Origin: Paenibacillus sp. 37
GTDB lineage: Bacteria; Bacillota; Bacilli; Paenibacillales; Paenibacillaceae
Length of the DNA: 64,000 nucleotides
Reading direction: 5' to 3'
Assembly: GCF_008386395.1 (NCBI RefSeq)
Contig: NZ_CP043761.1
Location: 2,728,001-2,792,000, forward strand
Shown: piece after piece, positions 1 to 64,000 of the stretch
Position numbering within the stretch: the first letter of the stretch is position 1
How the letters are laid out: every line of letters begins with the position of its first letter
Made by a program: the position numbers and the translations under genes
Notes under the pieces: model-generated
Told to the model about the DNA's origin: nothing
Databases searched by the model: none
The model's input: the letters and a program-made list of their open reading frames with translations, nothing else

Positions 1-42
1 GCGATTTGAATCGTATAACTTCTAAGCAATCATGAATCTTAT

Positions 43-92
43 AGACCCAAACTCATCGTGATTCCGGCGGATGGTTTGGGTCTGTTTGTTTT
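43..92 (+). terminator. Rho-independent terminator of a gene left of the window
   Basis: The arms AGACCCAAAC (43-52) and GTTTGGGTCT (74-83) pair perfectly, an inner CATC/GATG extends the stem, and a T-rich GTTTGTTTT follows. The T-tract lies on the right, so it most likely ends a plus-strand gene that starts before the window. No gene is visible in 1-206. Confidence 0.7.
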
Positions 93-206
93 GGTATAAG
101 ATAAGCAATATGAGGAATCGTTTAAGCTTGGCTGAACGGTTTAATGTATAGAAGGACAAACAATTTAATTAAATTAGATAAATGGAAGTTCAGGAGGAGA
201 AGGAGC

Positions 207-1124
207 ATGCGAGAGGTTGATTGCATAATTGTAGGTGGAGGGCTCGCAGGGCTTCAGGCAGCCATTCAGCTTGGACGTTATTCAGCTCATCAGGTGTTGG
301 TAATCGACGCGGGAGAAGGCAGATCGACGTTGTGCCGGACTTATCATAATATCCTCGGTTTCCCCGATGGGGTATCCGGTGAAGAGCTTAGAGAACGAGG
401 CAGGATGCAGGCAGAGCGGACCGGTGTATCTTTTGAGAAAGACCGTATTGTTAAAGCAGAACGTCATGGAGAGAAGATCCAATTGTTCGGTACTTCAGGA
501 ACTGAATATAGGAGCAAAACCGTGTTATTGGCAACGGGGCTCACGGATAGAGTTCCGGACATTCCGGGACTAACCCCTACGCTGGGTCGAACAGTGTATG
601 TCTGCCCTGATTGCGATGGTTATGAGATTCAGGATCAACGTACGGTACTATTGGGATCTGGCGAACCAGGTGCCAATATGGCGATGATATTAATTCAGCG
701 TACGAATGATCTGTTATATATCAATCATGAGCAGGCTCCCATATCTGCAGAGCTGCATCGCAGCATGAAAGAGGCGGGAGTTCGTTATCTGGAAGCGGCT
801 GTCCAGGAAGTACAACAGATTGAGGATGGCCATATCACCGGTGTTCTGACCGAGGATGGACAGATCTTTGAGTCGGAGCGTGGATTTATCGCATTTGGAG
901 GCAATCGTGTACACTATGAACTGGCGGAGCAGCTGGGAGCTGTAATCGCAGATAATAAACATGTGGAAGCTGATCCGCGCAGCTTGCAGGCAGCGACGAA
1001 TGTGTGGATTGCCGGGGATCTGGGCCTGCACGCAGAACAAGCAACCGTTGCGATGGGTGAAGGTTCCATTGCCGCGATCTGGATTCATAAGGCGTTACAG
1101 CAGATGACAAAGGATTCACGTTGA
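207..1124 (+). CDS. Thioredoxin-reductase-like NAD(P)/FAD-dependent oxidoreductase
   Basis: A class II pyridine nucleotide-disulfide oxidoreductase of 305 residues, close to the usual 300-320 of TrxB-like enzymes. The FAD-binding Rossmann motif GGGLAGLQAA lies at the N-terminus. A redox-active type CxxC occurs as CPDCDGYE near residue 151, where TrxB has CATC-DG. A C-terminal FAD motif of the form AGDLG follows near residue 280. The ATG at 207 is preferred over an in-frame upstream ATG at 144 because AGGAGGAGAAGGAG lies directly before it. Such enzymes move electrons from NAD(P)H to a thioredoxin-like or low-molecular-weight disulfide. The physiological partner is not evident, since no thioredoxin gene adjoins. 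It is followed by convergent terminator hairpins. Confidence 0.88.
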   Translation: MREVDCIIVGGGLAGLQAAIQLGRYSAHQVLVIDAGEGRSTLCRTYHNILGFPDGVSGEELRERGRMQAERTGVSFEKDRIVKAERHGEKIQLFGTSGTEYRSKTVLLATGLTDRVPDIPGLTPTLGRTVYVCPDCDGYEIQDQRTVLLGSGEPGANMAMILIQRTNDLLYINHEQAPISAELHRSMKEAGVRYLEAAVQEVQQIEDGHITGVLTEDGQIFESERGFIAFGGNRVHYELAEQLGAVIADNKHVEADPRSLQAATNVWIAGDLGLHAEQATVAMGEGSIAAIWIHKALQQMTKDSR

Positions 1125-1169
1125 ACCTCACCTTCAAATATGAGGTTGATTATTTAATTGTTCATTACC

Positions 1170-1212
1170 AAAAAGTCCTCCCAAGCCATATATGTGGCAG
1201 GAGGACTTTTTG
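1170..1212. terminator. Bidirectional terminator between convergent genes
   Basis: AAAAAGTCCTCC (1170-1181) pairs with GGAGGACTTTTT (1200-1211), with A- and T-runs at both ends. It separates the flavoenzyme (plus) from the small minus-strand gene at 1246. A weaker 7-bp hairpin, AACCTCA/TGAGGTT, lies at 1124-1147. Confidence 0.85.
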
Positions 1213-1245
1213 AGCTATCTTTTGCTAGGGAGAAAAGGAGTACGC

Positions 1246-1455
1246 TTATTTGTCTGATGAATCCGTTGACTTGGAAGATGACGTCTTGTCCTTCGAGTCA
1301 TGGGAGAAGTCTTTGCGAATGTTGTCCACGATATCGCCAACCACGCCTTCAATCATATCGGTTGGTCCGGGATTATTTTTGTCTGGATGGATAACGGTAT
1401 TCACTCCTGGTTCAAGTTCATCATTTTTCTTCTCATGTTTGGTTTTATCACGCAT
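1246..1455 (-). CDS. Small hydrophilic protein of unknown function
   Basis: A 69-residue, strongly charged protein that begins MRDKTKHEKK and ends in a Ser/Lys/Asp-rich tail. There is no signal peptide or membrane segment. The start at 1455 is chosen because a CAGGAGGG ribosome binding site lies about 7 bases upstream on the minus strand; a start 7 codons earlier has no such site. The middle (IEGVVGDIVDNIRKDF) could form an amphipathic helix. I do not recognise the family. The low-complexity tail suggests a disordered protein. Confidence 0.6.
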   Translation of the reverse strand: MRDKTKHEKKNDELEPGVNTVIHPDKNNPGPTDMIEGVVGDIVDNIRKDFSHDSKDKTSSSKSTDSSDK

Positions 1456-1702
1456 GGGATATCCCTCCTGGTTCAATATTGTATAAGGTGTTCATTAACA
1501 TATCCAAACACCGTTACGTATATGTAAACGATTAACCGCTGTAGTTCTTTTGAAACGTGTACTTGCTCATATATAGAAGATATATACAGAATTGAACGTA
1601 CTGATTAAACTTCTGCAATACGTTTATATTATAGATAACCAATGAGTATTAAGTTTAAAGCTTAATAACAATAAACAAACTATTATACAGGAGGTTATTC
1701 AA

Positions 1703-2056
1703 ATGAATGAAGAAAATCATGTAATCCATAAAGATGGTCAGGTTTCAACGGACAAGGTGGACAATGCAATCGAAAAGATTGCACCGGAAGAGAGAGAACA
1801 GATTTTACAAAACTTTGATGCATTCAAAGAATACTTGGGTAAACGAATTGCGATGGGCGAGTCTATCGGATTAAGTGAAGAACAGATGGCTAAAATTGCC
1901 CAGAAAGTAGCTGACCATCTGGCTGCGAACGAAGAGCCTCGTAACCGTGAAGAAAAACTGCTTCAGGAGCTGTGGAATGTCGGCAAGGAAGATGAACGTC
2001 ACATGCTGGCTCATATGCTCGTTCGTTTGGCACAAGACTCCACAACCAATCATTAA
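1703..2056 (+). CDS. DUF3243 family protein (YmfJ-like)
   Basis: A 117-residue soluble protein. The core, from about residue 30 (ILQNFDAFKEYLGKRI) to residue 105 (HMLAHMLVRLAQ), matches my memory of DUF3243 and Bacillus subtilis YmfJ, with the motifs FKEYLGKR, EEPRNREEKLLQELW and LVRLA. The N-terminus is about 25 residues longer than typical. Function is unknown in the family. A CAGGAGG ribosome binding site lies 7-8 bases before the ATG. The gene stands alone, 247 bp from the divergent small gene and followed by a hairpin at 2116. Confidence 0.8.
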   Translation: MNEENHVIHKDGQVSTDKVDNAIEKIAPEEREQILQNFDAFKEYLGKRIAMGESIGLSEEQMAKIAQKVADHLAANEEPRNREEKLLQELWNVGKEDERHMLAHMLVRLAQDSTTNH

Positions 2057-2115
2057 AATTAACATGTATGCATAAGCATAATATTCATGAACAAACATAA
2101 GAATCTTATGCTAGT

Positions 2116-2153
2116 CAATAACCTCTGAATGGCGATGCCTTCAGGGGTTATTG
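2116..2153 (+). terminator. Hairpin downstream of the DUF3243 gene
   Basis: CAATAACCTCTGAA (2116-2129) pairs with TTCAGGGGTTATTG (2140-2153) around a 10-base loop. The T-tract after it is poor (CCGTTTA), so it may be an inefficient terminator or an mRNA 3' stabiliser. Confidence 0.6.
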
Positions 2154-2349
2154 CCGTTTACGGAGACTACAGACACGAGTGATGACGCACATTGTAACTA
2201 TTTTTAATCTGGCTGATACTTTTATAATCCCTGTTCCAAGTATGATAGGAAAAGAAAGAACGTTGGAATCGATAGTTCACATGAGCGTTTGAGAAGCAAG
2301 ACTTCCGGTTAAGGAATAGTAACGTTCATATTAAGGAGAGATGTTACCT

Positions 2350-2916
2350 ATGAAGAACGCGACAAAACAATGGAAACTAGGAATGATCGGTGCAGTTGTT
2401 GCTTTACTTGGTATGATTGTGCTGACTACATATTTACTTACCCCTGCGAATGCTCAAGGTAGTACGGATGCTCAACAACCTTCTGCGAAAGAAGCTCAAG
2501 TTGCAAACTCCGAGATGTTTACAGCCTATGTTGAAGGTATGCATATAGAAGACGGCAAATTGTTTATGACAGTGGACAAGATTGGCTGGTATCAGGGTGA
2601 AGAAGCCGATGCTATTTTTGCACAGCGCAATCCGGAAGCAGGTATAGACGGTGCTCCAGATGGTTACTATATTGTCAACGATAGTAAAGAGCAGGAACAA
2701 GTTGAGGTTAGTGCCAATGCTGAAGTATTGATGCAGTTGTATGATCGGGATGGTACGATGCAGGGCGCAGACATTCAGTGGAATGAACCTGTGACATTAT
2801 CCAAGTTCGAATCGTTATATGAGAATACCCGTATTCTTGATCTGTCCGTATTCCCGTATCATCTGACGGTGCAGGACGGAAAAGTTACTAAAATTGTGCA
2901 ACAATACATCCCATAA
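2350..2916 (+). CDS. Hypothetical membrane-anchored or secreted protein
   Basis: A 188-residue protein with a basic N-terminus (MKNATKQWK), one hydrophobic segment at about residues 11-30, and an ANAQ-type possible cleavage site. The remainder is a hydrophilic, acidic extracytoplasmic domain. It contains a repeated beta-strand-like pattern (FTAYVEGMHIEDGKLFMTVDKIGWY) but no family I recognise. The start at 2350 is favoured over the ATG at 2341 because AAGGAGAG ends one base before 2341 but is well spaced from 2350. It has its own terminator at 2939. Confidence 0.75.
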   Translation: MKNATKQWKLGMIGAVVALLGMIVLTTYLLTPANAQGSTDAQQPSAKEAQVANSEMFTAYVEGMHIEDGKLFMTVDKIGWYQGEEADAIFAQRNPEAGIDGAPDGYYIVNDSKEQEQVEVSANAEVLMQLYDRDGTMQGADIQWNEPVTLSKFESLYENTRILDLSVFPYHLTVQDGKVTKIVQQYIP

Positions 2917-2938
2917 AATAAGATGAAATTCATCATTC

Positions 2939-2981
2939 AAGCATTCCTCCTGTTCATTGGAACGGTGAGGGATGCTTTTTG
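2939..2981 (+). terminator. Rho-independent terminator
   Basis: AAGCATTCCTCC (2939-2950) pairs with GAGGGATGCTT (2967-2977), with one imperfection, followed by TTTTT. Confidence 0.75.
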
Positions 2982-3073
2982 GTTATGACAAATTCATGAA
3001 AGCGATTGTAATTAATGGTAGGTACATGTATCATTATTGGAATGGCGTTTTTACATAGTTCAGGAGGAGCCTC

Positions 3074-3931
3074 ATGCTTAAAGACATGATTGCATTAACT
3101 AAGCCCGGACTTCTAAGGTTAAATGTGTTTGCGGTGGCGGTAGGATTCTGGGTAGCTTCAAAATGGGATATCAACTGGTTATCTCTGCTCATGGTCGTGA
3201 TTGGATCAACTTTGGTTATTGCTTCAGCTTGTGTTATCAACAATTATTGGGATCGTGAATTGGACCAAAAGATGGAGCGCACCAAAAAAAGGATGGATTA
3301 CATTAACCATCTGAAGCCAGGGTTTGTACTTGGCTATGGCATTATCCTTGGTGTTGTGGGACTAGCAGTACTGTATCTCCTGGTGAATCCGTTATCAGGC
3401 TGGATGGCACTGCTTGGATGGTTCGCTTACATCGTGATTTACACGATGTGGTTGAAACGCAGTTCAACGTGGAGCACGTCGCTCGGTGGAATTGCAGGAG
3501 CGATGCCGCCTGTCATCGGTTATACGTCTGTAACCAATGAGATTGATGCAGGTGCCTGGTTGCTGTTTGCACTATTATTCTTGTGGCAACCACCACACTT
3601 CTGGTCATTGGGTATTCGCCGGGTAGAGGAGTATCGTGCTGCGGGCTTCCCGTTATTGCCAGTGGTTAAAGGGGTGAAACGCACCAAGTTTCAGATGATT
3701 CCTTATGTTTTTCTGCTGCTTCCTGCTGTATTTCTGTTGTATTATTACGACTACGTAGGTCTGGTATTTCTGATTGTATCTCTGGTCGGTGGACTGATCT
3801 GGTTTGTGCATACACTTAGCGGACTGAAGACACAGGATGATGAGAAGTGGGCAAAAGTGAACTTTCTGATCTCGGTGAACTATCTCATGCTCGTATTTAT
3901 TGTCATGGTAGCGAATACGGTATGGTCTTAA
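3074..3931 (+). CDS. ctaB: Protoheme IX farnesyltransferase (haem O synthase)
   Basis: An integral membrane UbiA-superfamily prenyltransferase of 285 residues that adds farnesyl diphosphate to haem B to give haem O, the precursor of haem A for terminal oxidases. The first Asp-rich prenyl-diphosphate-binding motif is visible as NNYWDRELDQKMERTKKR at about residues 56-73. An FLWQPPHFW motif at about residues 169-177, characteristic of CyoE/CtaB, is also present. At least seven hydrophobic segments can be counted. CAGGAGGAG lies 7-8 bases before the ATG. No cytochrome oxidase genes are in the window, so the gene is detached from a cta operon here. Confidence 0.95.
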   Translation: MLKDMIALTKPGLLRLNVFAVAVGFWVASKWDINWLSLLMVVIGSTLVIASACVINNYWDRELDQKMERTKKRMDYINHLKPGFVLGYGIILGVVGLAVLYLLVNPLSGWMALLGWFAYIVIYTMWLKRSSTWSTSLGGIAGAMPPVIGYTSVTNEIDAGAWLLFALLFLWQPPHFWSLGIRRVEEYRAAGFPLLPVVKGVKRTKFQMIPYVFLLLPAVFLLYYYDYVGLVFLIVSLVGGLIWFVHTLSGLKTQDDEKWAKVNFLISVNYLMLVFIVMVANTVWS

Positions 3932-3994
3932 TTAGACGATGAACAGATCATTTTCAGAGAGATTTCAGCTTAAGCGAGTTGGCTGCATCGAATG

Positions 3995-4067
3995 AAAAAG
4001 CACACTAGGGAATAGCGTTTGGACAACCTTGAGTTGTTACAACATATTCTCCGGTGTGCTTTTTTGG
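3995..4067 (+). terminator. Long branched terminator after ctaB
   Basis: AAAAAGCACAC (3995-4005) pairs with GTGTGCTTTTTT (about 4055-4066). Inside, GGGAAT pairs with ATTCTCC, and a small CAAC/GTTG stem sits at the apex. The U-tract is good. The unusual length could also reflect a small structured RNA, but a terminator is the simplest reading. Confidence 0.7.
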
Positions 4068-4127
4068 TATAATCAAACAATTAAATAATATATGTGGGAA
4101 TTATAATGCAAGATGGGAAGTGACAGC

Positions 4128-4610
4128 ATGAGTAATTTGGAACAGGCCGTACAATGGAGACAAGGAGGTAAGGTGCAGGAAGCGATTGAACTACTGCAAG
4201 AGATTACAGTCCAGGAACCCGAGAATGCGAATGTCTGGTATCAGCTGGCTTGGGCGCATGATTCGCTTGGGTTAGAGCGAGAAGCTGTTCCGCATTATGA
4301 GAAGGCACTGAGTCTTGGACTTTCTGATGAGGACAGGGCAGGTGCAATACTTGGACTAGGCAGTACATATCGAACGCTTGGACAGTATGAGCAGGCAAAG
4401 GCTTGGTTTGAAACGGGCATGAAAGAATTCCCGGCGTACCGGGAATTTGAGGTTTTCTATGCCATGGTGCTCTATAATCTGGGTGAACATGCAGAAGCGA
4501 TGCAAAGACTGCTCGTACAACTCGCGGACACATCGAGTGATAAGAGAATAAACGACTATAACCGAGCAATCCGTTACTACGCAGATCAGCTGGATCGGGT
4601 GTGGGAATAG
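4128..4610 (+). CDS. Tetratricopeptide repeat protein
   Basis: A 160-residue soluble protein built from TPR units. Unit 1 is at about residues 5-36 (AVQWRQGGKVQEAIELLQEI), unit 2 at 37-70 (NVWYQLAWAHDSLGLEREAVPHYEKAL), and unit 3 at 75-108 (AILGLGSTYRTLGQYEQAKAWFETGM). A fourth, degenerate unit follows. TPRs are protein-protein interaction scaffolds; the partner is unknown. The ATG at 4128 has GGGAAG about 8 bases upstream, better than the ATG at 4113. The next gene, 30 bp downstream, is a small membrane protein and probably co-transcribed. Confidence 0.85.
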   Translation: MSNLEQAVQWRQGGKVQEAIELLQEITVQEPENANVWYQLAWAHDSLGLEREAVPHYEKALSLGLSDEDRAGAILGLGSTYRTLGQYEQAKAWFETGMKEFPAYREFEVFYAMVLYNLGEHAEAMQRLLVQLADTSSDKRINDYNRAIRYYADQLDRVWE

Positions 4611-4640
4611 ATCGAATACACAGAAAAGGGAGATGGATGA

Positions 4641-4847
4641 ATGAACTCCAATCAAGATCTGAAACAGGTGAATGAAAGGTTGGATCAAATTGAGAAAAAG
4701 CTGGATAACCTGGGAGGTAGCCAGCAGAACAAACGCTCACCTGGCGTACGCTTCCTGATTGGTTTTGGCATCACGATTGCGGTTATATTTATACTGCTGC
4801 TGACTCTTGGTGTTATACAATTTGTGAGTAACGCGAGTAACGGATAG
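4641..4847 (+). CDS. Small coiled-coil, single-pass membrane protein
   Basis: A 68-residue protein with a short heptad-like segment (LKQVNERLDQIEKKLDNL, about residues 7-24), a linker and one strongly hydrophobic helix at about residues 39-62. A GGGAGATGG stretch upstream acts as ribosome binding site. It follows the TPR gene by 30 bp and is probably in the same transcript. The layout would suit a small membrane adaptor, but no function can be assigned. Confidence 0.7.
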   Translation: MNSNQDLKQVNERLDQIEKKLDNLGGSQQNKRSPGVRFLIGFGITIAVIFILLLTLGVIQFVSNASNG

Positions 4848-4884
4848 AAAAAGTTGATGACGACAGGTAATGAGTTCTCCAAAG

Positions 4885-5760
4885 TTACATAGCCGGGCCG
4901 AGCCACTGTTGCACCTCTTCAATGAAACGCCGCGTAGCTGGCGATAGATTAACCAAAGACGGGCAGGCCATGCCAATCGTACGATAAGGATCTCCAGTTA
5001 GTGGCACGAGCGCGAGCGAATCAGTATGATTTTGAAGTACCATTTCCGGCAGCAAACTGATTCCGAGACCATTCCGGACCATCGCCATGATAGCTTGATC
5101 TTCGGCTACTTCATAGACGACATTAAGCTTGGCTGCATGCTGCCGGATCAGTCGTTCGATCTCGTTATCTCCGCCCCATTTGGGCAGAATAAAGGGTTGC
5201 TCCAGCAGAATATCAAATAAAACAGACTCCTCTGAGGCGAGAGGATGATCCAGAGGCAGGATGCACATCATCCTGTCTTTTTGTAATGGAATCGTCTCAA
5301 AAGGTGATGAATCGCCGAGGGACAGAAATCCGAGATCGATGGCGCCTCCAGCCAGCCAGCCCTCAATCTCAGCATAATCGCCTTCCCACAGCTTGATCTC
5401 AATTCCCGGGTGACGCAGGCGAAATTGTTTCAGGATGCCCGGCAACCATTGTGTGGAGACACTGGCGAACGTACCAATACGCACGGTACCAATCTCTGCG
5501 CCGCGAATGAGGGAGATTTCCTGGTTCATCAGTTCCGTCCAGCGCAGAATCTCACGTGTGTATCCCAGAATGCGTTCCCCTTCAGCAGTAACCCGCACAC
5601 CGGAGCGGCCGCGATGGAGCAGGGAGAAACCACATTCTGTCTCAAGACTTGCGATGGCATGGCTGACTGCGGATTGGGTGATGTTTAATGCTTCAGCTGC
5701 TTTGGTGAGACTGCCATATTCCACAACGGTATTCAATATTTCGTATTTGATCAGTGACAT
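4885..5760 (-). CDS. LysR family transcriptional regulator
   Basis: A 291-residue regulator. The N-terminal winged helix-turn-helix runs over about residues 1-60 (YGSLTKAAEALNITQSAVSHAIASLE), and the LysR substrate-binding domain fills the rest (from about VRIGTFASVSTQWLPGILKQF). The start at 5760 is chosen because GGAG lies 6 bases upstream on the minus strand; an in-frame ATG 11 codons earlier lacks a site. It is divergent from an EamA-type exporter at 5926, with a near-palindrome between them. LysR proteins usually control the divergent gene, so an inducer exported by the EamA protein is likely but unknown. Confidence 0.92.
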   Translation of the reverse strand: MSLIKYEILNTVVEYGSLTKAAEALNITQSAVSHAIASLETECGFSLLHRGRSGVRVTAEGERILGYTREILRWTELMNQEISLIRGAEIGTVRIGTFASVSTQWLPGILKQFRLRHPGIEIKLWEGDYAEIEGWLAGGAIDLGFLSLGDSSPFETIPLQKDRMMCILPLDHPLASEESVLFDILLEQPFILPKWGGDNEIERLIRQHAAKLNVVYEVAEDQAIMAMVRNGLGISLLPEMVLQNHTDSLALVPLTGDPYRTIGMACPSLVNLSPATRRFIEEVQQWLGPAM

Positions 5761-5812
5761 GAATGGCTCCGTTCCTTCCCATTTTAAAAACATGAGTTTA
5801 TTTCATATAATA

Positions 5813-5838
5813 CATTATAAATATTCATTTTTATAATG
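5813..5838. promoter_or_regulatory. Palindromic operator candidate between lysR and eamA
   Basis: CATTATAAA (5813-5821) and TTTATAATG (5830-5838) form a perfect 9-bp inverted repeat with an 8-base spacer in the 165-bp divergent intergenic region. It contains a T-N-A type LysR half-site pattern and -10-like TATAAT sequences. It is AT-rich, so chance is a real alternative. Confidence 0.45.
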
Positions 5839-5925
5839 CAAAGAGATCGTTTATACTTGCCAAGGCGAGTTAGTTTGACGCACGATCACACAGCTCAGAA
5901 TACATAGAATGAAGGTTGAAGCAAG

Positions 5926-6873
5926 ATGAATGGTGTACAGGTTAATCAAGGTCAGGCAACAAGAAGAGCGGACATCCAGATGCTGCTCGCAACGGTCATA
6001 TGGGGATCATCCTATCTGTTTATGAAATCGGGCCTAGAGTCCATGCAAGAATTGAATCTGGTCGCATTTCGTTTTGGAATTGCCTTTATTGCGGCAGGAC
6101 TTCTTTTTCATCGGCGGTTGTTTAAGATGGATCGAAGAACACTTGTGGCAGGAGCGATTATGGGGACAGCTTTATTTGCTGCATTTGTATTTATCACCTA
6201 TGGTGTACAACGAACAACGACATCCCAAGCGGGATTCTTGATAAGTTTGGCCGTTATATTTGTACCGATCCTGACGACCATCCAGCATCGTCGTATGCCG
6301 GACAAACGATTGACGCTCAGTATCCTGGTTGCAGTTACCGGGCTTGGCTTGCTGACGCTTCAACATGAGCTTAGTCTGCACACGGGAGATATTCTATGCA
6401 TCCTAGCAGCACTTGTGTATGCCATCTATATAATGATTGCTGGCAAGTTCACACCGAAGCATGATCCACTAACATTGGGAACAGTTCAATTGGGTGTTGC
6501 GGCGATGTGGGGAATTGCAGCTACATTTATGCTGGAAACGCCACGTATGCCCGATACGGCTGAATCCTGGGCAGCCATTCTTGGCTTAGGTGTTTTGTGT
6601 AGCGGCTTGGGGTACATTCTGCAGACACTCGCGCAGCGTCATGCTTCTCCTACAAGAACAAGTCTGATTTTTTCACTCGAACCACTGTTTGCAGCAGCAT
6701 TTGCATTTACCTTTCAAGGGGAATCGCTAACGTTGCAAGGGTATACGGGAGCAGCTTTGATGTTGGTTGGTGTTCTCATCACAGAGATCAAACTTCCACA
6801 GCCTATCTTCTGGCGCAGAAAACGCCCGGTTTTACAGCCGGAACTGGGCGATCGCGGAGCACCAGGCGTATAA
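5926..6873 (+). CDS. EamA/DMT family transporter
   Basis: A 315-residue inner membrane protein of the drug/metabolite transporter superfamily. It has two EamA repeats (about residues 18-150 and 160-293), each starting with a pattern like LLATVIWGSSYLFMKSGL or GDILCILAALVYAIYIMIAGK. About ten hydrophobic helices are visible. The second repeat ends in the typical EPLFAAAFAFTFQGESLTLQGYTG region, seen here in pieces. The C-terminus is a short basic tail. It is divergently paired with a LysR regulator and probably exports a metabolite or amino acid; the substrate cannot be read from sequence. Confidence 0.92.
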   Translation: MNGVQVNQGQATRRADIQMLLATVIWGSSYLFMKSGLESMQELNLVAFRFGIAFIAAGLLFHRRLFKMDRRTLVAGAIMGTALFAAFVFITYGVQRTTTSQAGFLISLAVIFVPILTTIQHRRMPDKRLTLSILVAVTGLGLLTLQHELSLHTGDILCILAALVYAIYIMIAGKFTPKHDPLTLGTVQLGVAAMWGIAATFMLETPRMPDTAESWAAILGLGVLCSGLGYILQTLAQRHASPTRTSLIFSLEPLFAAAFAFTFQGESLTLQGYTGAALMLVGVLITEIKLPQPIFWRRKRPVLQPELGDRGAPGV

Positions 6874-6882
6874 TTGGCGGAC

Positions 6883-6934
6883 AAAGGGTCCTTTCGTCAT
6901 CTTCTATGGAAGGTGGGGAGAGGGCCTTTTTTGG
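6883..6934 (+). terminator. Terminator after the EamA gene
   Basis: An imperfect stem, AAAGGGTCCTTTC (about 6883-6895) with GAGAGGGCCTTTTTT (about 6919-6932), is followed by a T-run. Confidence 0.55.
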
Positions 6935-6975
6935 TTATGTTGCACACCTTGTGAAACAGATAAACAACTACCTAA

Positions 6976-7025
6976 CAACAAAAGAATAACATAACCTTGT
7001 TTTGTTGATTTTTGTTTTTTATGCT
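6976..7025 (+). promoter_or_regulatory. Promoter and operator of the LacI gene
   Basis: A -35 TTGTTT (6997-7002) and a -10 TATGCT (7020-7025) are separated by 17 bases. An 8-bp inverted repeat, CAACAAAA (6976-6983) and TTTTGTTG (7000-7007), overlaps the -35. The half-site TTTTGTT recurs in front of the mannosidase gene, which suggests autoregulation by the LacI protein. Confidence 0.55.
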
Positions 7026-7062
7026 ACACTGAATGGAAAATTAGGAAAAACGGGTGAGTAGG

Positions 7063-8094
7063 ATGGCCAAAAGAGTAACGATGCAGCAAATTGCGGATGC
7101 TGCGGGGGTGTCCAAATTCGCAGTCTCCCGTGCGCTGACGGGCAAGCCTGGTGTGAGTGAGCATACACGCGAGATGATTGTCAGAACGGCGGGGCAGCTT
7201 GGGTATTTCAGAACTGAGCCTAAGCGTTATCCGGGGGAGACACTGATATCAACGGAGATTAAGCCAGAAGCGGAGCGACAAGGTACCATATTGATTTTGT
7301 TTCCCAACATTCGTTCTCAGAATCGAGCTTCCTTATACTGGGGGCCTGTGTTTGATGGCATTTCTGAGAGGTTGAATGAGAAGGGTATGGATATTTTAAC
7401 GCTGACAGAACCCTCTTCAGATCGGATGTTCTCGGTACTTAATCCCGAAGCAATCAGCGGAGTCATTACCGTGGGCACCATCTCGACATCGGTATTGCTG
7501 GAGATTTACAGACTGCGTATTCCGCTTGTCATGGTGGACCATGAAGACCCTGCCATATACGCAGACTCGGTTTTTACGGACAATATGAAATGTATGAAAG
7601 AACTCGTTCTCATGCTCGTTGGAAAAGGGTACAGAAGGTTCCAGTTTGCCGGGCAACTGCCCGATGCGGCAAGTTTCAGAGAACGCTGGCTTGGATATCG
7701 TACGGTGCTGGAAGAGAAACAGTTGGAGGGGGAACAGCAAGAAGGCTTGCTGGAACCAGAGTATGATCAGATCCGGAGATCCATTGCTGAAATGGAGCTG
7801 GAGGATATCCCTGAAGTTATCGTGTGTGCAAATGACCATACAGCTGTCATTGTCATTCAGGCACTCCAAAGTCGAGGCATTCAGGTGCCCGAACGTTGTG
7901 CCGTAACCGGATTTGACAATACGCAGACGGATGAACCCATTCTTGCCTCGGTACATATTAACAAAGAGAATCTGGGAACGAGAGCAGTAGATCAGCTGTT
8001 GTGGCGGATCAAACATCTCGATGAACCTTATGAACGCAAGCTGATCTATTCGGAATTAATCATTCGTGAGGAGTATAACGCCAGTAAAGAGTAA
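7063..8094 (+). CDS. LacI family transcriptional regulator
   Basis: A 343-residue repressor. An N-terminal LacI helix-turn-helix spans residues 1-50 (VTMQQIADAAGVSKFAVSRAL), followed by a periplasmic-binding-protein-like effector domain (GTILILFPNIRSQ to the C-terminus), with the family motif VTGFDNT near residue 285. The start at 7063 gives the canonical MAKRVTMQQIA beginning; an in-frame GTG at 7054 is the alternative. It lies immediately upstream of and co-directional with a beta-mannosidase. Shared ACAAAAC/GTTTTGT half-sites at both promoters imply that it controls mannoside use and itself. The effector is probably a mannose-containing sugar, by inference. Confidence 0.92.
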   Translation: MAKRVTMQQIADAAGVSKFAVSRALTGKPGVSEHTREMIVRTAGQLGYFRTEPKRYPGETLISTEIKPEAERQGTILILFPNIRSQNRASLYWGPVFDGISERLNEKGMDILTLTEPSSDRMFSVLNPEAISGVITVGTISTSVLLEIYRLRIPLVMVDHEDPAIYADSVFTDNMKCMKELVLMLVGKGYRRFQFAGQLPDAASFRERWLGYRTVLEEKQLEGEQQEGLLEPEYDQIRRSIAEMELEDIPEVIVCANDHTAVIVIQALQSRGIQVPERCAVTGFDNTQTDEPILASVHINKENLGTRAVDQLLWRIKHLDEPYERKLIYSELIIREEYNASKE

Positions 8095-8154
8095 TGGGAT
8101 ATGAACTTACGGGCTTATTTTAACAATGATCATACGGGTAAATGAAATCAGGTG

Positions 8155-8191
8155 AAAGACATGGAGAGGTTAGAGCTTCATGTCTTTTTGT
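8155..8191 (+). terminator. Terminator after the LacI gene
   Basis: AAAGACATG (8155-8163) pairs with CATGTCTTT (8179-8187), followed by TTG. The stem is extended by an inner AG/CT pair. Confidence 0.7.
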
Positions 8192-8218
8192 TATGCAGAA
8201 ACTATTTAATAAATTAAA

Positions 8219-8297
8219 TTACAAAACAGATTGACTATAAGAAGCATATCGTGTTAATTTTGTTTTGTAAGTTATTTGGTTTTATAATAACAAAACC
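8219..8297 (+). promoter_or_regulatory. Mannosidase promoter flanked by operator half-sites
   Basis: A -35 TTGACT (8231-8236) and a -10 TTAATT (8254-8259) with 17-base spacing sit between the exact inverted repeat TTACAAAACA (8219-8228) and TGTTTTGTAA (8261-8270). A second inverted repeat, GGTTTT (8278-8283) and AAAACC (8292-8297), follows. Placing matched half-sites on both sides of a promoter fits LacI-type repression. Confidence 0.6.
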
Positions 8298-8341
8298 TAA
8301 CAAAATAATGTTTACCAACTCTAACAACAATGGAGGCTGTC

Positions 8342-10891
8342 ATGAGCACAATACAATCACATGTTTTTCAGAATTGGACGTTCAAGGCTTGCGAAGATCA
8401 AGAGTGGATGCCGGCTCAGGTGCCCGGCTGTGTGCATACAGATTTGCTGAAGCTGGGCAAGATTCCAGATCCTTTTTATGGAACAAACGAGAAGGAAGTA
8501 CAATGGATTGATAAGATAGATTGGGAATATCAGACGGAATTTGACGTTGCCGAAGGGTTGTTCTCTCAGGAACATCTGGAACTGGTGTTTGATGGTCTGG
8601 ATACATATGCGGATGTGTATGTGAATGAGGTGCATGTGTTATCAGCAGATAATATGTTCCGAGTATGGAGGGCAGATGTAAAGGCTGTATTGAAGGGGAA
8701 CGGCAACATTCTCCGAATACGTTTTCGGTCTCCGATTCAGGAAGATCTGCCGAAGCTGGAGAAGCTCGGATATGCATTACCTGCATCCAATGATCAGTCC
8801 GATGTTGGCGGACTTGGCGACAAGAGAGTAAGTATTTTTGCACGTAAAGCCCCGTATCACTACGGTTGGGACTGGGGTCCGCGTTTTGTAACCAGTGGGA
8901 TCTGGCGTGAAGCACGTCTTGAAGGTTGGACACAGGTACGAATCAATGATGTGTATATCCAGCAAAATGAAGTAAGCGCTACCTCAGCTTCATTAACTGC
9001 TGTTGTGGAAGTTGAGACATCACAAGCGGTAGATACGATTATTCGTATCGGCGCAGATGGACAGAGATGGGAAAGATCCGTATCGCTACAACCCGGAACT
9101 CAGACTGTGGAGATTCCAATCTCCATGGATGAACCGAAACTGTGGTGGAGCCGTGGGCTTGGTGATCCGCATATGTACACCTTCCTTACCGAAGTGCTTC
9201 AAGGTGAGCGAGCTGTGGCTGAATCTACAGTGAAGACTGGGCTTCGTTCCATTCGGCTGGTACGTGACAAAGATGAAGCAGGAGCATCCTTTTATTTTGA
9301 ACTAAATGGTGTTGCGGTCTTTGCCAAAGGGGCCAACCACATTCCAAATGATAGCTTCATCACTGAAATTACTCATGAACGTTATCGTCATGAGATCGTA
9401 TCCGCAGCCGAGTCCAATATGAATATGTTGCGTGTGTGGGGTGGCGGAATCTATGAGCAGGATGTGTTCTACGAACTGTGTGATGAATACGGAATTCTGG
9501 TATGGCAAGACTTCATGTTTGCATGCAGCATGTATCCAGGAGATGAAGCGTTCCTGAACAGTGTGAGACATGAGGCGATTGATAATGTGAAACGTCTGCG
9601 CAACCATCCAAGTATTGCACTCTGGTGTGGGAACAACGAGATTGATTCGGCTTGGGCTCACTATGTTGAGAATGGTGGATGGGGTTGGAAAAAAGAATTT
9701 ACTGCCGACCAGCGTGAGAGCATCTGGGCCGATTACGAAGCCATCTTCCATGATCTGCTGCCAGAAGTGGTTGAAGCGTATGCTCCAGGTGTGGATTACT
9801 GGCCTTCCTCACCACTTGTATCCCTGACAGGAGATGAGAAGCAGCATGCGCACCCGTCCACAGCCGAAGGGGATATCCACTACTGGGGCGTGTGGCACAA
9901 TGTAGAACCTTTCGAAAACTATAACGTGCATGTGGGTCGTTTCATGAGTGAATACGGATTCCAGTCTTTCCCGGAGTACAAGTCAGTACGCACTTACGCG
10001 GAAGAAGAAGATCTGGCTCTGGAATCGGAAGTCATGCTCGCTCATCAGAAGAATGGGGCAGGTAATCGTCTGATCAAACAGTACATGGATATGTACATGC
10101 ATGAATCGAAGGACTTCCCATCGTTCCTGTATATGAGCCAGGTGCTTCAGGCGGAAGCGATGAAGACAGCCATTGAAGCGCACCGTCGCCGCAAACCATT
10201 CTGCATGGGCACACTTTACTGGCAAATGAATGACTGCTGGCCGGTGGCTTCATGGGCAGGAATGGACTACCTTGGTCGTTGGAAAGCATTGCAATATTAT
10301 GCGAAACGCAGCTTCAGCGATGTGTTGGTATCGGTAGATGGAACAAAAGAAGATACAACAGATATATATATCATCTCGGATCAATTACAACCTGTAAAAG
10401 GACAGTTACAGATTCGTTTGCTCGGGTTCGATGGAACGGTTCATCGTGATGAAACACATGACGTGATCTTGGCACCTAATACAGGTGATCAAGTGCTGTC
10501 ATTACGTAACGTGGAGTGGCTTGAAGGTCATGATACAGCTAACACGCTGCTGCGCCTGGATCTGAAACAGGAAGGTGCGGCGAATATCGTACAGGAACAC
10601 TATTTTGTACCGTCCAAAGACCTTGCTCTGCAGCCTGCAAACATCAATGTAAGCGGAGGAGCGGATGAGAACGGCGTTCATCTGGTACTGGAAAGTGATG
10701 TGCTTGCTAAACAGGTATGGCTATCTTCGGATGTGGAGGGTGTCTTCTCAGATAACTTCTTCGACTTGATTCCTGGCATTCCGGTGAAGGTGCAGTTCAC
10801 TTCCAGAGAGGGATTGCAGTCTAATGATGTGATATCAAATCCGGGACCGATCGAGGTTCGATCCATGATTGATTTTATTCGTTTGACCTAG
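8342..10891 (+). CDS. Beta-mannosidase, glycoside hydrolase family 2
   Basis: An 849-residue GH2 retaining beta-mannosidase that releases mannose from the non-reducing end of beta-mannosides and manno-oligosaccharides. It has an N-terminal sugar-binding jelly-roll (about residues 1-180, with the YHYGWDWGPRF signature), an immunoglobulin-like domain, a TIM barrel, and C-terminal beta domains. The predicted acid/base is Glu433 in WCGNNEID and the nucleophile is Glu537 in MSEYGFQSF. No signal peptide is seen, so it acts in the cytoplasm on imported oligosaccharides. The ATG at 8342 has TGGAGG upstream. Its length matches bacterial GH2 mannosidases. It is probably repressed by the adjacent LacI protein. 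Confidence 0.95.
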   Translation: MSTIQSHVFQNWTFKACEDQEWMPAQVPGCVHTDLLKLGKIPDPFYGTNEKEVQWIDKIDWEYQTEFDVAEGLFSQEHLELVFDGLDTYADVYVNEVHVLSADNMFRVWRADVKAVLKGNGNILRIRFRSPIQEDLPKLEKLGYALPASNDQSDVGGLGDKRVSIFARKAPYHYGWDWGPRFVTSGIWREARLEGWTQVRINDVYIQQNEVSATSASLTAVVEVETSQAVDTIIRIGADGQRWERSVSLQPGTQTVEIPISMDEPKLWWSRGLGDPHMYTFLTEVLQGERAVAESTVKTGLRSIRLVRDKDEAGASFYFELNGVAVFAKGANHIPNDSFITEITHERYRHEIVSAAESNMNMLRVWGGGIYEQDVFYELCDEYGILVWQDFMFACSMYPGDEAFLNSVRHEAIDNVKRLRNHPSIALWCGNNEIDSAWAHYVENGGWGWKKEFTADQRESIWADYEAIFHDLLPEVVEAYAPGVDYWPSSPLVSLTGDEKQHAHPSTAEGDIHYWGVWHNVEPFENYNVHVGRFMSEYGFQSFPEYKSVRTYAEEEDLALESEVMLAHQKNGAGNRLIKQYMDMYMHESKDFPSFLYMSQVLQAEAMKTAIEAHRRRKPFCMGTLYWQMNDCWPVASWAGMDYLGRWKALQYYAKRSFSDVLVSVDGTKEDTTDIYIISDQLQPVKGQLQIRLLGFDGTVHRDETHDVILAPNTGDQVLSLRNVEWLEGHDTANTLLRLDLKQEGAANIVQEHYFVPSKDLALQPANINVSGGADENGVHLVLESDVLAKQVWLSSDVEGVFSDNFFDLIPGIPVKVQFTSREGLQSNDVISNPGPIEVRSMIDFIRLT

Positions 10892-10894
10892 AAG

Positions 10895-10938
10895 AAACGG
10901 TTGGAGTCTCTCGTAAGAGAGATTTCAACCGTTTTTTT
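10895..10938 (+). terminator. Terminator after the beta-mannosidase gene
   Basis: A long stem of AAACGGTTGGAG-type 5' arm (10895-10912) with GAGAGATTTCAACCGTTT (10917-10934), loop GTAA, then a T-run. Its sequence closely resembles the terminator at 15850. Confidence 0.9.
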
Positions 10939-10963
10939 ATTGAAACCGGACTCCATTTATATA

Positions 10964-11003
10964 TCGTAATGGTTTCGTAATACTTCGCTTAGAGAATCGT
11001 AAG
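10964..11003 (+). promoter_or_regulatory. Tandem TCGTAA repeats upstream of the Met-rich gene operon
   Basis: Heptamers TCGTAAT (10964), TCGTAAT (10975) and TCGTAAG (10997) occur at 11- and 22-base steps, with a degenerate TCGCTTA at 10985. Same-face direct repeats are typical of OmpR/PhoB-type response regulators, and such a regulator is encoded 600 bp downstream in the same operon. This is the likely autoregulatory site. A -35/-10 pair cannot be placed with certainty. Confidence 0.5.
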
Positions 11004-11057
11004 CTGTCTTGCTTATTGTAATCCATGTAAGTAATAAACGAATGGAGAGTGATAAGA

Positions 11058-11519
11058 ATGATGAAAACGAATAAGAGCAAAAAAGTGATGGTAGCAGCGG
11101 TATTGATAATGTCTATGGCCTTTTCTGGATTGGCAAGTGCTGCAGATATGAAAACAATTAAAAAAGATGGCATGGAGCTTGTTCAATTGAGACAGGCGGC
11201 GAAAATGTATGATTACAGCATTATGTGGGACAGCAAGGACAGATCTGTAACTTTGATGTATATGGGCAAAATGGACGACAAGATGATGAAAGACGACAAC
11301 ATGATGGAAGACGAAATGAAGATGAAAGATGACAAAATGATGGAAGAAACGATGATGCCTGCGGGAAAAACGATTAAATTGTGGATTGGATCGAAAAAAA
11401 TCATGGTAGACGGTATGCAAGTTAACTTGAAATCGATGCCTGTCATCCATGAAGGGAATTCGTATGCGGCTGAGTCTGTAATTAAACAGTACATGATGCC
11501 AGCCATGGGAATGAAGTAA
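11058..11519 (+). CDS. Secreted methionine-rich protein
   Basis: A 153-residue protein with a Sec signal peptide (about residues 1-28, ending GLASA). About 24 of the 125 mature residues are methionine. Most lie in a Met/Asp/Lys-rich middle section (MDDKMMKDDNMMEDEMKM) flanked by two parts that resemble the copper-amine-oxidase N-terminal (stalk) domain, for example KKIMVDGMQVNLKSMPVIHE. The start at 11058 has GGAGAG upstream. It heads an operon with a two-component system, CcdA, a TlpA-like thioredoxin and MsrAB. A sacrificial methionine pool for reactive chlorine or oxygen species, reduced again by MsrAB, is inferred. Cu(I) or Ag(I) binding through MM/MxxM motifs is the alternative. Confidence 0.85.
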   Translation: MMKTNKSKKVMVAAVLIMSMAFSGLASAADMKTIKKDGMELVQLRQAAKMYDYSIMWDSKDRSVTLMYMGKMDDKMMKDDNMMEDEMKMKDDKMMEETMMPAGKTIKLWIGSKKIMVDGMQVNLKSMPVIHEGNSYAAESVIKQYMMPAMGMK

Positions 11520-11596
11520 TTTAAGGGCTAAGCATCGCCATCACCATATGATATGATTGGCTCAAATGTATTTTCTGGAATATGGGGTGGGTTCGT

Positions 11597-12301
11597 TTGA
11601 ATGAATGTGTACTTGTTGCTGATGATGATACAAATATTACGGACGTTTGTCGCAGGTATCTGGAACGGGAAGGTTATCTTGTTGTGACGGCCAAGGACGG
11701 TTTGGAGGCTATTGAGCTGTGGCACAGCCAAACGCCAAACTTGATTGTGCTCGACCTGATGATGCCGCATAAGAATGGCTGGGAAGTTTGCAACGAGATT
11801 CGGCAAACTGAGGATGTGCCCATTGTAATGCTGACGGCCCGTGGTGAGGAACAGGACCGTCTGATGGGACTGACGATGGGGGCGGATGATTATCTGACCA
11901 AACCATTCAGTCCAAGAGAACTTGTCTTACGTGTGAAGGCAATCCTGCGGAGAATGCGAATTGCGCAGGCATCACCTGTTACAACATCTGAATATACGAT
12001 CAATTATGAAGGGCTTACCATTGATTTTACCAAGCGTGAAGTGCACATCAGCGGGCAGGCCATTGAATTGACCGTTACAGAGTTTGAGATGTTGTATTTG
12101 CTGGCAAGTCACCCGGGCCAGGTGTTCTCCCGTAACCAGATGTTAAGCAAGATTTGGGATTTTAGCTATGAGGGAGATACAACAACGGTGACTGTACATG
12201 TTCGGAGATTACGAGAGAAGATCGAACAGAATCCTTCTGATCCAAAATATATTAAAACAGTTTGGGGTATAGGCTACAAGTTTGCGGGTGGCAGTTCATG
12301 A
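11597..12301 (+). CDS. OmpR/PhoB family response regulator
   Basis: A 234-residue two-component response regulator. The receiver domain (about residues 1-118) has acidic residues in VLVADDD, the phosphoacceptor Asp in VLDLMMP, and the Lys in LTKPFSP. The C-terminal winged helix runs over about residues 135-232 (LTVTEFEMLYLLASHPGQVF ... YIKTVWGIGYKF). The TTG at 11597 is preferred because GGGGTGGG lies 5 bases upstream and it gives MNECVLVADDD; an in-frame ATG at 11582 is poorly served. The stop overlaps the kinase start (ATGA). It probably binds the TCGTAA repeats at 10964-11003 and controls the Msr operon. Confidence 0.93.
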   Translation: MNECVLVADDDTNITDVCRRYLEREGYLVVTAKDGLEAIELWHSQTPNLIVLDLMMPHKNGWEVCNEIRQTEDVPIVMLTARGEEQDRLMGLTMGADDYLTKPFSPRELVLRVKAILRRMRIAQASPVTTSEYTINYEGLTIDFTKREVHISGQAIELTVTEFEMLYLLASHPGQVFSRNQMLSKIWDFSYEGDTTTVTVHVRRLREKIEQNPSDPKYIKTVWGIGYKFAGGSS

Positions 12302-13338
12302 AACTTCGCACATACTTGGTGTTGTCCAGTCTCACAGGCATTGGCGTATTATTAATTTGTTTGTTCATCAGTTATTCCAAAATGCTGCTTACGATCGAAC
12401 AATTGTATTGGTTATCGGCTATAACGGCAGGGGTAGGCTTACTTTCATTTATTCTTCAATATTTGCTGACCAAGCCATTAGAGAAATCAATTGCGCGAAT
12501 TACACAGCAGACGATCCGAATTGCCGAAGGGGATTTCCATACGGAAGTCCCTCTCATCGGTACGCAGGAATTTAAGCTCCTGGCACAGCAATTTAATGAA
12601 ATGAGTTCCAAGCTGAAGGAAAGCTTTGATCATCTGCATCACTCAGAAACCGCGAGACGAGAGTTGATCGCCAATGTTTCCCATGATTTACGGACTCCCT
12701 TGGCATCCATTCAGTCATTCGTCGAAGCGTTGGAGGATGATGTCATTAAGGATAAAGAAACCTTTCAGCGTTACCTGAACACGATACGACTTGAGACGAA
12801 GCGTTTGGGAGGGCTTATTCAAGATTTGTTCGAATTATCCAGCCTGGAAGCGCAAGGGGAGGTATTTGTGCCTCAGCCTTGTCACGTCGATGAGTTGCTG
12901 CTCAGTACGTTGGAGAGTTTTTCGTTTCATCTCGCCGAGAAAACGCTGAACGTTGAAATCGATTTGCCCGATAAATTACCAGCCGCGGTCATGATGCCTG
13001 CACAAATGAAGCGGGTCCTTTCCAATTTGCTGCAAAATGCCATTCAATACTCTCCTATTGAAGGAAAAATTATTCTGGCTGCCGAAGAGAAGGGGCCGTT
13101 TATACGAATTTCAGTTACAGATGAAGGGGAAGGCATTGAAGCGGAGGAAACTTCGCGTATATTTGAACGTTTTTATCGAATTGACAAATCACGTAGTAAG
13201 AGCAATGGGGGGGCCGGGCTTGGCCTTGCTATCGCTCAATCGATTGTGGAACTCCATGGTGGCGAGATTGGGGTTCAGAGTACAAAAGGAGAAGGAAGCT
13301 GCTTCTGGTTCACGCTTCCGATCTACGTCAGTCGTTAA
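12298..13338 (+). CDS. Sensor histidine kinase, intramembrane-sensing type
   Basis: A 346-residue kinase with two transmembrane helices (about residues 5-24 and 37-57) joined by only about 12 residues, so there is almost no extracytoplasmic sensor domain. A HAMP domain follows (LTKPLEKSIARI). The H-box is VSHDLRTPLASIQSF, the N-box NLLQNAIQYS, and the G-boxes DEGEGI and GGAGLGLAI. The start is fixed by a 4-bp ATGA overlap with the response regulator. It phosphorylates that regulator. The stimulus is probably perceived in the membrane or through a partner such as the Met-rich protein or CcdA, which is inference. Confidence 0.93.
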   Translation: MKLRTYLVLSSLTGIGVLLICLFISYSKMLLTIEQLYWLSAITAGVGLLSFILQYLLTKPLEKSIARITQQTIRIAEGDFHTEVPLIGTQEFKLLAQQFNEMSSKLKESFDHLHHSETARRELIANVSHDLRTPLASIQSFVEALEDDVIKDKETFQRYLNTIRLETKRLGGLIQDLFELSSLEAQGEVFVPQPCHVDELLLSTLESFSFHLAEKTLNVEIDLPDKLPAAVMMPAQMKRVLSNLLQNAIQYSPIEGKIILAAEEKGPFIRISVTDEGEGIEAEETSRIFERFYRIDKSRSKSNGGAGLGLAIAQSIVELHGGEIGVQSTKGEGSCFWFTLPIYVSR

Positions 13339-13381
13339 CCTTGGTTAATCAAACGTAGTATTTATTCAGGTGGTGAATGAC

Positions 13382-14098
13382 TTGACCAGTGATTTGGTTT
13401 TTCTTTTCGGCGTTTTTGGTGCAGGATTGTTATCGTTTTTTGCGCCATGTATTCTGCCGCTGATCCCGGTATATGTGTCTTATCTATCCGGAAGTATGGT
13501 CAACGGTACGAATCAGCAGCAGCCTGACACCAACTCGGTTCGGTTGAGGTCCACACTTGTTTTGCGGACATTTTTATTTGTTCTTGGGTTGTCCCTGGTA
13601 TTTGTTTTACTCGGTTTTGGTTCCGGCATCGTTGGTAATTTGATCTCAAGTCCTGTGTTTATTGCCATCTGCGGAGCCATCGTGGTGCTTTTTGGGATTT
13701 ATCAAACCGGGTTGATCCGACTATCCTGGCTGGAACGGGAGAGAAAGCTGTCAAACGATCAAGCCAAACGGGGAGGGTATGTCGGAGCGTTCCTGTTGGG
13801 TCTGACGTTTAGTTTTGGCTGGACGCCTTGTATCGGGCCTGTTCTGGCTGCCATTCTTGGTATCGCCGCAGGAGAAGGCTCTCCACTGTATGGCGGGTTT
13901 CTCATGTTCCTGTATACCCTTGGATTAGCGATTCCTTTCCTGATTCTGTCCGTTTTTTCGGAATATGTTATGAAGCGGATACGTGGTTTATACAGATATA
14001 TGGGTGTCATCAAAATAACTTCCGGCTGTATTCTTATTGTCATGGGACTACTGTTAATGACAGACCGACTAAACAACTTGGTGACCTGGTTTCAATAA
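13382..14098 (+). CDS. ccdA: CcdA-type transmembrane thiol-disulfide electron carrier
   Basis: A 238-residue polytopic membrane protein of the CcdA/DsbD-beta family. It passes electrons from cytoplasmic thioredoxin to thioredoxin-like proteins outside the membrane. The two conserved cysteines lie in FFAPCILPLIPVY (helix 1) and GWTPCIGPVL (helix 4), as in known CcdA proteins, and six hydrophobic helices are visible. The TTG at 13382 is chosen because AGGTGGTG lies about 6 bases before it; GTG codons at 13370/13373 are alternatives. It sits 18 bp before the TlpA-like lipoprotein, its likely electron acceptor. Confidence 0.92.
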   Translation: MTSDLVFLFGVFGAGLLSFFAPCILPLIPVYVSYLSGSMVNGTNQQQPDTNSVRLRSTLVLRTFLFVLGLSLVFVLLGFGSGIVGNLISSPVFIAICGAIVVLFGIYQTGLIRLSWLERERKLSNDQAKRGGYVGAFLLGLTFSFGWTPCIGPVLAAILGIAAGEGSPLYGGFLMFLYTLGLAIPFLILSVFSEYVMKRIRGLYRYMGVIKITSGCILIVMGLLLMTDRLNNLVTWFQ

Positions 14099-14116
14099 TC
14101 ATTGGAGGAATTTGGT

Positions 14117-14698
14117 ATGAAGACGGCACGGAAATGGATGTTATCTGTAATCGTATTTGCTGGAGTCCTGTTGATCTTGAGCGCATGTGGATCACAGCAA
14201 ACTGAATCAAAACAAACGGGGTCATCATCAACCCTGGCATCAACATCCGATATGAGTTCGTCAATCATGATGAACAAGGGAGAGACGGCTCCTGAATTTT
14301 CATTGCTTGATCTGAAAGGAAACACGGTTGGACTTTCTGATGTTCAAGGCAAGAAAGTGTATGTGAAATACTGGGCTTCCTGGTGCTCCATCTGCCTTGC
14401 GGGTTTGGAAGACCTGAATAATCTGGCTGGTCAAAACAATGATTTTCAAGTCATTACGATTGTGACGCCAGACTACAAAGGAGAGAAATCCTCCCAAGCG
14501 TTTACCGAATGGTTTGACCAACAGCCATATGATAACATAACTGTTCTTTTGGATGAGAAAGGTGTATGGGCCAAGAAATTTGGCGTAAGAGCATATCCTA
14601 GTTCCTTTTATATTGGCTCTGATGGTATTTTAGCGAAATCGCAGCCAGGGCATGCATCTAATGAACAGATCATGGAATCATTACAAGAGATTTTGTGA
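14117..14698 (+). CDS. TlpA/ResA-like thioredoxin lipoprotein
   Basis: A 193-residue lipoprotein with signal peptide and lipobox LSAC at about residues 21-24, a Ser/Thr-rich linker, and a redoxin domain from about residue 55 ([20 protein letters not shown]). The active site is WCSIC with Cys90 and Cys93, and the cis-proline is in RAYPSSFY. It is membrane-anchored on the outside of the cell. It probably takes electrons from CcdA and reduces the adjacent MsrAB lipoprotein, as the TlpA-like N-domain does in Neisseria PilB. GGAGG lies 8 bases before the ATG at 14117; the next gene starts 16 bp downstream. Confidence 0.92.
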
Positions 14699-14714
14699 GA
14701 AGGGAGGAAGTGTC

Positions 14715-15803
14715 ATGAAAAGGACGCTGCTCGGCTTGTTCCTCCTTGTTATAGCGATCGTTGTGTCTGCTTGTGGAAACAGGGCTGAGAGCCATTCATC
14801 TTCATCTTCGATATCCACTCAACCTGTCAAGGCATCGAGTGTCTCCGAGGAAAACCTGAGTAACCTGTACTTGGCAGGAGGCTGTTTCTGGGGTGTGGAG
14901 GCATATATGGCTCGTATTCCAGGGGTTCAGGATGTGACTTCCGGTTATGCCAACGGTGAAGGAGAGAATCCAACCTATGAGGATGTTATTCGCGGAGACC
15001 AGGGGTTTGCGGAGACTGTTCATGTAAAATATGATCCGCAGCAAGTATCTTTGCAGAAATTGCTGGAATCTTATTTTCGAGTAATTGATCCTACCAGCTT
15101 GAATAAGCAGGGCAATGATCGTGGCGTTCAGTATCGGACTGGAATATATTATACGTTGCCTGAAGATGCCAAAATCATCGAGCAAGCTGTAGAGGCAGAG
15201 CAAGAAAAATATGACCAACCCATTGTAACGGAAGTAATGCCTCTGCAGAGTTATTATTTGGCGGAGGAGTACCATCAGGATTATTTGGAAAAAAATCCGA
15301 ACGGATATTGTCACATTGATATGACTGTCCTGGATGACCTGGAGATTGGGATTGATCCCGCTCAATATCCACGTCCAACAGATGAACAATTAAAGGAACG
15401 ATTAACAGACGAACAGTATGCAGTTGCGGTAAACAATGATACGGAGCATGCGTTCAGTAACGAATACTGGGATAATGAGGAGCCCGGTCTGTATGTTGAT
15501 ATTGCAACGGGAGAGCCATTGTTCACCAGCCGGGATAAGTACGATTCTGGTTGTGGGTGGCCGAGTTTTACAAAACCGATTGTACCAGAGGTTGTTACCT
15601 ATACAACGGATACGAGCTTTAGTATGGAGCGCACGGAGGTACGAAGCCGGGCAGGAGATATCCACCTTGGGCATGTGTTCGATGATGGTCCCGAAGATCG
15701 TGGCGGCAAACGTTACTGTATTAATAGTTCATCGATCCGGTTTATTCCCTTAGACAAGATGGAGGAAGAACGTTATGGGTATTTACTGTCTTTTGTCGAG
15801 TAG
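14715..15803 (+). CDS. msrAB: MsrA-MsrB fusion lipoprotein (methionine sulfoxide reductase)
   Basis: A 362-residue bifunctional enzyme that reduces both S- and R-methionine sulfoxide in proteins. The signal peptide has lipobox VSAC (about residues 17-20), so it is tethered outside the membrane. The MsrA domain (about residues 48-205) has catalytic Cys57 in GGCFWG. The MsrB domain (about residues 222-355) has catalytic Cys335 in RYCINS and an earlier Cys in SGCGWPSF. The CxxC zinc sites of some MsrB proteins are absent, as in B. subtilis MsrB. GGGAGGAAG precedes the ATG. It is the last gene of the operon; electrons probably come from the CcdA and TlpA-like proteins. Confidence 0.95.
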
Positions 15804-15849
15804 AGAAGGGTAGCTGACTTTATCAAAATATAATAACGCCATAATTTAG

Positions 15850-15892
15850 AACGGTTGAGATCTCTCTATGAGGGATTTCGACCGTTTTTTAT
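15850..15892 (+). terminator. Terminator closing the Msr operon
   Basis: AACGGTTGAGATCTCTC (15850-15866) pairs imperfectly with AGGGATTTCGACCGTT (15871-15886), loop TATG, then a T-run. It is about 80% identical to the terminator at 10895, so the operon is flanked by sister hairpins. Confidence 0.88.
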
Positions 15893-15947
15893 TCTGAGGC
15901 ATCTAACAAAAACGGAGGTAGGCTTCTAAGATGGTTCCATCATTGTT

Positions 15948-15972
15948 ATAATTGATAATCATTATCAATTAT
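15948..15972 (+). promoter_or_regulatory. Perfect Fur box upstream of the AraC-SBP fusion
   Basis: A 25-base palindrome around one central base contains the exact 7-1-7 Fur core TGATAAT-C-ATTATCA (15953-15967). It lies about 67 bp before the start codon, so iron repression of the downstream gene is expected. Confidence 0.9.
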
Positions 15973-16038
15973 GGGTAGGCTTCTGGTCACAATGCCAAGG
16001 TATTGTGTGTGTTTGATCGCTTAGGAGAGGGAGTTTAT

Positions 16039-17949
16039 ATGGGAATTCAGAATGACATCAAGCTGTGGGATCAGGTACAGGTTCGCGTGCTTGATGTGCG
16101 TCTTATATCACTCGCAACACACGAGTTCATACGCAATTATGTGTTACCAACCAGCGCATTTGTGTATGTTCAAGGCAGAGGCCAGGTCTGGCTGGATGAA
16201 GAGGTATGGACTACAAACCAGTTCTTGCTGCTGCATGGGGGAAAAGGAAGACGTCTGACACTTGAAGCGACAGGGGCTTTGGAGGTACATCTGATTTTGT
16301 ACAAATCAACCTTGCCCTCCAACGTGCTTGTGGAGTACCGAATGATGTTGAACCAGCGTAATCCGTTTGAAGAGTCCTGGGCGACAGTGCCGGATCATAC
16401 ACTTGAGCTACGTGAGCTTGTGCGGAATATACATGAATGCTGGTCAGGGCAGGAGCGAGTGAGCAAAATTCAGGTCAAAGTGTATTTCTTTCAACTGGTA
16501 CAGCTTGTCTTGTTACAGCGGAGTCGCATGTTTAACGAAGTTCAACAGCCTTCGCTTACCGATCAGGTTTTGCGATATATCAAAGCTCATTACCGGGAAT
16601 CGATCTCACTTGATTTGCTTGCCCAGTCCTTGAGTTACAGTCCGCAATATTTATCACGCAAATTCAAGGAACAGACGGGATGTACACCGACAGAATATGT
16701 GATTCGGTTACGAATGGCTGAGGCAAGGAGTCTGCTTGCGTCCACAGAAGCTTCATTACAGGAGATTGCTGCGTATGTGGGTTATATGGACCCGTTTTAT
16801 TTCAATCGTATATTCAAAAAAGAGACCGGTATCACACCGGGACAATATCGGTTGAAGCACCAGGAAAACTCGAAATCAGTTTCAGAAAGTACATTAAATG
16901 CAACAAATGAATCCATTGTAACAGGAGGGGATGAACGTTATCCTTTAATTGATGATGATAATCATTATCAATATAAGGGAGATGAGGAAATCAACATGTT
17001 TAACCATTTTAAATCAGCGATCATGTCGCTTGCACTTGTACTCACATTGAGTGCTTGTGGAACAGCCCAGCAGGGGGCAGAAACATCCGAAGTTGCGGCT
17101 GAACCCGAACAACCGGCAGTAGTGGAAACCCAAATGGTAAATACGACCTTTGGCGAGGTAGAGATTCCTGCACATCCGGAGCGTGTTGCTGCTATTGATT
17201 ATCTGGGAACGGTGCTTGCTCTTGGTGTCAAACCGATTGGTGGAGGACAATTTCTGATGAACAGCCCTTATCTGGAAGGCCACTTGGATGGTCTTGAGAC
17301 CATAGGGGACTCCGTTGAACAATTGATGGAGCTGGAACCTGATCTTATTATTACATTGAATCCGGACAAGGCGGCTTATGAGAAATATAGCAAGATTGCT
17401 CCGACCGTTTCGATCGCATCCATCACATTCCCGACACTTAAGGATGAAGTGAACTATTTCGGTAAAGTCCTTGGCAAAGGAGCGGAAGCAGAGAAGTGGC
17501 TGGCTGATTTTGATGAGGAGATTGCTAAAATTAAGCAGGAAGTGCAGAGCGTTGTTCCAGCTGATACTACATTCTCCGTTATGCAGGAATATGATCGCCA
17601 AGTCTTCATTTTTGGCAATCAGTCGGGCCGGGGAGGACGTAACATCTACGAATTGCTTGGATTGCAAGCACCAAAGAACATTCCATCCGAGTTGATGCAG
17701 GGCGCTTATCATGAATTCTCCATAGAACTGCTCTCCAAATATGCCGGAGATTACATTGTGCTGACCAGCAAGTCTCAGTTGAAAGACCTTCAGGCAGATC
17801 CGATCTGGGGTTCATTACCTGCTATCAAAAATGGAAAAGTATACATATGGACGGAAGAACAATCCTGGTTCCGTGACCCTATCGCCTTGTTGAAACAGAC
17901 ACAGGATCTGGCTGAATGGATTATTGAACTTAATACACCGTCTAAGTAA
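16039..17949 (+). CDS. AraC regulator fused in frame to a siderophore-binding lipoprotein
   Basis: A continuous 636-residue reading frame. Residues 1-~170 are an AraC-type effector domain, and about 175-280 hold two AraC helix-turn-helices (SLDLLAQSLSYSPQYLSRKF; SLQEIAAYVGYMDPFYFNRI). A linker of about 40 residues follows. Residue 320 is a Met that begins a complete lipoprotein signal peptide with lipobox LSAC. The rest is a TroA/FeuA-like iron-siderophore binding domain. GGAGAGGGAG precedes the ATG at 16039. In known Btr-type regulators the binding domain follows AraC directly, without a signal peptide. Here a Fur box and ribosome binding site lie inside the frame, so the product may be a fusion, a separate lipoprotein, or both. 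Confidence 0.8.
   Translation: MGIQNDIKLWDQVQVRVLDVRLISLATHEFIRNYVLPTSAFVYVQGRGQVWLDEEVWTTNQFLLLHGGKGRRLTLEATGALEVHLILYKSTLPSNVLVEYRMMLNQRNPFEESWATVPDHTLELRELVRNIHECWSGQERVSKIQVKVYFFQLVQLVLLQRSRMFNEVQQPSLTDQVLRYIKAHYRESISLDLLAQSLSYSPQYLSRKFKEQTGCTPTEYVIRLRMAEARSLLASTEASLQEIAAYVGYMDPFYFNRIFKKETGITPGQYRLKHQENSKSVSESTLNATNESIVTGGDERYPLIDDDNHYQYKGDEEINMFNHFKSAIMSLALVLTLSACGTAQQGAETSEVAAEPEQPAVVETQMVNTTFGEVEIPAHPERVAAIDYLGTVLALGVKPIGGGQFLMNSPYLEGHLDGLETIGDSVEQLMELEPDLIITLNPDKAAYEKYSKIAPTVSIASITFPTLKDEVNYFGKVLGKGAEAEKWLADFDEEIAKIKQEVQSVVPADTTFSVMQEYDRQVFIFGNQSGRGGRNIYELLGLQAPKNIPSELMQGAYHEFSIELLSKYAGDYIVLTSKSQLKDLQADPIWGSLPAIKNGKVYIWTEEQSWFRDPIALLKQTQDLAEWIIELNTPSK
16956..16970 (+). promoter_or_regulatory. 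Perfect Fur box inside the AraC-SBP reading frame
   Basis: An exact 7-1-7 core, TGATAAT-C-ATTATCA, lies 26 bases before the internal lipoprotein start at 16996. Its position implies an iron-regulated internal promoter for the binding protein alone. Confidence 0.8.
16996..17949 (+). CDS. Iron-siderophore ABC transporter substrate-binding lipoprotein (internal start)
   Basis: An in-frame alternative product of 317 residues nested in the AraC fusion. The ATG at 16996 has GAGGAA 6 bases upstream and a perfect Fur box just before that. The signal peptide MFNHFKSAIMSLALVLTLSAC has its lipid-anchored Cys at residue 21 (given here only as positions 1-21 of the product). The binding domain has typical family features: FGEVEIPAHPERV, LELEPDLIITL-like MELEPDLII, and LPAIKNGKVYIW near the C-terminus. 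It would deliver ferric siderophore to a permease not encoded nearby. That it is made separately is inferred. Confidence 0.6.
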   Translation: MFNHFKSAIMSLALVLTLSACGTAQQGAETSEVAAEPEQPAVVETQMVNTTFGEVEIPAHPERVAAIDYLGTVLALGVKPIGGGQFLMNSPYLEGHLDGLETIGDSVEQLMELEPDLIITLNPDKAAYEKYSKIAPTVSIASITFPTLKDEVNYFGKVLGKGAEAEKWLADFDEEIAKIKQEVQSVVPADTTFSVMQEYDRQVFIFGNQSGRGGRNIYELLGLQAPKNIPSELMQGAYHEFSIELLSKYAGDYIVLTSKSQLKDLQADPIWGSLPAIKNGKVYIWTEEQSWFRDPIALLKQTQDLAEWIIELNTPSK

Positions 17950-17960
17950 GAAACTCCAAA

Positions 17961-17998
17961 AAAACCGTGCTTCCCAGTTTGCTGAGCAGCACGGTTTT
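17961..17998. terminator. Bidirectional terminator between convergent genes
   Basis: AAAACCGTGCT (17961-17971) pairs with AGCACGGTTTT (17988-17998). A- and T-runs on the two sides serve both the plus-strand fusion gene and the minus-strand lipoprotein gene. Confidence 0.85.
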
Positions 17999-18083
17999 CA
18001 TATTTCTATGTAGGACTGAAAAGTAGAAGGGGATTAGCTGCCTGTAGGCAGATGAAGTAACAGTGTGATTACCGTATAAGAGA

Positions 18084-18755
18084 TTATTCGCTCTTTTGTT
18101 CGTTTTGAATTTCTTGCAGATCCTCCAGCTGGAGTGTAAGGTCATTCTCGGGGTTTGCACTCACAATGACTTCTGACTGTGATTGTTGCTGACCTGGCTG
18201 ATTCGACTTGGCGGCAGGTTTGATCACGTAGAGACTTTGAACGGAGTTGAGCAGGCTGGCAGGGGTGTCTTCATACGTTTCCAGGAAGAGTACATAGTCT
18301 TTGGTAGGAATCAGCTTGAGGTTGTCATCATTAAAAATCTCGGTGTTGCCAAGTTGTCCGCCAAGTTGCTTCACTTCAAGTTTTTCCCCGGCAGTGTAAC
18401 CGCCCTTATAGGATTCAGCGACCTGAATCGTGTGGATCGTATAGATTTTGTCAAAAGAAGATGGATCTCCGCCCGGATCGGACGCGGGGTTTAACTCGTT
18501 TTCATTGGCAGCACCGGTAACTTGTACGATATCGTTTAAAGCTTCCACACGAGTCTCAACAACACTGCCTTTCACAATGGCATTTGCTCTCTCGGACAGG
18601 TCGCCAATGCTGGCATAACTCGGGTAATCTTCAGAAGCAATAATGGTCATGGGTGCATCGGATGGGGACGCGGTAGGTGTAACAGAAGAACATCCAACAG
18701 CAGATAAAATGAAAATGGAAGAGAGAAGCAGCGTTAATACTCGATTTTTGTTCAT
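18084..18755 (-). CDS. Hypothetical lipoprotein
   Basis: A 223-residue lipoprotein: signal peptide with hydrophobic core LLLSSIFILSAVG, lipobox AVGC at about residues 19-22, a Ser/Thr/Pro-rich linker, then a soluble domain with the pattern ANAIVKGSVVETRVEAL and IYTIHTIQVAESYKG. The C-terminus is Gln/Ser-rich and acidic. The IVKGSVV/YTIHTIQV strands resemble small beta-barrel domains in other Firmicute lipoproteins, but I cannot name the family. AAGGAGG precedes the start. It follows the metzincin gene by 44 bp on the same strand, so the two are probably co-expressed. Confidence 0.8.
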   Translation of the reverse strand: MNKNRVLTLLLSSIFILSAVGCSSVTPTASPSDAPMTIIASEDYPSYASIGDLSERANAIVKGSVVETRVEALNDIVQVTGAANENELNPASDPGGDPSSFDKIYTIHTIQVAESYKGGYTAGEKLEVKQLGGQLGNTEIFNDDNLKLIPTKDYVLFLETYEDTPASLLNSVQSLYVIKPAAKSNQPGQQQSQSEVIVSANPENDLTLQLEDLQEIQNEQKSE

Positions 18756-18799
18756 GGATAGGAATCCTCCTTGGATTTTTGGGATAAGTTCGTAACGGA

Positions 18800-19321
18800 T
18801 TAGTATTTGGATTTTACGTTATTGATATCAAAGGTTTGAGGTTGGGTCATGGAATTGCGGTTACGGGAGTAAGACATAATGGAAGGACTGCTTGTTGTCG
18901 GGTTGTCACCGAGCCAGATGGAGTGTCCGAGTTCGTGGACAAATACGCTTTGAATGAAGTTGGATAAGTTGGTTGCGTCAGGGGTGATGGTGGATGCATT
19001 GAGTTCGATGCGGAAGCTTACGACTTGACTGCCGGATACGGAGGCGTAGTTGACACCATATGCTGTATTATTGAAGTTTCCTGCGGTGATGGTGTTTGGG
19101 GAGTTACTTGTTTTGGTGAATTTAACTTTGGCACCTGCATTGTTCCAGTTGGTAAGGGAAGCGTCCATGGGAGTCTGCCATGCGGAGGCGTAATTATACG
19201 TACGAATGGGGATGGTGGTGCTGGGATAACCGTAGGTTAGAAAGGTTGCCGCATAGATGGTACTGCCAAACATCGCAATCGCTGAGAACAACATGATGCT
19301 CATCAAAAACTTCCTTTTCAT
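18800..19321 (-). CDS. Secreted metzincin-like zinc metalloprotease
   Basis: A 173-residue secreted protein with a signal peptide (about residues 1-24, ending IYAAT). The zinc site is HELGHSIWLGD, which fits HExxHxxxxxD with Asp as third ligand. The expected metzincin glycine three residues after the second His is Trp. A Met-turn candidate, SIMSY, follows about 13 residues later. The size suits a minimal matrixin or snapalysin-type domain without a propeptide. GGAGG lies 8 bases before the ATG at 19321; an in-frame ATG 45 codons upstream has no signal peptide logic. It is the first gene of a minus-strand pair with a lipoprotein. Confidence 0.8.
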   Translation of the reverse strand: MKRKFLMSIMLFSAIAMFGSTIYAATFLTYGYPSTTIPIRTYNYASAWQTPMDASLTNWNNAGAKVKFTKTSNSPNTITAGNFNNTAYGVNYASVSGSQVVSFRIELNASTITPDATNLSNFIQSVFVHELGHSIWLGDNPTTSSPSIMSYSRNRNSMTQPQTFDINNVKSKY

Positions 19322-19549
19322 ACTTAAAACCTCCAATAAATGTATTTTATTCTCTATCATAGTAACAAGGAATAGTTGAGTTGAAATGAGTCCGAGGTCG
19401 TTGTTTTTGTCGTGAAAAACATGAAATATATCTTGATCAGACCATAATGGTGTCAAAATAAGTCATTTTCTGTTCGATATGCATGCATAATTTCCCTGAA
19501 ATAACAAACAATACGTTCAACTTCTCACAGGGAAAGGTAGTGCTAGAGC

Positions 19550-20227
19550 ATGTGCAACCGTTTTTCATTGGCAGCCGATTTGGACGATGTCAGAGATCAT
19601 TTCAAGATTCAGCGAGTGATGTATTATTATAAAAACCGATACAATATCAGCCCAACCCAGCATACGCCAATTATTTTGCATCAGGATGGTGAGCGTGTAT
19701 TGGATGAGTTCCGGTGGGGGTTCATTCCATTCTGGGGTCGTGATGCCGTTAACGCGAATCTCATGACGGTACATGAGAATCCTTCCTATTACAAACTGGT
19801 AGAGACCAAGCGTTGCGTCATTCCTTGCAATGGATTATATTACTGGCGGCAAGAAGGCAAGAAAAGTTATGCGGTTCGTGTTGTCATGCCAGATCGCGGT
19901 CTGTTCGGCATAGCTGGGTTATACGAAGTATGGAGAGATACACGGAAAGAGCCGCTTCGTACCTGCACGATGCTTATGACAGGCGCGAACATGGTTACAC
20001 GCGAGTTTGGCAGTAAAATGCCGGCGATCCTCTCCGAAGAAGAGATCAACACTTGGCTTGACCCGGCCAATACACGGGTGACTCAATTGTTACCGCTATT
20101 GAAATCGTATAACAGAACAGAGATGAATCTGTATCCAGTCACCCCAATGGTCGCCAACGATGAACACGACTGTTACGAGTGCGTAGAAGAGATGGATCAG
20201 AAGCTGGCTTACGTTCGGAGTTTCTGA
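19550..20227 (+). CDS. SRAP (SOS response-associated peptidase) family protein, divergent
   Basis: A 225-residue HMCES/YedK-family protein. Family members form a thiazolidine crosslink with abasic sites through Cys2. Cys2 is present (MCNRF; usual MCGRF), as are RYNISPTQ, FRWGFIPFWG and KRCVIPCNGLYYW. Key residues differ from the family pattern: NARAET becomes NANLMT, the Glu of FYEW becomes Tyr (LYYW), and the His of IHDRMP is lost (EFGSKMP). The requirement for Cys2 fixes the start. A paralogue with altered chemistry, or a DNA-protein crosslink trap that cannot self-reverse, is inferred. Confidence 0.85.
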   Translation: MCNRFSLAADLDDVRDHFKIQRVMYYYKNRYNISPTQHTPIILHQDGERVLDEFRWGFIPFWGRDAVNANLMTVHENPSYYKLVETKRCVIPCNGLYYWRQEGKKSYAVRVVMPDRGLFGIAGLYEVWRDTRKEPLRTCTMLMTGANMVTREFGSKMPAILSEEEINTWLDPANTRVTQLLPLLKSYNRTEMNLYPVTPMVANDEHDCYECVEEMDQKLAYVRSF

Positions 20228-20282
20228 ATATCCTTTGGATAGAGTGAAGGACTTTGGATAGAATGAAGAAGATTAAGGGGCT

Positions 20283-20314
20283 GAGAGTCTGGAGACACTC
20301 TGCTCTTTTTTTTT
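20283..20314 (+). terminator. Weak terminator after the SRAP gene
   Basis: GAGAGTC and GACACTC pair with one A-A mismatch around a 4-base loop, followed by a long T-run at 20305-20314. Confidence 0.5.
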
Positions 20315-20333
20315 CCTTTCTGAAAATGAAAAG

Positions 20334-20362
20334 TTGCAATTGCAAAGAAACGTAACTATAAT
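20334..20362 (+). promoter_or_regulatory. Promoter of the OYE gene with palindromic operator
   Basis: A -35 TTGCAA (20334-20339) and a -10 TATAAT (20357-20362) have exact 17-base spacing. The -35 is the left half of the 12-bp perfect palindrome TTGCAATTGCAA (20334-20345). A repressor binding there would block the promoter. Confidence 0.6.
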
Positions 20363-20434
20363 CATTACAGTAAGAGAACGCACATATTCATATATCTATT
20401 AAAAGAGATATTTATAATCAGGAGGGAACCACGA

Positions 20435-21565
20435 ATGAATCCAAAGTTTAACCAGATGTTTGAACAAGTTTCACTGCCGACTGGTATTACACTGAAAAAC
20501 CGTATCGTGCTCGCTCCCATGACTCATATGTCCTCGAATGCGGATGGTACGATATCCGACGCTGAACTTGCTTATTATGCACGTCGCACCGGTGGTGCTG
20601 GCATGTCAATTACGGCTGTAGGGCATGTAACAGAGACGGGCATTGGTTTCCCGGCTCAATTTGGTGTTTATGACGACCGCTTCATTCCTGGTCTGAAAAA
20701 ACTGGCTGACACTATGAAACAACAAGGCTCCGTAGCTGTATTGCAAATTTTCCATGCGGGCCGTTTGACGCCTGAACAAGCTGTACCTGCGGGTCAAGTG
20801 GTTGCTCCTAGTGCGGTTGCAAGTGAGCGTCCGGGATCTCCTGAACCAAGAGAATTGACGGATGCCGAGATTACTTCCATTATCAAAGACTTTGGTGAAG
20901 CGACACGTCGTGCAATTGAAGCTGGCTTTGATGGTGTTGAGATTCACGGTGCTAATGGTTATCTGATCCAGCAATTCTTCTCCCCGCATTCCAACCGACG
21001 TGAAGATCGTTGGGGCGGAAGTGTAGAGAAACGTCTGACATTCCCACTTGCTGTTGTGGATGAGATTCAGAAAGTGGTTGCCGAACATACCAAACTGCCG
21101 TTCATCATTGGTTACCGTTTCTCCCCGGAAGAGCCGGAAACACCGGGACTCACGATGGAAGATACGTATGCACTGGTGGATGCGCTTAAAGATAAAAACC
21201 TGGATTACCTGCACGTTTCCTTGAACGAATTCTGGTCCAAGCCAAGACGTGGCGAAGCAGATACACGTTCAAGAATGGAATTCATCCTGGATCGTGTGAA
21301 CGGTAAATTGCCTGTGATTGGCGTAGGTTCAATTCATACGGCTGATCAGGCCGCTGAGGCGCTCCAAACGGGAGTACCACTACTTGCCATTGGACGTGAG
21401 CTGATTATTGAACCGGATTGGGTTGAGAAGATCGAGAGCGGACGGGAAGAAGACATTGAAACGATTCTGACCAAATCCGATCAGGAGCGTCTGGTTATCC
21501 CTGACGGGTTGTGGAATGCAATCGTCCACACACCGGGATGGTTCCCTATGGCAGAAGATAAATAA
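20435..21565 (+). CDS. Old Yellow Enzyme family NADH:flavin oxidoreductase (YqiG-like)
   Basis: A 376-residue FMN-dependent ene-reductase of the OYE/YqiG type. The TIM barrel shows RIVLAPMTHMSS near the N-terminus, the flavin/substrate motif EIHGANGYLIQQFFSPHSN at about residues 169-187, and RREDRWGGS. Such enzymes reduce activated C=C bonds in quinones and electrophiles with NAD(P)H and are often induced by electrophile stress. Length and order agree with B. subtilis YqiG. GGAGGGAACC precedes the ATG. It is monocistronic, with its own promoter and a GAAA-loop terminator at 21588. Confidence 0.92.
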   Translation: MNPKFNQMFEQVSLPTGITLKNRIVLAPMTHMSSNADGTISDAELAYYARRTGGAGMSITAVGHVTETGIGFPAQFGVYDDRFIPGLKKLADTMKQQGSVAVLQIFHAGRLTPEQAVPAGQVVAPSAVASERPGSPEPRELTDAEITSIIKDFGEATRRAIEAGFDGVEIHGANGYLIQQFFSPHSNRREDRWGGSVEKRLTFPLAVVDEIQKVVAEHTKLPFIIGYRFSPEEPETPGLTMEDTYALVDALKDKNLDYLHVSLNEFWSKPRRGEADTRSRMEFILDRVNGKLPVIGVGSIHTADQAAEALQTGVPLLAIGRELIIEPDWVEKIESGREEDIETILTKSDQERLVIPDGLWNAIVHTPGWFPMAEDK

Positions 21566-21587
21566 TATACACTTCAGAACTGGAATG

Positions 21588-21612
21588 GAGGGGGCGAAAG
21601 CTCCCTCTTTTT
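21588..21612 (+). terminator. Terminator after the OYE gene
   Basis: GAGGGGGC (21588-21595) pairs with GCTCCCTC (21600-21607), loop GAAA, then TTTTT. Confidence 0.8.
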
Positions 21613-21702
21613 GCACATGGTCCAAATTCTCCTTGTCATCGCTCTGTGGTATGATGGATGAACAGGATCAACTGGATAATCAACGGTTTGGAGTGAAGAA
21701 AT

Positions 21703-22470
21703 ATGCTCGTAGCTGAACGGTATGAGAAAATAGTGGAATGGGTGGATACGCAAGGCAGCATGCGTGTAACCGAACTTAGTGAGCGCTGCGGGGTGACGGA
21801 AGAGACGATACGTCGTGATCTGGACAAGCTCGAACAGGCGGGCAGGCTCAGAAGGTCCCATGGCGGGGCGGTCAGCGTAAAATACAAGGAAGAGTTACAG
21901 TCGGAGATTCCGTATCCGGAACGTGCTGTAGCCCATGCAGAAGAGAAGCGCAGAATTGCAAGCGAAGCGGTGAAAATGGTGGAACCCGGCGACCGGATTG
22001 CTCTGGATGCAAGTACAACTGCGTGGTATATGGCGGCAGGATTGCCGAACATTCCATTGACCGTATTAACCAATTCGATAAAAGTGGCCGCAGAGCTGAG
22101 TAACAAGGAGCAGATTCGTGTGATTGCCACAGGTGGGCAATTAGCTTCGAAGTCACTTTCTTTTGTAGGACCTCTCGCGGAACGTTCGTTGGATGCGTAT
22201 CATGTCGATAAAGTGTTTTTGTCTTGCAAAGGGGTGCATCTGACCAAAGGCATCAGTGAGTCAAATGAATTACAGGCCTTGGTGAAGCAGAAAATGATCC
22301 AGATTGCGGATGAAGTCATATTACTTGCAGATTCCAGCAAATTTAATATACAGGCATTTACCAGAGTCGCTGAGATGAGCAGTGTGGCAAAAGTGATTAC
22401 AGATCAGGGTGTAGATGAAGAGCAAGTTAGCGCATTGATTGAGCAGAATATTACGTGTATACGTGTGTAA
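21703..22470 (+). CDS. DeoR family transcriptional regulator
   Basis: A 255-residue regulator. The DeoR helix-turn-helix lies at residues 1-57 (MRVTELSERCGVTEETIRRD), with the linker RLRRSHGGAVSV. The sensor domain (about 75-235) has the sugar-phosphate-binding DeoRC motifs ALDASTTAWYMA, VLTNSI, GGQL and SCKGV. It is about 60-65% identical by eye to the DeoR protein at 32674 next to rhaB. No sugar gene adjoins; an OsmC gene follows 20 bp later. Its target is therefore uncertain and may be remote. Confidence 0.9.
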   Translation: MLVAERYEKIVEWVDTQGSMRVTELSERCGVTEETIRRDLDKLEQAGRLRRSHGGAVSVKYKEELQSEIPYPERAVAHAEEKRRIASEAVKMVEPGDRIALDASTTAWYMAAGLPNIPLTVLTNSIKVAAELSNKEQIRVIATGGQLASKSLSFVGPLAERSLDAYHVDKVFLSCKGVHLTKGISESNELQALVKQKMIQIADEVILLADSSKFNIQAFTRVAEMSSVAKVITDQGVDEEQVSALIEQNITCIRV

Positions 22471-22490
22471 ATAAGAAAGGAATGAATGTC

Positions 22491-22949
22491 ATGAAACATC
22501 CTTTTCATCTGAAAGCGGTATGGAATGGTGGGCGTAACAGTGAGGGAACAATCGATGCAGGTGGATTAAAAACGATCATATCGATTCCGAAGGATATGGG
22601 CGGACCCGGTACGGGAACTAACCCGGACGAGATGCTGCTGGGTGCAGCCTCCACCTGTTACCTGATCACACTGGCAGCGATGCTGGAGCGTTCGGATATT
22701 ACGCCGGATGAATTGACGCTTGAATCGGAAGCAACGGTAGATGTTACGAATAACGTATTTACGTACGAACGGATCGTACATAGACCCCGGATTGTACTCA
22801 GCCAAGATGCTTCAGAGGCGGATCTGACCAAGGCTGAGCGCCTGGCGCATAAGGCTGAATCATCCTGTATGATCTCCCGAGCGGTGGCAGGTAATGTCCA
22901 GATGGAGACACAACCGGTCATTGTTACTACAGGAGCTAACGCGGTGTGA
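22491..22949 (+). CDS. OsmC/Ohr family peroxiredoxin-like protein
   Basis: A 152-residue protein of the OsmC superfamily, thiol peroxidases that reduce organic hydroperoxides. The two conserved cysteines appear in AASTCYLITL (about residue 58) and ESSCMISRAV (about residue 127). The N-terminal GGRNSEGTIDAG, and NPDEMLLGAAS before the first Cys, are typical. It belongs to the SACOL1771/YkzA-like branch rather than classical OhrA by length and motifs, which is a tentative call. It starts 20 bp after the DeoR gene and may share its transcript. Confidence 0.88.
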   Translation: MKHPFHLKAVWNGGRNSEGTIDAGGLKTIISIPKDMGGPGTGTNPDEMLLGAASTCYLITLAAMLERSDITPDELTLESEATVDVTNNVFTYERIVHRPRIVLSQDASEADLTKAERLAHKAESSCMISRAVAGNVQMETQPVIVTTGANAV

Positions 22950-23007
22950 TATACTGAAGAATAGACGATTCAAGTTGTCATTTGTGTAAAATAAGGAGTA
23001 ATTCGGT

Positions 23008-23598
23008 ATGAACACACAGAAGCGCAAGACTAACCGCTGGGTACGTTTAACACGTGCTATGAAGCTGAATTTTCTCAAATTGTTACGTGCTCCCGGAGGT
23101 GCCCATAAAGTATCTACCGGATTTGCCATAGGGTTCGGACTGGAACTGATCGTGATCTCGACCGCTTCCCTGATATATCTCGTATTTTATCCAATTGTGC
23201 GATTGTCTGGGGGTTCGGTGCCAGCAGCGATTGTTGGTAATGTGATCGGGAAACTTACGTTTTTACCTATTATCCTGATGCCACTCGCGAAACAAATTGG
23301 CTCATGGATATTGCCTGCTCACAGCATGGGACAGGGACCGGTACATGAGAGTGCATTCATGGAGCTGTTTCGGGGGAACTGGTCGGCCGTGAGTGAATTG
23401 TTGCTTGGTGGACTGGATATTCTGGCGGGTATGTCCGTGTTTGGTGTCATTTTAGGTGTGATATCGTACTTTGTCGTGAAATTTTTCTACGTCAGAGCGC
23501 TCAACCGGCGTTATGAACGCCGGCTGGAGAAACGCCGACAAGCGGATATCGCTTCGGTATCACCTCCGGTGTTAATCAGGAAGCCATCACAATCATAA
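23008..23598 (+). CDS. DUF2062 domain membrane protein
   Basis: A 196-residue protein with three to four hydrophobic segments (about residues 40-65, 68-95 and 128-155). The DUF2062 pattern is visible: FLKLLRAPGGAHKVSTGFAIGFG-type N-terminus and PAAIVGNVIGKLTFLPIIL. The cytoplasmic tail is strongly basic (RRYERRLEKRRQ). Function is unknown in the family. Its 3' end overlaps the convergent AEC gene by 23 bp. AAGGAG is found upstream of the ATG. Confidence 0.85.
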   Translation: MNTQKRKTNRWVRLTRAMKLNFLKLLRAPGGAHKVSTGFAIGFGLELIVISTASLIYLVFYPIVRLSGGSVPAAIVGNVIGKLTFLPIILMPLAKQIGSWILPAHSMGQGPVHESAFMELFRGNWSAVSELLLGGLDILAGMSVFGVILGVISYFVVKFFYVRALNRRYERRLEKRRQADIASVSPPVLIRKPSQS

Positions 23599-24505
23599 TG
23601 GGCAGCATGAACATGGATGCAGCAGTTGTCCACAGAATGCAGCGCGATACAAACTGCGGTGAAGCATTGAACTGTTCAGCCAAAATAACGGCGTTCACTG
23701 CGGTGGGCATGGATGCGAGGATCAGCAGCACACTGAACAACGTACCTTCGACCTGAAGAGCGGTCAGAATCAGCCAGGAGAGGATTGGCGCAGCTGCGAG
23801 ACGCACCACAAGTCCGGTCCAGAAGGCTCGGCGTACATTGGGCAACCAAGGCACCGTTGCCCCTTTGGGTCTGAGCATCTGTGCTCCCAGAATGGCGAGA
23901 ACGACAGGAGAGTAACCCATAGCCAGCATGGCAATCCCTCCATCCAGTGCTTCAGGCAGGCTCAGATTGGACGCACGCAGCGCAATGGCGATGCCAGCAG
24001 CATAGATGGATGGCATGCGGAAAACGGACAGAATCGCATTTTTTACGGTGAATTCGGATCTCGCGGCAAAAAAGATACCTACCGTATTAACAATAATCAT
24101 CTGTCCAATAACGTAGACAGAAGCCTTGTCCAGTCCAAGCTGACCAAAGGCAAGCAGTACAAGCGGGAGCCCGTAATTCACGCAGTTCGTAAACGTGGAG
24201 ACGAGGGTGAGACCCGCTTTTTCGCTTGCACCCAGACGGAAAATCCGGCTTAACAGCTCGGCGAGTGCCCACAGGGCAATCAGATTAATAATAGAGAACC
24301 AGAACGTGCTGGTGACGTCCGTCCAGGTAATCTCGGCATGCAGCAATGTATTGAAGATGAGCGCAGGGCTCAAAATATAAAGGGAAAAGGTCGAGAGCGA
24401 CCGGGTATCCCAATTTTTGAAGCGTTTTAACAGAATACCTCCAATCACGGGAAGTGAGATCGGCAGGAACACATGGTATAACGTGAGTAAAAATGAGTGA
24501 AGCAA
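23576..24505 (-). CDS. AEC (auxin efflux carrier) family transporter
   Basis: A 309-residue membrane transporter with about ten hydrophobic helices in two halves. The N-terminal motif LPVIGGILLKRFKNWDTRSLS-type opening and LSTFSLYILSPALIFNTLL are typical of AEC proteins such as malate or malonate carriers. The mid-domain FTNCVNYGLPLVLLAFG carries the conserved Asn-Gly crossover motif. The substrate is not known; organic acids are common for the family. It converges on the DUF2062 gene with a 23-bp overlap of coding ends. Confidence 0.9.
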   Translation of the reverse strand: MLHSFLLTLYHVFLPISLPVIGGILLKRFKNWDTRSLSTFSLYILSPALIFNTLLHAEITWTDVTSTFWFSIINLIALWALAELLSRIFRLGASEKAGLTLVSTFTNCVNYGLPLVLLAFGQLGLDKASVYVIGQMIIVNTVGIFFAARSEFTVKNAILSVFRMPSIYAAGIAIALRASNLSLPEALDGGIAMLAMGYSPVVLAILGAQMLRPKGATVPWLPNVRRAFWTGLVVRLAAAPILSWLILTALQVEGTLFSVLLILASMPTAVNAVILAEQFNASPQFVSRCILWTTAASMFMLPIMIVMAS

Positions 24506-24719
24506 TGCAATTCAGTCCCTTCTGGATGAAAAACTGATCTTATCATAGCAGAAGATGCATCTCATATGAATGGATATCAGTATGATGATGTGTAGTAATC
24601 GCCTTGTTTAACTAAGGATTTCCCTGCTGGGCAACGACAGCGGATTGCTATTTTGATATGGCAGATTTATTATAGAAGAGGTGCAACAAGATTACATACA
24701 CATAGAGGAGGAAACTGTA

Positions 24720-25802
24720 ATGAGTGAATCAAAACGCTTGCTCGTACTTGCTGGCTCTTACGCTGAAGCGGAAAATGAGGGCATTTATGCATATGAATTG
24801 AATGAGGATACAGGCAGCTTGTCCAAGCTTGACGGCATCGCGGGCGTGAAAAACCCAACGTTTGTCAACGTGGATACTGAGGGTAACAAACTGTATGCGA
24901 TTGGTGAAACAGCGTCAGCTGAAGGCAACAAAATGTCTGAAGCGGTAGCTCTGAGCATTGATCCTTCTACAGGAAAATTATCGTTGCTGAACCGGAATAA
25001 CTCCATTTCAGCTCCGCCATGTCACATCCAGCGTGACCCTTCCGGCAAATACTTGATTCTCTCCAGCTACCACGGTGGTCTGGTAGGTCTGCAAGCCTTG
25101 ACGGATAACGGTGAAGTTGGAGCGCTTCTGGACGAGAAGAAACATGAAGGACAAGGTGCGCATCCTGAACGTCAGGACAAGCCACATGTTCACTCCGCAT
25201 TCTTCAGCCCGGATGGTAAATACATGATGGTACAGGATCTGGGCGCGGATAACATTGCGATCTATTCCATCGATGCAGACAAAAATGAACTTGTGCTGCA
25301 CAGTGAAACCAAAACACATCCGGGAGCAGGCCCACGTCACTTGGCGTTCCATCCGAATGGTCAATTCGCTTATGTGATCAACGAAGTGGATTCTTCCATT
25401 ACTTCGTTCCAATATGATGCAGCAGCGGGTACGTTGACTGAATTGTCTACAGTATCCACTCTGCCTGATGGATATGATGGCAAAGAGAATACAACAGCGG
25501 AAATCACAGTTTCCAATGATGGACGTTATGTATATGGTTCTAACCGTGGACATGACAGCATCGTTGTATTTGCAGTAGATGCAGACAAAGGTCACCTGAC
25601 ACTGGTTGAGCATGTATCTGCTGAAGGTGAGCATCCACGTCATTTTGCTCTGACACCTAACGGCAAATTGCTGATCGCAGCTAACCGTGATACGAACAAC
25701 CTCGTGACATTCACGGTGGATCAGGAGAGCGGACGTCTGAAATACACAGGTCACAGCACAGGTGTATCCAAGCCGGTATGCGTGAAACCAGTATATCTGT
25801 AA
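24720..25802 (+). CDS. Lactonase family beta-propeller (6-phosphogluconolactonase-like)
   Basis: A 360-residue seven-bladed beta-propeller of the YkgB/Pgl lactonase family, which hydrolyses 6-phosphogluconolactone in the pentose phosphate pathway in characterised members. Repeated blade motifs include PHVHSAFFSPDGKYMMVQDLG, GPRHLAFHPNGQFAYVINE and HPRHFALTPNGKLLIAANRD (each given in part). GGAGG lies 8 bases before the ATG at 24720; upstream in-frame codons lack a site. It has no signal peptide and is cytosolic. It is followed by a terminator at 25861. Confidence 0.9.
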   Translation: MSESKRLLVLAGSYAEAENEGIYAYELNEDTGSLSKLDGIAGVKNPTFVNVDTEGNKLYAIGETASAEGNKMSEAVALSIDPSTGKLSLLNRNNSISAPPCHIQRDPSGKYLILSSYHGGLVGLQALTDNGEVGALLDEKKHEGQGAHPERQDKPHVHSAFFSPDGKYMMVQDLGADNIAIYSIDADKNELVLHSETKTHPGAGPRHLAFHPNGQFAYVINEVDSSITSFQYDAAAGTLTELSTVSTLPDGYDGKENTTAEITVSNDGRYVYGSNRGHDSIVVFAVDADKGHLTLVEHVSAEGEHPRHFALTPNGKLLIAANRDTNNLVTFTVDQESGRLKYTGHSTGVSKPVCVKPVYL

Positions 25803-25860
25803 AATGATAAATTTCTAAACCAGCCCTGGCTGGATTGAAAATGATAACGATGATAAAGAT

Positions 25861-25891
25861 AAAGACTCTGCCAGGTGGCGGGGTCTTTTCT
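25861..25891 (+). terminator. Terminator after the lactonase gene
   Basis: AAAGACTCTGCC (25861-25872) pairs with GGCGGGGTCTTT (25877-25888), loop AGGT, then T. The remaining 290 bases to hxlA hold the inverted repeat at 26010 and no gene. Confidence 0.8.
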
Positions 25892-26009
25892 ATTGAATAT
25901 CTTATTGGATGATTAGGCTGCTGCTCTGCTGTAAGCGGGTGGATTGGAATAGAGGATTAATTCTATATTTGATTCACCTAACAACGAAAAATTATCAATA
26001 GTATCGCCC

Positions 26010-26040
26010 AAGTAACTACCCCACTTCAAAGTGCGTACTT
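26010..26040 (+). promoter_or_regulatory. Inverted-repeat candidate operator upstream of hxlA
   Basis: Nested repeats AAGTA (26010-26014) with TACTT (26036-26040) and CACTT (26022-26026) with AAGTG (26029-26033) lie about 145 bp before hxlA. HxlR is known to act at the hxlAB promoter in B. subtilis. Whether this is its site is a guess. Confidence 0.35.
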
Positions 26041-26184
26041 CCTGAATGGATAGTCAGGGTCTACAATGAGTGAGTAGCCAAAACAAACACTGCATGCATC
26101 TGAACAGACAAATTGGTGCAGGCTAAATATCTGATTATTATTTTTACAGGAACGAATCATACTTGAACAACAAAGGAGAAATAA

Positions 26185-26820
26185 ATGATGAAATTGCAAT
26201 TGGCACTTGACTTGGTAAATATCCCTGAAGGTATCGCACTGGTTAAAGAGGTTGAACAATATATTGATATCGTTGAGATTGGTACACCAATCGTTATTAA
26301 TGAAGGTTTGCACGCGGTAAAAGCGATGAAAGAAGCATTCCCTAATCTGCAAGTTCTTGCAGACCTTAAAATCATGGACGCTGGTGGTTATGAAATCATG
26401 AAAGCTGCTGAAGCTGGTGCGGATCTGATCACTGTGCTTGGGGCAACCAATGACAGTACGATCAAAGGTGCAGTAGCAGAAGCGAAGAAACAAAACAAAC
26501 AAGTTCTTGTGGACATGATCAATGTGCCTAACCTTGAACAACGTGCTCGTGAAATTGATGCGCTTGGCGTAGATTACATCTGTGTACACACAGGTTATGA
26601 CCTGCAAGCTGAAGGACAAAGCCCGTTCGATGATCTGCAAACGATCAAAGCAGCTGTGAAAAATGCTAAAACTGCTGTTGCTGGTGGAATCAAGCTGGAA
26701 ACATTGCCAGAAGTAATCAAAGCACAACCGGATCTGGTTATTGTAGGCGGCGGTATCACAGGACAAGCAGACAAAGCGGCAGTTGCAGCTGAAATGCAAC
26801 GTCTCGTTAAACAAGGGTAA
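26185..26820 (+). CDS. hxlA: 3-hexulose-6-phosphate synthase
   Basis: A 211-residue cytosolic TIM-barrel enzyme of the OMP decarboxylase/HPS suprafamily. It condenses formaldehyde with ribulose 5-phosphate in the ribulose monophosphate pathway. The catalytic Asp/Lys motif is seen as LADLKIMDAG at about residues 58-67. VEIGTPI, VDMINV and the phosphate-binding VAGGIKLET and IVGGGITGQAD are also present. AAGGAG precedes the tandem ATGs at 26185/26188. The isomerase gene starts 4 bp after the stop, so the two are co-translated. The likely role is formaldehyde detoxification, since no methanol dehydrogenase is in the window. Confidence 0.95.
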   Translation: MMKLQLALDLVNIPEGIALVKEVEQYIDIVEIGTPIVINEGLHAVKAMKEAFPNLQVLADLKIMDAGGYEIMKAAEAGADLITVLGATNDSTIKGAVAEAKKQNKQVLVDMINVPNLEQRAREIDALGVDYICVHTGYDLQAEGQSPFDDLQTIKAAVKNAKTAVAGGIKLETLPEVIKAQPDLVIVGGGITGQADKAAVAAEMQRLVKQG

Positions 26821-26824
26821 GCAG

Positions 26825-27388
26825 ATGGGCAAAACACAGTACGCAGCTGACATCTTGAAGGAGCTGGAACGTACGTTAAGCCAGATCGATGATGCTGAAA
26901 TGCAAGCGATGGCTGAACACATTCTGGCTGCGGAACAGATTTTTGTAGCAGGAGCAGGCCGGTCAGGACTTATGGGAAAGGCTTTTGCCATGAGACTGAT
27001 GCAGATGGGGCTTCGTGTATATGTGGTGGGCGAGACCGTTACACCCGGGATCAGCTCGAAGGATTTCCTCTTGCTGTGCTCTGGCTCAGGAGAGACAGGC
27101 AGTCTCGCAGCGATGGCTAAGAAGGCTAGTCAAGCAGGAGCACCTGTCGGCCTGATTACGATCAAGCCAGAGTCCACGATTGGTCAATTGGCAACTACGG
27201 TAGTGCGCCTTCCGGCTTCAGCCAAAGAGGACACAGCGACTTCCGGAGCGGAAGTAACCATCCAGCCAATGGGCTCGCTGTTTGAACAGGGACTGTTAAT
27301 CGGCATGGATGCTCTCATCCTTACGATGATGGAAATGAAGGGTATGACCGGAGCGGATATGTTTGGCCGCCACGCGAACCTGGAATAG
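26825..27388 (+). CDS. hxlB: 6-phospho-3-hexuloisomerase
   Basis: A 187-residue SIS-domain isomerase that converts 3-hexulose 6-phosphate to fructose 6-phosphate, the second step after HxlA. The SIS signature is visible in FVAGAGRSGLMGKAFAMRL (about residues 40-58), with LCSGSGETGS near residue 80 and EDTATSGAEVTIQPMGSLFEQ-type C-terminal pattern. The length matches B. subtilis HxlB. The ATG at 26825 follows the hxlA stop by 4 bases. A terminator at 27399 ends the operon. Confidence 0.95.
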   Translation: MGKTQYAADILKELERTLSQIDDAEMQAMAEHILAAEQIFVAGAGRSGLMGKAFAMRLMQMGLRVYVVGETVTPGISSKDFLLLCSGSGETGSLAAMAKKASQAGAPVGLITIKPESTIGQLATTVVRLPASAKEDTATSGAEVTIQPMGSLFEQGLLIGMDALILTMMEMKGMTGADMFGRHANLE

Positions 27389-27398
27389 TGAATAGATG

Positions 27399-27440
27399 AA
27401 AGACCGGAATCCTTTGATCATGAAGGGTTCTGGTCTTTTC
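27399..27440 (+). terminator. Terminator of hxlAB
   Basis: AAAGACCGGAATCCTT (27399-27414) pairs with AAGGGTTCTGGTCTTT (27423-27438), followed by T. Confidence 0.8.
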
Positions 27441-27655
27441 TGCGATACATAATCATTCATCTGTATAGATTTTATCCGTGATTTTCAGTTAAACTTTGCA
27501 TCCCGTGCAGGCTGTAGTAGAATTAATAGATAGCTGTATCGAATGAATGTACTTATTACATCATGCATGGAGCGGAAAGCTTCCCTGGTGTGAAGTGTCC
27601 CCGTGATATGTGTAATATACGCGATATAAGATTGAAGATGAGGGGGCTCGGAGCA

Positions 27656-28015
27656 ATGGCAGCCGAAGTCAAGGAACGGATTAATTTGAAAGAAATCAAC
27701 TGTGAGAAGGAATTGACCCTTGCGGTGATTGGTGGCAAATGGAAACTGATTATTTTGTGGCATTTGGGTCTGGAAGGCACCAAACGTTTCAGTGAGCTGA
27801 AACGCCTAATCCCTCATATTACCCAGAAGATGCTGACCAACCAGCTTCGTGAGCTGGAGGAAGACAAGCTGATTGAGCGCAAGGTGTATGCAGAGGTCCC
27901 TCCTCGGGTGGAATATACGTTGACAGATCACGGCCAGAGCCTGATGCCTGTGCTGCACGCAATGTATAACTGGGGTAAAAATTACGGTGAAAATGTAATC
28001 TGGAAAGAAAGCTAA
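27656..28015 (+). CDS. hxlR: HxlR family transcriptional activator (formaldehyde sensor)
   Basis: A 119-residue winged helix-turn-helix protein, equal in size to B. subtilis HxlR (about 120). HxlR activates hxlAB in response to formaldehyde. The family core is clear: [51 protein letters not shown] and [11 protein letters not shown]. Cys16 and Lys18 (NCEKE) match the Cys/Lys pair reported to be crosslinked by formaldehyde in HxlR. The start at 27656 is chosen from length and from GAGGGGG upstream. The gene lies downstream of hxlAB in the same direction, unlike the divergent B. subtilis order as I recall it. Confidence 0.88.
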
Positions 28016-28033
28016 ATAGTAAGATTTACAATG

Positions 28034-28074
28034 AACCGCCGGAAAATGGATACTTCCATAACCAGCGGTTTTTT
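28034..28074 (+). terminator. Terminator after hxlR
   Basis: AACCGC (28034-28039) pairs with GCGGTT (28065-28070), with an inner ATGGA/TTCCAT stem, followed by TTTT. Confidence 0.75.
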
Positions 28075-28118
28075 AGTTACTTTTAAACCATGGTCACATG
28101 AGCAAAAGTTTATACGAA

Positions 28119-28182
28119 ACGCAGAGGACAGAAATAGCTAGAAGAAGCGGAGCTAAAAGCTTTCTGAAAGAAAGCTACATCG
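28119..28182 (+). repeat. Partial or divergent copy of the structured intergenic repeat
   Basis: The 5' motif (CAGAGGACAGAAATAGC ... GAAGAAGCGGAGC) matches the start of the full element 110 bp downstream, and ATCGG recurs at the end. The centre is replaced by a short hairpin, AGCTTTCT/AGAAAGCT. With the full copy it fills most of the 500-bp hxlR-pepF gap; no gene is seen there. Confidence 0.55.
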
Positions 28183-28228
28183 GAAGCATACACCTCGCCT
28201 TTTTTCCAGATGCCCCTTTTATATAGAT

Positions 28229-28396
28229 TGAACTAAACATTCACACGAGAACGTAGAGGACAGAAAGAACCTGAAGAAGCGGAGCGTTCGCCTTTATCAC
28301 CGGATTTTCACCTTTATAAAATTGAATCAAAAAATTAGGGGATAACAGCGATCGGAAGGTTGTTCTGTCATCGGAGTGGTAAGTGTGAATATTCTT
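28229..28396 (+). repeat. Structured intergenic repeat, copy 1
   Basis: A 168-nt element about 80% identical by eye to 33461-33625. The ends pair: ATTCACAC (28239-28246) with GTGTGAAT (28383-28390). A second helix joins GACAGAA (28259-28265) with TTCTGTC (28363-28369), extended by AACCT (28268-28272) with AGGTT (28357-28361). The invariant block GATAACAGCGATCGGAAGG precedes the 3' strand. It could be a dispersed RNA element or a MITE-like repeat. Confidence 0.7.
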
Positions 28397-28515
28397 TAGT
28401 CCAATCTATATTCTCCTGAACCAAAAGTCTCATTATTTGCAAATGTCATGTATACATAAACCGATTATGATACGATGAGAGATATTGGAAAATGCAAGGA
28501 GGATGACAACTAAAG

Positions 28516-30318
28516 ATGGAAAAAATACGTACACGTGCTGAGGTAGATCAGGAAACCACATGGGATCTGAAAGACTTGTTTGTAACCGATGTAGAGTGGG
28601 AGCAAGAGCTTCGATCACTTCCTGAGGCTGCTGCCCAGATTGAAACATTCAAAGGACGTCTGGGCGAAGGCGCTGAACAATTGCTGGCTTGTCTGGATGC
28701 GCGTGAAGCTTTGCAGGAGCGTATCGGCAAGACGGCTTCTTATGCCCGCTTGAAGCAGTCAGAGGACAGCACCAATCCGGACAATATCGAGAATTCAGCT
28801 AAAGCAGGAGATATCCTATCGAATCTGTCGTCGTCCTTGTCTTTTGTTAATTCGGAGATCGTTGATCTGCCGGAGGGAACCGTTGAACGTTACCTTGAAG
28901 AACTTCCGGGATTGCAGCCGTATGCGCGGAGTTTGGAGCGTTTAATTGGAGAAAAAGCACATCGGCTTACGCCAGAGACCGAGAAGGTACTGGCTTCACT
29001 AGGAGAGGTACTGGATTCACCATACCGTATCTATCTGCGCGGTAAACTGGCAGACATGACGTTTGACGATGCTCTTGATGGAGAAGACAATAATCGGCCA
29101 CTGTCCTGGTCATTCTATGAGAATAATTATGAGATGTCGTCCGATACCAAGCTTCGTCGTTCTGCTTATGTTGCATTCAGCTCGACTTTAAATGATTACA
29201 AAAATACGTTTGCAGAAGGTTATGCAACCGAAGTGAAGAAGCAAGTTGTGTTATCCAGGCTGCGTGGTTACGACGATGTTACAGATATGCTTCTCAGCCC
29301 ACAACAAGTGAGCAAAGAGATGTACAATAATATTCTGGATATTATCCAGCAGGAACTCGCACCTCATATGCGCAGACTGGCGGCTCTCAAGAAACGTGAG
29401 CTGGGTCTGGACAAGCTGATGTTCTGTGATCTGAAGGCCCCGCTTGATCCAGAATTTAGTCCCGCCATTACATATGATGAGGCGTGCACACTCATCCGAG
29501 AAGCACTTGATGTGCTTGGGCCAGAGTATGGCGAGATCGTAGAGCGCGCATTCAGTGAACGCTGGGTGGATTACGCAGATAATGCAGGCAAATCCACAGG
29601 GGCATTTTGTTCCTCTATATATGGTTCACACTCCTATATCTTGATCTCATGGGCGAACAATATGCGCGGAGCATTTACACTTGCCCATGAAGTGGGACAT
29701 GCAGGCCACTTTATGCTTGCGGGACGTTACCAACGGCTCACGAATACAAGACCATCGCTTTATTTCATTGAGGCACCATCGACCATGAATGAAATGCTGC
29801 TGGCAGATCATCTATTGAAGCGTTCCGATAATCCGAGAATGCGTCGTTGGGTCATTTTGCAACTGTTGAATACGTATTACCATAACTTCGTTACGCATCT
29901 ACTGGAAGGTGAATTGCAGCGCAGGGTATATGCACTCGCAACTAATGATGAGCCGATTACGGCGAAGACGTTAAGTCAGCTCAAAGGGAACATCCTCTCT
30001 GAATTCTGGGGACCTGATCTGGTGATTGATGAAGGGGCCAAGCTCACGTGGATGAGACAACCTCATTATTATATGGGTCTATATCCATATACCTATGCGG
30101 CAGGTTTGACCGCTTCCACAGCGGCAGCACAGCAGATTCGGGAAGAAGGACAGCCGGCGGTAGATCGCTGGCTTGAAGCACTCAAAGCCGGTGGAAGTCT
30201 CACGCCGCAGGAGTTAATGAAGCTTGCAGGTGTCGATATGTCCGGACCCGAGCCGATTCGCTCTGCGGTTGCTTATGTCGGCAGTCTGGTCGACGAACTT
30301 GAACGTCTGTATTCCTGA
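28516..30318 (+). CDS. pepF: Oligoendopeptidase F, M3 family metallopeptidase
   Basis: A 600-residue cytosolic zinc peptidase that cleaves short peptides. The catalytic motif is HEVGHAGH, with His391, Glu392 and His395; the third ligand Glu lies in PSTMNEMLLADHLL about 25 residues later. The N-terminal oligopeptidase F domain (about residues 110-180) and the usual length of about 600 agree with the pepF/M3B family. AAGGAGG lies about 10 bases before the ATG. It is monocistronic, preceded by the repeat element and followed by a strong terminator. Confidence 0.95.
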   Translation: MEKIRTRAEVDQETTWDLKDLFVTDVEWEQELRSLPEAAAQIETFKGRLGEGAEQLLACLDAREALQERIGKTASYARLKQSEDSTNPDNIENSAKAGDILSNLSSSLSFVNSEIVDLPEGTVERYLEELPGLQPYARSLERLIGEKAHRLTPETEKVLASLGEVLDSPYRIYLRGKLADMTFDDALDGEDNNRPLSWSFYENNYEMSSDTKLRRSAYVAFSSTLNDYKNTFAEGYATEVKKQVVLSRLRGYDDVTDMLLSPQQVSKEMYNNILDIIQQELAPHMRRLAALKKRELGLDKLMFCDLKAPLDPEFSPAITYDEACTLIREALDVLGPEYGEIVERAFSERWVDYADNAGKSTGAFCSSIYGSHSYILISWANNMRGAFTLAHEVGHAGHFMLAGRYQRLTNTRPSLYFIEAPSTMNEMLLADHLLKRSDNPRMRRWVILQLLNTYYHNFVTHLLEGELQRRVYALATNDEPITAKTLSQLKGNILSEFWGPDLVIDEGAKLTWMRQPHYYMGLYPYTYAAGLTASTAAAQQIREEGQPAVDRWLEALKAGGSLTPQELMKLAGVDMSGPEPIRSAVAYVGSLVDELERLYS

Positions 30319-30362
30319 TCTGGTTCATATAGTATATGGACAAGGCAGAACGGGTTGTCTGC

Positions 30363-30402
30363 ATGCACCGCCTTCCTTGCGTGGGGGCGGTGCATCTTAT
30401 TT
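30363..30402 (+). terminator. Terminator after pepF
   Basis: ATGCACCGCC (30363-30372) pairs perfectly with GGCGGTGCAT (30386-30395), followed by CTTATTTTG. Confidence 0.8.
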
Positions 30403-30427
30403 TGCAAGGGGAAAGGAACGATGATGA

Positions 30428-30943
30428 ATGGCGTTAACGAGCGTGTCCTCATCGATGGGCCAATTAAGCGTGGACGGCTTTGGTGTGTTTGACGACATGA
30501 GTGGAGTACCGGGTTTTGAAGGCAATCAGGGTGGTTTTTTTTCGGGATTGAATGAGTTTGGTGCCATGGGTGCGTTTGTTTCCATTTTTATTGGTGCCGT
30601 ATTTCTTATTGTTGCGGGTGTGATTGTATATGCCATCATCTCAGGGGTACGCACATGGTCATCGAATAACGCAGCGGCCTTGTTAACCCTGCACTCAACG
30701 GTGGTGGCCAAACGAACGGAAGTATCAGGTGGCAGCGGGGATAGCAGTGCGACTACCCGGTATTATGTTACATTTGAATTCGACAATGGGGAGCGCGCTG
30801 AACTAATTGTTGGCGGAAACCATTATGGCATGATGGTGGAAAATGATCGAGGGATGCTGACGTATCAAGGGACACGTTTCAAGCATTTTGAGAGAGATGT
30901 ACAGCCCCAGTCGGGAGTAAACAATGGTCAATTTTATACGTAA
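30428..30943 (+). CDS. DUF2500 domain membrane protein
   Basis: A 171-residue protein with a Gly/Phe-rich N-terminus and one transmembrane helix (about residues 48-70). The DUF2500 domain (about 80-160) shows VVAKRTEVSGG, TRYYVTFEFDNGERAEL, and the closing GMLTYQGTRFKHFERD. Function is unknown in the family. The ATG at 30428 has AAGGAA 9 bases upstream; a nearby ATGATG at 30421 is in another frame. A terminator follows at 30954. Confidence 0.88.
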   Translation: MALTSVSSSMGQLSVDGFGVFDDMSGVPGFEGNQGGFFSGLNEFGAMGAFVSIFIGAVFLIVAGVIVYAIISGVRTWSSNNAAALLTLHSTVVAKRTEVSGGSGDSSATTRYYVTFEFDNGERAELIVGGNHYGMMVENDRGMLTYQGTRFKHFERDVQPQSGVNNGQFYT

Positions 30944-30953
30944 AACAAGAACT

Positions 30954-30988
30954 GCGGCTCCTCCCAAGTGGGAGAGAGTCGTTTTTAG
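30954..30988 (+). terminator. Terminator after the DUF2500 gene
   Basis: GCGGCTCCTCCC (30954-30965) pairs with GGGAGAGAGTCG (30970-30981) with minor mismatches, loop AAGT, then TTTTT. Confidence 0.75.
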
Positions 30989-31018
30989 TATACCCAAAAG
31001 AAAGAAAAACCGAAGGGT

Positions 31019-31046
31019 ATTCAAACGCTTACAATGGTGATATACT
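31019..31046 (+). promoter_or_regulatory. Candidate cre site and -10 upstream of rhaB
   Basis: ATTCAAACGCTTACA (31019-31033) matches the CcpA cre consensus WTGNAANCGNWNNCW with one mismatch. A -10 TATACT follows at 31041-31046. An A/C-rich tract with repeated AAACAAA lies at 31071-31090. Catabolite repression of rhamnulokinase fits the biology. Confidence 0.5.
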
Positions 31047-31178
31047 CGTAAAATAAAGTAAAACAGTATTAAACAAAAACAAACAAACAATAAATACAGC
31101 ATAAAGTACAGGATTACGGACTGAAATAAGAGATGCCGTTTGGAAAATAGGATGGGTTCGAAAGGTTGGTGAAGCGCG

Positions 31179-32672
31179 GTGAGTGTGCTGGCTTATGATT
31201 TGGGCGCTGGGAGCGGGAGAGCGCTATTAGGACATCTGAATGATCGAGGGATCGAAACGAGCGAAATTCATCGGTTCAAGAATGAACCAGTGAAGGTTGG
31301 CGAGCGGATGCACTGGGATATTCTGCGTTTGCATCATGAATTGTTGCAAGGGCTTACTCTTGTGAAACAGCAGGGGGAACAGCCGGAGAGCCTGGGGATC
31401 GATTCCTGGGGCGTTGATTTTGGTCTGCTTGGCAGTAATGGTGAGCTTCTGGGTAACCCGTATCATTACCGTGATACACAGTTTAACGGCATGATGGATC
31501 AGGTACGCCGAGAACTGAGCTCCCAGCGAATCTTTGAACGTACAGGGATTCAGTTTCTTAGCTTTAATACCCTGTATCAGTTGGCAACCCTTCAACGTAG
31601 CGGTTCTCCGCTTCTTCATGAAGCAGAGCGGTTTCTCATGATTCCGGATCTGCTTCGATATTTTCTGACGGGAGAAGCCGTGAATGAGTTCACCAATGCA
31701 ACGACAACACAAATATATAATCCATCGGAGGGTCAATGGGACGGTGAGTTGCTGAAGCATATTCGCATTTCGGAGAAACTCTTTGGTGAAGTGGTGATGC
31801 CAGGCACCCGTGTTGGACAATTGCGCAGTAGCATCTGTAACGACCTTGGCCTTTCTCCTATACCTGTGATCGCCGTTGCGGAGCATGATACGGGTTCAGC
31901 CGTTGTGGCTGTTCCTGCAACGGAACGTTCATTTGCTTACTTGAGCTGTGGAACCTGGTCCCTGATGGGTACGGAGATAGATCATCCTGCGGTAAGTAGC
32001 CAGAGTCTGGCTTTGAACTTCACGAATGAAGGCGGGGCGGGTGGAACATTCCGTCTGCTGAAGAACATTATGGGCTTATGGATTTTGCAGGAAAGCATGC
32101 GAGAGTGGGACCGCCAAGGGCAGGGAATTAGCTATGATGCGTTATTGGCAAAGGCTGAACAGGCACCTCCATTTGCCAGTTTGTTTGATCCGGATGATGA
32201 ACTGTTTATGCCAGCAGGAGATATGACGGCGCGTATACGTCAGTATTGCCGTGATACAGGGCAAGTGGTGCCAGAAGATCAGGGGGCTATTGCCCGGGCA
32301 ATTCTGGAAAGTCTTGCATTGAAGTATAGAAGAGTCCTGGGATGGACGGAACAATTGTCGGGGCAGACGTTCAACGGATTGCATATGGTCGGAGGAGGTA
32401 TCCAGAACCGCCTGTTATGTCAGTGGACTGCAAATTCCATTGGCAAGCCGGTATGGGCAGGTCCGGCAGAGGGAAGTGCCATCGGGAATATGGCCGTGCA
32501 ATGGATGGCGAGTGGAGCTTTTAAAGATATCTGGGAGGCCCGTAAGGCCATTCGAGATTCATTTCCGGTAACTACGTATGAGCCGCAAGACAGGTCAATC
32601 TGGGAAGATGCTTACGGCAGATTTCTGCGTGTGACGGCTTCATCTAATTCACAAGCGGGGAGTGAGGTGTAA
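31179..32672 (+). CDS. rhaB: Rhamnulokinase
   Basis: A 497-residue FGGY-family carbohydrate kinase that phosphorylates L-rhamnulose. The N-terminal ATP motif is YDLGAGSGRAL; IDSWGVDFGLL and the RhaB-type HYRDTQFNGM follow, and the second ATPase domain shows SCGTWSLMG and VGGGIQNRLLCQWTA. The length agrees with bacterial RhaB (about 480-500). The start is GTG at 31179, with GGTTGGTGAAG upstream. A DeoR regulator gene begins one base after the stop. RhaA and RhaD are not in the window. Confidence 0.93.
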   Translation: MSVLAYDLGAGSGRALLGHLNDRGIETSEIHRFKNEPVKVGERMHWDILRLHHELLQGLTLVKQQGEQPESLGIDSWGVDFGLLGSNGELLGNPYHYRDTQFNGMMDQVRRELSSQRIFERTGIQFLSFNTLYQLATLQRSGSPLLHEAERFLMIPDLLRYFLTGEAVNEFTNATTTQIYNPSEGQWDGELLKHIRISEKLFGEVVMPGTRVGQLRSSICNDLGLSPIPVIAVAEHDTGSAVVAVPATERSFAYLSCGTWSLMGTEIDHPAVSSQSLALNFTNEGGAGGTFRLLKNIMGLWILQESMREWDRQGQGISYDALLAKAEQAPPFASLFDPDDELFMPAGDMTARIRQYCRDTGQVVPEDQGAIARAILESLALKYRRVLGWTEQLSGQTFNGLHMVGGGIQNRLLCQWTANSIGKPVWAGPAEGSAIGNMAVQWMASGAFKDIWEARKAIRDSFPVTTYEPQDRSIWEDAYGRFLRVTASSNSQAGSEV

Positions 32673-32673
32673 C

Positions 32674-33435
32674 ATGCTGGCAGCCGAGCGGTATGACCGA
32701 ATTGTGGAGATGGTGAATGTAAAGGGCAGTATGCGTGTATCCGAGCTTAGTGAGCGCTGCCGGGTGACGGAGGAAACCATCCGGCGTGACCTGGATCGGC
32801 TGGAACAGGCAGGACGACTACGCCGATCTCACGGTGGTGCAGTGAGTGTGAAGGAAGATCAACCGGAGATCCCTTACCGGATCAGGGAGACAACCCATGC
32901 GGAAGAGAAAAAGCGGATTGCACAAGCGGCTCTGGCGATGATTAATCCGGGTGATCGCATTCTGTTGGATGCGAGCACAACGGCAGGTTATATGGCAGCG
33001 AACATGCCGGATTTCCCGCTGACGGTTTTAACCAACTCGATTCAAATCGCCACTGAACTCAGCAGCCGTGACAAGGTTGAGGTCATCTCAACAGGGGGCC
33101 AGTTGGCATCTCGCTCGTTGTCTTTTGTTGGGCCGCTCGCGGAGCGTTCTCTGGAAACGTATCACGTGGATAAAATGTTCATGTCGTGCAAAGGTGTACA
33201 TCTCGAAGGTGGCGGAATCAGTGAATCCAATGAACTCCAGGCAAGGCTGAAGCAGAAGATGGTTGGCATATCCGATCAGGTCATCTTACTTGCCGATGCC
33301 AGTAAATTTGGTGTCCGTGCTTTTGCCCGAGTATCCGGGTTAAATGCAGTCCATACGATCGTTACCGATCAGCCATTGGAGGCTGAACAGACAGAACGTT
33401 TGAGCGGATACGACATAGGGATTATTACAGTTTAA
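32674..33435 (+). CDS. DeoR family transcriptional regulator next to rhaB
   Basis: A 253-residue regulator with a DeoR helix-turn-helix (residues 1-57, MRVSELSERCRVTEETIRRD) and a DeoRC sugar-phosphate sensor domain (LLDASTTAGYMA, VLTNSI, GGQLASRSL, SCKGVHL). It is closely similar along its whole length to the protein at 21703. The gap to rhaB is a single base, so it is co-transcribed and probably represses rhamnose genes, with rhamnulose 1-phosphate as likely inducer (inference). No ribosome binding site better than TGAGG is needed because of coupling. Confidence 0.9.
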   Translation: MLAAERYDRIVEMVNVKGSMRVSELSERCRVTEETIRRDLDRLEQAGRLRRSHGGAVSVKEDQPEIPYRIRETTHAEEKKRIAQAALAMINPGDRILLDASTTAGYMAANMPDFPLTVLTNSIQIATELSSRDKVEVISTGGQLASRSLSFVGPLAERSLETYHVDKMFMSCKGVHLEGGGISESNELQARLKQKMVGISDQVILLADASKFGVRAFARVSGLNAVHTIVTDQPLEAEQTERLSGYDIGIITV

Positions 33436-33460
33436 GCTTTTAGAATTTACTAATATAAAA

Positions 33461-33625
33461 TGAACTAAACATTTACACCAAACGGAGAGGACAGAAATAA
33501 CTTGAAGAAGCGAAGCGTGGCCTTTATCCCCGGATTTTACCCTTTAAAAAGTAAATTTAAAAATCTGGGGATAACAGCGATCGGAAGGTTATTCTGTCAT
33601 CGGAGTGTTCATTGTAAATATTCTT
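33461..33625 (+). repeat. Structured intergenic repeat, copy 2
   Basis: A 165-nt copy of the element at 28229. The ends pair as ATTTACA (33471-33477) with TGTAAAT (33613-33619), where copy 1 has ATTCACAC with GTGTGAAT, so the change is compensated. GACAGAA (33490-33496) pairs with TTCTGTC (33592-33598). A third helix joins TATCCCC (33525-33531) with GGGGATA (33567-33573) and GATTTT with AAAATC inside. It fills the gap between the DeoR gene and lutA. Confidence 0.7.
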
Positions 33626-33678
33626 ATTCAATATTTTTAGTCAATCATCTACTAATCAGTTAATAGGAGCGTGTAATT

Positions 33679-34407
33679 ATGAAGGTCTCCTTATTCATTA
33701 CCTGCCTCAGCGATGCCATCTATCCCCGAGTGGGGGAGGCCATGGTCAGATTGCTCGCCGCTCATGGCGTTCGGTTGGATTTTCCACCGGTTCAGACCTG
33801 CTGCGGTCAGCCTTCCTACAATAGCGGGTACTGGGATGAGACTCGGGTAGCGGCCAAGACAATTCTTGAAGCATTTGACGACAGTGATTTTGTGGTATGT
33901 CCTTCGGGATCGTGTACGTATATGATTCATCATTATCCCGAGCTGTTCGCGGATGAACCGGTGTGGCTGGAGAAGGCGAAACGATTGGAAGCCAAGGCCT
34001 ATGAATTCACTCAATTCCTCGTTCAGGTACTCGGGATAACCGATCTGGGCGCACATTTTCCGCACAAAGTAACCTATCATCCATCCTGTCATGGCAGCCG
34101 TCTGCTGGGTGTAAAGGATGAACCGATGGCATTGCTATCCCAAGTAAAGGGACTGGAATTGGTTCCACTGCCGTTTGCTGAGGATTGCTGCGGGTTTGGG
34201 GGTACGTTTGCCATTAAAATGTCCGATATTTCGGGAGCGATGGTGACGGAGAAAGTTGATCATGTCAAAGAGACCCAAGCCGAAGTGCTGGTTGGTCTGG
34301 ACATGGCCTGTCTGATGAATATCGCAGGTAATCTGCGTTATCGGAATGAACCGGTGCGTGTGATGCATCTGGCGGAACTACTGTATGAGGGGGTGCGAAC
34401 AGGATGA
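33679..34407 (+). CDS. lutA: Lactate utilization protein A
   Basis: A 242-residue (Fe-S)-binding protein of the L-lactate oxidation complex LutABC. Two CCG-type cysteine-rich domains are visible: TCCGQPSYNSG near residue 41 and DCCGFGGTF near residue 175, with HPSCHGSR between. These are typical of heterodisulfide-reductase-like and GlpC-like subunits. The length matches B. subtilis LutA. GGAG lies upstream of the ATG. Its stop overlaps the lutB start by 4 bp. No LutR or lactate permease is adjacent. Confidence 0.95.
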   Translation: MKVSLFITCLSDAIYPRVGEAMVRLLAAHGVRLDFPPVQTCCGQPSYNSGYWDETRVAAKTILEAFDDSDFVVCPSGSCTYMIHHYPELFADEPVWLEKAKRLEAKAYEFTQFLVQVLGITDLGAHFPHKVTYHPSCHGSRLLGVKDEPMALLSQVKGLELVPLPFAEDCCGFGGTFAIKMSDISGAMVTEKVDHVKETQAEVLVGLDMACLMNIAGNLRYRNEPVRVMHLAELLYEGVRTG

Positions 34408-35924
34408 GCCAACCGGGAGTTATGGATACGACGGTCAAAGAACGTGCCGGACTGGCCTTGAATGATGATTTTCTGCGTAAGGCGGTCAAATTCACAACAG
34501 AACGATTGCGTAACGGGAAGAAGTCGGCCTCAGAAGAACATGGAAACTGGGATGAATGGCGGGAACGTGGACGTCAGATTCGTCTGCATACGATTGCGCA
34601 TCTGGATTATTATCTGAATGAATTTGTGAATAACGCCCGTGCGAACGGGGTCCATATTCATTTTGCAGATACATCGGTAGAAGCAGCGGCGATTGCACTC
34701 GATATTGCGGCTCACAAACAGGCGTCTACAGTGGTAAAGTCCAAATCGATGGTGTCGGAGGAAGTACATCTGAATCATGTGCTGGAGTCGGCGGGCATTG
34801 AAGCTATCGAGACCGACCTGGGTGAATACATCATACAGTTGGCAGGCGAAGCCCCATCTCATATTGTCATTCCAGCCATCCATAAGAACCGCTATCAGAT
34901 TGCAGAGTTGTTATCGAAGGAAGCGGGTGAAATTCTGGAGCCGGACACAACGGTACTTGCCGGATTTGTTCGCAAAAAGCTGCGCGAGAAATTCCTTGAA
35001 GCAGATATCGGCATGACCGGCTGCAATTTTGCGATTGCAGAGACAGGTTCCATGGTTTTGTTCGAAAATGAAGGCAATGCCCGTATGGTATCCACTGTTC
35101 CAAAAACGCAGATTACACTGATGGGTATGGAGCGGATCATCCCGTCGTGGACGGATCTGGAGGTCATGGCAACCTTGTTGCCGCGTTCTGCAACAGGTCA
35201 GAAACTGACAATGTACATGTCAGGCATCACAGGTCCGCGTCGTACAGCGGATGCCGATGGACCAGATGAAATGCACATTATTATCGTGGACAACGGTCGA
35301 TCCTTACAGCTCGGTGATCCTGAATTCCAGGAGTTGCTGAATTGTATTCGCTGTGGTGCTTGTCTGAATGCTTGCCCGGTATATCGTCATATTGGAGGTC
35401 ATGCCTACGGCGGAACCTATAGTGGTCCGATTGGCGCGGTACTGACACCTGCACTCAATGGCAACATTGATGAATGGAACGATATTGCGGGTGCATCGAG
35501 TCTGTGCGGAGCCTGTTATGAAGCATGTCCAGTTAAAATTCCATTGCATGATATGCTCGTTTATCTACGCAGGCGTAAAGTGGAAGATGGCCATGGAAAC
35601 AAAATGGAAAGCATGGGCATGAAGGGATTTGCTGCCGTTGTATCCAATTCCAAACGTTTCAGTGCGGCCATACGTCTGGGACAGATCGGGCAGAAGGCAG
35701 TTGTGCGCAACAACGGCATTTCTCTCAAGCTGGGTCCACTCAAAGGCTGGAACAATTATCGGGTTGCGCCAAGTCTCGCCAAGAAATCCTTCCGGCAACA
35801 ATGGAACAAGCTGGATCAGGAACTGAACGAGGAGCAACAAGCCATGGATTCTTCCGTTCGCAGCCGTATGGAGCAGATTATTCGTGAACGAGAAGAAGGG
35901 GAGGGGAAGAAGCATGGTCACTGA
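34404..35924 (+). CDS. lutB: Lactate utilization protein B (iron-sulfur subunit)
   Basis: A 506-residue iron-sulfur protein. The LUD domain fills about residues 75-300 (GMTGCNFAIAETGSMVLFENE), followed by two 4Fe-4S motifs, CIRCGACLNACP (about residue 315) and CGACYEACP (about 370), and a C-terminal extension. LutB transfers electrons from L-lactate oxidation to the quinone pool together with LutA and LutC. The translation start is coupled to lutA by an ATGA overlap. Length and motif order are as in Bacillus LutB. Confidence 0.95.
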   Translation: MSQPGVMDTTVKERAGLALNDDFLRKAVKFTTERLRNGKKSASEEHGNWDEWRERGRQIRLHTIAHLDYYLNEFVNNARANGVHIHFADTSVEAAAIALDIAAHKQASTVVKSKSMVSEEVHLNHVLESAGIEAIETDLGEYIIQLAGEAPSHIVIPAIHKNRYQIAELLSKEAGEILEPDTTVLAGFVRKKLREKFLEADIGMTGCNFAIAETGSMVLFENEGNARMVSTVPKTQITLMGMERIIPSWTDLEVMATLLPRSATGQKLTMYMSGITGPRRTADADGPDEMHIIIVDNGRSLQLGDPEFQELLNCIRCGACLNACPVYRHIGGHAYGGTYSGPIGAVLTPALNGNIDEWNDIAGASSLCGACYEACPVKIPLHDMLVYLRRRKVEDGHGNKMESMGMKGFAAVVSNSKRFSAAIRLGQIGQKAVVRNNGISLKLGPLKGWNNYRVAPSLAKKSFRQQWNKLDQELNEEQQAMDSSVRSRMEQIIREREEGEGKKHGH

Positions 35925-36639
35925 ACATCAGCAATGGCTTGCACAATTGGAGAAGAAGTCCATTGAGAAACAGGAGCAGTTTATGAATGACATTGCTTCG
36001 AAATTGAGAAGACCAAGGCAACGCCAAGCGCCGACCCAACCCTTTCGGGGAGCACCCGACTTTTGGACTGAATTGGAATGGGATGAAGAGAAGCGTATTC
36101 AAGCATTTACGGATAACTTTGTAAGTGTAGGCGCCCACATTGCCCGGGTTCAGAACATGGAAGAAGTGTCTCAATTTATTGCTAACAAATCTCATGAACT
36201 GAGTGCCAAATACATCATTCGTCAGAATGAAAAGGCATTACAGGATCTCGGATTGGAAGAGCAGCTTCCCGATGTGCAGATCTCAGTCTGGAATAGTCAA
36301 GCCGATGAGAACTGGAAGGTTCGTGCAGCTGAGGCTGATATCGGTGTGGTCATGGCGGATTATGCAACAGCATACACAGGCTCGGTTACTGTACTTTCTT
36401 CACCGGAAAAAGGTCGCTCGGTTAGTCTGTTGCCTACGGTACTCATCATCATTATTCCAGTAGACCGACTGTACACCAGACTGGGGGAGACGCTGGATCG
36501 ATTTGACGAAGCGGGAAGAGAGAATCTTCCGGCAGGTATCCACTTTATTTCAGGGCCAAGCCGATCTTCCGATATTGAAAATGATTTAACCATTGGGGTA
36601 CACGGACCAGGCATTGTATATGGTTTAATTATGGGTTAA
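35914..36639 (+). CDS. lutC: Lactate utilization protein C
   Basis: A 241-residue LUD-domain protein, third component of the lactate oxidation complex. Visible family features are ADIGVVMADYATAYTGSV, LPTVLIIIIPVDRLY and the C-terminal GPSRSSDIENDLTIGVHGPG. It has no cysteine cluster, as usual for LutC. The ATG at 35914 has GGGGAGGGGAAG directly upstream and overlaps the end of lutB by 11 bp. A terminator at 36677 closes the operon. Confidence 0.95.
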   Translation: MVTEHQQWLAQLEKKSIEKQEQFMNDIASKLRRPRQRQAPTQPFRGAPDFWTELEWDEEKRIQAFTDNFVSVGAHIARVQNMEEVSQFIANKSHELSAKYIIRQNEKALQDLGLEEQLPDVQISVWNSQADENWKVRAAEADIGVVMADYATAYTGSVTVLSSPEKGRSVSLLPTVLIIIIPVDRLYTRLGETLDRFDEAGRENLPAGIHFISGPSRSSDIENDLTIGVHGPGIVYGLIMG

Positions 36640-36676
36640 CGGTGTGCTGAGTGTGATGGCACATTATGATTTTGAT

Positions 36677-36720
36677 AACTGTCCAAGATGCAGTATTTGA
36701 CTGCTGAGGGCAGTTTTTTT
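36677..36720 (+). terminator. Terminator of lutABC
   Basis: AACTGTCC (36677-36684) pairs with GGGCAGTT (36708-36715), with an inner GCAGT/ACTGC stem, followed by a T-run. Confidence 0.8.
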
Positions 36721-36752
36721 ATTTGGTCTATTATAGTTAAAAACTATTAAAA

Positions 36753-36798
36753 TTATATTAATTATATATTTCACCTATTAATAGGGTGGGTGTATAAT
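36753..36798 (+). promoter_or_regulatory. PerR-like box and sigma-A promoter of the GPx gene
   Basis: TTATATT-A-ATTATAT (36753-36767) matches the PerR consensus TTATAAT-N-ATTATAA with two mismatches. It ends just before a -35 TTCACC (36770-36775), which is 17 bases from a perfect -10 TATAAT (36793-36798). A TTCTC/GAGAA hairpin lies in the leader. The region is AT-rich, so the box is only a candidate. Confidence 0.5.
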
Positions 36799-36856
36799 TC
36801 TTCTCAAAGAGAGAATTGATGTGAGATACAAAAGTGAAAGAGGAGGATGAATACAG

Positions 36857-37411
36857 ATGAGTATATTTTCTTACCAAGTTCCGTTTATGGAGGGACACAA
36901 CGGTGATTTTGCTGCTTTTAAAGGGAAGGTTCTGCTTATTGTGAATACAGCAAGTCGGTGCAGCTACTCCCGGCAATTCAGTGAACTTCAGCAGATGTAT
37001 GAGAAATATGGTGATCAGGGGCTGGAGATTCTGGCGTTTCCATGCAACCAGTTTAACGAGAAAGAACCTGGCAGTAGCGTTGAGATTGCCGAGTATTGCA
37101 GGAGTCAGTTTCAGATCTCCTTTCCGATCCTCGAGAAGGTTGAGGTCGTTGGGCAATTCATGCATCCTTTGTTCCGTTATCTGATTGAAGAAGCGCCATT
37201 TCAAGGTTATGATCTGGACACGAAAGAAGGACAGTGGATGGACACCTTTGTGAAGGAGAAGCATCCAGAATTGTACCAAGGAGACGGGATCAAATGGAAT
37301 TTCACCAAATTCCTGGTTGACCGCAGCGGGAACGTCCATGGCCGTTATGAAACGACAGTTGCTCCATTAGAGATGGAGTCGGCTATTCAGATTCTGTTAA
37401 AGAAATCATAA
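36857..37411 (+). CDS. Glutathione peroxidase family protein (BsaA-like)
   Basis: A 184-residue thiol peroxidase of the GPx family, with Cys in place of selenocysteine. The peroxidatic region is VNTASRCSYSRQF, where the usual motif is ASKCGFTPQ. The second conserved region is FPCNQFNEKEPG and the third is WNFTKFLVDRSGN. It is about 25 residues longer than B. subtilis BsaA because of an insert (about residues 115-138, around EGQWMDTFVKEKHPELYQG). Bacterial members generally use thioredoxin. It is cytosolic, AGGAGG precedes the ATG, and its promoter has a PerR-like box. Confidence 0.9.
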   Translation: MSIFSYQVPFMEGHNGDFAAFKGKVLLIVNTASRCSYSRQFSELQQMYEKYGDQGLEILAFPCNQFNEKEPGSSVEIAEYCRSQFQISFPILEKVEVVGQFMHPLFRYLIEEAPFQGYDLDTKEGQWMDTFVKEKHPELYQGDGIKWNFTKFLVDRSGNVHGRYETTVAPLEMESAIQILLKKS

Positions 37412-37490
37412 GTATATCTTAATCCCTGTCCTGAGGTCCTATGACTTTGGGACTGTTGAAGATTAGAACTGGAAATGTTAGGGTAAAAGA

Positions 37491-37578
37491 AGATAACGAA
37501 GTCCTCCATTTTTTTTATTCAAAAATGACCAATATACCATTTCAGTCAGTTGGTTCTTTGTTGGCTTTATCGTTATCT
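37491..37578 (+). promoter_or_regulatory. Widely spaced inverted repeat upstream of the CYP102 gene
   Basis: AGATAACGA (37491-37499) and TCGTTATCT (37570-37578) are perfect 9-bp inverted copies 70 bases apart in the 299-bp gap before the P450 gene. They could be paired repressor sites. There is no gene in the gap and no obvious promoter match. Confidence 0.35.
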
Positions 37579-37710
37579 GGATGAAATGTGAAAAAGTGCA
37601 AAAAATAACTTGAATCTGTTGATCTGAAGAGTAAGTGTAATCGCGTCTGTAAATCAAGTCATTATTTTGTAGTTGTAGAACTCTTAACTTGGAAAGAAGG
37701 AGTGAGTGTC

Positions 37711-40700
37711 ATGCCACCAATTTCAGTGCCTCAACCAAAAACATTTGGCCCACTGGGCAATTTGCCGCAATTGAACTTTGAAGAGCCGGTGCAGTCCCTG
37801 GTGAAACTGGCTGAAGAATATGGACCGATCTTTCGTATGGAGTACCCCGGGCGAAGTGAATTGTATATTTCCGGTCACAAACTGGTCGCCGAGGTAACGG
37901 ATGAATCCAAATTCGACAAACGTGTGTGGGCACCCCTTGCGAAGGTTCGTGCTTTTGCAGGAGATGGGCTATTTACGAGTTGGACCGAGGAGCCGAATTG
38001 GAAAAAAGCCCATAACGTACTGCTGCCAAGTTTCAGTCAACGTGCCATGCAGGGATATCACAACAAAATGATTGATCTGGCTGTGCAGCTGGTTCAGAAA
38101 TGGTCACGATTGAACCCGGATGAGACGGTTAACGTTCCGGATGATATGACACGTCTTACGCTCGACACGATTGGACTCTGTGGGTTCAACTATCGGTTTA
38201 ATAGCTTCTACCGGGAAGAACCACATCCATTCATTACGAGTATGGTCCGTGCATTGGATGAATCCATGAGTTCATTGCAGCGACTGCGTCTGCAAGACAA
38301 GCTGATGATCACCAAAAAGAAACAGTTTGAACAGGATATCCGTTCCATGTTCTCTTTGGTGGATCACATTATTGCCGAGCGTAAAGAGAAACCGCAGGAA
38401 GGCGCAGATGATCTGTTGTCCCACATGCTCAGCGGCAAGGACCCGGAGACAGGAGAAACGCTGGATGATGAGAATATCCGTTATCAGATTATTACATTCC
38501 TGATTGCTGGACATGAGACCACAAGTGGACTGTTATCCTTCGCCGTTTATTATCTGATGAAGAATCCGGATACGCTGGCTAAAGCTCAAGCTGAGGTGGA
38601 TCAGATTCTGAAAGATCCGGTTCCCACGTACAACCAGGTTCGCAATCTGAAGTACGTTCGTATGGTTTTGAATGAAGCCTTGCGGTTGTGGCCGACGGCC
38701 CCGGCATTTTCTCTGTATGCAAAAGAGGACACGGTACTTGCGGGTCAATATCCTTTGCAAAAAGGAGACAGCGTCAGTGTACTTATTCCCAAGCTGCATC
38801 GTGACCGCGAAGCCTGGGGAGACGATGTAGAGGAATTCCGCCCGGAACGGTTCGAAGATCCGAGCAAAGTGCCGCATGATGCCTATAAACCTTTTGGTAA
38901 CGGTCAACGGGCCTGCATTGGTCAGCAGTTTGCACTTCAGGAAGCAACGCTGGTACTGGGGATGGTGTTGAAGCATTTTGACTTCATCGATCATTCCGAT
39001 TATCAGTTAAAGGTGAAAGAAACGCTGACGCTCAAACCGGATAACTTCACCATTCGTGTACGTGCGCGTGGGGGGCAGCCAGTCATGGCCGTTCCGGGTG
39101 TAGCGGTCGAAGAACCAAAGCCGGTTGCCAAAAGAACAGAGCCGGATGCGGCCAATGCCCATCACACACCAATGCTTGTTCTGTACGGTTCCAATCTGGG
39201 TACAGCCGAAGGCATTGCACGTGAAATTGCCGATACCGCCAGATACCAGGGTTTCCGCAGTGAGGTCGCTGCGCTGGATGATCGTGTTGGCAAACTGCCA
39301 AAGGAGGGTGCCGTCATTATTGTCAGTGCATCCTATAACGGTCAGCCGCCAAGTAATGCCAAGATGTTTGTCGAGTGGATTGAACACGCCGATGCCAATG
39401 AATTCAAAGGTGTGCGTTTCGCCGTACTTGGATGCGGTGACCACAACTGGGCCAGCACCTATCAGCGTATTCCGCGTTTAATCGATGAACAGTTATCTTC
39501 CAGAGGAGCAGAGCGGTTATCACCGCTGGGTGAGTCAGATGCCAGTGGAGATTTCGAGAAACAGGTGGGGGATTGGACAGAGCAATTATGGCCGGATCTC
39601 GCACGAACGATGGGACTGAAACTGAACACAAGCTCCAATAGCGAACGCAGTTCACTATCTGTACAGTTTGTCAGTGGGCTCGCCGTAACACCGCTTGCGG
39701 ATACGTATGATGCTCATGTGGCAGAAGTGCTCGAGAACAGGGAGCTTCACGACGCGGGCAGTGAACGCAGCACACGTCACCTGGAGATCAAATTGCCTGA
39801 AGGCATAACCTACAAGGAAGGGGATCACCTGGGCATTCTGCCGCAGAATCCACCGGAACTTGTGGAACGTGTACTTCGTCGATACGGGTTTACCGGAACG
39901 GAGCATCTCGTTCTGGATGCATCCGGTCGGAGTGCCGCACATCTACCATTGCATCAACCGGTTAACCTGTATGATCTGCTCAGTCATAGCGTCGAGCTTC
40001 AGGAGGCGGCAACTCGTGCGCAGTTGAGAGAAATGGCAGCATACACCGTATGTCCACCGCATAAGAAGGAACTTGAAGCGCTGCTTGATGAATCTGTGTA
40101 TATGGATGAAGTGCGGAATAAACGGATCTCCATGCTGGATTATCTGGTGAAATATGAGGCATGTGAACTGCCGTTTGAGCGTTTCCTTGAATTACTGCCT
40201 TCATTAAAAGCCAGATATTATTCGATCTCCAGTTCACCGCGTGTGCAACCCGATCAAGCGAGTATTACGGTCAGTGTTGTGCGTGCCCCGGCATGGAGTG
40301 GACAGGGAGAATACAGAGGTATTGCGTCCAACTATCTGGCTAACCTGAAGTCGGGTGACGAGATCGTGATGTTCACGCGGACACCGGAATCCGGGTTCCA
40401 ACTGCCGGAGGATACACAGGTTCCCGTCATCATGGTAGGCCCGGGTACAGGGGTTGCTCCATTCCGAGGTTTCTTGCAGGCAAGGCATGTATTGAAGGAA
40501 CAAGGTCAAGAGGTTGGCGAAGCCCATCTGTACTTTGGATGCCGGAATCCCGAGCATGATTATCTGTACAAAAATGAATTGGAAGCAGCCCAGCAAGAAG
40601 GGCTTGTGAAGCTTCATACGGCCTTCTCCCGTGTAGACGGGGAGGAGAAATGTTATGTACAGCATCTGATGAGAGACGATGCTCAGCATCTGATTCCTTT

Positions 40701-40884
40701 GTTTGAAGAGGGTGCGCATCTGTATATCTGCGGTGATGGCAGCAAGATGGCACCTGATGTGGAAGCTACACTCCAGCAGGCATACGCTGATATTCATGGC
40801 AAGTCCGCGAAGGAAGCAGAAGATTGGCTCAATCAGCTTCAGCAGGAAGGTCGTTATGCCAAGGATGTATGGACAGGAATCTGA
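37711..40884 (+). CDS. Bifunctional cytochrome P450/NADPH-P450 reductase (CYP102A type)
   Basis: A 1057-residue self-sufficient fatty-acid hydroxylase like P450 BM3. The P450 domain (about 1-460) has the I-helix AGHETTSG and the haem-ligand loop [11 protein letters not shown] with Cys402 (Cys400 in BM3). The FMN flavodoxin-like domain begins near residue 485 ([15 protein letters not shown]), and the FAD/NADPH reductase domain follows ([29 protein letters not shown]). AAGGAG lies 8 bases before the ATG at 37711. No TetR-type regulator adjoins, unlike the classical CYP102A1 and CYP102A2 loci. It is monocistronic with a strong terminator. Confidence 0.97.
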
Positions 40885-40924
40885 TGTACACATGTGAAGG
40901 GTCAGCTTGATCCTTAACTGGCTG

Positions 40925-40966
40925 AGCGGTGAGATACAGAAGCAGTTCTGTTCTCACCGCTTTTTG
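40925..40966 (+). terminator. Terminator after the CYP102 gene
   Basis: AGCGGTGAGA (40925-40934) pairs with TCTCACCGCT (40952-40961), an inner ACAGAA/TTCTGT stem extends the hairpin, and TTTT follows. Confidence 0.88.
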
Positions 40967-41083
40967 ACATAAAATGATTCTTCAGCAGATGAGTGGTTGC
41001 ATGGGTTATAATTATATATTGGAAGGGAGCACCCGTATGCAGACATTTGGGAACCATTGTATGGCTTGCGAAAAGAACCAGCT

Positions 41084-41506
41084 TTACTTCCGCCTGCAAG
41101 GCCGTTTCAGGTTTTTTCTTCCGGTGGTTGGCCGATAGATCGACTCGATGCTGGAAAGAGGAAATAAAATACGGGAAGGGACTCTGCCTTTTCCCTGAAG
41201 TTCAAGATAATCCAGTCCCACGCCCACCAGTCTGATATTGTTAAATGCATTCCTGGAAGGGAAAGTCGTGCGGATTCCCACTCGGACGCCTCGCCGTGTT
41301 CGAGGAATATCGAATACCCGAATGGAATTCAGACTAAGTGGAATGAATAACTGACGGTTTACTTTGATAAACTGCCTTGGATAGACACGACGAATACGTC
41401 CCGGTTCCAGCCCGGATAGTGGAGTATTCAGTTCTGCAAGGTGCCCCTGGAGTTGTGCCAGGCGCTGCTGAAGTGTTTTTCCAGTATGGAGATGCTGCCA
41501 GCTCAT
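41084..41506 (-). CDS. Hypothetical protein, basic, all-beta character
   Basis: A 140-residue basic protein. The N-terminal part has a short predicted coiled coil (LQQRLAQLQGHLAELN), and the rest looks beta-rich with IRVFDIPRTRRGVRVGIRTT, LVGVGLDYLEL and ILFPLSSIESIYRP. The VGxDYLEL plus final Ile-rich strand recalls DUF2642-type spore-coat proteins, but this is a weak analogy. The start at 41506 has GGAGG 7 bases upstream on the minus strand. It lies alone between the CYP102 terminator and a divergent plus-strand gene. Confidence 0.7.
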   Translation of the reverse strand: MSWQHLHTGKTLQQRLAQLQGHLAELNTPLSGLEPGRIRRVYPRQFIKVNRQLFIPLSLNSIRVFDIPRTRRGVRVGIRTTFPSRNAFNNIRLVGVGLDYLELQGKGRVPSRILFPLSSIESIYRPTTGRKNLKRPCRRK

Positions 41507-41630
41507 AAGTATTCCTCCGTTCGCCATTTGTACCTAGTATATGAAGGAACGGGGTAGGAAGGTGTACGTTTGATAGCCCATGTTCGTTACGGCTAACGGG
41601 GTTTCATTTTATAATAGAGGAGTGATTCAA

Positions 41631-41975
41631 ATGATCGTAGAGATGTATAAAGACCTCATTCAGGATGAGCGTGGCAATTATTATCTGGCAGTACAGATGG
41701 ATGGCAATGAGCTTACACTCGTTAATGCATTCGTCGAAGCGGCATTCACACCTGAACTGATCTACAATGAAGAGTTCCGTGCCAAGCATAAGGAGATGGA
41801 AGGCGGGTTTGTAGGCAAAATTGCGATGGACCTGCTAAGGCACGATGTGGTCATGGGGATGAAGCAAATCGACCGAAAACTGTTGAACCTGTCAGAAGTT
41901 GAGCAGCAGTTCACGGTAAATTATATTGATACGATTGAATTTTATCGTCATCCGGCGTGGCAACGGAAGATGTAA
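41631..41975 (+). CDS. Hypothetical cytosolic protein
   Basis: A 114-residue acidic protein with no signal peptide or membrane segment and no family I recognise. It begins MIVEMYKDLIQDERGNYYLAV (given in part) and has a helical C-terminal half. GAGGAG lies 8 bases before the ATG at 41631, and a -10-like TATAAT is at about 41612. It is bounded by a bidirectional terminator at 42088. Confidence 0.65.
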   Translation: MIVEMYKDLIQDERGNYYLAVQMDGNELTLVNAFVEAAFTPELIYNEEFRAKHKEMEGGFVGKIAMDLLRHDVVMGMKQIDRKLLNLSEVEQQFTVNYIDTIEFYRHPAWQRKM

Positions 41976-42087
41976 GGTAAACTCATCTCCTCTGTAACCA
42001 GAGCGAGAATGATTTCCGCAGTGGTAGTCAATTTCTATCTTGTGTCCTTATGAATAAGAAATAAAGAAATGTAAACGCGCAAAAGGG

Positions 42088-42137
42088 AAAAGCGCAAGTG
42101 CAGGGGCAGTAAACCTCCGCAACTTGCGCTTTTTGCA
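42088..42137. terminator. Bidirectional terminator between convergent genes
   Basis: AAAAGCGCAAGT (42088-42099) pairs perfectly with ACTTGCGCTTTT (42122-42133), A- and T-runs on both sides. It serves both the 41631 gene and the minus-strand sugar operon. Confidence 0.85.
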
Positions 42138-42146
42138 TACAAACCA

Positions 42147-43802
42147 TTAACGATACGTAGGATAGATGATGCCAATATCGCGCTCGGTTTTCAAATTTCC
42201 ATCAGCATAACGCTGCATTTCATTGCCTTTGATCTGAATCGGAATGCGCTTTCCTTGATAGTAAAGCTCTCCCTCGACGGTGCGGACGCTCATTCCAATA
42301 ACGCCTTCCAGATGTCCACTATGATCCGTCACCAGTCGAATCCCTGACGGGCCATCCAGATGAACCTTGCCTTCCAGATATACCGTCATGCGATCAGGGG
42401 TGTTGACCAATTCATATCCTACTCCGTTGACTTTTCGGCTATAAGCCGTGTTGCCAGATACGACCTCGCCATGATCCATATCGATAGGGAGTAGACCGGT
42501 AAACCAGAGCTGATTCGATCCAACAGGCATAATTCCGCATAAACGCTCCACATAATCGAGAAGACAAAGGATAGTAGGTGAGTATGTCTCGGTAAAACCT
42601 TGTTCGCCGGTCCATGGGCTGAGTACCTGACCAAAACGCTTATCTTTGGATAGAGCGGACAAGATAGGCTGCATTACCCAGGTTAGCTCCACATATCGAT
42701 GATGATACTCAAATGCGTGTGGTGCCCGAATCAGACTCAGAAAATTGGATGCCCCTCCCCAGCTGTTATAGGAGGAAAAGGGATCAAATCTGGGGTCATC
42801 CATTGAAATTGATGTAAATGGGTATTTTGCGAAAAACTTGCTTGTATTCAACAAGTACCGACGCAGTAGATTATCGAACAATTCACGGTTGCCCACCTCG
42901 CAGGCCATCACGCGGAGCAGCACATCGGATTGCACTCTGACGAATTCGTCATTGCGATCCCGATCATAGAAGAACATATCCTGTTCGTCGTAACAATAAC
43001 GGAAGAGACGTTCCAGGGTGGACTCGGCTTTGGCTTTCCAATCCGTTCCCGACTCCCCCAACTCCTCAGCCATGCGGGACAGATACATGCGCTGACAATA
43101 GATATTGGCAGTCAGATCTGGTGCCAGAAAAGGCAGAATCGGAGAATCCGGGTGGTAGGCAGAAGCATCATTCATATAAGGTGTATCCGGAACATGCCAG
43201 AATCGGGGGGATAAGTCATGTCCAGTGTCAAACGTACTGAAGGCCTCTACACAGCCGCTTCCTCGGGTATTACGGTTGCGGGCAATCCACTCATCGTAAC
43301 GAACCATAGCCTTATACATGGTGTTCAGGAAAGGCGACTGCTTGCCATGATTGTCATGAAGCTGATAGTGGTTCCATACACTGCGTGCCAGTGGAGTGAC
43401 CAATTGGATTTGCCGGAAAGAGGGCCCGTTTGCCGTAAGTTTATACGGAAGCAATCCATCATCTCTTTGCTGCTCGGCTAATGCGAGGTACGTTGTTTCG
43501 GACACGGAAGGAAGCAGGCGAGACAGCAGCTCCGCATTGATGGTACCTGTACTCTCTAACCAACATCCCAGATAGATGCCACCTTCTTGTAAAATGGGAT
43601 CGCTGTCTCCCATGGGCAGGATGCAAGCAAGCAATTTTTCCACTGCTGCATAATACGTAGCTTCCATTCGTCCGCCCGATGCTGCAAACCGGACACCCGA
43701 CGCATGCCATTCCTGTAATAATTGCTGATCTTCCGGTTTAACAGGCTGAACTTGATCCATGATCGACATGTTGCGCAGACGATTCAGTATCTCTTCTGTC
43801 AT
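42147..43802 (-). CDS. Putative (alpha/alpha)6-toroid glycoside hydrolase
   Basis: A 551-residue cytosolic protein with features of GH37/GH63/MGH1-type six-hairpin glycosidases: alternating helices with aromatic and acidic loops, such as GCWLESTGTINAE, QQRDDGLLPYKL, PRFWHVPDTPYMNDASAY, YNSWGGASNFLSL and a C-terminal GEQGFTETYSPTILC, followed by a small beta domain. The exact family and substrate are unclear. It is the last gene of a minus-strand operon after a sugar-binding protein and two ABC permeases, so it probably hydrolyses the imported oligosaccharide. The gap to the SBP gene is 23 bp. Confidence 0.75.
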   Translation of the reverse strand: MTEEILNRLRNMSIMDQVQPVKPEDQQLLQEWHASGVRFAASGGRMEATYYAAVEKLLACILPMGDSDPILQEGGIYLGCWLESTGTINAELLSRLLPSVSETTYLALAEQQRDDGLLPYKLTANGPSFRQIQLVTPLARSVWNHYQLHDNHGKQSPFLNTMYKAMVRYDEWIARNRNTRGSGCVEAFSTFDTGHDLSPRFWHVPDTPYMNDASAYHPDSPILPFLAPDLTANIYCQRMYLSRMAEELGESGTDWKAKAESTLERLFRYCYDEQDMFFYDRDRNDEFVRVQSDVLLRVMACEVGNRELFDNLLRRYLLNTSKFFAKYPFTSISMDDPRFDPFSSYNSWGGASNFLSLIRAPHAFEYHHRYVELTWVMQPILSALSKDKRFGQVLSPWTGEQGFTETYSPTILCLLDYVERLCGIMPVGSNQLWFTGLLPIDMDHGEVVSGNTAYSRKVNGVGYELVNTPDRMTVYLEGKVHLDGPSGIRLVTDHSGHLEGVIGMSVRTVEGELYYQGKRIPIQIKGNEMQRYADGNLKTERDIGIIYPTYR

Positions 43803-43825
43803 ATGTTCCTCCTCTCAGCTTCTGC

Positions 43826-45154
43826 TTATTGATTGGACTCAAAGATGCGAACGGTCCCGTTATAGAAGTCGGAGACAGCCTTCTCCACACTTTTTCGTCC
43901 AAATCCAATCTCCTGATTCGTCGTCTGAGCTAACTTGGAGAACTCTGCAAATCCCGGCGGGTTGTAGCTTACGTCAAAAGGTTCAGTCTTCGTAGCTTCA
44001 GAGACAAGATTTGTATAGTTATAGACAATCTCCTCCACAGGGCCTGCACCTTCCTGAAGAAGAGTACGATTGGCTTCCGTAACGGGCACGCCGCGGTCAT
44101 TACCGAGGATTTTAGCTGCTTCCGGATCATGAATCCAGAAGTCCATTAACATTGCCACTTCCTTCGGATGTTTGGTATTTGCGTAACCTGATAATCCCTG
44201 ACTCGACTCAAATACAACACCCGTTCCCTTAGGACCTCGTGGTACAGGGAAAAGAACCAAAGGGTCTTCCGTCAAGCTCTGGAATGCAGCGAGCTGGTTG
44301 GATGGCAGTAGAGTCATGGCTGCTTTGCCTGTGATTAACAGGGATTTACTGGTATCATCATGCGGGTTGGAAACCTGCAATTCCGGTGTGACTACACCGC
44401 CGGATGCCGAAGTCTTCTCCCAATACTGGAACCATTCCAGAATGTCTTCCTTGGCGAATCCAAGTGTACCGTTTTTCATGTCATACAGTTGTTTACCCCG
44501 TTGTTTTAGAAAAATATCCATCCCGTCGACGGTGAAATTATAGGTTCCATAGAAGCCGTCCCCGAGTTTGTCGGATAACTCCTTGCTGATGGCGGCATAG
44601 TCCGCCCAGTCCCAATCGGAAGCTGGCAAAGGCACGCCGGCTTTCTCAAAGAGTGCCTTGTTAACAATAATTCCTCTTGCGTTGGCACCGGCAGAAATAT
44701 GTTGCAGCTTCCCGTCGAGACGTCCGTATTCGATCATAGTTTCATCCATACCATCCAGATTCAGTTCGTTGCCAACATATGGGTCTAGGTTAAGGAGGAC
44801 ATCTTTTTTGGCATAATCAACGACATTTCCACCGAGGAAAAAGATATCCGGTGCTGTGCCTGATGCCAACTGGGTATTCAGCTTGTCGAAATATCCAGAG
44901 GAGGGTGCAAATTCACCTGAAATTTTAATTTCCGGGTGTTTTGCCTGAAAGATCTTGAGGGCTTCATTCGTAATATCTGCCCGTTTCTGGTCACCCCACC
45001 ACATGATGCGAAGTTCGACCTGCCCGCCTTCGGTAGTTCCATTATCATTACCATTGCCTGCATTATTAGTAGCACCTGTATGGTCTGTTCCAGAGCAAGC
45101 TGTTACGAATAACAAAAGTGAAGTGATTATACCAATCATGAAACGTTTGAACAT
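43826..45154 (-). CDS. Sugar ABC transporter substrate-binding lipoprotein
   Basis: A 442-residue extracellular solute-binding protein of family 1. The signal peptide ends in lipobox VTAC (about residues 17-20), followed by a Gly/Asn-rich linker. The mature part begins ELRIMWWGDQKRADITNEALKIF (given in part) and shows GTAPDIFFLGG, typical of carbohydrate-binding proteins. It captures an oligosaccharide for the two permeases encoded upstream in the operon. An ATPase gene is absent, as is common where MsmX-type ATPases are shared. Confidence 0.92.
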   Translation of the reverse strand: MFKRFMIGIITSLLLFVTACSGTDHTGATNNAGNGNDNGTTEGGQVELRIMWWGDQKRADITNEALKIFQAKHPEIKISGEFAPSSGYFDKLNTQLASGTAPDIFFLGGNVVDYAKKDVLLNLDPYVGNELNLDGMDETMIEYGRLDGKLQHISAGANARGIIVNKALFEKAGVPLPASDWDWADYAAISKELSDKLGDGFYGTYNFTVDGMDIFLKQRGKQLYDMKNGTLGFAKEDILEWFQYWEKTSASGGVVTPELQVSNPHDDTSKSLLITGKAAMTLLPSNQLAAFQSLTEDPLVLFPVPRGPKGTGVVFESSQGLSGYANTKHPKEVAMLMDFWIHDPEAAKILGNDRGVPVTEANRTLLQEGAGPVEEIVYNYTNLVSEATKTEPFDVSYNPPGFAEFSKLAQTTNQEIGFGRKSVEKAVSDFYNGTVRIFESNQ

Positions 45155-45193
45155 GGTGAATCCCCCTGACTATGGATAATGAGAAACGTGTTG

Positions 45194-46039
45194 TTACTTC
45201 AGACCTGTTGTTGCAATGCCTTCAAGGAAATATCGCTGAAACAGTAAAAAGATGATGGTCACGGGAAGCAGTGACAGGGTAGACATGGCGAGCAATGCGC
45301 CCCAATCGGATTGTCCTGAGGGGTCAAAGAGAGACCGGATGCCCAGCTGCACGGTGAACAGATCAATTTTGCTCAGATAGATCATCTGGCTGAAAAAGTC
45401 ATCCCAGCTCCACAGGAAGGTGAAGATGGCTGTTGTAATCAGTGCCGGAACGAGCAGAGGCACTACGATTCTGAAAAAAATCTGTGATTGCCCGCAACCG
45501 TCAATGGTTGCACTCTCGTCCAGTTCCCGCGGTATACCGCGTATGAATTGAACCATGAGCAAGATGAAGAAAGAATCCTGCGCGAGCCACTTGGGCAGAA
45601 TCAATGGGAAATACGTATTAATCCATTGAAGCTCATTATAGAGAATGTACTGGGGCACCAGAGTAACATGGTAAGGCAACATAATCGTGATCAACATCAT
45701 GCTGAACCACAGGCCTTTGAATCTGAACTTCAATCTGGAGAAAGCAAAGGCTGCAAGGGAACAGGAGATCACATTACCCAGCACACTCATGACCGAGATC
45801 AGAACGGAGTTGCCGAAGAAACGGCCAAAGGAGATGCCCTGCAGACCTTTCCAGCCATTAATATAGTGCTCCAGCGTGAAGCTGGTTGGGAAAAGACTGC
45901 CACTGGTGAAAATGAGATGGTTCGGTTTAAACGAACTGAGAATTAACCATAGCACAGGATATAACATCAGCAGACCGAAAAGTATAATTGCGGCATGCCT
46001 CCCGGCCTGAACTAATTGTCGTTTGATTGGCATATGCAT
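45194..46039 (-). CDS. Carbohydrate ABC transporter permease (MalG type)
   Basis: A 281-residue inner membrane permease with six hydrophobic segments. The cytoplasmic EAA motif is visible as ELDESATIDGCGQSQIFFRI at about residues 185-205, which contacts the ATPase. The ending YFLEGIATTGLK is typical of MalG-like permeases (usual GLTAGAVKG). Its start overlaps the stop of the MalF-type gene by one base, and the binding-protein gene follows 39 bp later. Confidence 0.93.
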   Translation of the reverse strand: MHMPIKRQLVQAGRHAAIILFGLLMLYPVLWLILSSFKPNHLIFTSGSLFPTSFTLEHYINGWKGLQGISFGRFFGNSVLISVMSVLGNVISCSLAAFAFSRLKFRFKGLWFSMMLITIMLPYHVTLVPQYILYNELQWINTYFPLILPKWLAQDSFFILLMVQFIRGIPRELDESATIDGCGQSQIFFRIVVPLLVPALITTAIFTFLWSWDDFFSQMIYLSKIDLFTVQLGIRSLFDPSGQSDWGALLAMSTLSLLPVTIIFLLFQRYFLEGIATTGLK

Positions 46040-46953
46040 TACCTCCCCTCCTGATTATCCCCGTAGAACACCCAAAATCGGGATGTAACAAAAACGATTG
46101 CGGTGAATACTCCGATAATGACCAACATGATCCAAGCCAGAGCCGAAGCATAACCCATATCAAAGAACGAGAAACCTTTCAGATACAGATACAAGGTATA
46201 GAACATTGTTGCGTCAAGTGGGCCTCCGCGACCATCCCCGATCACGTAAGCGGGTGTAAACGCCTGGAATGAATTGATCATGCTCATGATCAGGTTAAAA
46301 AAGATAACGGGGGAGAGCATGGGCAGGGTGATTCCAAAAAATTGACGTATCTTTCCCGCTCCATCGACATCGGAAGCTTCATACAAGTCTGCCGGGATCT
46401 GTTTCAGACCCGCAAGAAAGATAACCATGGCAGACCCAAATTGCCACACGGATAGGGTGATGATGGTATAAACCACATAATCCGGATGTGCAATCCAGGA
46501 CGGACCAGAGATGCCAAACCAGCTTAGAAACTGGTTGACCAGTCCGTTCCCCTCAAAAAGTTGCCGCCAGACGATTGCAATCGCGACGCTGCCGCCCAAG
46601 AGGGAAGGGATGTAATATACAGTCCGGTAGATGCCGAGGGCTCGAATACCTTTGTTCAGCGCCATCGCTACCAGTAGAGCAAAGGCAAGCCTTAGTGGGA
46701 CAGATAAAAAAACATAATAAAATGTCAGCCCCAAGGACCTGCGAAAAGTATCGTCCTCGGTAAAAATGTGAACATAGTTGCTAAGTCCGGTCCAAGTCGG
46801 TGATGACAGCAGATTGAATTTGGTCATGGATAAGTATAGGGACGCAATCATCGGTCCCAGTGTCAGACAGAAGAGTCCGATCAGCCAGGGCAGAAGAAAC
46901 AAGTAGGCTGTGGTATTCTGCTGACCGTATAAGGGCTTGGTCTTTTTTTCCAT
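46039..46953 (-). CDS. Sugar ABC transporter permease (MalF type)
   Basis: A 304-residue membrane permease with six hydrophobic helices and the EAA motif (DLYEASDVDGAGKIRQFFGI) at about residue 208. It is the first gene of the transporter part of the operon. Two adjacent ATG codons lie at 46956 and 46953; the second has GGGAGG 6 bases upstream, so it is preferred. The gene is 116 bp after the YesN-type response regulator, with no clear terminator between them, so read-through is possible. Confidence 0.93.
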   Translation of the reverse strand: MEKKTKPLYGQQNTTAYLFLLPWLIGLFCLTLGPMIASLYLSMTKFNLLSSPTWTGLSNYVHIFTEDDTFRRSLGLTFYYVFLSVPLRLAFALLVAMALNKGIRALGIYRTVYYIPSLLGGSVAIAIVWRQLFEGNGLVNQFLSWFGISGPSWIAHPDYVVYTIITLSVWQFGSAMVIFLAGLKQIPADLYEASDVDGAGKIRQFFGITLPMLSPVIFFNLIMSMINSFQAFTPAYVIGDGRGGPLDATMFYTLYLYLKGFSFFDMGYASALAWIMLVIIGVFTAIVFVTSRFWVFYGDNQEGR

Positions 46954-47069
46954 CATGTGCCTCCCTTCTGAATCGATAAAATTCAAGGTTACTCACTGTG
47001 AATCCGCTTACAACATGCGGCGTTCTCTGGGTAACCACATCATACCGGGGAAGGGGAGAAGCTTGAATC

Positions 47070-48626
47070 TTATTTCTTCGGATCATGGTTATCGATTTTT
47101 TCGGAATGCTGCAACCGATAGTCTGAAGGACTCATGTTGAACATTCTTTTGAATTTCGAACTGAAATAACTTGGCGAACTGAAACCTGTCAGTTCAGTAA
47201 TATCCCATACCGTTAATTGAGTATCCTTCAGCAGTTGCAAGGCATGTTTCATCCGAACACCCGTCACATATTGAACAAAAGAGGTACCTGCCCCTTCCTT
47301 AAACAATTCGGAGAAATAGGTAGGGTAATAGTTGAATCGTTCAGCAAGTAACGTCAACGTGAGCTCCTGCATATAGTTCTCTTCGATATATCGCTTGGCT
47401 AACTCTATAACCGTCCCATCCCCATTTTCCGAAGGAAGTTGTCGACCCAGTAAGTCTTGAGCCCATTGCATTAATAAGCGTTCTGCTTGATCTGGCGTCT
47501 TAAGCCACAGTATCCATTCCGGGGCCATAGGATAATCCATCAACAGTGAAATTTGAAAAATACTTCGTGTCATTCGGGAGGGAGAGAGCTGGAATGCCTC
47601 GTGAATCTCCTTGTGGATGATGCTGCGGAAGGAGTCCAGTTCCCCACGAATGAGGCAGCGATGCAGCGTACGTGTCGTTTCCTCAGGCAGTAATGGACTA
47701 TAGTCTGTTCCTGCCTGAGGGTTCAGCCCGCTGCCAGCCCGTTCAGCTGAATTCCAAGCCAGAAGGGAATGGATATAACCTTCTTTCCAGTGCTCAAGTC
47801 CAGATACAGATCGTCCAATCCCAACCCTAATATTCATGGAAAAAACGGATGCCGTAAGTTCCGCGAGCTGCTGGATGAATTCGTGTTGAACACCGTCTGG
47901 TGTCATGAAATGCATGATCCCTGCGTGTGCCGAATCATGAAATACCTGGACATTGTCTGAATCAGACTGGGCGATTTCATAACATACCATCTCAAAAGGA
48001 AGATGCATCTGCTCGTGTAAGCGATCTTCTCGAAGATCCTGCTTGTCCGAGTGACTTATACTGGCGGTGATGAAACAGACCTTCTGATCCTGCCATGATT
48101 CGAGATGGAACAATCTCAGCCGTTCTGGCATGGAGGAAGGCGGTAGGCGATTGCCTTTGACGAGATCAAGAAGGAAACGTTCTTTCATTTCCCGGTAATA
48201 CTGAGAGAGTCGCCATTGCAACAATTCGGAATCGCCTCGCACTTTACGTTGTTCATCCAGATCCGCTTTGATTTTGCCTAAAGTGGCTTTTAGTTCATCC
48301 CGGGTTACAGGCTTCAGTAAATAATCCATCACCTGGCTACGGACACCTGCTCTGGCATATTGAAAATCTTCATAACCCGTGATAATGATAATCTGAATGG
48401 AAGGGTTATAACTGCGACAGACATCCAATAATCGGACGCCATTCATGACAGGCATATTCATATCGGTAATCAACAAGTCAAAATGTTCAGATTGTAAAAG
48501 TTCATCCGCTTCGATTCCGTTAGCGGCTTCTCCTGTTATGGCAAAGCCCATGCCATGCCAATCGACTTTCAATTTCAACCCTTCGCGAACTTCAATCTCG
48601 TCATCTGCGATTAATACGTTGTACAT
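47070..48626 (-). CDS. YesN-type response regulator with AraC DNA-binding domain
   Basis: A 518-residue regulator. The receiver domain (about 1-120) has DDE acidic residues, phosphoacceptor Asp in LLITDMNMP, and LKPVTRDE. A central region of unknown function follows, then two AraC helix-turn-helices at about 410-510 (LTLTLLAERFNYYPTYFSELF; TVWDITELTGFSSPSYFSSKF). The start at 48626 has AGGAGG 6 bases upstream and overlaps the kinase gene by 26 bp. With the kinase it forms a YesMN pair that probably controls the downstream sugar ABC genes. Confidence 0.92.
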   Translation of the reverse strand: MYNVLIADDEIEVREGLKLKVDWHGMGFAITGEAANGIEADELLQSEHFDLLITDMNMPVMNGVRLLDVCRSYNPSIQIIIITGYEDFQYARAGVRSQVMDYLLKPVTRDELKATLGKIKADLDEQRKVRGDSELLQWRLSQYYREMKERFLLDLVKGNRLPPSSMPERLRLFHLESWQDQKVCFITASISHSDKQDLREDRLHEQMHLPFEMVCYEIAQSDSDNVQVFHDSAHAGIMHFMTPDGVQHEFIQQLAELTASVFSMNIRVGIGRSVSGLEHWKEGYIHSLLAWNSAERAGSGLNPQAGTDYSPLLPEETTRTLHRCLIRGELDSFRSIIHKEIHEAFQLSPSRMTRSIFQISLLMDYPMAPEWILWLKTPDQAERLLMQWAQDLLGRQLPSENGDGTVIELAKRYIEENYMQELTLTLLAERFNYYPTYFSELFKEGAGTSFVQYVTGVRMKHALQLLKDTQLTVWDITELTGFSSPSYFSSKFKRMFNMSPSDYRLQHSEKIDNHDPKK

Positions 48627-50418
48627 CATATTCCTCCTGTACGGGTAGAGTCAGTTCAATACATGCGCCACTGCTCTCATCGTTCATCATATGAACCGTG
48701 AATAAGGCACCATAATGCAGGCGGCAACGAGCAATCACATTGCCAAGTCCAATATGCCAGCCTTTATTAAGCAATATGGATTCCAATGAGGGGGAAGTAT
48801 CAGGGTGATTCATTTTATGGATTATCTCTGCTGGAATACCCGGTCCGTTGTCTGAAACGCGGATTTGCAGACGATCATACAGCCGGTTGATCCGTATTTG
48901 TACCTGAGCTGTTGTCTGATGCTTGAAGCTGTATTTCACTGCATTTTCAATAAGTGGCTGAAGAATAAACTTGATGATGACCATGGAGTTCAGTGAGCCT
49001 TCCTTTGTTATCGAAATGTCGAGCTTATGACCGAAACGGGTCTGCAAAATGGAGATATAACGCTGCACATAATCCAGCTCTTCCATTAGGGGAACAAGAT
49101 CGTCATTGGTGTTAATGGAAAAGCGCATCATTTTACCCAAATCCTCAATGACCTGAACCGTATCATCCGTTCTACGCTGAATGGCAAGACTGCTTACCAG
49201 CTCCAAGGTATTAAACATAAAATGCGGATTAATCTGTATGAGAAGTGCTTTATACTCTGCTTGCTGGCGAAGCAGCTTCAGCTCGAATTCATTCTGGATA
49301 TGCTGCCGCAGCTGACTGATCATATAACGGAAGGTAAAGATGACATAACTGATCTCGCTCTTTACATTTTTATCTGGAGGCAGAATTGAATCCGCTTGGT
49401 CAAAAGCACCTCGTTGAACCTGTCTCATGGCCAGCACCAGTCTGGTCAAAGGTTTGGTTACACCGTGGGATAACCAGGCAGCCGCCAAGAGGGAGACCAG
49501 AATCAGGACAATTGTCACCACCACAATCGTGCTTTGGAGCTTATGGAGAGAGAGATACATTTCCTTTTCAGGTGCCAGACCTGCCAACATCCAGCCGGTA
49601 CGTCCCAGTTTCTTGAAAACAAGGATGTCTCGCTGTCCTTCATGGTTGGTGAGGTATGCCACACCGGATTTGAGCGGGCTGTTTCGAAACCGATCGATCT
49701 CTGCGGTAGCTACAACACCTAACGCGTTTACCTGCTGTGAGAGAATAGGATTTCCTTGCTCTCCCAGTAGAAAAATAGTGCTATTCTCCGCAAGATGTAT
49801 GCGACGGAGCGGTTCCAGAAAATAGGATTCACTGACATTCACCTTCATGACACTCTGCGCTGTAGCATGATGAAAGGTGCCAATGGGCATCAGCAGACTG
49901 ACCACCGGGTTACCATGATCTCTGACACGTTCATGTTGATCGGTGTGTGCAGGTAACCAGCGTTCCCCCAACGTGTAGAAATTCGTATACCAGGATTCTT
50001 GTACAAAGGCAGGGTCATATGTCACCTGATTCTCGCTGCCAATTCGCAGTCCATTCCGTCGATAGATGGATACATCCGAGATACTGGTGTAACTGTTGGT
50101 TGCCTGAGTGAGGAAGCGGCTCATCGCGAGGTTGGCCAGCATCTTTTCTCCTTCCGGAAGGTTAGGATCACTGATCGCGTTATCCCAGTTCTTGCCCATA
50201 TCACTGTTGAAAACAAGTGAGGCGACATCATAGATCTGCATCTGCACCATGTCTACGTATGAACCGTATTCCTCCATTTTCTCAAGAGCAGAGGATTCGA
50301 TGTAAGAGCGAATGACCGTGCGAGATTCCTTGAAGAGCAGGTAGGAGAGTGTACCAAAAGCGAGGACAAACAGGACAACGATAAAGGCAATCAGGCGGTT
50401 TTTTAAAGAGAAGAACAT
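48601..50418 (-). CDS. YesM-type sensor histidine kinase
   Basis: A 605-residue membrane kinase. One N-terminal and one central transmembrane helix (about residues 9-28 and 295-318) flank a large extracytoplasmic sensor of about 260 residues, probably dCache-like. A HAMP domain follows, then the His_kinase/YesM H-box with LLIQINPHFMFNTLEL at about 405-420 and a HATPase domain with NAVKYSFKH and DNGPGIPAE. It probably senses an extracellular carbohydrate or its binding protein. The next gene on the strand, the YesN regulator, overlaps it. Confidence 0.92.
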   Translation of the reverse strand: MFFSLKNRLIAFIVVLFVLAFGTLSYLLFKESRTVIRSYIESSALEKMEEYGSYVDMVQMQIYDVASLVFNSDMGKNWDNAISDPNLPEGEKMLANLAMSRFLTQATNSYTSISDVSIYRRNGLRIGSENQVTYDPAFVQESWYTNFYTLGERWLPAHTDQHERVRDHGNPVVSLLMPIGTFHHATAQSVMKVNVSESYFLEPLRRIHLAENSTIFLLGEQGNPILSQQVNALGVVATAEIDRFRNSPLKSGVAYLTNHEGQRDILVFKKLGRTGWMLAGLAPEKEMYLSLHKLQSTIVVVTIVLILVSLLAAAWLSHGVTKPLTRLVLAMRQVQRGAFDQADSILPPDKNVKSEISYVIFTFRYMISQLRQHIQNEFELKLLRQQAEYKALLIQINPHFMFNTLELVSSLAIQRRTDDTVQVIEDLGKMMRFSINTNDDLVPLMEELDYVQRYISILQTRFGHKLDISITKEGSLNSMVIIKFILQPLIENAVKYSFKHQTTAQVQIRINRLYDRLQIRVSDNGPGIPAEIIHKMNHPDTSPSLESILLNKGWHIGLGNVIARCRLHYGALFTVHMMNDESSGACIELTLPVQEEYDVQRINRR

Positions 50419-50471
50419 GGATTTCCTCCTTCTAGCGAGTCAACTTGTGTGCAGGTTAATTATAAAAATAT

Positions 50472-50501
50472 AAAAAAGACTGCGTAATATGCGCAGCCTT
50501 A
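50472..50501 (-). terminator. Terminator of the Gfo/Idh gene (minus strand)
   Basis: On the minus strand GGCTGCG and CGCAGTC pair around a 7-base loop and are followed by TTTTTT. It separates the dehydrogenase gene from the YesM gene. Confidence 0.8.
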
Positions 50502-50537
50502 AAATGAAATTAATAATGTAGTGAAGACCTGGGAGAC

Positions 50538-51827
50538 TTAGAACCGAACCAGATTATTGACGTTGACAGGCAAGCCTGTGGCAATGGCACGATTGGCCGC
50601 AATCCCAGTCAGAATGGATCTGGCACCGTCCACGTGATTAGCAGCACGATGGAACGGATCTTCTACAGGCTCTCCAAACAGATCATTCAGCAGAACCGGG
50701 TCACCTCCGCCATGTCCACCTGCTTTTTCTTCCACTTCAACCTCATATGGCGCACCGAACATCGGAAGGACCCGCAACGTTTTACCGATCAGAGCACCTT
50801 CTTTACTTTTGTCACCTAATGAATTGACATAGGATTGTTCCACAATGTTCATCTCAATCCGGCCTTTGGTGCCGTTAATGGCAATACGGTAACCTTCCCA
50901 TGGCTGATAGGCAACGAGGGAGTACGTCAGAATGGCTTTGCTCCGATACTTCACAAGAACACCCATTGTATCCTCAATGTTGATACCATCCCCAAATACA
51001 CTCTGATCCCGCTGATAACCATCTTCTGATTCGGCATCCAGATACATGGACTTCATATGTGCGTCTGAATCCAAATGCAGTGCAAAAGGATCTTCCTTCG
51101 CGATCGGGTTGCCAGTTGCTCGATTGTAGAACTGCGTTACACCACGTTCTTCTGCGTTTTCTCTGCCGTAAAACATCAGATCACCGAATGCAAACACGGT
51201 CTCCGGTTGCGAGCCGATCCAGAAATTCACCAAATCGAAGTGATGGGTGGATTTGTGAACGAGCAGTCCTCCGCTGTTACGCTTGTCCCGATGCCAACGG
51301 CGGAAATAATCTGCCCCGTGGCGGGTATTCAGCAGCCATTCAAAGTGAACGGACGTGACTTTTCCGATGGTATCATTCAGAATAAGTTCCCGAATCTTCG
51401 TATGGTGCGGCGCATAACGGTAGTTAAAGGTAACTCTGACGTTCTGGCCAGTGCGCTTGACTGCATCCAGAATGTCCTGGCATTTCTCCTCATCGATCGT
51501 CATTGGTTTCTCGGTGACAACGTCACAACCCAGTTCCATCGCGCGAATGATGTACTTGTGATGGGTACGGTCAACGCTGGTTACGATGACATAGTCAGGC
51601 TTCTCGTTCTCAATCATCTGATCAAACTGATCCGCAGGATAGGTGGGTACCTCTGGATAATCGTACTTTTCCTTCAGCAGTTGATTCGCGTAATTCATGC
51701 GGACTTGATTTATATCACAAAAGCCGACAAGCTCGGAAGTATCCCTGTAATCCCGGGTTAATGCACCATAAAAGAATTCCGCACGGCCGCCGGTTCCGAC
51801 TAATACATAACGTTTCTTGCTACTCAT
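50538..51827 (-). CDS. Gfo/Idh/MocA family oxidoreductase
   Basis: A 429-residue NAD(P)-dependent dehydrogenase. The N-terminal Rossmann motif is VLVGTGGRAEFFYGAL. The catalytic EKP motif is in DVVTEKPMTIDEE at about residues 102-114. GGLLVHKSTHHFDLVNFWIG-type sequence (in part) marks the C-terminal domain with its conserved His residues. The family oxidises or reduces sugars and inositols; the substrate is unknown. It is divergent from an AraC regulator at 51955, with direct repeats between them, so that regulator probably controls it. Confidence 0.92.
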   Translation of the reverse strand: MSSKKRYVLVGTGGRAEFFYGALTRDYRDTSELVGFCDINQVRMNYANQLLKEKYDYPEVPTYPADQFDQMIENEKPDYVIVTSVDRTHHKYIIRAMELGCDVVTEKPMTIDEEKCQDILDAVKRTGQNVRVTFNYRYAPHHTKIRELILNDTIGKVTSVHFEWLLNTRHGADYFRRWHRDKRNSGGLLVHKSTHHFDLVNFWIGSQPETVFAFGDLMFYGRENAEERGVTQFYNRATGNPIAKEDPFALHLDSDAHMKSMYLDAESEDGYQRDQSVFGDGINIEDTMGVLVKYRSKAILTYSLVAYQPWEGYRIAINGTKGRIEMNIVEQSYVNSLGDKSKEGALIGKTLRVLPMFGAPYEVEVEEKAGGHGGGDPVLLNDLFGEPVEDPFHRAANHVDGARSILTGIAANRAIATGLPVNVNNLVRF

Positions 51828-51881
51828 GTCTATCGCCTCCTTGAATATAGCTTTAGACTATAACAAGGGAGTACTTCTTTC

Positions 51882-51931
51882 GCCGCATTTTATGCGTAAC
51901 CGCTTTCAAATGCCGCATATTTTGCTATAAT
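51882..51931 (+). promoter_or_regulatory. Direct repeats and promoter between Gfo/Idh and AraC genes
   Basis: GCCGCATTTTATGC (51882-51895) and GCCGCATATTTTGC (51912-51925) are direct repeats 30 bases apart, about three helical turns, in the divergent region. The second abuts a -10 TATAAT at 51926-51931. This layout is usual for AraC-type operators. Confidence 0.55.
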
Positions 51932-51954
51932 TTATGGAAAGGAGAGAGGCCGAC

Positions 51955-52857
51955 ATGACAGAACCTTTCAGTGCAGATTTTCATGATCCCACGGATTTAC
52001 TACATATTGAATATGATCGTCGCATTGGATATTTCTCGATGACGGATGACCACCTGCATGATCATTATGAGTTGTATTACCTGTTGTCTGGCGAGCGTAT
52101 CTATTTCATCAAGGATCGGACCTATCGGGTAAAGGCTGGTGACCTGGTGTTTGTTGACCGCAATACGGTTCATAAAACATTGGAGAGCGGCATGCCCGAC
52201 CATGAGCGGATGGTGCTGTATTTGAAGCCTGAGCTTTTTGCAGCCATGGCTATTTCAACGGAGTTAGTCGAAGCTTTGAAGGAGCCCTTCTGCTGGGAGA
52301 TTCCTATTATAAGGTTTCCTTCACAGGTCACGGAGGTATTGGAGCGGATGGTGAGCGAAATGGTGGATGAAATGCTTCGTCCCCAGCCGGGAAGTAACCT
52401 GTTGCTTCGTCACCGGGCTATTGAATTGTTGCTGCAAGCCTATCGTAATCAGCACCTGGGCAGGTTATGCTCCGATGATCGTGAGCCGGTGCTTCATCCC
52501 AAGACACAGGCCGTCGTGCGTTACCTGAATGAGAACTATCAGAAGCCACTGACATTACCGGAGGTGGCGGGTATGTTTCGCATTAGTCCGCATTATCTGA
52601 GTCGATTGTTCAAACAAACAACGGGGTTTACCTTCAGTGATTATCTGAATCTGTTACGGGTGAAGGAAGCACAGCGTTTACTGCGAGAAAGTGAGGAATC
52701 CATTACGGATATTGCATGGCTTGCCGGATTCAGTAACTTCTCTCATTTTGGCAAAATGTTCAAGCGTACTGTTCAGGTAGCACCAAGAGTCTACAGGCAG
52801 GAATATAAGGAGTCAGGTTCCGTTAGAACCCTAAAAGAAGGAGAGAATATACGATGA
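51955..52857 (+). CDS. AraC family transcriptional regulator with cupin domain
   Basis: A 300-residue regulator. The N-terminal cupin-like sensor (about residues 20-100) contains HDHYELYYLLSGERIYFIKD and KAGDLVFVDRNTVHKT (in part). The C-terminal double AraC helix-turn-helix at about 195-290 shows LTLPEVAGMFRISPHYLSRLF and ITDIAWLAGFSNFSHFGKMF. The ATG at 51955 has AAAGGAGAGAGG upstream; an ATG at 51934 does not. Its likely target is the divergent dehydrogenase gene, and the ligand is probably a sugar derivative. It overlaps the RidA gene by 4 bp. Confidence 0.92.
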   Translation: MTEPFSADFHDPTDLLHIEYDRRIGYFSMTDDHLHDHYELYYLLSGERIYFIKDRTYRVKAGDLVFVDRNTVHKTLESGMPDHERMVLYLKPELFAAMAISTELVEALKEPFCWEIPIIRFPSQVTEVLERMVSEMVDEMLRPQPGSNLLLRHRAIELLLQAYRNQHLGRLCSDDREPVLHPKTQAVVRYLNENYQKPLTLPEVAGMFRISPHYLSRLFKQTTGFTFSDYLNLLRVKEAQRLLRESEESITDIAWLAGFSNFSHFGKMFKRTVQVAPRVYRQEYKESGSVRTLKEGENIR

Positions 52858-53300
52858 TTGAAACGAGATTGAATGAACTGGGGATCATTTTGCCACAGGC
52901 CAGCGCCCCCGCAGCAAAATATGCGAATGCCGTTATTGTCAATGGCATCATGTATGTATCCGGTAAAGGACCAGATATCCCCGAACGTGGCAAACTGGGA
53001 TCAGACTTTACAACAGAACAGGGATATGATTTTGCCCGGAATGCCGGACTGGAGGTGCTCGCTGTCGTTCGAGATGTGCTGGGTTCACTGGATCGGGTGA
53101 AGAGAGTAGTTAAAGTACAGGGCTTTATTAATGCGTCCGCTTCGTATCAGGAGCATCATAAAGTGCTGAATGGATTCTCGGATCTGATGATGGAGGTATT
53201 CGGGGAACAAGGCGTGCACGCCCGTTCAGTATTCGGTGCAGTGTCCGTGAGGGACAACTTGCCCCTGATCATTGATTCCATATTTCAGGTGGAGGAATAG
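52854..53300 (+). CDS. RidA/YjgF family protein
   Basis: A 148-residue protein of the RidA/YjgF/UK114 superfamily, YjgH-like branch. The pattern KYANAVIVNGIMYVSGKGP, VKRVVKVQGFINAS and ARSVFGAVSVRDNLPLIIDSI (in part) covers the whole chain. Family members deaminate reactive enamines and imines. The conserved Arg of the active site may be that in HARSVFG. The start overlaps the stop of the AraC gene (ATGA), so it is translationally coupled. Its relation to the AraC/Gfo pathway is unknown. Confidence 0.88.
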   Translation: MIETRLNELGIILPQASAPAAKYANAVIVNGIMYVSGKGPDIPERGKLGSDFTTEQGYDFARNAGLEVLAVVRDVLGSLDRVKRVVKVQGFINASASYQEHHKVLNGFSDLMMEVFGEQGVHARSVFGAVSVRDNLPLIIDSIFQVEE

Positions 53301-53306
53301 GTAACC

Positions 53307-53897
53307 ATGACAGAGTCGTCTTCATTTAATCCGATGATGTTAACGATCCCCGAGAGCTTTCATACGGAACGTCTCACGATTCGTGCACCGCAGTGGGGGG
53401 ATGGCCAGGCTGTGAATGAAGCGGTCCGTGAGAGTGCGGAACAGCTGCGGTTATGGTTGCCTTTTGCCGAGAAGATCCCTTCATTGGAAGAGTCTGAAGT
53501 GACGGTTCGCAAAGCAAGGCTGCGATATCTGGAGCGTACCGACATGATGTTACATTTGCGTGATAGGCATACGGATGAATTCGTAGGCAGCAGCGGGTTA
53601 CATCGCATCGACTGGAATGCACGCTGTTTTGAGGTCGGTTACTGGATTCGAACATCGCGAGCTGGTGAGGGTCTGATGACAGAAGCGGTGAAAGGGATAG
53701 AGCAATTTGCCATTACTCATCTGGAGGCAAACCGGCTGGAGATCCGCTGTGATGCCCGCAATGTGCCAAGTGCCAAAGTAGCGGAACGAGCGGGTTATAC
53801 ACTGGAAGGTATACTGCGCAAGATGCGGCGGGACAGTACAGGTACGCTGGTTGATTGTATGGTTTTCTCCAAAGTCAGAGGCAGTGAGTTCGAGTAA
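53307..53897 (+). CDS. GNAT family N-acetyltransferase (RimJ/RimL type)
   Basis: A 196-residue GNAT acetyltransferase. The opening FHTERLTIRAPQWGDGQAVN (in part) and the acetyl-CoA region FEVGYWIRTSRAGEGLMTEAV at about residues 110-130 are typical of the RimJ/SpeG-like branch, followed by ANRLEIRCDARNVPSAKVAER. The acceptor is unknown and could be a protein N-terminus or a small amine. GGAGG lies upstream, and it starts 6 bp after the RidA gene. Confidence 0.9.
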   Translation: MTESSSFNPMMLTIPESFHTERLTIRAPQWGDGQAVNEAVRESAEQLRLWLPFAEKIPSLEESEVTVRKARLRYLERTDMMLHLRDRHTDEFVGSSGLHRIDWNARCFEVGYWIRTSRAGEGLMTEAVKGIEQFAITHLEANRLEIRCDARNVPSAKVAERAGYTLEGILRKMRRDSTGTLVDCMVFSKVRGSEFE

Positions 53898-53910
53898 AGG
53901 GAGGGTAGAT

Positions 53911-54244
53911 ATGGAGCGAATTGGTCAGGGAAGAACTGCGGTAATCTATGTGTATTCGAACGAGCACATTATGAAGTTATATCGAATGGATTTTCCACTC
54001 GAAGCAGTCTAGAATGAATACAACATTGCCTGATCAACAGCAGATCTATCATGGCGATTTTCCCCCCGATAATGTTATGCTCAAGGAGGCCCGCGACTCG
54101 TACTGGGTTATCGATTGGATGACTGGCATGGCGGGAGATCCCGCGGGTGATGTGTCTCAAAGCTGGGTAATATTAATGAGCGACACATTGTCGGAAGATA
54201 CAGAGTCAGTTATACAATCGTTCAACTTCTATAAACGAATCTAA
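53911..54244 (+). pseudogene. Remnant of an aminoglycoside-phosphotransferase-like kinase gene
   Basis: Two pieces of one kinase fold lie end to end. 53911-54012 encodes 33 residues (MERIGQGRTAVIYVYSNEHI ...), the N-terminal nucleotide-binding strand region, and ends in TAG. 54014-54244 encodes the C-lobe, with HGDFPPDN (catalytic HGDxxxxN) and VIDWMTGMAGDPAGD (metal-binding region). About 120-150 residues expected between them are missing, so an internal deletion has destroyed the gene. GGGAGGG precedes the ATG. The substrate of the ancestral kinase is unknown. Confidence 0.75.
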
Positions 54245-54290
54245 CTATATTATATAAAAAGGTAGAGAAAGAGAGAGAGGGGACTAATTC

Positions 54291-56513
54291 ATGCTGCATT
54301 CATTAAAGGCCATACAATCATACAAGTCAGGTAACACGCCGGAAGCCCAGCAGCAATGGCTGCAACTGCTGGCAGCAGCAGAGAAGCCCCATATTAACCT
54401 CGAGCGCATTCATTCCATTGCCGAACTTGAGGGAACAAATCCGGTGCTGGAATACACCGAGCGTACACTTCACGTACTGGAAAAGCTTCAGGTTTCTTTT
54501 TGGGTGAGAGAAATACTGGAGGACGTATTAATCTGGTCAGAGACGGCGAAGGCCGGATCACGGGAGCAGCGGCGGGTATGGCAAAAGCAGGGCGTTAACT
54601 TGTTTGTACACAATGTGGGGTCGGCTCAGTTATATGATCTATTCGCAGGCGCAGAGCACCTGGATAATGACATCGGTAAGACCAAGGAGACGAGTATAAA
54701 TCAACCTGGTTCTCCGGGCGATTCCTTAAGTAAGAATGCGGATATAAGCGAGCATGATACGCTGAGTACACCCACTCCAAGGCATGAGATTATACGTACT
54801 CTAATTGCTACGCATGGACTTATTGGTCAATACATACGCGGAGAGATTCCATTTGCCGAGAATGCTTCGCTCCACGCCTTAATCGTCAAAGGATGGCTTA
54901 GTACAGATGAACTGCACACCATACTGATGGCATTAAATGAGTGCATTATTGCAGGTGTTGATCCAGCGTTATGGAATCAGGTTCAGGCTGAGGTGCAGCG
55001 CATTATAGGCTGGATTATCGTTGGACCGGATCATGAAGACTGGAGCGTGAAGGAACGGTTATCCCGCTTAAGAAGTTCATCCATTCGGCAGGGAGAAGCT
55101 ATGGATACGGCTTACGCCAAGCTCCAAACGGAACTGGATGTGGAACAGGCGCTGGCTCCGCTGGCTCATCGCACATTATGGTATGTGGAGTCGGCCATGC
55201 AGAATTTTTCGTTGCAGGAGATGGTGAAAGTGTTCCTGTTGACGCTTCGCAGCGAGAGTATGAATCCCACATCCATGGAGAGCCGATCTGAAATCGTTCG
55301 CCATATCAGCTTCGAACCATTAATGAATACGATGTATTACGATTACAAGGGCGTCAAGAAGCTCAATATTTACAAGAAACGAATGATTGAAAAATATTTG
55401 GAACAGTATTCGTGGGAACAGATTACGGCAGGGGAGCAGATCGTCTATCCCCATCTAACCCATCGCATTGAGCCTCATGCGGATCTGCCGGATACACTGT
55501 TTGTGACCTTTGAATTTTCTCCCGCAGCCGAGAAGCTGATTGCATTCTGTATTGAAGCGGAAAAGTCACCGTTATATGAGAAGGCTGTGTTGCTGTTATT
55601 TGACCTGTTCGGATTACGCCGGGATGCCTATGACCGGTTCCACAACGAAGAAACGTATTTGTCCGATATGAACAGCTCCGGTGATTACAAAAAAGTACTG
55701 CTCGACTACATCGTTGGTAAACGGGTACTTGATATTGGCCCAGGTGGAGGAATTCTACTGGATCTGATTGAGCAGGAAAAACCGGAAGTGGAGCCGATTG
55801 GTATCGATATCTCAGCCAATGTCATTGAAGCGCTGGAGCGCAAAAAACAGCGTGAAGGACATCGCTGGCAAGTCATGAAGGGCGATGCCCTGCAACTGGA
55901 GCAATATGTGCAGCCAGGCACAGTGGATACGGTTATTTTCTCATCCATTCTGCATGAGTTATATTCATATATTGAACTGGACGGTCGAAGATTTAATTCC
56001 GATACGGTTGTGGCAGCGCTGAGAAGTTCATTCCGTGTACTGTCACCTGGAGGAAGAATTCTGATTAGGGATGGTATCATGAGTGAACCGGAGGCACAGA
56101 AGCGCCGTATTCGTTTCCTGGAAGCGGATGGGATACGCTGGCTGGAGCGATATGCAGAGGATTTTCAAGGGCGTGCAATTCAATATGAGCGGATCTCAGA
56201 CAACGAAGTAGAGATGCCGATCAACGATGCGATGGAATTTCTCTATACCTATACGTGGGGGGAAGAGGCATACGTGCATGAAATTCAGGAGCAGTTCGGT
56301 ATTTTTACACCGACCGACTATAAGAACTGTATTCTAGAAGCGCTAGGCGAACAAGCCGAGATGATCATCTTCGAACATTTCCTTCAGGACGGTTATACGG
56401 AAGCACTTGGAGAACGAATGATCTTCATGAAGGAAGATGGCTCTCCTGCGCCTTTGCCAGACAGTACCTGCCTGATTGTCATTGAGAAGAAGAAAGGATT
56501 AGCGGTTGGATGA
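54291..56513 (+). CDS. Large class I SAM-dependent methyltransferase
   Basis: A 740-residue soluble protein. Residues 1 to about 460 are helical and unlike any domain I know. A Ser/Pro-rich low-complexity stretch lies at about 135-170. The C-terminal methyltransferase domain (about 475-650) shows motif I RVLDIGPGGGILL (from residue 478), motif II GIDISANVIE, and GDALQL, then SSILHELYSYIE, and SPGGRILIRDG. A further C-terminal part of about 90 residues follows. AGAGGGG precedes the ATG. The stop overlaps the histidine phosphatase gene by 4 bp. The methyl acceptor is unknown; a large macromolecule would fit the size. Confidence 0.82.
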   Translation: MLHSLKAIQSYKSGNTPEAQQQWLQLLAAAEKPHINLERIHSIAELEGTNPVLEYTERTLHVLEKLQVSFWVREILEDVLIWSETAKAGSREQRRVWQKQGVNLFVHNVGSAQLYDLFAGAEHLDNDIGKTKETSINQPGSPGDSLSKNADISEHDTLSTPTPRHEIIRTLIATHGLIGQYIRGEIPFAENASLHALIVKGWLSTDELHTILMALNECIIAGVDPALWNQVQAEVQRIIGWIIVGPDHEDWSVKERLSRLRSSSIRQGEAMDTAYAKLQTELDVEQALAPLAHRTLWYVESAMQNFSLQEMVKVFLLTLRSESMNPTSMESRSEIVRHISFEPLMNTMYYDYKGVKKLNIYKKRMIEKYLEQYSWEQITAGEQIVYPHLTHRIEPHADLPDTLFVTFEFSPAAEKLIAFCIEAEKSPLYEKAVLLLFDLFGLRRDAYDRFHNEETYLSDMNSSGDYKKVLLDYIVGKRVLDIGPGGGILLDLIEQEKPEVEPIGIDISANVIEALERKKQREGHRWQVMKGDALQLEQYVQPGTVDTVIFSSILHELYSYIELDGRRFNSDTVVAALRSSFRVLSPGGRILIRDGIMSEPEAQKRRIRFLEADGIRWLERYAEDFQGRAIQYERISDNEVEMPINDAMEFLYTYTWGEEAYVHEIQEQFGIFTPTDYKNCILEALGEQAEMIIFEHFLQDGYTEALGERMIFMKEDGSPAPLPDSTCLIVIEKKKGLAVG

Positions 56514-57088
56514 TGAGTGAGGCCAGTACGTTTTTGTATTTTGTCAGACATGCGGAGTCTCGATATGTTGAAGGACAGGAACGCGAGCGTGGACTGACAG
56601 AACAAGGTCATCAAGATGCGGGAACGGTTGCCAGTCTGCTGCAAGGGGAGCAGATTCAACTGTTCTATTCCAGCCCTTACAGGCGTGCAGTGGATACAAT
56701 TCAGATTCTGGCAGATCGGTCAGGTGGAATTGTGGTGACAGAGGAGGATCTGCGTGAACGCCAGTTATCAAGTTCGGATGTGAAGCATGATAATTTTCGT
56801 GAAGCCAAGCAGCAGTTGTACCGTGATCCTACGTATGCGTATTCAGGTGGGGAGTCTGGTGAACAGGCTCGCTCAAGGGCAGTAGCGGTAATCGAGAAAA
56901 TTTTGGATAAACATGCGGGTCACAAGGTAGTCATCGGAACCCATGGAGATGTAATGACGCTTATTTTTCAACATTATGATGCTTCCTACGGTTACGATTT
57001 CTGGGAGAAGACTACGATGCCGGATATCTATAAGTTGCAGTTTGACGGAATGCACAAGTTGGTCCAGGTCACCCGATTGTGGGAGTGA
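56510..57088 (+). CDS. Histidine phosphatase (phosphoglycerate mutase-like)
   Basis: A 192-residue protein of the histidine phosphatase branch. The catalytic RHG-type motif appears as YFVRHAESRY (RHA instead of RHG), SSPYRRAVDT is the conserved second Arg, LRERQL the Glu, and IGTHGDVMTL the second His. The substrate could be a sugar phosphate or nucleotide. The start overlaps the methyltransferase stop (ATGA) and the DEDDh exonuclease gene follows 58 bp later, so the three are probably one transcript. Confidence 0.9.
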   Translation: MMSEASTFLYFVRHAESRYVEGQERERGLTEQGHQDAGTVASLLQGEQIQLFYSSPYRRAVDTIQILADRSGGIVVTEEDLRERQLSSSDVKHDNFREAKQQLYRDPTYAYSGGESGEQARSRAVAVIEKILDKHAGHKVVIGTHGDVMTLIFQHYDASYGYDFWEKTTMPDIYKLQFDGMHKLVQVTRLWE

Positions 57089-57146
57089 CAGGTTAATATA
57101 TGAGAAATGCATTACCAGAATGATAGTGGGGAGGAGTGGTTGGCGG

Positions 57147-57767
57147 ATGAAAATTACGCTTTTGCCTGATACATACTTTGTTGAAAATCTAAGCGTATCT
57201 TCATTACAGGATAGAATGTACTGCATATTTGATCTCGAAGGAACGGGAATTAATCCTGTGGTGGAGAGTGTGACACAATTTGGTGCGATGCATTACCAAA
57301 GAGGTCAACAATGTAATACAACATTTTCTTCACTTGCACGTGCGGACAAACCTATACCAGAAGCTGTGGCGAAATTAACAGGCATTTCGAATGAGGATAT
57401 GGTAGAGGCTCCGTCGTTCGTAGAAGCATTTCAGGAATTTCAGAAATTTATTGGTGATAACGTTCTTGTGACACAAGCCGGATATGAATATGACCTGCCC
57501 ATCTTGAAGCGGCATTGTGATGAGTATGGTCTCCCGATGTTGACTAACCCGGTATTGGATACAAAAGCAATGTTCACTTACATTCATCCTGAGATTACCG
57601 AGGTCGTCTCTACGGATTTTCTGATTCGGTATTACGATCTGAATACAGATGGAATTCACAGGCACAATGCTTTGGCAGATTGTGGTGTGATTGCTCGTAT
57701 CTTTGAAAGTATCCTTAGCGAATATGAGGAACTTCAATTGGATCATTTTACAGCCGATCCTAATTGA
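57147..57767 (+). CDS. DEDDh 3'-5' exonuclease domain protein
   Basis: A 206-residue DnaQ-like exonuclease. The three Exo motifs are visible: Exo I IFDLEGTGINPVVESVTQFG (Asp and Glu), Exo II YEYDLPILKRH (Asp), and Exo III HNALADCGVIA (His and Asp). This is the pattern of DNA polymerase III epsilon-like proofreading or RNase T-like enzymes. The start at 57147 has GGGGAGGAG about 10 bases upstream; a longer frame has only shadow sequence. It could act on DNA or RNA ends. It is downstream of the phosphatase and methyltransferase genes. Confidence 0.88.
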   Translation: MKITLLPDTYFVENLSVSSLQDRMYCIFDLEGTGINPVVESVTQFGAMHYQRGQQCNTTFSSLARADKPIPEAVAKLTGISNEDMVEAPSFVEAFQEFQKFIGDNVLVTQAGYEYDLPILKRHCDEYGLPMLTNPVLDTKAMFTYIHPEITEVVSTDFLIRYYDLNTDGIHRHNALADCGVIARIFESILSEYEELQLDHFTADPN

Positions 57768-57831
57768 ATGATGAAGCGTTTTGTTATACCTGAGATGTAT
57801 CTGACATGATGATGAACTGGAGGGGAGATCA

Positions 57832-58206
57832 ATGAGCAGAACGGATGTGGAGAAGCTACTCTTGGGTCTTAACGAGGGACGGATTCTGACCCAGCAGACA
57901 TTCGAAGGATTGGATGTGGAAGTTTACCTGGATGAAAGGGATGCCTCTGCATTTGCTGACGAGTGGATGCAAGCTTTTGAACGGTGGGCTCATGATACTG
58001 CGGTGGCTGAAGTAGAGGTGCTGCGCGCATGCAGGGAACAGGCGTTCAAACAGACCTTGGCTCTCACCGGCGAACCTGAGTTAGCGGGGTATGTGAGTGA
58101 TGATATTGGTTTAATTGGTGCTGCACTGTTACAGGGTACGGCGAATGATTCCTTTGTGGATCAACTGTTGGAAAGTTATCGACAAGGTAGGTTGCCCCTG
58201 CGTTAA
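57832..58206 (+). CDS. Hypothetical acidic helical protein
   Basis: A 124-residue acidic protein with no signal peptide. It is predicted helical: VEKLLLGLNEGRILTQQTF, then DEWMQAFERWAHDTAVAEVEVL and a Leu-rich C-terminus (VDQLLESYRQGRLPLR). I do not recognise a family. GGAGGGGAG lies about 7 bases before the ATG. It lies 64 bp after the exonuclease gene and may end that operon; no clear hairpin follows. Confidence 0.65.
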   Translation: MSRTDVEKLLLGLNEGRILTQQTFEGLDVEVYLDERDASAFADEWMQAFERWAHDTAVAEVEVLRACREQAFKQTLALTGEPELAGYVSDDIGLIGAALLQGTANDSFVDQLLESYRQGRLPLR

Positions 58207-58312
58207 GCGGGGGGAGGACCAACAAGGGTGTTTTCGTTTGTATAAAAAAACAGCATCAAATGTACATTGTGGGTCGGATGAGGCATAAGGTACAATTCAC
58301 CTAAGCAATCGA

Positions 58313-58331
58313 TGAGAATGATAATCATTAT
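58313..58331 (+). promoter_or_regulatory. Fur box upstream of the siderophore-binding lipoprotein
   Basis: TGAGAATGATAATCATTAT matches the 19-bp Fur consensus with few mismatches and consists of overlapping 7-1-7 cores. It lies 55 bp before the start at 58386. Confidence 0.8.
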
Positions 58332-58385
58332 ATGTGGAATATTCTCACGGTTACATCAACAGATCACATAGGGGTGAAGGGTAAC

Positions 58386-59390
58386 ATGGTAGGTTTAGTT
58401 AAAGGTTTCAAAGGGTGGACGATTACATTACTGCTCATGGGTCTGGTTATTTCAGGGTGTAGTACAAATACCGCTACGAATGCGGAACAGACTCCTGCAA
58501 CTGAAACTGAAAGTGCAGCTTCTGGAGAAAATACTTCTGGAAACGAGACAGAGCCTGCGACACGGGTTGTACAGGATGAATTTGGAGATGTGACGATTCC
58601 GGTTCAACCACAGCGGATTGCTGGAATATATGTGGAAGATTATCTGAAGGCGCTCGATATTACACCTGTAGTGCAGTGGTATAATCCGATGTGGGGTGTA
58701 CAGGATTATTTAGGACTGGATGTTCCGAAATTTGATACTACGGGGAGTATTGAAGCTTTGTTGGAGTATGATCCGGATCTCATCATTGTAGATGGTGGGG
58801 TAGATATGGAGAAATATGAGATGTACTCCAAGGTGGCACCGACGTATCGTCTGCCTGAGAGCGTACTGCAGGATTCGAACCAAATTCTAAAAACCATTGC
58901 CGATGTTGTAGGTAAGCCGGACAAGGGTGAAGAAGTTGCTGCGGCATTTGAGGCCAAGATTGCAGATGCGAAGGCGAAGTTGCAGGAAGCGGTTGGAGAC
59001 GAGAGTGTCGCAGTTGTCCGGCTGAATGTTAACGATGACACACTGGCGTTGTTCGGTGTGAAAAATCGATTTACCGGATTTATTTATTCCGAGCTTGGCC
59101 TAACACCTCATCCTCTGGTTAACAAGATGGAAGAATACCAGGAAATTCTGTCTGAAGAGGCCGTGCCGCAACTTGATGCAGATCATCTTATTGTGTTCCC
59201 TTCCAATGGAGAATGGTCATCTCCCGAGAACAAGGAAGCCTTGAAGGTACTTGACAGCAAATTGTGGAAATCTCTTCCGGCCGTTAAGAACAATCAAGTG
59301 TACATCATGGAAAGATCACAATGGCAATCAGGTGCGATTACAGCAAATTCCATGAAAATTGATGATCTCTTGGAAAAAATGACTCCATAA
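58386..59390 (+). CDS. Iron-siderophore ABC transporter substrate-binding lipoprotein
   Basis: A 334-residue binding protein with lipobox VISGC (about residues 21-25) and a Thr/Glu-rich linker. The FeuA/FhuD-type domain begins near residue 65 (DEFGDVTIPVQPQRIAGIYV), contains YDPDLIIVDGG, and ends with LPAVKNNQVYIMERSQW. AAGGG lies before the ATG at 58386. A Fur box upstream implies induction by iron starvation. Its binding domain resembles that of the regulator encoded next (EDYLKALDITPVVQW against EDFVLALGVKPVLQC). Permease genes are not nearby. Confidence 0.93.
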   Translation: MVGLVKGFKGWTITLLLMGLVISGCSTNTATNAEQTPATETESAASGENTSGNETEPATRVVQDEFGDVTIPVQPQRIAGIYVEDYLKALDITPVVQWYNPMWGVQDYLGLDVPKFDTTGSIEALLEYDPDLIIVDGGVDMEKYEMYSKVAPTYRLPESVLQDSNQILKTIADVVGKPDKGEEVAAAFEAKIADAKAKLQEAVGDESVAVVRLNVNDDTLALFGVKNRFTGFIYSELGLTPHPLVNKMEEYQEILSEEAVPQLDADHLIVFPSNGEWSSPENKEALKVLDSKLWKSLPAVKNNQVYIMERSQWQSGAITANSMKIDDLLEKMTP

Positions 59391-59405
59391 GAATAATCCC
59401 ATAAG

Positions 59406-59446
59406 AAAGAAAGTTCTTCAGTCAGGGTTGAAGAGCTTTCTTTTTT
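59406..59446 (+). terminator. Terminator after the siderophore-binding gene
   Basis: AAAGAAAGTTCTTCA (59406-59420) pairs with TGAAGAGCTTTCTTT (59429-59443) with a single mismatch, followed by a T-run. Confidence 0.85.
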
Positions 59447-59464
59447 CGTATACACTATTTTAAA

Positions 59465-59479
59465 TGATAATAATTCTCA
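59465..59479 (+). promoter_or_regulatory. Fur box upstream of the AraC-SBP sensor
   Basis: TGATAAT-A-ATTCTCA (59465-59479) fits the 7-1-7 Fur core with one mismatch, 17 bases before the start codon at 59496. The terminator of the previous gene lies just upstream, so this gene has its own promoter. Confidence 0.75.
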
Positions 59480-59495
59480 GTTAAGGACGATGAAC

Positions 59496-61163
59496 ATGTG
59501 CCACACCATAATACAACTGATCCCCAAGCCTTGGCTATGCTCACTTCAGCATATGGAATACGTAGATCACCATCAATCTCATATCGATAAACGTTTGTTA
59601 TACAGGATGTCGTCCTCCCACTCTATATTTGTTGTAACGTCTGGGAAAGGTTCAATAGTTTGCTCAGATCAGGAATCTCATCATTTGCAAAAAGGAATGA
59701 TTATGTTTGTTCCTGCTGGAACATCCATTAAGGTAGAAGGCTCTCCTTGGACAGAAAGTGAATTGCAGTATTATAAGCTTGATCTGATGATGGCTGGGTT
59801 GAAAGAAGAGACTTCGAACGCTTTGTCTAGTAGAAACATGGAGGAGCAGCAGGAACTTCCCCAAAGTCCAGATTCTCCGACATTATTACCGCTTATTCAA
59901 CTCAGCTACAGTCCGTGGAGTTCCTGTCTGGAAGCCTTGGAACAAATACTACGTCAACAGGTCACTGGCGATTGGCTGGAGCAATGGGAGGTACAGCTTC
60001 GTTTCCAGGAGTGGTTCCGAGCCTTGTTTCGCCAGAGTGTCCCCGAAACAGATGCACCAGATGACCGTGCCCGTCTTCAAAGTTCAATTCGTTATATTGG
60101 CGACCACTATGATCAGACGATAACCGTAGATGAGCTCGCAGCAGATATTGGTCTAACAAGAGCCAGCTACACTCGGCAATTCAAAAAAATCACGGGCAAG
60201 CTCCCGCTTGAATATGTAAATGCGGTTCGGCTGGAGCGCTCGAAGCAACTATTGCAGCTGACGGATGATCGCATCCATGAAATTGCACAGAATGTGGGAT
60301 TTAGCAGCGAGTATTATTTTGGCCGCCGATTTAAGCAATATGCTGGTATTTCACCTGGGTTATACCGCCGTCATCACCGTCAAGAGGTTCGTGTCTTTGC
60401 TCCGTATCTGGAGGACTTTGTGTTGGCTCTTGGCGTAAAACCTGTACTGCAATGCTCCCATCATTCTTGGGGGAGACAGCATTATTTGGGATTGGATGAT
60501 GTACCCGAATTCGATGTAAGCGAGCAGGATGCTCAATTTAATGTGGGCAATATACCGGACTTTATCATGCTGAACAAGGGATATGATCGATGGAATCTGG
60601 ACCGTTTCGAGCAGGTAGCACCTACATTTTACGTAGATCATCTGGGAGAGGACTGGCGCTCCATTTTAAGATCGACAGCCGATGTGTTAGGGAAGGTGAA
60701 TCGGGTTCAAGATGTGATTGGTGCGTATGAGGACAAGGCAATGGAAGCTAAGAGTCGGTTAGCACGTTATATGCGTGGTCAGACGGTAGCTTTTTTGCGT
60801 ATATCTGCTTCTGATATTACTCTCTATGGGGACCAGCAGGGTTACGTTGGCCCTGTAATTTATCAGGATCTTGGATTGATTCCGCATTCCCGTGTGCAGC
60901 AATGGACAAGACACGAGCGGAGGATTTCCATTGGATTGGAGCAGTTAAGTCAACTTGATACGGATCACTTGTTAATTACATTTGACACTGGAAATTCTGC
61001 AAAACCTGGAGATGAGCGCGAACTGCTTGACAGGGACGAATGGAAACGCCTGCCTGCGGTGAAGAGTGGCAATGTGTATGAGGTGGATTTCATGTCGTGG
61101 ATGAACTACGGTGTGATCTCTCATGGGAAGAAGATTGAGGATATACTGCGGTTTATGGCTTGA
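59496..61163 (+). CDS. Btr-like AraC regulator with C-terminal siderophore-binding domain
   Basis: A 555-residue cytoplasmic regulator. The N-terminal AraC cupin-like region spans about 1-180. The double helix-turn-helix at about 190-285 shows ITVDELAADIGLTRASYTRQF and IHEIAQNVGFSSEYYFGRRF. The TroA-like siderophore-binding domain begins near residue 300 (VRVFAPYLEDFVLALGVKPV) and runs to the end, without any signal peptide. This is the architecture of B. subtilis Btr, which senses bacillibactin and activates its uptake genes. AAGGA lies 8 bases before the ATG at 59496. Its ligand domain resembles the SBP just upstream, so both should bind the same siderophore. Confidence 0.9.
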   Translation: MCHTIIQLIPKPWLCSLQHMEYVDHHQSHIDKRLLYRMSSSHSIFVVTSGKGSIVCSDQESHHLQKGMIMFVPAGTSIKVEGSPWTESELQYYKLDLMMAGLKEETSNALSSRNMEEQQELPQSPDSPTLLPLIQLSYSPWSSCLEALEQILRQQVTGDWLEQWEVQLRFQEWFRALFRQSVPETDAPDDRARLQSSIRYIGDHYDQTITVDELAADIGLTRASYTRQFKKITGKLPLEYVNAVRLERSKQLLQLTDDRIHEIAQNVGFSSEYYFGRRFKQYAGISPGLYRRHHRQEVRVFAPYLEDFVLALGVKPVLQCSHHSWGRQHYLGLDDVPEFDVSEQDAQFNVGNIPDFIMLNKGYDRWNLDRFEQVAPTFYVDHLGEDWRSILRSTADVLGKVNRVQDVIGAYEDKAMEAKSRLARYMRGQTVAFLRISASDITLYGDQQGYVGPVIYQDLGLIPHSRVQQWTRHERRISIGLEQLSQLDTDHLLITFDTGNSAKPGDERELLDRDEWKRLPAVKSGNVYEVDFMSWMNYGVISHGKKIEDILRFMA

Positions 61164-61294
61164 GGGATGGGAGCTAAAACTACAAACAAGCTGCTTTCAA
61201 TAATTAAATTAAACTCTAAGCAAAATCAAAAAATGGTCCACTAATCTGATTTACTGTATGATATAGGAAAAATGAACTGGAGAATAGACATCCT

Positions 61295-61612
61295 ATGAAG
61301 AAAAAAATCTGGGCCTCACTTTTAGTAATAGCTGTTATTGGGATGGCCCCTGTTACAGCAATATCAACGACTACGGTCGCCGAATCGCATGAAATTTCGG
61401 GTGAAGATCTTCCTGAAAGCTTACGATATGATTCTAATCATCCAGATGTAATTTATGTGAAGGATTGTGGGGTCTTCGAGAAAGTTGATTCGAGTTTAAT
61501 AGATTACAGTGAAGAAGAAGTTGTGGTAGATGATATACAAAAGGTAACAGATAAAACGAATGTAATTGTTGCTTATGAAGCGATTTACGTCAAAAAAGGT
61601 GAATGGGAATAA
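61295..61612 (+). CDS. Hypothetical secreted protein
   Basis: A 105-residue protein with a Sec signal peptide (MKKKIWASLLVIAVIGMAPV, cleavage near residue 22-30) and an acidic mature part. It has one Cys (VKDCGVF) and a run of Val/Glu (EEEVVVDD). No family is recognised. The start has CTGGAG upstream. It is bounded by a terminator at 61652. Confidence 0.65.
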   Translation: MKKKIWASLLVIAVIGMAPVTAISTTTVAESHEISGEDLPESLRYDSNHPDVIYVKDCGVFEKVDSSLIDYSEEEVVVDDIQKVTDKTNVIVAYEAIYVKKGEWE

Positions 61613-61651
61613 AACATTTGACGTTTGAAGTAAGTGAATACTAAAAAATAT

Positions 61652-61687
61652 GAAGTTCCATCAGCATAGCTGAAGGGGCTTCTTTTT
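61652..61687 (+). terminator. Terminator after the secreted protein gene
   Basis: GAAGTTCC (61652-61659) pairs with GGGGCTTC (61675-61682), with a perfect inner TCAGC/GCTGA stem, then TTTTT. The 220 bases from here to the next gene show a TTGACT -35 candidate near 61808 but no clear -10. Confidence 0.75.
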
Positions 61688-61906
61688 GTTCAATTTGATA
61701 AATGAGTGAATGCAATTGCCAGAATCAGCTTAGATTCATCTCATTTTAGTGTAGCGTTTACAAAAAAACAGGATAACGAGCACAAAATGCAAAAGCGGAT
61801 GTCCTTGACTGAACGATTGTGACATACCATTAGAATGAAGGCTGATCTGTAACGCAGGGATTGAAGTCTTCAAGCATAGCCATGAATGGCGGATGGGAGA
61901 GCTGTA

Positions 61907-64000
61907 ATGACAAAACGGGTAATTCTGTTGGAAGAAGGTACGGCAGAGATGAAGGGGCTAATGGGCAGTATAGGGGCTGATCTTGCAGAACTTATCCATG
62001 CAGGGTGGTCTGTCCCAGCCGGATTTGTGGTCACAACGGAATGCTGTCGCGAGTTCTGTACCCGTCTTGGACATCTTTCCGGTGAAGGAGAGGAAGAGAT
62101 TATTAACGCGATCCGGCATCTGGAACAGCAAACCGGGAAGTTCTTCGGACATTCGGAGAATCCGCTATTACTCGCGGTACGTACGGACCAGGATCGAGCC
62201 TCAGCAACTGCGACACAATCACTGCTCAATGTTGGTCTGAATGATGTTACTGTAGAAGGACTCGCACGTCAAACCGGTGATCGGTTGTATGCACTCCAAT
62301 GTTATTCAGATTACTTAGAGGAATATGGACAGCTGGTATATGCAATTCCGTCTGAATTTTTCACAGAAATATCGAGTCATGTCAAGGGTCGGGATGAAAC
62401 GGAACTTGAATTAACCATTACCGAATTTAAATATTTAATTGAAGCGAAGGGGCGTAACCCTTTTCCTCAAGATGTTCAAATTCAATTCAAAGAAGCAGTA
62501 CGTGCGGTATATCATCCACAGTGTGTTGAAGCATCCAGATCTCAGAAAGAGATCGTGCGTAAATCATATTACATCGCTTCGGAGCAAAGCGCTCCTGTTC
62601 TTATACAGACGATGATACATGGAAAATGTGGAGAATCAAGCGGGACCGGAACAATATATACGTGTAACCCACTTACAGGAGAAAAGGGAATTACAGGACA
62701 ATATGTCCCTACCGGGAACGCGAGCCAAACAGATCACGGCTTGGAGCGTTTAAGGAAAGACCAACCTGAGCTGTACACAAGTTTGCTGGAGATAGGTAGC
62801 CAGTTGGAGACGCATAAGGGAGAAGTGCAGGAAATCACCTTTGTGATTGAATCCGGCGCGTTGTATGTTGTGCAGACCCAGCCCGCCCGATTATCCTCAA
62901 CAGCCACGCTGAGGAGTACTGTGGATTTTGTCCATGAAGGACTCATCACCAAGGAGGATGCACTTCTTCGTATCCAACCTGGGCATATCATGGAAGTGTT
63001 GAAGCGACACTACACAGATTCTAACAGAGAAGTGAGCAATGGACATCTGCCCATACAGATCCAGCCAGTAACTAATGATGAATGTCCAGCTTATAACAAC
63101 TCAGATTCACTTTTATCAGCAGATCTGCAACTACTGCTCAATTGGGCTGATGAAGTGAAAGAGTTGAAGGTACTGGCCAATGTAGATCATCCACAGGATG
63201 CCATGACATCAAGGCTACTAGGGGCTGAGGGAATAGGTCTGTGCCGGACGGAGAACATGCTGTTATCACCTGCGCGGTTACCATTTGTACAAAAAATGAT
63301 CTTGGCAGACAGTGAATCTGAACGCAGGCGTGGTTTGGAGCGTCTGTTGCCGATGCAGCAGTCTGATTTTGAACAGATATTCGAAGCGATGGATGGATAC
63401 CCGGTAACGATACGTTTGCTCGATTCGCCGTTGCATGAACTGCTACCGGATCTGGGAGTGTTGGAGAAACGGCGCGAGTGGTTACAAGCAGAGGAGTGGC
63501 AGGAGCAAAAAGACCATCAGAATGAGCTGGAGGAACTGGAGCGCGTAATTCGCAGAGTCAGTGAATTGCATGAACATAATCCGACATTGGGGCAACAGGC
63601 TTGTCGGCTGAGTACGGTGTTCCCGGAGATTGTTGATATGCAGCTGGAAGCGATTTTCCGCGCAGCTGTGATAGGCATCCGACAAGGATGGTGGGTACGT
63701 CCCGAGATTATGATCCCGCAGATCGGTCATGTGCATGAACTTCAGGTGATGAGAGATCTGGTGGATCATGTAGCGGACCAGGTGCTTGGTGAGGAGAAGC
63801 GGCATTGTCACTATAGAGTGGGGGCGATGATCGAAGCTCCGAGAGCGGCGCTGACGGCGACTCACATTGCTCGCCAGGCTGACTTTTTCTCGTTTGGCAC
63901 GGATGAGCTGACAGAGATGACATTTGGATATAGTCGCCATGAAGCTGAGAAGCGGCTCCTTCTCCTTCAGCGTGATACGGACTCTCGTATGGTAACGAAT
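61907..64000 (+). CDS. Pyruvate phosphate dikinase-like protein lacking the phosphohistidine domain (partial)
   Basis: Incomplete at the right window edge; 698 codons are present without a stop. GGGAGAG lies before the ATG. The N-terminal ATP-grasp part is degenerate: the PPDK nucleotide Lys in GGKGANLAE is Ile22 (GSIGADLAE), and the GEDVVAG region is absent. The SGTGTIYTCNPLTGE stretch is still recognisable. The chain then passes almost directly to the PEP-binding TIM barrel (LLGAEGIGLCRTEN, Cys446-Glu449; RLLDSPLHELLP; GAMIEAPRAAL; FFSFGTDELTEMTFGYSR). The swivelling domain with the GGMTSHAAVVAR His motif is missing, a deficit of about 100 residues. The barrel also has HRG changed to QQA and ND changed to DE. 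A pseudoenzyme or regulator is likely. Confidence 0.82.
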   Translation, partial: MTKRVILLEEGTAEMKGLMGSIGADLAELIHAGWSVPAGFVVTTECCREFCTRLGHLSGEGEEEIINAIRHLEQQTGKFFGHSENPLLLAVRTDQDRASATATQSLLNVGLNDVTVEGLARQTGDRLYALQCYSDYLEEYGQLVYAIPSEFFTEISSHVKGRDETELELTITEFKYLIEAKGRNPFPQDVQIQFKEAVRAVYHPQCVEASRSQKEIVRKSYYIASEQSAPVLIQTMIHGKCGESSGTGTIYTCNPLTGEKGITGQYVPTGNASQTDHGLERLRKDQPELYTSLLEIGSQLETHKGEVQEITFVIESGALYVVQTQPARLSSTATLRSTVDFVHEGLITKEDALLRIQPGHIMEVLKRHYTDSNREVSNGHLPIQIQPVTNDECPAYNNSDSLLSADLQLLLNWADEVKELKVLANVDHPQDAMTSRLLGAEGIGLCRTENMLLSPARLPFVQKMILADSESERRRGLERLLPMQQSDFEQIFEAMDGYPVTIRLLDSPLHELLPDLGVLEKRREWLQAEEWQEQKDHQNELEELERVIRRVSELHEHNPTLGQQACRLSTVFPEIVDMQLEAIFRAAVIGIRQGWWVRPEIMIPQIGHVHELQVMRDLVDHVADQVLGEEKRHCHYRVGAMIEAPRAALTATHIARQADFFSFGTDELTEMTFGYSRHEAEKRLLLLQRDTDSRMVTN

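Follow-up and report, generated by a model that had tools for sequence, protein, structure and literature searches.

The window, by which we mean the whole 64,000-nucleotide stretch of Paenibacillus sp. 37 DNA that was analysed, carries on one strand, at 11058..15803, a six-gene set in the order metR, response regulator (RR), sensor kinase (HK), ccdA, Etrx/TlpA-like gene (tlp) and msrAB, which is probably an extracytoplasmic methionine-oxidation defence unit, with MetR as a regenerable oxidant sink, a dedicated sensor, and MsrAB for repair. Five of these genes are as in the streptococcal extracytoplasmic MsrAB operon, and what appears to be new is the secreted Met-rich PF07833 protein as the first gene. 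The features are as follows:

10964..11003, + strand: conserved direct-repeat element, proposed RR site (upstream-region alignment)
11058..11519, + strand: metR, secreted Met-rich protein (PF07833, alignment of 21 sequences, AlphaFold2)
11274..11347, + strand: tandem repeat array (18/36 bp), coding for the Met-rich insert (TRF)
11582..12301, + strand: response regulator, OmpR/PhoB type (ORF; PF00072 and PF00486)
12298..13338, + strand: sensor kinase, its extracytoplasmic loop very short (HAMP, HisKA, HATPase_c)
13370..14098, + strand: CcdA, transmembrane thiol electron carrier (PF02683; FAPC and WTPC cysteines)
14117..14698, + strand: thioredoxin-fold lipoprotein, Etrx1/TlpA-like (WCSIC active site; best PDB match 4hqs)
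14715..15803, + strand: MsrA-MsrB fusion lipoprotein (PMSR and SelR; PDB MsrAB matches)
15848..15888, + strand: terminator-like hairpin 3′ of msrAB (19 pairs, then a T run)

An earlier, sequence-only reading had described six co-directional genes, a secreted protein of about 19% Met, a 4-bp overlap, two lipoboxes, and the cysteines of CcdA and of both Msr domains, and all of these were recovered: the six genes lie where it had placed them, MetR has 29 Met in 153 aa (19.0%), the RR and HK genes overlap by 4 bp, the lipoboxes read directly as LSAC in Tlp and VSAC in MsrAB, CcdA has FAPC and WTPC, and the catalytic cysteines lie in GGCFWG (MsrA) and in RYCINS and SGCGWPSF (MsrB). The remaining intergenic gaps are of about 16–77 bp, varying with the start codon chosen; the RR frame, for example, starts at 11582 (ATG) or 11597 (TTG), and its domain scan, begun at 11600, a few codons inside the frame, gave Response_reg and Trans_reg_C.

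The signal peptide of MetR (153 aa) was read by eye in an alignment of 21 sequences, and past residue 32 (121 residues) the protein holds 23 Met, 1 His and no Cys. The domain scan places it in the PF07833 stalk family (40.3 bits), interrupted by a Met/Asp/Lys repeat, and the AlphaFold2 model, with a mean pLDDT of only 57.5, predicts strands and short helices at 33–68 and 105–146, with a low-confidence insert (72–99) between these two structured parts. The insert varies in length, the metR frames being of 144–180 aa in eight genomes whose MsrAB are 94–98% identical. PF07833 has 40 matches in the host genome, and in the 30 that were read, five of them cut by the locus end, the other open frames reach at most 3.8% Met, versus 19% in MetR; this, together with a gene order kept across genera in the locus comparison, places the association of the Met-rich protein with the gene set beyond chance. 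A copper amine oxidase was considered for MetR and rejected, as the 153 aa hold no catalytic domain and only the N-terminal stalk PF07833 above the cut-off. MetR gave no NCBIfam match at all, and so none to the MXKDX repeat family TIGR02953, for which related Met-rich lipoproteins scored, against a cut-off of 41, 36.0 and 16.2 (two from Paenibacillaceae) and 22.1 (one streptococcal).

The linkage was followed in 394 genomes of the family, which gave 86 two-component system (TCS) loci. At 78 of them an ORF for a secreted Met-rich protein lies next to the TCS on the same strand, the other eight having none by the filter applied, and the same filter over all 88 loci scanned returned just four other such ORFs, all on the opposite strand. 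The scaffold of the Met-rich protein is either a stalk domain or a lipoprotein, its gene stands before the RR or after the HK, and its repeat length varies too; past residue 30 the 78 proteins average 19.6% Met, 0.4% His and 0.2% Cys, so that what they have in common is composition, not fold. The reductase is also exchanged: MsrAB at 33 loci, an MsrP-like molybdopterin protein that includes a cytochrome-b-like portion at 41 (detected by phmmer with one query), and none within the fetched region at 12. Four of these 41 molybdo proteins were domain-scanned, all with PF00174 and three with a weak cytochrome b561 match below the cut-off; in the three tested, the best NCBIfam match is MsrP at 77–79 bits, below the cut-off of 207. 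Among PDB sequences the molybdo protein comes closest to a sulfite:cytochrome c oxidoreductase. Of the 12 loci whose fetched region holds no reductase, all of them with the Met-rich protein, five are close and seven distant. The genomes of the five close loci (G003, G029, G048, G053, G069) each have one MsrAB-type gene (E <= 1e-60), in a search confined to MsrAB-type genes; as for the starts read, L002 of the host genome and L026 of G003 look cytosolic, and L031 of G029 has a longer upstream ORF. In a kinase tree (FastTree, 84 tips, without five kinases that a catalytic-motif filter had removed) the MsrAB-type and molybdo-type loci form separate clades (support 0.94 and 0.92), a topology suggestive of msrAB having been lost at least twice, with poorly supported inner nodes (0.17–0.67) near the losses.

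The expectation that most homologous loci would have the Met-rich gene holds in part, since it is present at 31 of the 32 MsrAB loci with an orthologous TCS and absent from all 19 remaining MsrAB loci of the family (51 in total). The presence of the Met-rich gene follows that of the TCS and not that of msrAB, and an obligate partnership of MetR with MsrAB is contradicted by these 19 loci and by the 12 TCS loci where the fetched region has no reductase. The persistence of the Met-rich protein and TCS at those 12 of the 86 also speaks against strict recycling; thus, recycling by MsrAB would not be the only possible raison d'être of the protein. The link to sulfoxide repair that had been proposed nevertheless gains support from the occurrence of the same TCS family and Met-rich protein beside two unrelated reductase types.

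The upstream regions of the window and of 35 other loci align over a direct-repeat element, CGTAAT every 11 bp and then TTAGAGAATCGTAAG, which is proposed as the RR site of the operon promoter. The element is operon-specific in the genus genomes searched: it occurs in one copy each in exactly the 16 of 75 that have metR and is absent from the other 59, the reversed-pattern control giving 0; in the host genome a shorter direct-repeat pattern has a single copy at <=3 mismatches. With this single promoter element in the genome, the TCS looks dedicated, as had been claimed. The element precedes 34 of the 37 close (tier-1) TCS loci, against a background of 0.0026 per 390 nt, and 25 of the 41 molybdo-type loci, and is missing at the other 16 and at all seven tier-2 loci without a reductase. 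Terminator-like hairpins number seven in the region versus 3.5 expected in shuffles, and sigma-70-type promoter matches are not enriched there (11 versus 10.5 in shuffles). The gene upstream of metR ends with a similar hairpin (about 10897–10938), seen by eye outside the hairpin-scan list.

The five genes after metR have the features and residues of the streptococcal pathway, that is, TCS, ccdA, thioredoxin lipoprotein and msrAB in one co-directional operon, with the lipoboxes, the thioredoxin CxxC, and the cysteines of CcdA, MsrA and MsrB. CcdA has the DsbD_TM domain (PF02683). Tlp has Redoxin/AhpC-TSA domains, and in NCBIfam it matches best the PRK14018 MsrA/MsrB model, Tlp aligning with the N-terminal, thioredoxin part of that model and MsrAB with the C-terminal part. 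The best PDB match of Tlp, 4hqs, is pneumococcal Etrx1 (PMC3914529), with which it has the WCSIC active site in common in the alignment; MsrAB matches the PDB MsrAB entries 7e43, 5fa9 and 3e0m, whose aligned chains carry Ser at the catalytic positions. In Streptococcus gordonii the electron route of a TCS-ccdA-thioredoxin lipoprotein-msrAB operon has been measured biochemically (PMC7034828), and the gene order of that operon supports the earlier proposal that CcdA and the TlpA-like protein would supply electrons to MsrAB, the route being carried over to the window from other species.

A different Met-rich lipoprotein lies between ccdA and tlp of the same operon type in Streptococcus, at 42 of 90 loci read. 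The sample is non-random: all 30 best-scoring loci have it, as do 12 of 60 hand-picked from the other listed places (about every second, then seven extra divergent ones); two of the 60 share one genome. The other 48 lack it by the filter, one of them, L285, having a similar ORF; two of the 60 are without ccdA and tlp. The 42 lipoproteins contain 0.0% His and 0.1% Cys. In Pasteurellaceae, where 68 of 140 genomes have MsrAB, a general association was discarded, as a Met-rich secreted ORF is near msrAB at just two of nine wide-flank regions (L406, L410). The genome scan added four such ORFs (L043, L053, L055, L059); L406 represents the same DNA as L059, and L410 is closely related to L043, which leaves about four cases, all on the opposite strand. 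A further 30 loci (L287–L316) had 1.5-kb flanks, too short to exclude Met-rich ORFs, and we treat the family as a weak lead only.

The sequence of events that we infer for the operon would be: (i) oxidants, be they HOCl, chloramines or peroxide, oxidise cell-surface methionines; (ii) the kinase senses this oxidation, perhaps through Met29 of its loop; (iii) the RR activates the promoter upstream of metR; (iv) the cell exports large amounts of MetR, whose exposed Met/Asp/Lys repeat would absorb the oxidant as methionine sulfoxide; (v) and finally, MsrAB would reduce MetR as well as other surface proteins, with electrons passing, by analogy, from cytosolic thioredoxin to CcdA, the thioredoxin lipoprotein and MsrAB. 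The kinase loop is of about ten residues, and Met29 is nearly invariant, present in 80 of 81 aligned relatives (a catalytic-motif filter having removed five of the 86 kinases). The sole aligned kinase without it (T instead) is most likely L120, the N-terminus of which reads differently elsewhere. In favour of the unit as a whole also count the HOCl-induced Met-rich peptide and Msr genes of Brucella and the HOCl-sensing loop methionines of E. coli HprS.

This same loop could suggest that MetR is mainly a sensor partner, whose oxidation state at the membrane sets the activity of a kinase with hardly any extracytoplasmic domain, the reductases resetting the signal. The Met-rich gene is indeed tied more tightly to the TCS (78 of 86) than to any single reductase and is kept at 12 loci without one, and the E. 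coli kinase HprS senses HOCl via loop methionines (PMC10151825, a review). We hold this explanation to be improbable, however, because the Met-rich partner changes its fold, repeat length and position while the kinase stays homologous, which is at odds with a specific docking partner, expected to be more constrained, and the filter finds no Met-rich gene at eight TCS loci.

It is quite unlikely that MetR binds copper or silver by its methionines, the TCS being a metal sensor and MsrAB repairing metal-driven Met oxidation, as with MsrPQ/CusF of E. coli. Met residues of known proteins do bind Cu(I), and E. coli MsrPQ is copper-induced via CusSR, according to the part of that report drawn on here (PMC9302797). 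However, His and Cys are scarce in both the 78 family proteins and the 42 streptococcal ones, the HK and RR fall far short of the thresholds set for TIGR01386/TIGR01387, the heavy-metal TCS models (157.1 against 292.55 and 187.1 against 279.2, respectively), and the three flanking ORFs scanned have no copper-transport domain; the first two of these points are the reason for ranking a main role in metal handling low. Just as doubtful is that MetR is an ordinary stalk surface protein with a neutral repeat expansion and a merely historical linkage to the TCS, for although PF07833 is common in the host genome and the insert consists of a tandem repeat of varying length, the other 30 frames stay low in Met and unrelated-looking lipoproteins, both streptococcal and from related TCS loci, have the same Met/Asp/Lys composition.

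The reading of MetR as a regenerable oxidant sink might be widened, as a speculative option to which we give low probability, to a unit formed by a short-loop Met-sensing kinase, its RR and a Met polymer that would be both buffer and antenna, the kinase gauging the oxidised share of the extracellular methionine pool, with any reductase (MsrAB, molybdo MsrP-like) or none; similar Met/Asp/Lys polymers would then have arisen on several scaffolds, namely the stalk domain, the Paenibacillaceae lipoprotein, the streptococcal lipoprotein and the proteobacterial peptides. If the sink is real, regenerable methionine polymers would be a recurring antioxidant strategy of the envelope, working with two unrelated reductases. 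Whether surface methionine serves Gram-positives as a renewable buffer against oxidants becomes testable, with genes, promoter and substrate defined, and the streptococcal Met-rich lipoprotein lies within an operon type already studied experimentally. We know of no bacterium outside Proteobacteria in which a Met-rich secreted protein is paired with a dedicated sensor and a sulfoxide reductase, and the literature search, within the parts of the sources it drew on, recognised none.

As regards known systems, the S. gordonii msrAB operon has the TCS, CcdA, thioredoxin-fold lipoprotein and MsrA-MsrB fusion in the same order as the window, so that the earlier statement that the combination was not known in Firmicutes does not stand for TCS-ccdA-tlp-msrAB; the published five-gene set, in the sections used here, does not mention a Met-rich gene, whereas in the window metR precedes the TCS. 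The pneumococcal CcdA-Etrx-SpMsrAB2 system shares the TCS, CcdA, thioredoxin lipoprotein and MsrAB, with the same electron route expected. In the msrAB-ModRS locus of Fusobacterium nucleatum, which is H2O2-induced (PMC9239216), ccdA, trx, msrAB and a TCS lie together as in the window. Unlike the window, its TCS is 3′ of msrAB, and no Met-rich gene is described in the portion of the report consulted. Neisseria PilB is a Trx-MsrA-MsrB fusion with the same three activities, which in the window belong to two separate lipoprotein genes (14117–14698 and 14715–15803); within the family, one 517–616 aa ORF fusing thioredoxin and MsrAB occurs at ten other loci (L163, L168–L171, L174, L176–L179). E. coli HprSR-MsrPQ resembles the window, by description, in a TCS set over extracytoplasmic sulfoxide repair, with Met residues in the sensor loop that detect HOCl; it differs in its reductase and, in the passages drawn on, in having no Met-rich sink described in the operon. 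The closest in concept are MrpX-YedYZ of Azospira, BcrXQP of Brucella and C3566-C3568/OrhKR of uropathogenic E. coli, in each of which a single locus encodes a Met-rich peptide, an Msr and a stress regulator, and for which a sacrificial sink has been proposed in the sources as far as consulted; in Brucella HOCl induces these genes, and they play a part in resistance to it (PMC8315932). As far as those descriptions extend, such loci combine MsrPQ-type systems with small MXKDX peptides, whereas the window, from a Gram-positive, has thiol-dependent MsrAB with CcdA in place of an MsrP/MsrQ pair, and a stalk scaffold. MetR nevertheless has the character of MrpX and BcrX, being secreted, Met-dominated and with charged spacers, and by analogy with them a regenerable oxidant sink is the best reading of the operon.

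The six open reading frames that the sequence-only reading had placed in one operon are present in the window, with domains assigned by Pfam and NCBIfam, and its figure of about 19% Met for the secreted product of the first gene, MetR, agrees with the 29 Met counted among 153 aa. The operon and the frames downstream of it are as follows.

11058-15803 (+): operon of metR, response regulator, kinase, ccdA, tlp (thioredoxin-fold lipoprotein) and msrAB
16003-17949: single open frame in which an AraC-type regulator (HTH_18) is fused to a siderophore-binding-like domain (Peripla_BP_2); LTLSACG, in mid-frame, resembles a signal peptide/lipobox
18084-18755 (-): lipoprotein-like ORF of 223 aa, without a Pfam match at E 0.1; similar ORFs occur in the same neighbourhood of five close loci (L154-L158)

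MetR is a single PF07833 stalk domain. Among the 21 relatives aligned its two halves are conserved, and the Met/Asp/Lys insert between them differs in length. The DNA of the insert is an 18/36-bp tandem repeat; in the AlphaFold2 model, which is weak in its entirety (mean pLDDT 57.5), strands flank this low-confidence insert. The same genome has 40 PF07833 matches, and in the 30 other open frames that were read, five of them truncated by the locus end, Met content is at most 3.8%. Public records hold 161 homologues at E <= 1e-5, and among the 120 listed those that bear a name are mostly "hypothetical", "stalk domain-containing" or "copper amine oxidase N-terminal" proteins.

The operon is real and conserved, and it is composed mostly of a known relay together with a new component. 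Five of its six genes are of an already known kind, because equivalent relays have been published: in Streptococcus gordonii, a five-gene operon of a two-component system (TCS), CcdA1, a thioredoxin-like lipoprotein and MsrAB is described, in which CcdA proteins reduce the lipoproteins and the lipoproteins reduce MsrAB (PMC7034828); the same route, from CcdA through Etrx1/2 to MsrAB2, is supported in the pneumococcus (PMC3914529), and ccdA, trx and msrAB with the TCS ModRS are described in Fusobacterium (PMC9239216). The top PDB match of the window Tlp is 4hqs, that is, Etrx1 (PMC3914529).

The Met-rich gene, for its part, tracks the TCS. The kinase is found in 86 of 394 Paenibacillaceae genomes at E <= 1e-90 (37 close homologues, tier 1, and 49 distant ones, tier 2), and all 86 loci were examined, the window included; an adjacent co-directional Met-rich ORF (length 60 aa or more, Met content beyond residue 25 of 10% or more, hydrophobic N-terminus) stands at 78 of them (36/37 in tier 1, 42/49 in tier 2), and the same filter over 88 loci, with two remote kinases added, returned only four other ORFs, every one on the opposite strand. 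MsrAB is the partner at 33 of the 86 (32 in tier 1, one in tier 2); 41, exclusively tier-2 loci, have a molybdo protein instead, and 12 (five in tier 1, seven in tier 2) have no reductase in the fetched region. Furthermore, the scaffold of the Met-rich protein follows the reductase partner, if the lipobox pattern is taken as the label (PF07833 itself was scanned in MetR and the L357 protein only): beside MsrAB, 31/31 are without a lipobox (stalk type), beside the molybdo protein 34/35 are lipoproteins, and at the loci without reductase 12/12 have no lipobox. The response regulator of G036 (L120) is split across two ORFs.

The synteny of the Met-rich gene with msrAB, which the sequence-only reading had suggested looking for in the family, holds at 31 of the 32 MsrAB loci with an orthologous TCS (kinase >570 bits), the exception being L165, and fails at the 19 others. 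These 51 loci, all examined with the window included, are those of the 51/394 family genomes with MsrAB at E <= 1e-100; of the 19, one (L184) has a more distant TCS, two (L125, L192) a remote one and 16 none of this kind, and neither a MetR homologue nor an adjacent co-directional Met-rich secreted ORF was found at any, L193 having one such ORF on the opposite strand, within msrAB. A MetR profile matches in 43/394 genomes, 36 at a tier-1 locus and seven more weakly, four of these beside more distant TCSs. Met-rich stalk-type proteins (12-16% Met) also occur without an adjoining TCS of this kind at L359, L360 and L361 (G319, G111, G303). At ten loci (L163, L168-L171, L174, L176-L179) Tlp and MsrAB appear to form a single PilB-like ORF of 517-616 aa, whereas the window keeps tlp and msrAB as separate genes; at L126 the msrAB of G054 is split across three ORFs.

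Upstream of metR, the alignment reveals a conserved block of CGTAAT repeats spaced 11 bp, followed by TTAGAGAATCGTAAG. This direct-repeat pattern occurs once in each of 16/75 genomes of the genus, exactly the 16 that carry metR, and a shorter pattern, with 3 mismatches allowed, has a single site in the window's own genome. A reduced form ([CT]GTAA twice, 11 bp apart; background 12 matches in 1,806,898 nt, or 0.0026 per 390 nt) lies upstream at 34/37 tier-1 loci, L165 included, and 25/41 molybdo loci, and at 0/7 tier-2 loci without reductase and 0/1 tier-2 MsrAB locus; the element is a putative binding site of the operon's regulator. A sigma-70 scan gave 11 promoter-like sites versus 10.5 in shuffled sequence, and therefore no start site is claimed.

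The molybdo proteins, 41 in all, were detected by similarity to one of them, their genes lying downstream of the related TCS at L363, L365 and L367-L405, and a Met-rich gene accompanies them at 35/41. PF00174 is matched at 130-137 bits in 4/4 scanned (410-446 aa), three of which have a cytochrome b561 match below the model cut-off, one of these also with a TAT-signal match; for three scanned, the top NCBIfam model is MsrP (77-79 bits, cut-off 207), then SorA and SoxC, and the one searched against PDB matches first a sulfite:cytochrome c oxidoreductase and, lower down, 1xdq, E. coli YedY (MsrP). By these similarities they would be MsrP-like candidates, and are not called MsrP. Since two unrelated candidate sulfoxide reductases adjoin the same TCS family and its Met-rich protein, the latter would concern methionine sulfoxide, and this is the strongest argument for that connection.

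Comparable genes appear in other lineages. MsrAB was found in 135/197 Streptococcus genomes at E <= 1e-150, and a Met-rich lipoprotein lies between ccdA and tlp at 42 of 90 loci read (30/30 best-scoring, 12/60 further sampled); the loci seen with it include L056, L061, L063, L068, L070, L071, L074, L076, L078-L080 and L083, L285 having a similar ORF missed by the filter. Each of the 42 has a lipobox, and their composition is roughly 19% Met, 27% Asp, 23% Lys and 21% Ser; the single protein submitted to Pfam gave no match at E 0.01, and it reaches 22 bits where the MXKDX model has a cut-off of 41. Some four separate cases in Pasteurellaceae have a Met-rich secreted ORF no more than about 3.2 kb from msrAB-ccdA-tlp, in every case on the opposite strand; loci of this type are L053, L055, L059 (= L406), L043, whose record is labelled Pseudomonas stutzeri, and L410.

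Two readings of MetR have to be weighed: that it soaks up oxidant and is regenerated by MsrAB, and that it partners the kinase as a signal. At L154-L158, metR, response regulator and kinase are kept, tlp and msrAB are absent, and L154 has only a short ORF that matches CcdA weakly; MetR at these loci may therefore go without regeneration, depend on some other enzyme for it, or have a signalling role. The kinase tree, weakly supported at nearby nodes, suggests at least 2 losses of msrAB. Each of these five genomes has one MsrAB-type gene elsewhere, and of the starts read in the window's genome, G003 and G029, two look cytosolic; in G107 and G316, the Met-rich protein and TCS are on one contig and the MsrAB locus on another. 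As judged from the alignment, the kinase probably spans the membrane twice and has a loop of some ten residues, at which Met29 is kept in 80/81 aligned relatives, with Met matching it in 4/4 aligned streptococcal kinases. By analogy with E. coli HprS, where two loop methionines sense HOCl according to a review (PMC10151825), Met29 is a candidate sensor residue, and its conservation by itself could also be structural. In summary, the reading of MetR as a regenerated oxidant sink is the best supported, with the signal role as a candidate.

With regard to known systems, the available part of the S. gordonii description (PMC7034828) does not mention the Met-rich lipoprotein of some streptococci. 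BcrXQP, a Met-rich peptide with an MsrPQ-type system, is HOCl-induced (PMC8315932), and the Met-rich peptide C3568, controlled by OrhKR, adjoins C3566/C3567, also MsrPQ-type (PMC8550376). In Bacillus cereus, MsrAB recycles Met residues of exoproteins (PMC5526929), a related idea, the abstract of that study being without a dedicated sink. The literature searched, subscription papers lying mostly outside it, contained no account, as far as listings, abstracts or passages let one recognise it, of a Met-rich protein with TCS-ccdA-trx-msrAB, or of such a protein in Paenibacillaceae. In Azospira, the Met-rich peptide MrpX is reportedly paired with an MsrPQ-type Msr, and thus BcrX, C3568 and MrpX are all partnered by systems of that type, whereas MetR of the window is partnered by MsrAB.
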